A DNA stretch of 21,623 nucleotides, taken from positions 1 to 21,623 of the IMG/VR virus record IMGVR_UViG_3300050124_000070; one strand, 5' to 3'. The stretch's first letter is position 1; each line of letters begins with the position of its first letter. Below, in pieces: positions 1-21,623 of the stretch. Source of the stretch: a virus. Under the pieces are notes generated by a model that saw nothing but the letters and a program-made list of their open reading frames with translations, was not told the origin of the DNA and searched no databases. A program made the translations under genes and the position numbers.

Positions 1-1689
1 CTTTCAGAAAGAAAAGAAATTGATGGTTGGATATCGGTTATTAAAGAATGGCTCGGGTACCGTTTTGGAGAGGACAAACCCGAGGCCGATGAGCAGTTTG
101 TCGCAGACATGCAAATTAAACATCCTGATATGAAAGTGTCAATTGATAAACTATATCGCCGGTGGAAGGCGTGGCGCGACCAGGACTATGACGGACTGAT
201 TGATAAGCGTGGAAAATGGAAAAAGGGTCAGACTTCGATGCCGGATATGATCTGGCAGGCATTTTTGTCATACTATCTTGACGAGGCACAGCACCCGATT
301 GAACGCTGCTACCAATACACTCAATTATGGGCCAAGCAAGCGCACCCCGAAATGCTACTGAATATTCCGTCATATTATACCTTCTACCGGCGCATACAGA
401 ACGATATTCCGGAGCCGGTCAAGGTGCTCGGGCGTCAGGGAGACAAAGCATATCACGACCGCTGTGCTCCGTATATCTCCCGCACGTATGACGATATGGA
501 GAGCAACGATTACTGGATAGCGGATAACCATACATTCGATATTATCACTGCCGGAACAGACGGAAAGACACATCGCCTTTATCTTACAGCATTCTTCGAC
601 GCTCGCGCAGGTATCTTCACGGGATTTACCATTACAGACAATCCATGCAGCGACGCCACATTATACGCGCTGCGCAAAGGCATCATGAAATATGGCATTC
701 CGAAAAACCTTTATGTCGACAATGGGCGTGAATTTCTCACCCACGATGTCGGAGGTCTGGGCCACCGGCAGAAAAAAAGCACTGCAGAGAATTTTGAACC
801 GCCCGGCGTATTTAAGCGTCTGGGAATAACAATGATCAATGCCCAGGTGCGAAACGCGAAGGCTAAAATTATTGAGCGCAGGTTCCGTGATGTGAAGGAT
901 CAGCTCAGCCGTGTCTTTGAAACTTTCTGCGGAGGGAATGTGATTGAGAAGCCTGAAAAACTCAAAGGTGTTTTAAAAGACGGGAATATACCAACCGATA
1001 AAGACCTTTTAAATGCCGTTGAAACGCTCTTAGAATACTATTTCAACGAGCAGCCATACGGTGGATCAGTTGCCCAAGATCGTGGGAAGCCGAGGATTGA
1101 GGTTTATCAGAATAATCTTCGCACAAAACGCGTGGCCTCTGAAGACGATCTGAATCTCATGATGATGCGCAGCTCCCGCATCCAGAAGGTCGGTCGCCGC
1201 GGCGTTCACCTCGATATCTCAGGGGCTCGGATTGATTTTTGGAATTCAGACCTGCTCAATACATATTTCGGTCAGGAGGTCTATTACCGTTACGATCCGG
1301 AAGATCTCACACAGGTGAGGATCTACGACAAAGACGATCGATTTGTCCTGGTCGCGCAGGCCGACAGCACCGCGGTGCTCCGGTATGGCGCAGACAAAAA
1401 CGATATCAAAGCCGCACAGCAAAAGGTCAGGGCCGTTGAAAAGGCAAATAAGACCTCCTTGCAAAATAGCTTGCTTGCATCCTGCGATCGAATTACCGCG
1501 CTTGATATTATCCTTGCCGATGCTGCTGGGAAGAAAGCCGCTCGCATGGTAGATCAGGGTGAAGGGGCCAAGATACTTGAGATCCAGCGCGTGGATGAAC
1601 GACCGCTCCTGCAGGAGGTCAATGGCGACATCCCTCTTGATAGAATGGTGCGCAACCTCGAAAGAGGTAAAAATAATAAACCAGATTAA
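1..1689 (+). CDS. MuA-type DDE transposase (5' end outside window)
   Basis: Carries out strand transfer for integration and replicative transposition of a Mu-like phage. The frame is open from base 1, so the first internal ATG at 109 is not the real start and the N-terminal DNA-binding region is partly missing. Counting from the Met at 109, the RNase H-fold catalytic triad is D139 (in WIADNH), D204 (in YVDNGREF) and E256 (in IIERRF), with spacings close to those of MuA. The core is followed by a Mu-transposase C-terminal beta-barrel-like region and a lysine-rich tail, where MuA contacts MuB and ClpX. The MuB-like gene begins 17 bases after the stop, as expected for an A-B pair. Family assignment is firm; a Tn552/TnsB-like relative is less likely given the gp16, Mor and gp27 homologues downstream. 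Confidence 0.95.
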   Translation, partial: LSERKEIDGWISVIKEWLGYRFGEDKPEADEQFVADMQIKHPDMKVSIDKLYRRWKAWRDQDYDGLIDKRGKWKKGQTSMPDMIWQAFLSYYLDEAQHPIERCYQYTQLWAKQAHPEMLLNIPSYYTFYRRIQNDIPEPVKVLGRQGDKAYHDRCAPYISRTYDDMESNDYWIADNHTFDIITAGTDGKTHRLYLTAFFDARAGIFTGFTITDNPCSDATLYALRKGIMKYGIPKNLYVDNGREFLTHDVGGLGHRQKKSTAENFEPPGVFKRLGITMINAQVRNAKAKIIERRFRDVKDQLSRVFETFCGGNVIEKPEKLKGVLKDGNIPTDKDLLNAVETLLEYYFNEQPYGGSVAQDRGKPRIEVYQNNLRTKRVASEDDLNLMMMRSSRIQKVGRRGVHLDISGARIDFWNSDLLNTYFGQEVYYRYDPEDLTQVRIYDKDDRFVLVAQADSTAVLRYGADKNDIKAAQQKVRAVEKANKTSLQNSLLASCDRITALDIILADAAGKKAARMVDQGEGAKILEIQRVDERPLLQEVNGDIPLDRMVRNLERGKNNKPD

Positions 1690-1706
1690 AAAATGGAGGA
1701 ATTGAA

Positions 1707-2660
1707 ATGGGACAAAACTATAATCCGGACATCCAAAGTCGGCTTGAGGCGTATATCCTCACTGTCGGCAGCCAGGCAAAGGCGGCGCGGGCAATCGGCC
1801 TTAGCGACTCGGTCATAAGCCAGTATCGCCGCAGCTCCTACGCAAAAGGCAATGTAGTCGACGTCGAAGGTAAACTTGAAGAGTATTTTGAGCTGCTCGA
1901 CGAGAAACAAGCAGCAGCGGAGAAAGCGGAACCTTATCAGCCAGTTCAGGACGTCTACATACCAACCAGCATCAGTGAGGATGTCTATAAGGCTATTCGT
2001 TATTGTCAACTCAGCAAGGGCATAGCTGTCCTGCATGGCGACGCTGGAATAGGGAAGACAAAGGCTGCCGAGCAGTATGCCATAGACAATCCGAGCACGG
2101 CAATCTATCTGCAGGTATCGCCGGTGACCGGCAGCCTTGGAAGTTTTTTAAAACTTTTAACCCGCGCGCTGAGAATATCCGAGGGCCGCAGCAAACTTGA
2201 TATGATCCTCAATATTCGCGACAGACTCGATGGTACCGATAAGGTACTCATTATCGATGAGGCCCAGCATCTCCGGTTATCGGCGTTGGAGGAGATCCGG
2301 ACGCTGAGCGATATGAATATAATGAGCGGTCGTCAGGGTATTGGGATCGTCCTCATCGGAAACACCGAAGTTTACGAGCGTATGCGTGGCCGCCAGCAAG
2401 CCAATTTTGCACAACTCTTCAGCAGGATAAAAATGAACAGGGAATATAGTACGCGTCAGGTTAAAAAAGACGATGTAGTTAAACTCTTCCCAGGGCTTTC
2501 TGATAAGGATAAGGAACTGAATTATATATATGGCATCTGTCAGAGCCGTTGGGGCATCCGCGGCGGCGTAAATGTATACAACAACGCCGTGGCATCTGAG
2601 AACGTTACATATGATGCCCTATATCAAATGGCCCGCAACATGGGCATAGGGATTGTTTAG
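1707..2660 (+). CDS. MuB-type AAA+ ATPase, transposition target-DNA activator
   Basis: An ATP-dependent DNA-binding protein that delivers target DNA to the transposase and gives target immunity. An N-terminal Cro-like helix-turn-helix lies at about residues 20-45 (QAKAARAIGLSDSVISQY), as in MuB. The Walker A motif GDAGIGKT is at residues 111-118 and the Walker B motif VLIIDEAQ at about 180-187. A conserved GNTEVYERMRGR segment is consistent with the sensor-1/arginine-finger region. The length of 317 residues matches MuB (312). The ATG at 1707 has the ribosome site GGAGG a few bases upstream. It lies directly behind the transposase gene and is probably cotranscribed and translated with it. Confidence 0.93.
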   Translation: MGQNYNPDIQSRLEAYILTVGSQAKAARAIGLSDSVISQYRRSSYAKGNVVDVEGKLEEYFELLDEKQAAAEKAEPYQPVQDVYIPTSISEDVYKAIRYCQLSKGIAVLHGDAGIGKTKAAEQYAIDNPSTAIYLQVSPVTGSLGSFLKLLTRALRISEGRSKLDMILNIRDRLDGTDKVLIIDEAQHLRLSALEEIRTLSDMNIMSGRQGIGIVLIGNTEVYERMRGRQQANFAQLFSRIKMNREYSTRQVKKDDVVKLFPGLSDKDKELNYIYGICQSRWGIRGGVNVYNNAVASENVTYDALYQMARNMGIGIV

Positions 2661-2746
2661 CATGATATGAATGGGGTTGTGGTATCTTACTCCTGCTGAA
2701 GGCAAACATTTTATAGCCGGGTTGGATGATACAGAAAGGACATAAG

Positions 2747-2995
2747 ATGAACGAAATTAATGAGGCAATAATTTTTTTCAAAAGTGCCGCTATGAATGGT
2801 ATTGAATTTACACGAAGCCATATGTTGCAGGCCGTTAACGCCCTCGAAAAGCAGAATCCTAAAAATTTATTATTAAACAAAAAAATCATCGGGTTGGGTA
2901 AATGCCCAATGTGCAAAACGGAATTATGCGTTGATGATAAAGATTTGCGCTTCTGCCCGACTTGCGGTCAGGCTCTCAAACAGGAAGGGAAATAG
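2747..2995 (+). CDS. Small zinc-ribbon protein, function unknown
   Basis: 82 residues. The N-terminal half is helical. The C-terminal half is a zinc ribbon with two CxxC knuckles, C53-P-M-C56 and C70-P-T-C73, the second followed by G-Q-A-L as in many treble-clef or rubredoxin-like ribbons. The ATG at 2747 is chosen over the in-frame ATG at 2726 because AGAAAGGA sits 7 bases before it and the upstream codons read only an A/G-rich leader. It is the first gene of the early accessory cassette between the MuB and GemA homologues, where transposable phages carry small variable genes. The ribbon could bind DNA, RNA or a host protein; nothing in the sequence decides which. Confidence 0.75.
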   Translation: MNEINEAIIFFKSAAMNGIEFTRSHMLQAVNALEKQNPKNLLLNKKIIGLGKCPMCKTELCVDDKDLRFCPTCGQALKQEGK

Positions 2996-2997
2996 CA

Positions 2998-3066
2998 ATG
3001 GAAAACTCATTAAATAGGTTGGAGGAATTAATATGTTATGGATTAAAATTGTTCTGGCTTCTTTAG
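2998..3066 (+). CDS. Possible 22-residue leader ORF overlapping the next gene
   Basis: An ATG at 2998 with a fair ribosome site (GGAAGGGA, about 7 bases upstream) opens a 22-codon frame ending at TAG 3064-3066. It overlaps the start of the 51-residue membrane-protein gene in another frame, and the ribosome site of that gene lies inside it. It may only couple translation between the two genes, or may be meaningless. The peptide ends in hydrophobic residues (LFWLL). Confidence 0.2.
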   Translation: MENSLNRLEELICYGLKLFWLL

Positions 3067-3188
3067 TTATCCTTTTAGCAGTTGGAATGTTAGCAGAAAA
3101 AACATCCGCTTCTAAAGCATTGTTAGGCGGAACATCTCTGCTATTTGGATTGCTATTGATTGCCGCCGTTATGGTTACAGGAGGCTGA
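3033..3188 (+). CDS. 51-residue membrane protein with two hydrophobic segments
   Basis: ATG at 3033 with GGAGG about 7 bases upstream; 51 codons plus TGA. The peptide is almost all hydrophobic. The first segment (about residues 3-20, starting WIKIVLASLVILLAVG) and the second (about 30-48, rich in L, G, I and A) are separated by a short polar turn, E-K-T-S-A-S-K, which suggests a hairpin-shaped integral membrane protein. Phage proteins of this shape include superinfection-exclusion proteins and small holins, but the early location argues against a holin and no family is recognised. The stop precedes the next start by only a few bases, and the ribosome site of the next gene overlaps the end of this one. 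Confidence 0.55.
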   Translation: MLWIKIVLASLVILLAVGMLAEKTSASKALLGGTSLLFGLLLIAAVMVTGG

Positions 3189-3192
3189 AATA

Positions 3193-3534
3193 ATGATTAC
3201 AAAAATAACTGGTGGTCTACATATTATCCTTATTTTTATTACCGGCCTGCTTTCCGGAGTCTTTATCTATGCCGGGATTGTAGAATTTTCACAGCGCGAG
3301 GGCTGGCATGTCGGGGGCGAGACCCTTATATTGCCCCTGATGATATTGCTCATATATTTCGGTTGGAGTATCGGGACAGAAACAAATAAAAGGCAAAACT
3401 ATTTAACAGGCTATCGTGACGGATATAAACTCGGCAAAGCAAAAGGCATTGAAGCGCTCAACAGATATGTGGCGGATGAAATGAAATCACAAGAATGCGC
3501 AGATAATCTGAAAAGGCATGACATCTCCTATTAA
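3193..3534 (+). CDS. Membrane protein with two transmembrane helices, unknown
   Basis: 113 residues from the ATG at 3193, chosen because AGGAGG lies 8 bases before it; the in-frame upstream ATG at 3160 lies inside the preceding gene. Hydrophobic helices are at about residues 8-30 and 46-62. A soluble, charged C-terminal tail of about 50 residues (TNKRQNYLTGYRDGYKLG and on) probably faces the cytoplasm. The gene forms a tight pair with the 51-residue membrane protein upstream. A role at the membrane early in infection, such as superinfection exclusion or interference with host envelope functions, is possible by position but not shown by any motif. Confidence 0.65.
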   Translation: MITKITGGLHIILIFITGLLSGVFIYAGIVEFSQREGWHVGGETLILPLMILLIYFGWSIGTETNKRQNYLTGYRDGYKLGKAKGIEALNRYVADEMKSQECADNLKRHDISY

Positions 3535-3535
3535 C

Positions 3536-3553
3536 GCGGAGCTGCAGCTCCGC
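3536..3553 (+). repeat. 18-bp perfect GC-rich palindrome
   Basis: GCGGAGCTGCAGCTCCGC reads the same on both strands. It begins 2 bases after the stop of the 113-residue membrane-protein gene and is not followed by a T-run, so it is not a clear intrinsic terminator. It could stabilise the 3' end of the upstream message or bind a dimeric protein. Confidence 0.6.
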
Positions 3554-3627
3554 CCTAATGCGGCCTAAGACGGTCTCAAGCCCGTAAAACGCAGAGAGGG
3601 AAAAATAATAGGAAGGAGGAAATAATC

Positions 3628-4068
3628 GTGAATATTATGGATGCCTATAAAAAAGCGCAGGCAGCCGGTGAAACGTGCATTGGGCGCAGCACGGGTCTTA
3701 TGCACTTCCGTTATTTACAACCCACTAGAAACGGATGCCTGATGGCTGAGAAGCATGGCCCTTTAAGCGATCTTACCCCTGTAACAGACAACTATAGTTT
3801 ACGTCCTGATGATCTCTTGGCGACAGACTGGAATGTTGCCGCAGATAAAGAGCTATCAAGTTACCTCAAATTGGAGTCTGTTTCTAATGATGAGGTAAGA
3901 ACAGATCCAATTGAGGAGGTACTTAAGTGGGCTTATATCGAAATATCAAAGACAACCGTACCCGCTGAAGTATTGGATTTGGCTAAAACCATTGATGTAT
4001 TTACAAAAGTAAAATTGAAGCTACAAGAATCCGGAAAAGTGGGAAGTGAAAACGATGACAGTCAGTAA
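3628..4068 (+). CDS. Tad2/DUF2829-like protein with extra C-terminal region, possible anti-defence protein
   Basis: 146 residues from a GTG at 3628 with AAGGAGG 8 bases upstream. Residues 1-70 follow the layout of the DUF2829 family, which includes Thoeris anti-defence protein Tad2. They open with a helix (DAYKKAQAAG), then a strand with a conserved R (CIGR), a central strand with Q-P-T, and the closing signature LRPDDLLATDWNV, where DLLAxDW is the family hallmark. Tad2 proteins bind and sequester the cyclic-ADPR-type signal made by Thoeris ThsB. About 75 more residues, helical and partly acidic, follow; the usual family length is only 80-100. It lies among small early genes, where anti-defence genes are common. 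The family call rests on motif pattern; activity is inferred. Confidence 0.55.
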   Translation: MNIMDAYKKAQAAGETCIGRSTGLMHFRYLQPTRNGCLMAEKHGPLSDLTPVTDNYSLRPDDLLATDWNVAADKELSSYLKLESVSNDEVRTDPIEEVLKWAYIEISKTTVPAEVLDLAKTIDVFTKVKLKLQESGKVGSENDDSQ

Positions 4069-4324
4069 AAAGCTTGGAAAAAGAGGCGGCATTACAATCC
4101 CCCAGCAGTTACGTCATGCCGCGGGCATCATGCCCGGCGCACCACTTGATATCGAATCCGTACCCGGATCTATATTGATTACTAAGCATGTGCCGTCCTG
4201 CTGCATATGCAGCAGCGTTGAGGATGTCGTGAAGGTACAGGATATTGAAATTTGCGCAATCTGTGCGGCGTCGCTTGCCGACGAGGCAAGAGCAAAGTTG
4301 GAGGTGTCAAAGACTAATGAATGA
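4055..4324 (+). CDS. AbrB/MazE/SpoVT-like DNA-binding protein with cysteine tail
   Basis: 89 residues from the ATG at 4055; an in-frame GTG at 4046 is an equal alternative. Residues 1-45 are a swapped-hairpin AbrB domain: KKLGKRGGITIPQQLRHAAGI followed by a second strand unit, PLDIES and ILITKH. Such domains dimerise and bind AT-rich operator DNA, as in AbrB, MazE and SpoVT. Residues 49-70 hold C49-C50-x-C52 and C67-x-x-C70, which looks like a small zinc-binding knuckle. The gene overlaps the preceding one by 14 bases and the following one by 8 (ATGAATGA), so the three are probably translated together. It may regulate phage early genes or be the antitoxin half of a lost pair; no toxin is seen beside it. 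Confidence 0.75.
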   Translation: MTVSKKLGKRGGITIPQQLRHAAGIMPGAPLDIESVPGSILITKHVPSCCICSSVEDVVKVQDIEICAICAASLADEARAKLEVSKTNE

Positions 4325-4964
4325 TAATAATAGGCTTGAAACCAAAGTAAGCGAGTATATTCGCCTTACGCAGGAGGCTGCGGAACTTAAAGTAAAAATA
4401 GAGGCTCTAAAAGGTTGGTTTGAAGCCCGCGGTGTTGAAGATCTAAACGCCACCAAAATCAAAACAGTTGATTACTGGGGTGATAATGGTAAAGTCGAAG
4501 TTGGCCGCAGCGAGACGGTAAGCCCCGTAGCCCTCACAATTTTGAAACAGATATTTGGGGAAATCTTTGACGAACTGGTTAAAGAAAAAAAGAGCTTCGA
4601 GATGACGGCTTCTTGCAAGCAGCTGCTCGCCCCTATCTTTCTCGGAAATTATATCGAAACGTCAATGAATGAGATTATCGAGCAGCTCACTGACAATGAG
4701 AAGGCGCGCGCAACGCTCAAAAAAAAGCTGCGTGGTAACTTCAAAAAGGACAAGGCGGCGCTGATCAGCATCGCAGGTCTGAGTGAGAAGGATGCTGAGT
4801 ATTACGCCTATATGACTGCAGAGTCCACAGCTTACGCATTTTTCTGCCAGATATTAAGCGCTGCAAAATATAAAGGAACCCCTGAGCAGGCCAAAGAAAT
4901 CATTATGGCGGCGGTAGTCGTCGAAGAAGGCGTCAAGGTCACAGTGGAAAGCGCCGACATATGA
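4317..4964 (+). CDS. Early protein with N-terminal coiled coil, in the Mu gam position
   Basis: 215 residues from the ATG at 4317, with GGAGGT 11 bases upstream. This start is preferred to the longer frame from 4245, which would overlap the AbrB-like gene by 80 bases. Residues 1-45 form a coiled coil (NRLETKVSEYIRLTQEAAEL and on). A strand-rich part with DYWGDNGKVEVGRSETV follows, then a helical C-terminal half. In Mu, the nuclease inhibitor gam, also a coiled-coil protein with a small following domain, lies between B and gp16; this gene has the same place. Sequence likeness to Gam is too weak to name it. Other options are a Gp157-type or single-strand-DNA partner protein. Confidence 0.7.
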   Translation: MNDNNRLETKVSEYIRLTQEAAELKVKIEALKGWFEARGVEDLNATKIKTVDYWGDNGKVEVGRSETVSPVALTILKQIFGEIFDELVKEKKSFEMTASCKQLLAPIFLGNYIETSMNEIIEQLTDNEKARATLKKKLRGNFKKDKAALISIAGLSEKDAEYYAYMTAESTAYAFFCQILSAAKYKGTPEQAKEIIMAAVVVEEGVKVTVESADI

Positions 4965-5101
4965 CCAAAGAAATTTCCGACGACGTAAAACAAAAAGCAG
5001 CTGAGACCGGAATAACCGGCATTGATTTACCGGATTTTAAAAGCTCAGATGAGGTCGATATTTTTTTTGATATAGCAAAGGCTTTATTTGAGGAGAGTTA
5101 G
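4961..5101 (+). CDS. 46-residue acidic protein, unknown
   Basis: The ATG at 4961 overlaps the preceding stop (ATGA), and 46 codons end at TAG 5099-5101. The product is acidic, with clusters EISDD, SSDEVD and a C-terminal helix FFDIAKALFEES. No family is recognised. The start-stop overlap with the coiled-coil gene upstream suggests translational coupling and supports it being a real gene. Confidence 0.5.
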   Translation: MTKEISDDVKQKAAETGITGIDLPDFKSSDEVDIFFDIAKALFEES

Positions 5102-5128
5102 AAGCCAAAAGGATAAGGAGGGCTGGCA

Positions 5129-5635
5129 GTGGAACAGATTACAAAAGCACAAATTAAATCTATATATGCCCTTGGAGCTTCGCTGAGCATGGTTGAAAGA
5201 GATAATCACGACGATGCCCTGCATCAGCTCGTCGAGGGACTGACAGCGAAAAATTCAGTCACAACGCTAAGCTTCGATGAAGCAAAGCAGGTTATTACCG
5301 AGCTCATGAGCCGCATGCGCGGCAGCCACGTTCCCCCAGCCCCGCCCATATCCAAGCCTAAAAAATATGACGAGACGCCGGGAGGTGTCACAGCCGGTCA
5401 GCAGCGCAGGGTATGGCAGCTTATGTACGAGCTTAAAAAGTTCGACCGACAGCCGGTATCAGCCACGCTCGGAAATCGGTTATGCGGGGTTATAAAACGT
5501 CAGTTTGGCGTTGATGCTTCAGCTAAAAAACCAATGCAATTTTTAAATTACCGTCAAGGCGTACAGCTGATTGAAATGCTCAAAAAATACTGCGCAAACG
5601 CGGAGACGCGCCACATGCGAGGTGAGAGCGGATGA
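5129..5635 (+). CDS. Mu gp16 / GemA-like regulatory protein (DUF1018)
   Basis: 168 residues from a GTG at 5129 with AAGGAGGG 6 bases upstream. It has the two-part layout of the gp16/GemA family. An N-terminal helical region runs TKAQIKSIYALGASLSMVERDNHDDALH and on (the stretch where family members read K.I...K..GLDDDTYR). A proline-rich linker PPAPPISKPKK follows, then a C-terminal region starting G-V-T-A-G-Q-Q-R-R-V-W-Q-L that ends with the helix pair QGVQLIEMLKKYC. In Mu, GemA affects host gene expression and DNA topology early in lysis, and its gene overlaps mor. Here too the next gene, a Mor homologue, overlaps this stop by 4 bases (ATGA). The family call is good; the detailed role is inferred from Mu. 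Confidence 0.8.
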   Translation: MEQITKAQIKSIYALGASLSMVERDNHDDALHQLVEGLTAKNSVTTLSFDEAKQVITELMSRMRGSHVPPAPPISKPKKYDETPGGVTAGQQRRVWQLMYELKKFDRQPVSATLGNRLCGVIKRQFGVDASAKKPMQFLNYRQGVQLIEMLKKYCANAETRHMRGESG

Positions 5636-5943
5636 ACCTGATCGATAAAATCACGGTTGAGGATCTCGAAGGCGAGCAACGAGATCTGACAGAACTCATC
5701 GGGATAGATTTATACAAGAAGCTCGTGCTTACTTATGGGGGTTGTAACCTCTATATTTTCAAGGCGGATACGCTCATCAAGGGAATACGGGATAAAGAGA
5801 TTATTAAAAAATTCAACGGGTTTAATGCGCAGGAACTCGCCATTGAATACAACATCAGCGAGCGCACCATCCGCGAGATTACCTCGGACACATTACGAGA
5901 GATTAAAGCGCGACCGGTGGATGGCCAAACAAGTTTTTTATAA
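5632..5943 (+). CDS. Mor-type middle transcription activator
   Basis: 103 residues; the ATG at 5632 overlaps the gp16-like stop. Mor-family proteins are dimeric activators that turn on phage promoters lacking a usable -35 box. Residues 1-50 form the dimerisation part (DLTELIGIDLYKKLVLTYGG and on). Residues 61-84 are the helix-turn-helix: FNGFNAQELAIEYNISERTI with R-E-I following. This is the last gene before a strong terminator at 5966, so it closes the early operon, and its likely target promoter lies just downstream (6000-6125). Mu itself has Mor and the related C. Only one member of the family is present in this window, which matters for how the late genes are switched on. Confidence 0.88.
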   Translation: MNLIDKITVEDLEGEQRDLTELIGIDLYKKLVLTYGGCNLYIFKADTLIKGIRDKEIIKKFNGFNAQELAIEYNISERTIREITSDTLREIKARPVDGQTSFL

Positions 5944-5965
5944 ATTATTTTGGCAGAGATTTTTG

Positions 5966-5998
5966 GAAGCACTTCATTGAAGTGCTTCATTATTTTTC
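5966..5998 (+). terminator. Strong intrinsic terminator after the Mor-like gene
   Basis: A perfect 10-bp stem, GAAGCACTTC (5966-5975) with GAAGTGCTTC (5979-5988), has a 3-base loop and is followed by ATTATTTTT. It ends the early operon 22 bases after the stop, separating it from the gp25-27/LoaP operon. Confidence 0.85.
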
Positions 5999-6007
5999 CC
6001 CGTAAAA

Positions 6008-6024
6008 ATAGGCTAAGCTATATT
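6008..6024 (+). promoter_or_regulatory. Candidate Mor-dependent promoter/operator
   Basis: Just past the early terminator an imperfect dyad ATAGGCTAAGCTAT (6008-6021; ATAG and CTAT arms) overlaps a -10-like TATATT (6019-6024). No -35 match is present at the right distance. A promoter here must exist, because the early operon is terminated at 5998 and the next gene starts at 6130. That the dyad is the Mor site is a guess: the known Mu site lies further upstream of its -10. Confidence 0.25.
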
Positions 6025-6056
6025 TGTTTCCATTTTCCTTTCCCTCCTTTCATAAA

Positions 6057-6097
6057 GCAGCCCGGCCGCCGTCGAACAGGGGCGGCGGCCAGGCTGC
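6057..6097 (+). other. GC-rich 15-bp hairpin in the 5' leader of the middle/late operon
   Basis: The arms GCAGCCCGGCCGCCG (6057-6071) and CGGCGGCCAGGCTGC (6083-6097) pair over 15 positions with one C-A mismatch and an 11-base loop. No T-run follows, so it is not a standard terminator. It lies about 30 bases before the ribosome site of the gene at 6130. It could stabilise the message or act as a regulatory site. Confidence 0.6.
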
Positions 6098-6129
6098 CAA
6101 TTAACTGATAATATCATTCGGAGGAATTT

Positions 6130-6477
6130 ATGACAATAACACAACTCCTTCAGGTCGTTGCAATTATACTTACAATTGTTATTTTTGTACTGACTATCAT
6201 TATTGGAATCATCGGTTTTTTTCTGCGTCGAACCATCGGTGAAGTTGATCAAAATTCCGATGAAATAAAAGTGATAAAAAAAGACTTTGTGACAAGAGAT
6301 GAACTTAAAACTTTTAAGGATGATCTGAAAGACGATGTCAAAAAGTTATCCGACAATATAGATGATATCAAGGATAACTATATAAAAAAGGATGATTTCG
6401 TGCGGTCAATCGCGGACACTAATAGCCGACTGGAACGAATATATAATTTCCTGCTTGGTATGAATGGAGGCAAATGA
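6130..6477 (+). CDS. Membrane-anchored coiled-coil protein, Mu gp25-like (DUF2730-like)
   Basis: 115 residues; ATG at 6130 with GGAGGAA 5-6 bases upstream. One long transmembrane helix covers residues 5-33 (LLQVVAIILTIVIFVLTIII and on), followed by R-R and a charged coiled coil from about 38 to 108 with D/K-rich heptads. This shape and place (first of three genes before the small terminase) match Mu gp25 and the DUF2730 phage proteins, whose function is not known. Because the three-gene order agrees with Mu gp25-26-27, the call is partly by synteny. An Rz-like or holin-type role is a weaker alternative: there is no endolysin nearby. Confidence 0.65.
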   Translation: MTITQLLQVVAIILTIVIFVLTIIIGIIGFFLRRTIGEVDQNSDEIKVIKKDFVTRDELKTFKDDLKDDVKKLSDNIDDIKDNYIKKDDFVRSIADTNSRLERIYNFLLGMNGGK

Positions 6478-6478
6478 A

Positions 6479-6805
6479 ATGGACAAGGCTGAGTTGCATC
6501 GTAGGATTGATGCAGGGAACTTTGCCGAGAACAACGGCAAAGTTTTGCGTACGATAAACATCCTGTTCGGAAAGAATGTCAAGATTAAAAGTCTCCCTTA
6601 TGCTCTGCCTGACATCAATACCGGAGATTTGGCGGAGTCCTTGTTTTATCTGCAGGATGCGGGATATATAAAGGCCCGTAATATTTACAGCAAGATAGAT
6701 GTCAATTTAACCGATTCCGATGAAAAGGATACCGAGGTACAATTAACTGCAAAGGGCATGCAGTTGCTCAAAGGATATGAATATAATCCGGCCGTCAGTA
6801 TATAA
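6479..6805 (+). CDS. Winged-helix-like protein, Mu gp26-like position
   Basis: 108 residues from the ATG at 6479, chosen over the in-frame ATG at 6464 because GGAGG (6466-6470) is 8 bases before it. The fold reads as a small winged helix: a helix with VLRTINILFG, a helix LAESLFYLQDAGYIKARNI (the usual recognition helix leading into a wing), a hydrophilic wing with DVNLTDSDEKDTEVQL, and a last helix AKGMQLLKGYE. This is the ArsR-like layout typical of the gene before the Mu-type small terminase. It starts 2 bases after the stop of the coiled-coil gene. DNA binding is inferred; its role in Mu is unknown. Confidence 0.65.
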   Translation: MDKAELHRRIDAGNFAENNGKVLRTINILFGKNVKIKSLPYALPDINTGDLAESLFYLQDAGYIKARNIYSKIDVNLTDSDEKDTEVQLTAKGMQLLKGYEYNPAVSI

Positions 6806-6817
6806 GGGGGACGTGTT

Positions 6818-7390
6818 ATGAAAAATCGTAAGCACGGTGTTATTGACGGCCTTGCCCCCGCTCTTAAAGAGACCGTAGAAGAAATGCTGCTTACAGGCAG
6901 CACCTATGCTGATATAGTAAATTACCTCATCCAAAATGATATTTCCATATCGCTTTCATCTATATGCAGGTATGCGAAACAATACAATGCGAGCGTGGCC
7001 ATGTTAAATGTGGCCCAGGAGAATTTCCGGCGCATGATGGATGAAATGGATAAATACCCTGACCTTGACACTACGGAGGCTATGATACGGCTCGCCAGTC
7101 AGAACGTATTCAATGCGCTGGCGAATACGGAAGAAGATCAGTGGGCAAAGATCGACAAGGATAAACTCCTTTCGTCTGCCCTCGGGCTCGTCCGTGCAGC
7201 AGCGTATAAGAAAAAGGTAGATATATCCGTCAAGAACGATATGGATACCGGCCTCGAGGCTGTGAAGAACCTTGTATGGGAAGCTATGGCTCAGGAAAAT
7301 CCGGCGCTGTATAAAGAGGTTGCCTCTTACCTTAAAACAAAAAAAGGCCAGGGCGTTATAAAGCCCACAGGAAAACCAAAAGCCCATTAA
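6818..7390 (+). CDS. Mu gp27-like small terminase subunit (DUF3486-like)
   Basis: 190 residues; ATG at 6818 with AAGGGGG 7 bases upstream. Residues 23-56 carry a helix-turn-helix: LLTGSTYADIVNYLIQN, then ISLSSICRYAKQY. Long helices follow (MLNVAQENFRRMMDEMDK and on, LDTTEAMIRLASQNVF), and the C-terminus is basic (KTKKGQGVIKPTGKPKAH). The order HTH, helical oligomerisation region and basic tail is that of DUF3486 proteins, the TerS of Mu, which recognises phage DNA for packaging. In Mu the TerL gene follows directly. Here a NusG-family gene and a structured RNA lie between, and the TerL is of another lineage, so TerS and TerL come from different phage groups. Confidence 0.78.
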   Translation: MKNRKHGVIDGLAPALKETVEEMLLTGSTYADIVNYLIQNDISISLSSICRYAKQYNASVAMLNVAQENFRRMMDEMDKYPDLDTTEAMIRLASQNVFNALANTEEDQWAKIDKDKLLSSALGLVRAAAYKKKVDISVKNDMDTGLEAVKNLVWEAMAQENPALYKEVASYLKTKKGQGVIKPTGKPKAH

Positions 7391-7468
7391 TTTATATAGA
7401 GTGTTTTTGTGAATTCATCCGGAGGCTGATTTTCTTTCATCAACATCCGACCCGAAAGGGATGAGAGT

Positions 7469-7990
7469 ATGAAATGCTATGTGCTGCAAGTGCTTACAGG
7501 ACAGGAAATTGAGATCCGTGAACAACTCAGGGAGCTTGGCATTGAGGTGCATGTCCCACAGGAAGAGCGCACGATCCGCAGTGGGGGCAAATGGATAAGC
7601 AGGGTTTATACACTATTTACAAGTTATGTGTTCGTGATGCTGAATGATGTAAAAGTGGATTATTACACAATAAAAAAGCTTTCCGGCGTCATCCGTTTTC
7701 TTGAGCTCCACTCTGGAGGAGCTGGAACCCTAACAGAACAAGAAACAGATTATATATTGAAGATCTGTGAGGGTGATGAACCAGTAAACGCTTCCAATGT
7801 TACGCGCAAAGACAACTTGGTTGTTCCGTTGGATGGGCCGCTTAAAGGTTATTCAGATATGGGCATCCCGATCAAGTATGATTTTCATCAAAGAAGAGCC
7901 TATTTAAATCTTTCATTATTCGGCGTTGAAAAAGAAATCACACTTTCTTTTCACTTGGTTTTAAAAAGTTCGATTACTGCCGGAGGTTGA
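7469..7990 (+). CDS. loaP: LoaP-type NusG-paralogue transcription antiterminator
   Basis: 173 residues; ATG at 7469 behind AAAGGGATGAGAG. Residues 1-105 form an NGN domain: start MKCYVLQVLTGQE, then the helix IREQLRELGIEVHVPQEE, and the signature RVYTLFTSYVFVML (46-58), equivalent to R.LFPGYVFV of NusG. Residues 113-165 form a KOW domain (DNLVVPLDGPLKGYSDMGIP, closing with strands KEITLSFHLVL). NGN binds the RNA polymerase clamp; KOW binds partners or RNA. Specialised paralogues called LoaP act as processive antiterminators at particular Bacillota operons and recognise an RNA hairpin. The gene sits between the Mu-like block and the late head genes and is followed by a long hairpin (8016-8108), so it probably controls the late operon. 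The housekeeping NusG is excluded by context. Confidence 0.85.
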   Translation: MKCYVLQVLTGQEIEIREQLRELGIEVHVPQEERTIRSGGKWISRVYTLFTSYVFVMLNDVKVDYYTIKKLSGVIRFLELHSGGAGTLTEQETDYILKICEGDEPVNASNVTRKDNLVVPLDGPLKGYSDMGIPIKYDFHQRRAYLNLSLFGVEKEITLSFHLVLKSSITAGG

Positions 7991-8015
7991 TTCGTCCCAC
8001 CGGCAAAAAAGGACG

Positions 8016-8108
8016 GTTATATCAAAAAGAGTCCGGGCCTATTTGAGCTTCCGGGTGGCGTAGCACGCCATTTGAAAGCCAAATTATAGCCCGGACTGTT
8101 TTGATAAC
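8016..8108 (+). ncRNA. 93-nt nearly continuous RNA hairpin, candidate LoaP recognition element
   Basis: Pairing found by eye: 8016-8020 with 8104-8108; 8023-8027 with 8099-8103; 8030-8038 (AGTCCGGGC) with 8089-8097 (GCCCGGACT); 8041-8045 with 8080-8084; 8047-8050 with 8076-8079; 8052-8055 with 8071-8074 (three G-U); 8056-8061 (TGGCGT) with 8065-8070 (ACGCCA); apical loop AGC. That is about 38 pairs with small bulges. It begins 25 bases after the LoaP stop and precedes a terminator-like palindrome and the TerL gene, the order expected of a put- or nut-like antitermination site. An alternative is a bidirectional terminator of the LoaP gene, since GTTTT follows the GC-rich stem, but the elaborate 50-base inner part is not needed for that. 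Confidence 0.6.
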
Positions 8109-8125
8109 GCAGCTTAAACGTTTTT

Positions 8126-8160
8126 AGCCTTTTAAAAGGCTTTTAAACGCTTTTAAATTT
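8126..8160 (+). terminator. Terminator-like palindrome before the late genes
   Basis: AGCCTTTTAAAAGGCT (8126-8141) is a perfect 16-bp palindrome, read as a stem AGCCTT/AAGGCT with a TTAA loop, followed by TTTAAACGCTTTTAAATTT. The run is interrupted, so this may be a weak intrinsic terminator that stops transcription before TerL unless antitermination occurs. TTTAAA hexamers recur here at 8131, 8142 and 8152 (and CTTAAA at 8113). Confidence 0.45.
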
Positions 8161-8162
8161 GC

Positions 8163-8217
8163 GGGCAGGTCTCAGCGCGGGCAAGTTTACCCCCCTGCCC
8201 CTCACACGCACCTGAGC
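8163..8217 (+). other. GC-rich leader able to form two competing stems upstream of TerL
   Basis: GGGCAGG (8163-8169) can pair with CCTGCCC (8194-8200). Alternatively CTCAG (8171-8175), with flanking GG, can pair with CTGAG (8212-8216) and following CC. The two stems interleave, so they are either mutually exclusive or form a pseudoknot. The region is the last 90 bases before the TerL ribosome site. A regulatory role is possible but unproven. Confidence 0.35.
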
Positions 8218-8256
8218 CGTTACAGCGGTAGTTATTGTGGAGGAGGATGATGAGCT

Positions 8257-9579
8257 TTGACCGAGCTGAAAACAAAAAGCTTAAACAAGCTTTATAGTGA
8301 CTTTTTCTATCAACCGGAAGCCAGTAAAAACATCCATAAGATATCTGCTCAGACAATCAAAAAGCTTATCGCTCCGTCCTTTTACGATCTTGACAAAGAT
8401 GTTCGCGCAGCTGCGCATACTCACTACTGGCTCAACGGTGGCCGTGGATCCACCAAGTCATCATTCGTAAGCACTGAAGTTATTGCTGGAATAATGAATG
8501 ATCCGATGGCAAACGGTATTATCTATCGAAAAGTCGGAGAAACGCTCAAGGATAGCGTATATGGGCAGCTGCTTTGGGCGATTAATGCGCTTGACGTAAG
8601 TGAACTCTGGGATGCAAAAGAAAGCCCCCTGCAGCTGAAATATAAGCCGACAGGGCAGGTCATTATTTTCCGAGGACTGGATAAGGCCAAAAAGTCAAAA
8701 TCCATAAAGCTCAAAAAAGGCTATTTCAAGTACATCTGGTTTGAGGAAGTTGATGAATTTGCTGGCATGGAGGAGCTGCGCGTGGTGCTGCAGTCTCTTA
8801 TGCGTGGCGGCCCTCAATTCATTGTATTTTATTCATACAATCCACCTCGTTCACAAAGGAACTGGGTTAACCTCGAGGTGCTGCAGGTACGGCCCGATCG
8901 GCTCAGGCATCACAGCACATATCTTACGGTGCCACGTGCTTGGCTTGGAGAACAGTTTTTTATTGAAGCCAAACATCTTGAAGCAGTCAAGCCCGAGAAT
9001 TACCGACATGAATATCTCGGTGAAGTAATCGGTACCGGCGGAGAAGTTTTCGCCAATGTGACAATCAGACGGATAACAGACGAGGAGATTGCGGGAATCC
9101 CCCGCCATCGTCATGGCGTCGACTGGGGCTATGCCATTGATCCGTTTGTGTGGATTGCTGACGGCTTCGATCGCAAAAAAATGCGCCTGATTATCTATGA
9201 CGAAATATTCAAGGTTGGGTTAAGCAACAGAAAGGCCGCTGAGGCGATCAAACAGCATGGCGGAGCGGGAAAAGAAATCCACGCAGATTCTGCCGAGCCA
9301 AAGAGCATCGCTGAGGTGCAGGGTTATGGGCTGCTCATTCACGGAGCCAAGAAGGGCCCTGATAGCGTTGATTATGGTATCAAGTTCATTCAGGATCTCG
9401 AGGAGATTATCATAGATTCCGAACGTTGCCCAAACGCTGCGCGTGAATTTGTGGAATATGAGCTTGAACGCGACGGTAATGGAAACTTTAAAGCAGGGTA
9501 CCCTGATAAAAATAACCACTGCATCGATGCTACAAGGTATTCACTTGAGGACGATATGAAAAATAAGAGGGTGGTGTGA
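8257..9579 (+). CDS. terL: Terminase large subunit, PBSX/SPP1 type
   Basis: 440 residues; the packaging ATPase and nuclease. The start is TTG at 8257, with AGGAGG 10 bases upstream; the next in-frame ATG is far inside the ATPase domain. The ATPase shows Walker A GGRGSTKSS (residues 61-69) and Walker B YIWFEEVDEF (159-168) with acidic E163/E164. The nuclease shows the three expected acids: D289 (GVDWGY), D344 (HADSAEPK) and D424 (HCIDATRY). The length fits the SPP1 gp2/PBSX family rather than Mu gp28, although the small terminase upstream is Mu-like. It is the first gene of the head operon and lies downstream of the long RNA hairpin and the terminator-like palindrome. Confidence 0.95.
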   Translation: MTELKTKSLNKLYSDFFYQPEASKNIHKISAQTIKKLIAPSFYDLDKDVRAAAHTHYWLNGGRGSTKSSFVSTEVIAGIMNDPMANGIIYRKVGETLKDSVYGQLLWAINALDVSELWDAKESPLQLKYKPTGQVIIFRGLDKAKKSKSIKLKKGYFKYIWFEEVDEFAGMEELRVVLQSLMRGGPQFIVFYSYNPPRSQRNWVNLEVLQVRPDRLRHHSTYLTVPRAWLGEQFFIEAKHLEAVKPENYRHEYLGEVIGTGGEVFANVTIRRITDEEIAGIPRHRHGVDWGYAIDPFVWIADGFDRKKMRLIIYDEIFKVGLSNRKAAEAIKQHGGAGKEIHADSAEPKSIAEVQGYGLLIHGAKKGPDSVDYGIKFIQDLEEIIIDSERCPNAAREFVEYELERDGNGNFKAGYPDKNNHCIDATRYSLEDDMKNKRVV

Positions 9580-9583
9580 TTGT

Positions 9584-11158
9584 ATGTATATAAGCTACCT
9601 TGATCAGATCAAGCAGAGGCTTACAGTAGAGGGGAAGCTCAACCAAAGCGATATCATCAGGCAAATTTTAAGTGATTATTCGCATGATGAAAAAACAAAG
9701 TTCATGGAGATCGGCGAACGGTATTATTACGGAGAGCACGACATCCTGAAACACAGTTTTAAACGAACGCTTGTTTATGATCATATCTCTGCAGACAACA
9801 GTGATGACGGGCATGAACATGACGGAGTTACAGAAGTCATCAATGAGAATAATTCAAATAAACGAAACATCCACGCCTTTCATCAGCTGATGGTCGATCA
9901 AAAAGCATCATACATCGTCGGAAAGCCTCCCTCAATTACGGTGAATAACGACGATGCATTCCAGGAGGCTATAACAACCAGGACAAATGATGAAGACTTT
10001 CCTGATATGCTTTATGACTGGGTGGTGAGTGCTTCAAACAAAGGTATTGAATGGGTTCATCCCTATTATGATCCGAATGGAATCCTTAGATATTGTATCG
10101 TTCCTGCTAATGAGGTTATCCCATTTTATGATACTGAGCATCAGTCAATTTTACAGGACGCTGTACGCTTTTACACTATTCAGGTCATCAGCGAAGGGAA
10201 GCCGGTACAAAGATATAAGGTAGAATGGTGGACGGCAAACGACGTCACATATTATGTTCAGAATGAGGAAAAAAACTTTTTGCTTGACCCAAGTTATAAA
10301 TGCAATCCGGCCCCGCACTGGTGGGACGTTACCTTTGTAGATGGAGCTGAGCAAAGTCGTAAACCAAACATTTGGGGACGCGTACCATTCATCGCGCTGC
10401 ATAACAACAGTGCAGATATCTCTGATCTCGGAGGCATAGATAAGTATGAGAGCCCGAAAGGAATAAAAAGCCTCATAGATGCCTATGACATGATTTCATC
10501 GAAATCCACAAACGACCAGATTGATCTGGCCGCTCTTTTCTGGGTGATCAAAGGCTTTAACGATGATTATGCCTCGTCGATGATTAAACGTCTGCAGATC
10601 AATAAGGCCATCAATATATCCGGAGGGGATCAGGGTGATGGTGTCACTGCCCAGCAGGTCACGCTCAATGTCGAGGAGCGCATCAAATGGCTTGATATGC
10701 TGCGAAACGATATCTTCTACTTCGGTAAGGGTATCGATACGCGAGATGATAATCTCGGGAATGCTCCTTCAGGCGTGGCGCTCAAATTCAAATATACCCA
10801 GTTGGATCTAAAAGCAAACCCGATGATCCTGAAACTTAAAAAGGCCCTCAAGGATCTTTTTTGGTTTATAACCGCAGATATCAACCAGCAAAACGGCACG
10901 AAGTACGACAGCAGCGGAATTGTTACAACCATCAATAAATCCATCATCGCAAATGATTCCGAGACTGTAACGATGATCAACAACTCTCGCGGCCTGGTAC
11001 CTGACAAAATCCTGCTTGCGCATCACCCGCTCGTAGACGATGTGAATCAGGCCATGGCCGACATGGCCGAGCAGCAGGCCGCCCAAGTTAAACTCCGTTC
11101 ACAGATATTTTTGAATAACGATGTTCCGCCGGGCAATGAAAATGGTGGTGGTACCTGA
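9584..11158 (+). CDS. Portal protein, SPP1 gp6-like
   Basis: 524 residues. This is the dodecameric ring at the capsid vertex through which DNA enters and leaves, and it also binds terminase and connector. ATG at 9584, 4 bases after the TerL stop, with GAGGGTGGTG upstream. SPP1-gp6 family features: a conserved early stretch FHQLMVDQKASYIVGKPPSI; the wing and stem region with W-x-x-N-D-V-T and WGRVPFIALHNN; the segment SPKGIKSLIDAYDMISSKSTNDQ; and the C-terminal crown helix with SGVALKFKYTQLDLKA. The length is usual for the family (about 500). The stop overlaps the next start by one base (TGATG), as is common for portal and MuF head-protein pairs. Confidence 0.93.
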   Translation: MYISYLDQIKQRLTVEGKLNQSDIIRQILSDYSHDEKTKFMEIGERYYYGEHDILKHSFKRTLVYDHISADNSDDGHEHDGVTEVINENNSNKRNIHAFHQLMVDQKASYIVGKPPSITVNNDDAFQEAITTRTNDEDFPDMLYDWVVSASNKGIEWVHPYYDPNGILRYCIVPANEVIPFYDTEHQSILQDAVRFYTIQVISEGKPVQRYKVEWWTANDVTYYVQNEEKNFLLDPSYKCNPAPHWWDVTFVDGAEQSRKPNIWGRVPFIALHNNSADISDLGGIDKYESPKGIKSLIDAYDMISSKSTNDQIDLAALFWVIKGFNDDYASSMIKRLQINKAINISGGDQGDGVTAQQVTLNVEERIKWLDMLRNDIFYFGKGIDTRDDNLGNAPSGVALKFKYTQLDLKANPMILKLKKALKDLFWFITADINQQNGTKYDSSGIVTTINKSIIANDSETVTMINNSRGLVPDKILLAHHPLVDDVNQAMADMAEQQAAQVKLRSQIFLNNDVPPGNENGGGT

Positions 11159-12900
11159 TGCAATCGCAAGACTATTGGATGCAGAGGGCCCTTCAGCGTG
11201 AAGATGCATCATTTAAAGACAACCAGGATACTATCCGCCGCCTGCGTCAAATATATGATGATGCAGCTGTACAGCTTGTGGATATGGCCGACCGGATTTT
11301 TTCCGGATACGCAAGGTCAAACAACCTGACGTCTGAAATTGCAAAGGACAACTTAAACATCGCCGAATCGGTTGCCATCATGGAGGCGCTGCGAGCTGAG
11401 TTTGAAAAGAGCGGCAGTCCGGAGGCGCTTGCCAAACTGAATGCGCCGGTGACGTCCTTTTCAATCAACCGTGCGCAGGCGCTGCGCCGGGCAATCGAGG
11501 CCGAAGCAGCCAAGGTTGCTTCAGCTGAAGAGAAGGTCGACGGTGCGCAGCTCGCAAAGACATATGACGATGCCTATTATAAAACCATGCACGACACCGC
11601 CCAGGGGCTTGAAGAGGATATCAACTTCTCGGTTCTGCCGGCTCACGCAATAGCTGAAACAATCGCTTCCCCCTGGCAGGGGAAAAACTATTCAGAGCGC
11701 ATCTGGAGTAATACCAATCTGCTGGCGCAGGAGGCCGGGAAGATTATCGACGCCGGAATTACCGCCGGGCTTAGCATTCGTCAGATGACCGATCAGCTCA
11801 CTGATATTTTCGATGCCGGAGCATACGCCGCCGAGCGACTGATCCGCACCGAGGTCAATCGAATACACAACGCCGGGACGCTGCGGGCCTTTAGGGAAAT
11901 GGGCGCAAAGGAGTATACTTTCCTTGCCACTCTCGACGCCCGGACATGTGCCCGCTGCGGGGCCTTGGATGGAAAGCACTTTAAAATATCCGATGCCCAG
12001 GTTGGAATTAACCTTCCGCCGCTACATCCAAATGACCGCTGCGTGATCATGGCCTATTACAGCGATGTTAAGGCCGGAGCCGGTACCCGCATTGCTCGAG
12101 ATCCGACGACAGGGAAAAACTATAAGGTTAACCACACGGTCACCTATCCAGAATGGCGTAAGGAGATCAATGAGAAATACGGCAAAGGTACTCTTGAAAA
12201 AGCCCAGCGGCTTATTTCCACCCGCAGTGAGGACATGACCAGGTATGAAAGGTATAAGGCAAGGTTAGGATCTGCGGCTCCAAAAGATTTTCAGTCCTTC
12301 AGGGATCTGAAAGAAGGTGGTGGCGACGAGTTAGGTGTCCTCGAGGCTCAATACCGTGGCATGGGATACTATGACCAAGCGGTGCAGGCAGAGCCGAAAA
12401 TCACCGAGGCAGTCAAAGCACGGGCAGGAGAAACAGGAGTTAAAGTCCATGGCCTGCAGAACAGGATCAAGAGCAGCGGTGAATATCTCCGGAAAATCCG
12501 GAAAAATTACAGCCCAAAAGGAAATACCTATGAGGTCAAGGATATTCTAAGATATACATATGTTGCTGACCCTGAAGATCTGGCTGACAGGACGCTATCC
12601 AGTATTGACCTTTATACAGAAAAAGGATACAATACAGTTGAGATGAAAAATACCTGGCTTAAACCGAATATGCCTTATCGCGGCATCAATACCACAATAA
12701 AAGCACCAAACGGGCAGAAATTTGAGCTGCAATATCATACGGCTGAAAGCGCGGAATTGCGCGACGGTCGGCTGCATGAAATCTACGAAAAAGCCCGACT
12801 ACTCGACCGAAGAAACGATGAATATATCCACCTCAATGATGAAATGATTGAATTGTCAAGCCACTTAACCGTCCCTGCCGGGATAGAAAGGGTGAAATGA
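11158..12900 (+). CDS. MuF/SPP1 gp7 minor head protein fused to a RelA/SpoT-like toxin domain
   Basis: 580 residues, far longer than a plain SPP1 gp7 (about 300). Residues 1-200 are helical. Residues 205-310 are the MuF domain (RQMTDQLTDIFDAGAYAAERLIRTE), with metal-type residues C264-x-x-C267 and H290PNDRC295. After a linker, residues 400-580 match the alarmone-synthetase fold. R436-x-K438 and K446 fit the RxK...K ATP-binding helix of Rel enzymes; D462 (DILRY) fits the Mg-binding D; Y507-RGIN fits the Y.SxH substrate motif; and E523-x-Q525 (FELQYHT) fits the E-x-Q catalytic motif. Such domains make (p)ppGpp or (p)ppApp, or modify tRNA in toxSAS proteins. MuF proteins with C-terminal toxins are known as phage polymorphic toxins delivered from the virion. 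The enzyme product cannot be told from sequence. Confidence 0.85.
   Translation: MQSQDYWMQRALQREDASFKDNQDTIRRLRQIYDDAAVQLVDMADRIFSGYARSNNLTSEIAKDNLNIAESVAIMEALRAEFEKSGSPEALAKLNAPVTSFSINRAQALRRAIEAEAAKVASAEEKVDGAQLAKTYDDAYYKTMHDTAQGLEEDINFSVLPAHAIAETIASPWQGKNYSERIWSNTNLLAQEAGKIIDAGITAGLSIRQMTDQLTDIFDAGAYAAERLIRTEVNRIHNAGTLRAFREMGAKEYTFLATLDARTCARCGALDGKHFKISDAQVGINLPPLHPNDRCVIMAYYSDVKAGAGTRIARDPTTGKNYKVNHTVTYPEWRKEINEKYGKGTLEKAQRLISTRSEDMTRYERYKARLGSAAPKDFQSFRDLKEGGGDELGVLEAQYRGMGYYDQAVQAEPKITEAVKARAGETGVKVHGLQNRIKSSGEYLRKIRKNYSPKGNTYEVKDILRYTYVADPEDLADRTLSSIDLYTEKGYNTVEMKNTWLKPNMPYRGINTTIKAPNGQKFELQYHTAESAELRDGRLHEIYEKARLLDRRNDEYIHLNDEMIELSSHLTVPAGIERVK
12605..12633 (+). promoter_or_regulatory. 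Near-consensus housekeeping promoter inside the toxin-domain coding DNA
   Basis: TTGACC (12605-12610), a 17-base spacer, then TACAAT (12628-12633): five of six matches in each box with the ideal spacing. Transcription would start near 12640, inside the toxin-coding DNA and about 260 bases before the small gene at 12902. It would run into the terminator at 13111-13139. It could therefore express the putative immunity gene alone, without the full-length toxin. It could also be a chance match within coding sequence. Confidence 0.45.
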
Positions 12901-12901
12901 T

Positions 12902-13111
12902 ATGCCTGATATTTATTATTACCGGCTCCTTGATCCTCAGCATAAAGGAACAATCGTCAAAACAGAAGATAAATCACAATATCAATTTGAACTCGGTAAG
13001 GGTTGGATCCGCACTGGAATAATGCTCGATTATTTCTTCCCTGAAAGCGATACATTTGATCAGTATGAAGAAATTACTGAGGATGAAGCATCAAAGAGCA
13101 TTCAACAATAA
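12902..13111 (+). CDS. Putative immunity protein for the MuF-RelA toxin
   Basis: 69 residues; the ATG at 12902 is one base after the toxin-gene stop, behind AAAGGGTGA. The protein is small and acidic, with a beta-rich N-terminus (IYYYRLLDP, GTIVKTEDKSQYQFELGKGW) and an acidic C-terminus (DQYEEITEDEASKSIQQ), a common shape for polymorphic-toxin immunity proteins. No family is recognised, and the call rests on place: in MuF toxin systems the gene directly downstream often encodes immunity. Its own candidate promoter (12605) and the terminator overlapping its stop codon fit expression in the lysogen. Other possibilities are a head accessory protein or an unrelated small gene. The following scaffold gene is separated by about 150 bases. 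Confidence 0.7.
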   Translation: MPDIYYYRLLDPQHKGTIVKTEDKSQYQFELGKGWIRTGIMLDYFFPESDTFDQYEEITEDEASKSIQQ

Positions 13112-13139
13112 ACCATCTTCCTTCGGGAGGGTGGTTTTT
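13111..13139 (+). terminator. UUCG-loop intrinsic terminator after the small gene at 12902
   Basis: The stem AACCATCTTCC (13111-13121) pairs fully with GGAGGGTGGTT (13126-13136), including two G-U pairs, across a TTCG tetraloop. A TTTTT run at 13135-13139 follows. The last base of the TAA stop of the 69-residue gene is the first base of the stem. It sits in the middle of the late operon, before the scaffold and capsid genes, so those genes need read-through or their own promoter. Confidence 0.9.
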
Positions 13140-13185
13140 AAATACCTTTTTAAACAGTTTAAAATGATTTTAAAGAGCCTTTAAA
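13137..13185 (+). repeat. Five TTTAAA hexamers at near-helical spacing
   Basis: TTTAAA occurs at 13137, 13149, 13158, 13169 and 13180, with steps of 12, 9, 11 and 11 bases. The second and third lie in the inverted repeat TTTAAACAGTTTAAA. A similar run (CTTAAA 8113, TTTAAA 8131, 8142, 8152) lies before TerL. The copies would face one side of the helix. Confidence 0.6.
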
Positions 13186-13199
13186 GGTTCTTTAATTTT
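13172..13199 (+). terminator. Second, AT-rich terminator-like hairpin
   Basis: AAAGAGCCTTT (13172-13182) pairs with AAAGGTTCTTT (13183-13193) with one G-U pair; in practice the central bases form the loop. AATTTT follows. It lies 33 bases after the UUCG terminator, so the two may act in tandem. It resembles the palindrome at 8126-8141, whose core is also CCTTTTAAAAGG. Confidence 0.4.
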
Positions 13200-13205
13200 A
13201 CCCTT

Positions 13206-13240
13206 TTTGGCATCGGGGGAATACAAAAACATATGCCAAA
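13206..13240 (+). other. Inverted repeat TTTGGCAT/ATGCCAAA before the scaffold gene
   Basis: TTTGGCAT (13206-13213) can pair with ATGCCAAA (13233-13240) over 8 bp with a 19-base loop. The right arm covers an in-frame ATG at 13233 that is the upstream alternative start of the scaffold gene. If formed, the hairpin would hide that start and leave the better one at 13266 free. Confidence 0.35.
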
Positions 13241-13265
13241 CAATAAGAACGGAGGAATATATCAG

Positions 13266-13874
13266 ATGAAATTTGAAGACATTATCGGCGCTGAGCTTTC
13301 TGCACAGGTCACTGCAGCACTAAAAGGCAAAGGTGAAGGTGGCAAGGATATTGAGATCGGGATCATCGGAGACGGCACCACGGTGCCCGTTACCCAAGTA
13401 AGCGAGCTCAATGAAACCATCAAGGGGCTGCAGGGACAGATCGCAGACCGCGACAAGGATATCACCGAGCTCAAGAAGGGCGCCGGTGATAATACCGAGC
13501 TCGCCCAGAGATACACCGAGCTCGAGACAAAGTACAAAACCGACACCGAGGAGCTCAACGGCAAGATCCAAACCAGCCAGCTGAATGCAAAACTGGATAT
13601 TGGTATCACCAAAGCCAAGGGTAAAAACCCCACGGCCATCAAAGCCCTCATTGATCAGTCAAAGCTTTCGGTTAAAGATGATGGAAGCATTGATGGTCTC
13701 GATGCCGCTTTGGAGGCGATCAAAACCTCAGATGCCTATCTTTTTGAGCAGGTCGAGACCAGGCGGTCAGGTGCTGGTTTTCAAAACGGCTCAGGCTTCA
13801 GTTCAGCCGCGGCGGATCCCAAAAACCTCGGCGACGCTGTGGCTCAGCATTACAGCGACGAAACCAAACAGTAA
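13266..13874 (+). CDS. Capsid scaffolding protein, phage GP20 family
   Basis: 202 residues from the ATG at 13266 with GGAGG about 10 bases upstream. The ATG at 13233 would add 11 poorly conserved residues. Order of parts: a short N-terminal region MKFEDIIGAELSAQVTAAL; a coiled coil at about residues 45-110 (SELNETIKGLQGQIADRDKD and on), in which the dipeptide E-L recurs, encoded five times by the same hexamer GAGCTC; then the typical GP20 tail with LGITKAKGKNP-like and DQSKLSVKDDG-like segments, a flexible G/S-rich stretch, and a charged C-terminus that would contact the capsid protein. The major capsid gene follows 76 bases later, as usual for a scaffold and capsid pair. Confidence 0.9.
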   Translation: MKFEDIIGAELSAQVTAALKGKGEGGKDIEIGIIGDGTTVPVTQVSELNETIKGLQGQIADRDKDITELKKGAGDNTELAQRYTELETKYKTDTEELNGKIQTSQLNAKLDIGITKAKGKNPTAIKALIDQSKLSVKDDGSIDGLDAALEAIKTSDAYLFEQVETRRSGAGFQNGSGFSSAAADPKNLGDAVAQHYSDETKQ

Positions 13875-13950
13875 TACTCTTTTTTATCAATTCGCCTAAA
13901 TCCATACAGGGTAATGAATTTAAATAACAAAACGAACGGAGGAATAAAAC

Positions 13951-14904
13951 ATGCCTATTACTTTGGCACAGGCACGACTTTTAACACAGGACAAACTGGC
14001 GCAGCAGATCATTGATGAGTTTCGTCAGGATCAGCTGCTCAATGCAATGATCTTCGACAACAGCGTATCAATGAACGGCGGCGGGACTCTCGCCTATACC
14101 TATAACAGGGTTACGACTCTTCCTACAGCTGGTTTCCGTGAAATCAACAGCGAATTTACCCCGTCTGAAGCCAGCACTACACAGTACACCGCAAATCTCA
14201 AGGTGTTCGGCGGCGCTTTCCAGGTTGACAGGGTTATTCAGAATAATGTTCGCGGCATCACGGATCAAGTCACGTTTCAGCTGCAGCAGAAAATTAAAGC
14301 AACAAAAGCATTGTTCTCCGATTCTTTTATCAACGGTGATTCTGCGGTTGAGGCAAAAGCATTTGACGGTATTGATAAGGCGATAACCGGCAGCAGCACT
14401 GAGCTTATACCGGACGCTTCTATTGACCTTTCGACAAGCGCCCTCATCGATACCAACTGGAAGCTGTTTTTGGATTATCTTCGGAGGCTTTTTGCAAGGC
14501 TCGATGGATCAGCGACGCAGATTCATTGCAATAGCACAATGTTTTCGGTCTTTCAGTCCGTTGCCGATAGGGCCGCCTCTATGTCAGTATTAAAAAATGA
14601 GTTAGGGCAAGAGGTTCTTAATTGGAATGGTGTTCCGATCGTTAAGCTCGGTGACAAGCCCGGAACGAGTAACCCGATCGTACCGATTGGTGCAACTTCC
14701 GGTGAAACATCATTGTATGTGGAACGGATAGGGCTTGACGGCGTTCATGGCGTATCGCCCGCCGGGGATGAGCTGATTAAGCAGTATCTTCCCAATATGA
14801 ATCTGCCTGGAGCTGTTAAAACCGGAGAGGTCGAAATGGTCGCGGCCATTGCATTAAAAGCCACCCGCGCCGCCGGCGTCCTGCGTAAAATCAAGGTTCA
14901 GTAA
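13951..14904 (+). CDS. Major capsid protein, HK97 fold
   Basis: 317 residues; ATG at 13951 with a strong ACGGAGGAATAAAAC leader. The start MPITLAQARLLTQDKLAQQI and the following DEFRQDQLLNAMIFDN resemble the N-arm of clostridial siphovirus capsid proteins. GGTLAYTYNRVTTLPTAGFR leads into the E-loop region, and the LKVFGGAFQVDRVI segment and C-terminal EVEMVAAIALKATRAAGVLRKI fit the P- and A-domains of the fold. There is no protease gene upstream and no obvious prohead propeptide, consistent with scaffold-only assembly. The gene lies between scaffold and connector genes, so context and length agree. Confidence 0.9.
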   Translation: MPITLAQARLLTQDKLAQQIIDEFRQDQLLNAMIFDNSVSMNGGGTLAYTYNRVTTLPTAGFREINSEFTPSEASTTQYTANLKVFGGAFQVDRVIQNNVRGITDQVTFQLQQKIKATKALFSDSFINGDSAVEAKAFDGIDKAITGSSTELIPDASIDLSTSALIDTNWKLFLDYLRRLFARLDGSATQIHCNSTMFSVFQSVADRAASMSVLKNELGQEVLNWNGVPIVKLGDKPGTSNPIVPIGATSGETSLYVERIGLDGVHGVSPAGDELIKQYLPNMNLPGAVKTGEVEMVAAIALKATRAAGVLRKIKVQ

Positions 14905-14946
14905 TCAGCTTACAGGCTGATATCATTATCGAAGGGGGATTTAATC

Positions 14947-15216
14947 ATGGCAAAAATATCAGCGCCCAATGAGCATTATACGGGCTTCTCTGCGGGCGTA
15001 GCCTTTGTCGACGGCGTCGGTCATACACAGGATGAGCATCGTATCGATTGGTTTAAAGAACACGGATATGCCGTAATTGCTGAAGCTGAAGATGCAATTC
15101 CATTTGAAAAAATGACGGTTGATGAGCTGAAGGCTTATGCCGAAGGAAAAGGCATCAATCTCGAAAACACAACGAAGAAAGATGAAATCATCGGGAAAAT
15201 TCGGGGCGACCAGTAG
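14947..15216 (+). CDS. Small head protein with C-terminal HeH/LEM-like domain
   Basis: 89 residues; ATG at 14947 with AAGGGGG upstream. The N-terminal part (residues 10-45, YTGFSAGVAFVDGVGHTQDE then WFKEHGYAV) is the short beta unit often found just after capsid genes, where family members read G..AGV.F..G...T.......WF..HGY.V. Residues 56-86 form a small helix-extension-helix (EKMTVDELKAYAEGKGINL with K-K-D-E-I-I-G-K-I), the HeH/LEM or Rho-N-like fold that can bind nucleic acid. It is probably a head-decoration or head-completion protein. The hairpin overlapping the stop codon may attenuate the operon. Confidence 0.75.
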   Translation: MAKISAPNEHYTGFSAGVAFVDGVGHTQDEHRIDWFKEHGYAVIAEAEDAIPFEKMTVDELKAYAEGKGINLENTTKKDEIIGKIRGDQ

Positions 15217-15232
15217 GCCGCCCTCCCTTTTT
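15204..15232 (+). terminator. Possible attenuator at the end of the HeH-protein gene
   Basis: GGGCGACC (15204-15211) pairs with GGCCGCCC (15216-15223) with one A-C mismatch and an AGTA loop, followed by TCCCTTTTT. It overlaps the stop codon of the HeH-protein gene and lies just before the ribosome site of the connector gene. It may lower expression of genes after the capsid. Confidence 0.4.
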
Positions 15233-15245
15233 GGGGGTGAGCTGT

Positions 15246-15590
15246 TTGGATTTACTCGCACAGGTTAAAATGCTTCTTGGCATTGCAGATATCGACACAT
15301 CTAAGGACGGAGTCATTAATTTTCTAATTACCCGTGTATCCGCTGACGTCAAAAAGTTTTGCCGCATTTCAGATGTTTCATCCGATGAGCTGCAAGCGCT
15401 TATCGCAGACATGGTTGTCACACGTTACCGGGCGCGAGGATACGGAAAGGAAACAGCTCCACAGGTTTTATCCAGCATCGCCGAAGGGGATGTTACATTG
15501 CAGTTTAAAACGACACAGTATAACGCCACAAGCGAGCTGACGGACGCTGAGAAATCAGCATTGGTGCCATATAGAAAGTTGTGGCCATGA
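15246..15590 (+). CDS. Head-tail connector (HK97 gp6 / SPP1 gp15-like)
   Basis: 114 residues from a TTG at 15246, with GGGGGTGAG just before it; TTG 15231 and GTG 15237 are in-frame alternatives that lie inside the ribosome site. The sequence starts MDLLAQVKMLLGIADIDTSK, then a helix with FLITRVSADVKKFCRI and the segment LQALIADMVVTRYRARGYGK, the layout of the helical adaptor that binds the portal in gp6/gp15 connector proteins. It ends with an acidic stretch, SELTDAEKSALVPYRKL. It lies first in a run of four overlapping connector and tail-completion genes. The family call is good by pattern and place. Confidence 0.85.
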   Translation: MDLLAQVKMLLGIADIDTSKDGVINFLITRVSADVKKFCRISDVSSDELQALIADMVVTRYRARGYGKETAPQVLSSIAEGDVTLQFKTTQYNATSELTDAEKSALVPYRKLWP

Positions 15591-15931
15591 TGGATATCTC
15601 AAAATATGCTGGATATCTTGATGCTGCACACGATAAAACGGTTGCATTATACCAAAAAGAGCCGGTGCCGAGTGATGATATCGGCACAGATTATGAGTGG
15701 CAGCCGGTCGGAACCGCCAACGTAAGTGTGCATCCCGTGACCGACGAGCTCAGCATCGAATTGTATGGCGAGCGTATCAAAAAAATGTTCAGCCTGCATG
15801 CAGCTCCGGATGCCAATATATCCGATGGCATGGGCGTTGCTTTTGACGCTGCTGCAGATAAGCCGGATTATACCGTCATATCCGCGAAGCCCAGACAGAC
15901 GCATTTGCTTGTTCTTGTTGAGGTGATTTGA
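15587..15931 (+). CDS. Head-closure (stopper) protein
   Basis: 114 residues if it starts at the ATG at 15587, which overlaps the previous stop (ATGATGG); the ATG at 15590 is equally possible. The protein is rich in beta-strands (TVALYQKEPVPSDD, YEWQPVGTANVSVHPV, KMFSLHAAPDANISDGMGVA), ending TVISAKPRQTHLLVLVEVI, the layout of small SH3/beta-barrel stoppers that close the head under the adaptor ring. The position between the gp6-like connector and the HK97 gp10-like gene is exactly that of head-closure genes in SPP1- and HK97-like phages. Sequence similarity alone would be weak. Confidence 0.75.
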   Translation: MMDISKYAGYLDAAHDKTVALYQKEPVPSDDIGTDYEWQPVGTANVSVHPVTDELSIELYGERIKKMFSLHAAPDANISDGMGVAFDAAADKPDYTVISAKPRQTHLLVLVEVI

Positions 15932-16374
15932 TGCAAGTCGAAATAAAAGGTTTATCAGGGCTCCTAAAAAAGCTTGACCGACTTGGCGGTGATCTTGAAG
16001 TGGCAATGAGAGAGGCAATGCTTAAGGGTGGTTCGGTCTTCGAAAAATCCGCAAAAGAGAATTGCCCTGTGGATACTACACGACTTCGTGAAAGCATCAC
16101 CACGCAGGCCATTGATAATCATACCGTCAGCATAGGAACAAATGTCGAATATGCTATCCCTGTCGAATATGGCACTGGGCCTAAAGGCGACCCAGCCGTG
16201 CCACACACAGCAAAAAAGTATTGGCGGTATAAAGGCCCAGATGGGAACTGGATCACTTCCCACGGTCAGGCCCCGCAACCCTATATGCGGCTTGCCTTCA
16301 AACAGAGCAAAGACAAGGCTCTTGAAGTAATACAAAAATCTCTTCAGGATTCGGTAAGGGAGCTGATGAAATGA
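15931..16374 (+). CDS. HK97 gp10-like tail-completion protein
   Basis: 147 residues; the ATG at 15931 overlaps the previous stop by one base (TGATG), behind GAGGTGA. HK97-gp10 signature: an N-terminal helix with GLSGLLKKLDRLGGDLEVAM, then KSAKENCPVDTTRLRESIT (family pattern A...aPvdTG.Lr.si), the strand SIGTNVEYAIPVEYGTGPKG (family VG....YA.yvEfGT) and the closing PQPYMRLAFKQSKDKAL (family PfLrpA). This protein joins the tail to the head. Its place before the terminator/Tcp gene and tail tube gene fits. Confidence 0.9.
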   Translation: MQVEIKGLSGLLKKLDRLGGDLEVAMREAMLKGGSVFEKSAKENCPVDTTRLRESITTQAIDNHTVSIGTNVEYAIPVEYGTGPKGDPAVPHTAKKYWRYKGPDGNWITSHGQAPQPYMRLAFKQSKDKALEVIQKSLQDSVRELMK

Positions 16375-16745
16375 TAGATCTGAGTAAGGATATTGAGGAA
16401 CTGCTGGAAGATACCGTTCGCGTTGAGCGAAGCTTTTCAAAGATCATCCAGCCCTTCCCTCTATGTACGCTTACGGTTATTAATAACAGCAGTGCTGCCA
16501 TTATTGATAGTCAGGAACGATATTCGTCGGTTACTTATCAACTGGATGTCTGGGATGATAAAAGCACACCGAAAGACTGCATACAGATATCAGCTCAGGT
16601 CAGTGAGGGAATGATATCAGTCGGTTTTAAGCGCGATGCAGGAAAGCTCATGGATAATGATCCGAGCGGCTTGCAGCGCTTTATGATGCAGTTTTCAGGG
16701 TATGTTGATAATACAAACAAAAAAATATATCGAGGTGGTCTATAG
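16371..16745 (+). CDS. Tail terminator / completion protein (gp17-like)
   Basis: 124 residues; the ATG at 16371 overlaps the gp10-like stop (ATGA). The sequence has the layout of the tail-terminator group (SPP1 gp17, DUF3168 and relatives). It opens with a helix, SKDIEELLEDTVRVERSF, then strands LCTLTVINNSS and a S-V-T-Y-Q-L-D-V-W-D segment, the typical Y.i.i.vwd... strand pairing. A helix around DCIQISAQVSEGM and the strand FMMQFSGYVDN follow. It caps the growing tail tube and binds the head connector. The next gene, the tail tube gene, overlaps its stop codon by one base. Confidence 0.75.
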   Translation: MIDLSKDIEELLEDTVRVERSFSKIIQPFPLCTLTVINNSSAAIIDSQERYSSVTYQLDVWDDKSTPKDCIQISAQVSEGMISVGFKRDAGKLMDNDPSGLQRFMMQFSGYVDNTNKKIYRGGL

Positions 16746-17185
16746 TGGAAAACGCTGTTCTCGGCACTTATTTATCAATGGCGGATACTGCGGCAGGCAC
16801 GTTTAAAAAGCTTTATGGACTTTCGGACGTGCCTGATTTTTCTTTTGATGCCGATCAAATTGAAGTAACCAATTTATTGGATACAAACAAGAGATACGTT
16901 CCGGGCATTGTTGATCTCGGCAACCCTGAATTTGAATTCTTCAACGATGATACCGCGACAGAATCGGATGAAGAAAAGCTCATGAATTCATATAAGGCTC
17001 TGCGCGCCGCAGAAACGGGAAAGCAGTCCAAATTTTTCAAGCTGATCTATCCTGACAAAACCGGCTTTGCTTGGGAGGCATATATTGTTACAACCCGGAC
17101 AGGCGGCGGCACAGGGGATGCATTGAAATTTAAGGTTAAAATGCTTTTCAAAAGTAACGTGACAGACACAGTAGAAACACCATAA
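16745..17185 (+). CDS. Major tail tube protein
   Basis: 146 residues from a GTG at 16745 that shares one base with the previous stop, behind GAGGTGGTC. It has the small beta-sandwich layout of siphovirus tail tube proteins: GTYLSMADTAAGTFKKLYGL near the start, a DQIEVTNLLDTNKRYVPG strand-turn, the G-N-P-E-F-E-F-F strand, a helix with DEEKLMNSYKALRAAE, then a long hairpin and a C-terminal strand, LKFKVKMLFKS. The motif of i-E-V-T-(N/T)-L-x-D-x-x-x-x-Y-V-P/G is typical of tail tube proteins in this group. A terminator-like hairpin follows directly, which fits high, separately adjusted expression. Confidence 0.85.
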   Translation: MENAVLGTYLSMADTAAGTFKKLYGLSDVPDFSFDADQIEVTNLLDTNKRYVPGIVDLGNPEFEFFNDDTATESDEEKLMNSYKALRAAETGKQSKFFKLIYPDKTGFAWEAYIVTTRTGGGTGDALKFKVKMLFKSNVTDTVETP

Positions 17186-17187
17186 CA

Positions 17188-17214
17188 AGGGGGGCTTTCG
17201 CCCCTCTTTATTTT
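17188..17214 (+). terminator. Intrinsic terminator after the tail tube gene
   Basis: AGGGGGGC (17188-17195) pairs with GCCCCT (17200-17205) with one or two bulged G and a short TTTC loop, followed by CTTTATTTT. It comes 3 bases after the tail tube stop, inside the late operon. Confidence 0.65.
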
Positions 17215-17233
17215 GAATTGAGAGGGATTATTT

Positions 17234-17581
17234 ATGTTTGTGACTTGGACTGTCAACGGCGAAATATATAAGCTTCGCTTAACGACTATGCAGGCAATCC
17301 AGATAGAAAAGCAGTTGGGGATGGGCATGACGAAGGTAATTGATGGCCATCTTATGGACTCAACGGTTATTGCGACTGTCCTATGGGGCGCTCTTCAGCA
17401 ATATCAGCATGGCACAAGCCTTAAAGATGTTTGTACCATTTACGACGATTATATTGAGGAGGGTGGAAACATTGATGAAATCATCGATATCATCATGGAA
17501 TTGTTTGCCCAAATTGGTATTGGAGGATCTTCAGAGAGAAAAAACAAGAAGGGCCAGAAGGAAAACGATTTGATCGAATAA
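17234..17581 (+). CDS. Tail assembly chaperone, short form (gpG-like)
   Basis: 115 residues; ATG at 17234 with GAGAGGG upstream. It is mostly helical after an N-terminal strand pair (FVTWTVNGEIYKLRLTT), with MQAIQIEKQLGMGMTKVI and a long acidic helix, IDEIIDIIMELFAQIGIG. It ends with a lysine-rich tail, RKNKKGQKENDLIE. Between tail tube and tape-measure genes the usual pair is a chaperone made in two lengths by a -1 frameshift (lambda gpG/gpGT). Codons AGA AAA AAC at 17537-17545 contain the slip site A AAA AAC, and the -1 frame stays open to 17925. The chaperone coats the tape measure before tube assembly and is not in the virion. Confidence 0.88.
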   Translation: MFVTWTVNGEIYKLRLTTMQAIQIEKQLGMGMTKVIDGHLMDSTVIATVLWGALQQYQHGTSLKDVCTIYDDYIEEGGNIDEIIDIIMELFAQIGIGGSSERKNKKGQKENDLIE

Positions 17582-17598
17582 CCGATGCAATTCTGGCC
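17539..17598 (+). other. Programmed -1 ribosomal frameshift site with downstream stem
   Basis: AAAAAAC at 17539-17545 is in phase as A AAA AAC. Six bases later GGCCAGAA (17552-17559) pairs perfectly with TTCTGGCC (17591-17598). The loop contains a smaller CGAT/ATCG hairpin (17566-17576). The zero-frame stop at 17579-17581 lies within the structure. Confidence 0.88.
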
Positions 17599-17925
17599 AT
17601 TAAATCTGATGCTCTATATATAGGCATAACCACTGAGCGCTTTTGGAATTTGACCTATATTGAGGTTATAGAGGAAATCGAGGCATACACCAAGCGTCAT
17701 GGAAATGAGTATAAAGAACAAACGCGGCTAAGGGCCGCAATGGATTATCAATTGGCGCAACTCGTTGGAATTGCGTTCAACGATCCTCAAAAATATCCAA
17801 AAACGCTTCAGAAGGCGTACCCCGAACTTTTCAAAGAAAACGGAAAAAAAGCAATGACTTGGCAGGAACAAAAAGAAAATTTCAAGCGGTATGCTGAGCA
17901 GCATAACCGACAGACTGGAGGGTAA
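17545..17925 (+). CDS. Frameshift extension of the tail assembly chaperone (gpT-like)
   Basis: This is not an independent gene. The -1 frame is open from 17476 to TAA at 17923-17925, and translation is expected to enter at codon CAA 17545 after slippage, giving a fusion of 104 + 126 residues. A TTG at 17650 could start an ORF but has no ribosome site. The extension reads QEGPEGKRFDRITDAILAIK, then ITTERFWNLTYIEVIEEIEA, a long helix with NEYKEQTRLRAAMDYQLAQL, and a closing segment FKENGKKAMTWQEQKENFKR, typical of the T part that binds the tape measure. Its stop is followed 4 bases later by the tape-measure start. Confidence 0.85.
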   Translation, partial: QEGPEGKRFDRITDAILAIKSDALYIGITTERFWNLTYIEVIEEIEAYTKRHGNEYKEQTRLRAAMDYQLAQLVGIAFNDPQKYPKTLQKAYPELFKENGKKAMTWQEQKENFKRYAEQHNRQTGG

Positions 17926-17929
17926 GGTT

Positions 17930-19984
17930 TTGACCGTCGAAGAATTACAGATTATCATAACCGACAAGACAAAGACAGCTCAGGAAAATATCAATAAGCT
18001 GAAGAGGTCAGTGGATAACCTGCAGCAGAACAAAACAACCGAAATCAATGTGAGCACGACAAAAGCTCAGACCACATTGAAGCGGCTGCAAGCTGAGTAT
18101 GACAAAACTCAGGCGAAGGCTGATAAAATAAAGTCCTCCATGGGCAATGCCTTTGCTGCTCAGGATAATATCGCAGAGAGTTATAACAACATGCCTGCTT
18201 TTACAGGGCAAACTAAATCTCAGTCAGTGGATACCGCACTAAGTCAGGATACAGGCTACCAAAAGATTTCGGGGCAGATCACTGATATGGAAGCTGCGTT
18301 GGCTCCGTTGCAGGCCAAACTTGATGAAACTAAAGCAAAAATGGCCGCTTTAGGTACGCAAACAGATAAGACATCAAAGAAGACGAAAACACTTGGAGAT
18401 AACTTTAAAAGCACAGGAAATCGATCCAGTTATTTCAGCCGCATGATAATGAGCATGCTTATAAGCATGGCATTGTTCAGCGGCATATCCCTTATTATGA
18501 AATCAATCACCGAGGGTCTGCAGAATTTTGCAAAAGGAAGCACTTCGGCCAATCAAACGCTGTCAAGTCTTTCTACGTCATTCCTTTATGTGAAGAACAG
18601 CATCGCGGCCGCTTTTATGCCAGTGCTGCAGGCTCTTACACCGGCGCTGACCGGCGCGATGAACAAGGTGGCGGACTTTTTCAACATGCTTGGTATGCTT
18701 GAAGCACGTTTATTTAATAACGCCACGACTTTTACCGAGGCAAAAAGTGCAGCTGTAGATTATGCGGCCTCATTGACTACCGCATCCGACGCGGCAAAGG
18801 GAAGCTTGGCGTCATTTGATCAAATAAACACTCTTCAGAGTCCGACAGCAGCGACTGCCAATCCCGGTATGCCGGATACCTCTGCAATGATGGAACAGGT
18901 GCAGATACCACAGAATGTACTTACATTAGCAGACACATTTAAAAATATTGCCGATACCATCAGCATATATGTAATCCCCGCCCTGGCCGCGCTTGGCCTC
19001 GCTTTCTTAACCTATAAAGGTATACTTTTAGGTATACAAATAGCGAATGGGATTGCAGCGGGTACATTTTTTACAATATCATTACCCATACTGGCTATAG
19101 TCGCAGGCGTTGCACTGCTCGTTTTTTCGATTGTGACCCTCGTAACAAACTGGAACAATCTCGACGGCGCACAAAGGACGATAGTAATTGGTCTGGGAAT
19201 ACTCGGAGGTGCATTGATTGCTTGTGGTTTAGCACAATTGATTTTTAACGTCAGTCTTTTAACCTCACCTATATTTTGGTTTGTTTTAGGGATTATCGCT
19301 GTTATCGCCATCATTGTAATCCTCACTACCTCGTGGGACTCGCTGTCGACTCCAATGCAAGTGGTGCTGATTGTGGTTGGAGCTCTTATTGCAGCCGTAC
19401 TCATTTTCACCGCTGTGCAGTGGCTGATGAATTTAGCGCTTCTTGCCAGCCCGATAACGTGGATAGTAATAGCTATCATAGCCTTGATAGCTATCATCGT
19501 AGTGCTTGCTTTAAACTGGGATAAGGTTAAAGATGCAGCGGCTGCTTGCTGGGACGGTATTGTTACAGGGTTTAAGGCTTTTGTAAACTTTCTATCTGCG
19601 GGAATAAATTTCCTTATTAAGGCCCTTGATAAAATTCAATTTACAATGCCTGATTGGCTCGGAGGCGGGAGTTTCGGGATTAACATTCCACTAATCCCGA
19701 CGTGGATGGCACGGGGCGGTATCGTCAATGGCCCGACATCCGCTATCATAGGAGAAGCTGGATCTGAAGCGGTCATGCCGCTGGAGAATAACACCGGATG
19801 GATATCAAAACTTGCTTTAGATATAAATGACCGGATGGGTAACGACAATCAAAACAGTGGAAGCGGTGGGGATACTTACCTTCAGGCAACCATTATGCTT
19901 GAAACCGGAGAAATAATAAGCCAGTCCACTCAGAAAATAAACCGTACGGGGCGTAATAACAACCAGCCGATATTGAGCACTTAA
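17930..19984 (+). CDS. Tape-measure protein
   Basis: 684 residues from a TTG at 17930, with GGAGGG 7 bases upstream; the in-frame ATG at 17891 lies inside the chaperone frame and has no ribosome site. It sets tail length; 684 residues would give a tail of roughly 100 nm. N-terminal coiled coil (residues 10-65 and 120-150), a hydrophobic helix at about 165-190, and a large membrane-like region at about 345-530. That region contains tandem units: tryptophans W408 (TNWNN), W469 (TSWDS) and W530 (LNWDK) are exactly 61 residues apart, and LLTSPIFW and LLASPITW repeat between them. The C-terminal GGIVNGPTSAIIGEAGSEAV motif is common to tape-measure proteins. The hydrophobic part may form the DNA channel in the host membrane. 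Confidence 0.95.
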   Translation: MTVEELQIIITDKTKTAQENINKLKRSVDNLQQNKTTEINVSTTKAQTTLKRLQAEYDKTQAKADKIKSSMGNAFAAQDNIAESYNNMPAFTGQTKSQSVDTALSQDTGYQKISGQITDMEAALAPLQAKLDETKAKMAALGTQTDKTSKKTKTLGDNFKSTGNRSSYFSRMIMSMLISMALFSGISLIMKSITEGLQNFAKGSTSANQTLSSLSTSFLYVKNSIAAAFMPVLQALTPALTGAMNKVADFFNMLGMLEARLFNNATTFTEAKSAAVDYAASLTTASDAAKGSLASFDQINTLQSPTAATANPGMPDTSAMMEQVQIPQNVLTLADTFKNIADTISIYVIPALAALGLAFLTYKGILLGIQIANGIAAGTFFTISLPILAIVAGVALLVFSIVTLVTNWNNLDGAQRTIVIGLGILGGALIACGLAQLIFNVSLLTSPIFWFVLGIIAVIAIIVILTTSWDSLSTPMQVVLIVVGALIAAVLIFTAVQWLMNLALLASPITWIVIAIIALIAIIVVLALNWDKVKDAAAACWDGIVTGFKAFVNFLSAGINFLIKALDKIQFTMPDWLGGGSFGINIPLIPTWMARGGIVNGPTSAIIGEAGSEAVMPLENNTGWISKLALDINDRMGNDNQNSGSGGDTYLQATIMLETGEIISQSTQKINRTGRNNNQPILST

Positions 19985-19996
19985 GGAGGCGTGTAC

Positions 19997-20350
19997 ATGG
20001 CATTTCTGCAAATCAACGGTGTGGATATGCCCACGCCTTCAACTTTTAGCATTGCCTTATCAGACCTTGACAGCGACAGTACAAAGAGAAACGAACAGGG
20101 CATACTGCAGCGTGACAGAATACGTCAGGGTATTTATAAGCTCTCGTGTAACTGGAACGCTCTGTCACAAGCCGACGCCTCGCTGCTTCTGCATGCGGTA
20201 TCGTCAGCCAGCTTTAGCGTTACATATCCCGATCCGTTAAGTGGCACAAACACAATAACGGCTTATGTTGGAGACAGAACACCGGATATGGTTAGCTATC
20301 AAAATGGTCAGCCACGCTGGACTATATCCTTTGATTTAATCGAATATTAA
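19997..20350 (+). CDS. Small tail protein after the tape measure (DUF6711-like, distal-tail position)
   Basis: 117 residues from the ATG at 19997 with AAGGAGG 7 bases upstream; the in-frame GTG at 19991 overlaps the ribosome site. Rich in beta-strands: AFLQINGVDMPTPSTFSIAL, a segment STKRNEQGILQRDRIRQGIY, the helix SQADASLLLHAVSS, then ASFSVTYPDPLSGTNTITAY and a final PRWTISFDLIEY. Small proteins of this pattern follow the tape measure in many Bacillota siphophages and are thought to be part of the distal tail/baseplate. It is shorter than a full Dit protein (about 250). Name is by pattern and place. Confidence 0.75.
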   Translation: MAFLQINGVDMPTPSTFSIALSDLDSDSTKRNEQGILQRDRIRQGIYKLSCNWNALSQADASLLLHAVSSASFSVTYPDPLSGTNTITAYVGDRTPDMVSYQNGQPRWTISFDLIEY

Positions 20351-20362
20351 GGTGGTGATTAT

Positions 20363-21623
20363 TTGTATCCTGTATCTGCGGCCTATCAGCAGGCCATAAA
20401 ATCAACGACACGCACGAAAGCTATAAAGGTTACGATTGATACTGCTTTTGAGCATTTCGATCTTACTGACGAGGACATTGTTCAAGGCTCTGCAAAGCAT
20501 ACGACAGCGGTATTATCAGGCGATACCTTTGAGCTCGGCGCAGCTGTAGCCGCAGACTTTGCGGTGACCTTAATGAATACCGACGGGCGTTATAATGACG
20601 TCCAGTTTAATGGCGGCCTGATTACCGTGCAGGACGGGACGCAACTGCCCAACGATGATATTGAGTGGGTACCGCTCGGCTATTTTATAATCGATCAGGT
20701 AAGCCGCCCGACTTCAATTGTTTCGCTTGACTCCGCCGATTACATGCTGCTGTTTGACAGACCATTCAGCGACGTCGGCGTCACCTTCCCTGCGACTAAT
20801 CTGCAGATTCTGTTGGCGATATGTAACAAATGCGGCGTTATTCTCAGCACAACTCAGTTTATCAATAGCGATTACACGGTGATCACAGCACTTGACGGCA
20901 ACCCCAGTTGCAGAGACGTCATTGAATATATTGCCGAGATGGCAGCGTCCTTTGCACGGATAAACCGATATGGGCAGTTGGAACTCGCTTGGTTTAATAA
21001 TCCTCAATATATCACGGAGGCTCATGTATTCGGTGGCACTTTTGCTAAAAATGCCGCGGGAAAATATTATGACGGAGATAATATTTCCGGAGGAGATTTT
21101 CAAAAATATAATAATAAAATGTATTTTGGCGGTGTATTTAAATCCAATGCGCCGGTCGTCAGCCTGAATCCATCAAATCGTTATGATTTCAGTATCGATG
21201 ACGATCCTATTATTATCACCGGTGTTGAATTTGATGCGCAGGATCAGAACTACCTTGTTGGATCAGATACATATGCCATCAAGATAACGGACAATCCATT
21301 TATTCAAGGTGACCCTACGGATGTACTCAATGCCATCGCCGACCGTCTGATCGGCTTTGCATATCTCCCCTATTCTTCGAATTGGCAGGGCAACCCTGCA
21401 TTGGACGCCGGTGATATGATAGAGCAGACAGACCGAAACGGCATAACATATCGCACCATTATAACAAACAGCTCATATGCATACCGTGGCACCTGTAAGA
21501 TACAGGCCAAAGGCGCGAGTGTAGTCACCCAGGGGTATCAAAGCCCGATGACTAAAAAGGTCACACAGTTGCTCAGGCAGATAAGTCAGAAGCAGGTGCA
21601 GCTTGACAGTTTGCAGCAGGCAA
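20363..21623 (+). CDS. Baseplate/tail-spike protein, N-terminal 420 codons (3' end outside window)
   Basis: A frame starting at TTG 20363, behind GGTGGTGATT, is open to the end of the window without a stop. It begins M-Y-P-V-S-A-A-Y-Q-Q-A-I-K, then VTIDTAFEHFDLTDEDIVQG, and continues through LGYFIIDQVSRP, VSLDSADYMLLFDRPF (a strand-rich domain) and a helix RDVIEYIAEMAASFARINRY with GQLEL after it. The last visible part is helical and Q-rich (KKVTQLLRQISQKQVQLDSL), probably a coiled coil leading into a further domain. The layout is that of the gp27-like hub / tail-associated protein in Bacillota siphophages (DUF5048-type), which holds the receptor-binding or peptidase part at its missing C-terminus. 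It lies in the same frame as the preceding gene but after that gene's TAA. Confidence 0.8.
   Translation, partial: MYPVSAAYQQAIKSTTRTKAIKVTIDTAFEHFDLTDEDIVQGSAKHTTAVLSGDTFELGAAVAADFAVTLMNTDGRYNDVQFNGGLITVQDGTQLPNDDIEWVPLGYFIIDQVSRPTSIVSLDSADYMLLFDRPFSDVGVTFPATNLQILLAICNKCGVILSTTQFINSDYTVITALDGNPSCRDVIEYIAEMAASFARINRYGQLELAWFNNPQYITEAHVFGGTFAKNAAGKYYDGDNISGGDFQKYNNKMYFGGVFKSNAPVVSLNPSNRYDFSIDDDPIIITGVEFDAQDQNYLVGSDTYAIKITDNPFIQGDPTDVLNAIADRLIGFAYLPYSSNWQGNPALDAGDMIEQTDRNGITYRTIITNSSYAYRGTCKIQAKGASVVTQGYQSPMTKKVTQLLRQISQKQVQLDSLQQA

Follow-up and report, generated by a model that had tools for sequence, protein, structure and literature searches.

The locus and its genes

The window, that is, the whole stretch of DNA analysed here, is a virus contig of 21.6 kb (21,623 nt; IMG/VR IMGVR_UViG_3300050124_000070). 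It contains genes for a Mu-type transposase and a transposition ATPase (Pfam Mu-transpos_C, 5.4e-13; phrog_310 and phrog_296), for GemA (Pfam, 3.2e-20) and for a member of the Mor family, a gene complement by which it is classed as a Mu-like transposable phage. Downstream of a gene for a Terminase_3-type terminase large subunit (TerL) lie those for an SPP1-type portal and for head and tail proteins, up to the tape measure. The following features concern us here.

5632..5943, + strand: Mor/C-family transcription activator gene (Pfam Mor, 3.3e-12; PHROG 'late transcriptional activator', 2.2e-14)
5966..5988, + strand: intrinsic terminator-like site 3' of the Mor-family gene (10-pair stem with T-rich tail; 11-nt perfect inverted repeat)
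6818..7390, + strand: Mu gp27-like gene, terminase small subunit according to PHROG (Pfam Phage_Mu_Gp27, 4.8e-14; phrog_426, 3.1e-25)
7469..7990, + strand: gene (loaP) for a LoaP-like NusG paralogue, the proposed antiterminator (NCBIfam LoaP as best model; PHROG antiterminator; fold match 8f5g)
7979..8004, + strand: P1, UNCG hairpin GCCGG-A-GG[UU]GA-UUCG-UC-CC-A-CCGGC, the proposed LoaP docking site (conservation in both search directions; covariation)
7981..8064, + strand: RAGATH-28 RNA (RF03052; 46.6 bits against a gathering score of 45.3)
8020..8106, + strand: P3, the long hairpin, interpreted as the terminator of the leader (z -8.5; inverted repeat; position of the T-tailed hairpins of relatives)
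8033..8054, + strand: P2, CCGG 8033-8036 paired with CCGG 8051-8054, short in the window and with a 5' arm common to P3 (RAGATH-28 alignment; P2 covariation in relatives)
8056..8064, + strand: conserved tail TGGCGTAGC, which is TGGCGNAGC in relatives (pattern and alignment)
8111..8160, no strand: TTTAAA repeats spaced by 10-11 nt, a conserved DNA-level element (spacings in relatives; units in the window taken directly from its sequence)
8257..9579, + strand: TerL gene, which opens the late operon after the leader (Pfam Terminase_3, 1.1e-33; Terminase_3C)
17187..17208, + strand: intrinsic terminator within the late operon, between the genes for the major tail protein and the tail chaperone (9 pairs, 6 of them G-C; T-rich tail)

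The Mor/C-family gene at 5632-5943 corrects the first-pass annotation, which had seen no C-like gene, and its product probably acts at the upstream end of the cascade. The terminator-like site at 5966-5988 could perhaps be the end of the early transcript. After the Mor-family gene, a 15-nt inverted repeat (6057-6097, 93% complementary) occurs directly upstream of the extended -10-like sequence TGATAATAT (6106-6114), and the leader implied by the latter would be very short, with the next ATG at 6130. We regard 6057-6114 as a candidate Mor-type activated promoter.

The NusG paralogue ending at 7990, already recognized in the first reading of the sequence, was confirmed by matches to Pfam NusG (1.1e-12), PHROG 'transcription antiterminator' (2.3e-23) and NCBIfam LoaP (2.8e-30), as well as by its predicted structure. 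The LoaP model, NF033641, was the top NCBIfam model with 105.6 bits, under its curated cut-off of 125, and we therefore designate the protein LoaP-like. Its AlphaFold2 model (mean pLDDT 92.7) had as best PDB match 8f5g, an entry with the sole title 'NusG-RNA complex' and which we take to be LoaP, with a superposition over the full length (Z 17.8, 165 residues, 2.4 Å; 23-26% identity in the structure alignment), whereas ordinary NusG and RfaH trailed with Z ≤ 13.1. The NGN and C-terminal domains are accordingly modelled in the arrangement of the LoaP-type NusG-RNA complex. With numbering inferred from the 8f5g alignment, the position of LoaP E40, a residue that RNA binding requires in Bacillus, is Ile in the window, with the same E to I replacement in most relatives, and the counterpart of LoaP R41 is R37, with arginine in at least 90% of them.

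The RAGATH-28 RNA and its association with loaP

RAGATH-28 begins at the end of loaP, across the stop codon (7988-7990), which sits inside P1, and finishes within the 93-nt hairpin found downstream. The invariant block of this RNA, GGUUGAUUCGUCCC, can be arranged into a hairpin composed of GG, a UU bulge, GA, a UUCG loop, UC and CC, with a GCCGG/CCGGC extension (7979-8004). The LoaP of Bacillus velezensis acts on the dfn and mln leaders, and in the former it depends on an RNA hairpin of the UNCG type, downstream of which lies a NusA-dependent terminator (PMC12691694). By analogy, P1 is the type of hairpin that Bacillus LoaP binds, the two being likened at the level of their UNCG type.

We searched with a pattern of the RNA, GGTTGATTCGTCCC N42-72 TGGCGNAGC, which holds no information on the protein, and obtained matches in 69 contigs, 36 viral and 33 bacterial, with all the named bacteria belonging to the Clostridia. 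A LoaP-like gene was found directly upstream of the RNA in the 33 bacterial loci and in 33 of the 36 viral loci, and the three remaining contigs end 69 nt upstream. Two more RF03052 matches that escaped the pattern (L089 and L090) were also accompanied by LoaP. Many of the loci are metagenomic and of common ancestry, and removal of near-duplicates left 51 distinct ones.

In the protein-first direction, alignments of two LoaP groups led to 45 loci, several of which share phages with the RNA-first set, which makes the two directions less than wholly independent. The P1 core appeared soon after loaP in all 36 uncut loci of the LoaP clade (23 + 13), and was absent from the eight distant NusG-like loci of other phages (L127-L134; 22-29% identity). 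The core, GGUUGAUNCGUC, is thus located beside LoaP in both searches and across the whole phage clade. The tail persists in 12 of the 13 LoaP-clade loci from one protein-first set and in all 23 intact loci from the other; L123 possesses P1 without a recognisable tail. The Rfam threshold was passed by 11 of the 14 tested loci that the pattern had missed, and by none of four controls; two phage records from a protein search, with 39% and 30% identity, conserve the GGCGAAGC tail and fall under this threshold. RF03052 produced only three matches in 291 Clostridia genomes, indicating that RAGATH-28 is rare per species. By a strict criterion, 11 cellular LoaP genes, whose targets may be further away, showed no such hairpin within around 1.5 kb.

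The protein-first loci contain the loop variants UUCG, UACG and UGCG, and two closing pairs of the core switch from G-C to A-U, as fits a true UNCG hairpin. Likewise, P1 and P2 covary, their arms pairing far better with their own than with swapped partners among the 51 distinct loci; the lower P1 pair beside the core was C-G in 29, G-C in 15, A-U in 6 and U-A in 3 of 63 cases. The pairs at the UUCG tip were absent from the prediction made with RNAfold only.

Other structures were considered and discarded. RNAalifold suggested that the UUCG loop pairs with the GGCGAA tail, an option rejected because UACG and UGCG loops occur with no matching change in the tail. In a possible outer helix enclosing P2 (GGGYAU/AUACCC), native pairing was hardly above swapped pairing (27 of 51). 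The region 7979-8015 was also judged by eye for a pseudoknot or a ribozyme-like fold, but P1 is favoured by the RAGATH-28 structure and covariation. Additionally, L125 and L126 have, near position 3030, the P1 core variant GGTTGATTCGCTCC, whose altered tip is at odds with the usual GA/UC pairs, and the phage fragment L123, which contains a loaP gene with P1, also harbours a type II hammerhead ribozyme at 174-237 (RF02276, 51.4 bits).

The long hairpin, terminators and the late operon

The 93-nt hairpin at 8016-8108, credited in the first-pass annotation with about 38 pairs, is real: the segment folds as a single hairpin of 36 pairs (-47.4 kcal/mol; z -8.5), and none of 200 shuffles was as good. 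The base stem of P3, 8025-8038/8089-8102, is AGTCCGGGC/GCCCGGACT and is followed by GTTTTG, with a short T run. The 93-nt hairpin lies at -35 to +33 with respect to the end of TGGCGNAGC, matching the position of the terminator in relatives; in loci of the Lachnospiraceae type, P2 and TGGCGNAGC are enclosed by a hairpin (for example GGAACC...GGTTCC) with TTTTTT after it. The 5' arm of P3 also builds P2, and the two hairpins should therefore compete.

Compact intrinsic terminators were found between the RNA and the terminase gene in 22 of the 51 loci, as compared with 2.2 expected from shuffles; when long hairpins were allowed, the figures were 38 of 51, including the window, and 11.7. A first score, with free loop size, had a background of 46% of shuffles, and a stricter score was used instead. 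By the criterion used, 13 of the 51 loci were devoid of a clear terminator signal. From its location at the terminator position of relatives, the 93-nt hairpin is most likely a terminator to be overcome, rather than a loading site. Furthermore, the presence of the strong terminator at 17187-17208 inside the late operon implies that read-through would need to be processive, and not local.

The 93-nt hairpin had been advanced as the site of LoaP loading, and it is indeed far more stable than chance and situated between loaP and terL. However, a conservation check close to LoaP genes singled out RAGATH-28 instead: P1, at 7979-8004, and TGGCGNAGC are the parts conserved alongside LoaP, whereas the long hairpin varies among relatives in its sequence and even in its presence. 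In this region, the window and its near relative L014 differ by around eight changes, close to the apex of the long hairpin and non-compensating, and long hairpins, where present, run into a T run. Recognition by LoaP of the hairpin at 8016-8108 itself is hence very improbable, and P1 is left as the conserved site.

TerL is among the first genes after the RNA in 49 of the 51 distinct loci, and the two exceptions have less than 900 nt downstream; in the window, the TerL gene starts at 8257, confirming its initial placement after the hairpin region. The TerL families that follow the cassette in representatives are phrog_2, phrog_38, phrog_30251 and Terminase_3. Judging from these assignments, the cassette is not special to transposable phages and precedes several different terminase families.

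The late genes could alternatively have their own Mor/C-activated promoter, in the manner of C in Mu, with the LoaP-RNA pair merely tuning loaP or the leader. Such an arrangement would agree with the presence of a Mor/C-family gene and of an inverted repeat upstream of the extended -10-like sequence (6057-6114), but scanning of the + strand from 7760 to 8256 revealed no promoter-like site, including the strong promoter that the first-pass annotation had contemplated at 8110-8250, and promoter-like sites near the RNA are almost absent in relatives, although activator-dependent promoters can evade these scans. Moreover, the candidate promoter at 6057-6114 is upstream of loaP, and its transcripts would still have to cross P3. 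We consider a separate late promoter improbable, and antitermination from the leader the better reading.

The distance from the RNA to the first gene is mostly 95-200 nt, whereas that from loaP to the RNA ranges from -59 to +314 nt; this steadier spacing indicates that it is the terminase operon, not loaP, with which the RNA belongs. The same comparison bears on whether RAGATH-28 is a separate small RNA, or a 3' element of the loaP mRNA involved in autoregulation or stability, instead of a signal of the late operon. Its Rfam class is 'Gene; sRNA', and it overlaps the loaP stop codon in the window and in several relatives, but the terminators come after RAGATH-28 and UNCG hairpins in leaders have precedent as LoaP sites (PMC12691694), making a role restricted to loaP, or as a free RNA, highly unlikely. 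In L019, L029, L033 and L060, the gap between loaP and the RNA is 230-260 nt and seemingly includes a small reading frame rich in cysteine.

The palindrome AGCCTTTTAAAAGGCT at 8126-8141, initially described as terminator-like, does exist, but our scan returned no terminator call for it; it looks like part of the phased TTTAAA array (10-11 nt) common to relatives. CGTTTAAA-like repeats are present between the RNA and the terminase gene in most of the loci L005-L075, around nine times more commonly than in shuffles, and the spacings of TTTAAA-type repeats in relatives cluster at 10-11, 21 and 31-32 nt, which are multiples of the DNA helical turn. These phased repeats look like a DNA-level element, such as a packaging site or a bend.

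A proposed LoaP-like late switch and known systems

We propose that a LoaP-like processive antitermination switch operates at the head of the late operon, loading on P1 and passing P3, and assign to this reading a probability of about 0.8. LoaP antitermination into the late operon, as first suggested, is strongly supported by two-way conservation, the UNCG-type hairpin, the terminators, the position of the terminase gene and the protein structure, while the hairpin then designated for loading has to be exchanged. Transcription would reach loaP from upstream, and the promoter involved may be one that the Mor/C-family protein activates. At low LoaP, polymerase would halt at the terminator hairpins between RAGATH-28 and the terminase gene (here P3, 8020-8106), whereas accumulated LoaP would bind P1 (7979-8004) in the nascent RNA, join polymerase via its NGN domain and, probably, counteract NusA as in Bacillus, in such a way that timing would depend on its dose. 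The resulting terminator-resistant polymerase would pass P3 and later terminators, for example that at 17187-17208, and the genes from terL through the tail would be expressed. The most likely cascade would thus lead from the early genes to the Mor-family activator, the loaP transcript, LoaP on P1 and, finally, the head and tail genes.

Counting against the switch are the score under the LoaP cut-off, the apparent change of E40 to Ile, the 13 of 51 loci with no clear terminator and the short T run of P3, together with the tested cellular LoaP loci lacking the hairpin within around 1.5 kb and the UUCG tip pairs missed by RNAfold. A bolder version, which we put forward only tentatively and think doubtful, is a two-part control RNA in which LoaP on P1 and the invariant TGGCGNAGC would favour P2 over P3, combining refolding with processive antitermination in a dedicated late switch widespread among Clostridia phages across unrelated terminase types.

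Many viruses of gut Clostridia carry a LoaP-like gene and a conserved hairpin before their particle genes, an arrangement that very probably allows polymerase to pass a stop signal and turn these genes on. Prophage loci of Anaerotruncus colihominis DSM 17241 (L059) and Ruminococcus bicirculans 80/3 (L049) are among the examples. A NusG-paralogue antiterminator is the likely late switch in many gut prophages of Ruminococcus, Lachnospiraceae, Anaerotruncus and Gemmiger, in which late control is little known, and GGUUGAUNCGUCC beside a NusG paralogue could serve as a marker for late operons. For the Rfam family RAGATH-28, whose function we found described nowhere in the literature searched, we also propose a role, which an existing biochemical system (LoaP, NusA and leader terminator) makes testable. 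The same literature, in which RAGATH-28 goes unmentioned, showed no link between LoaP and phages by title or abstract, and an earlier mention of RAGATH-28 with LoaP is possible.

In phages lambda (Q and N) and HK022 (put), late or delayed genes are turned on by polymerase ignoring terminators. N and put work through RNA hairpins and Q binds DNA; put needs no protein and N is unrelated to NusG, whereas the factor proposed here is a NusG paralogue. Late control in phage Mu depends on Mor and C. Like Mu, the window has transposition genes, GemA, a Mor-family activator and a gp27-like gene, but it differs in its single Mor/C-family gene and in having an antiterminator gene and a leader before the head operon. 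The RNA of the window scores above the gathering score of Rfam RAGATH-28 (RF03052), a model that ends at GGCGAAGC and gives no function, and which is tied here to LoaP and a late operon. The closest parallel is with LoaP of B. velezensis (PMC12691694), with which the phage system shares a NusG paralogue, a UNCG-type leader hairpin, an intrinsic terminator downstream and an operon with further terminators. Conversely, the phage protein is only 23-26% identical to 8f5g and under the LoaP model cut-off, its RNA adds the part comprising P2 and TGGCGNAGC, and the setting is that of a phage, before terminase and head-tail genes, with loaP directly upstream of its own target.
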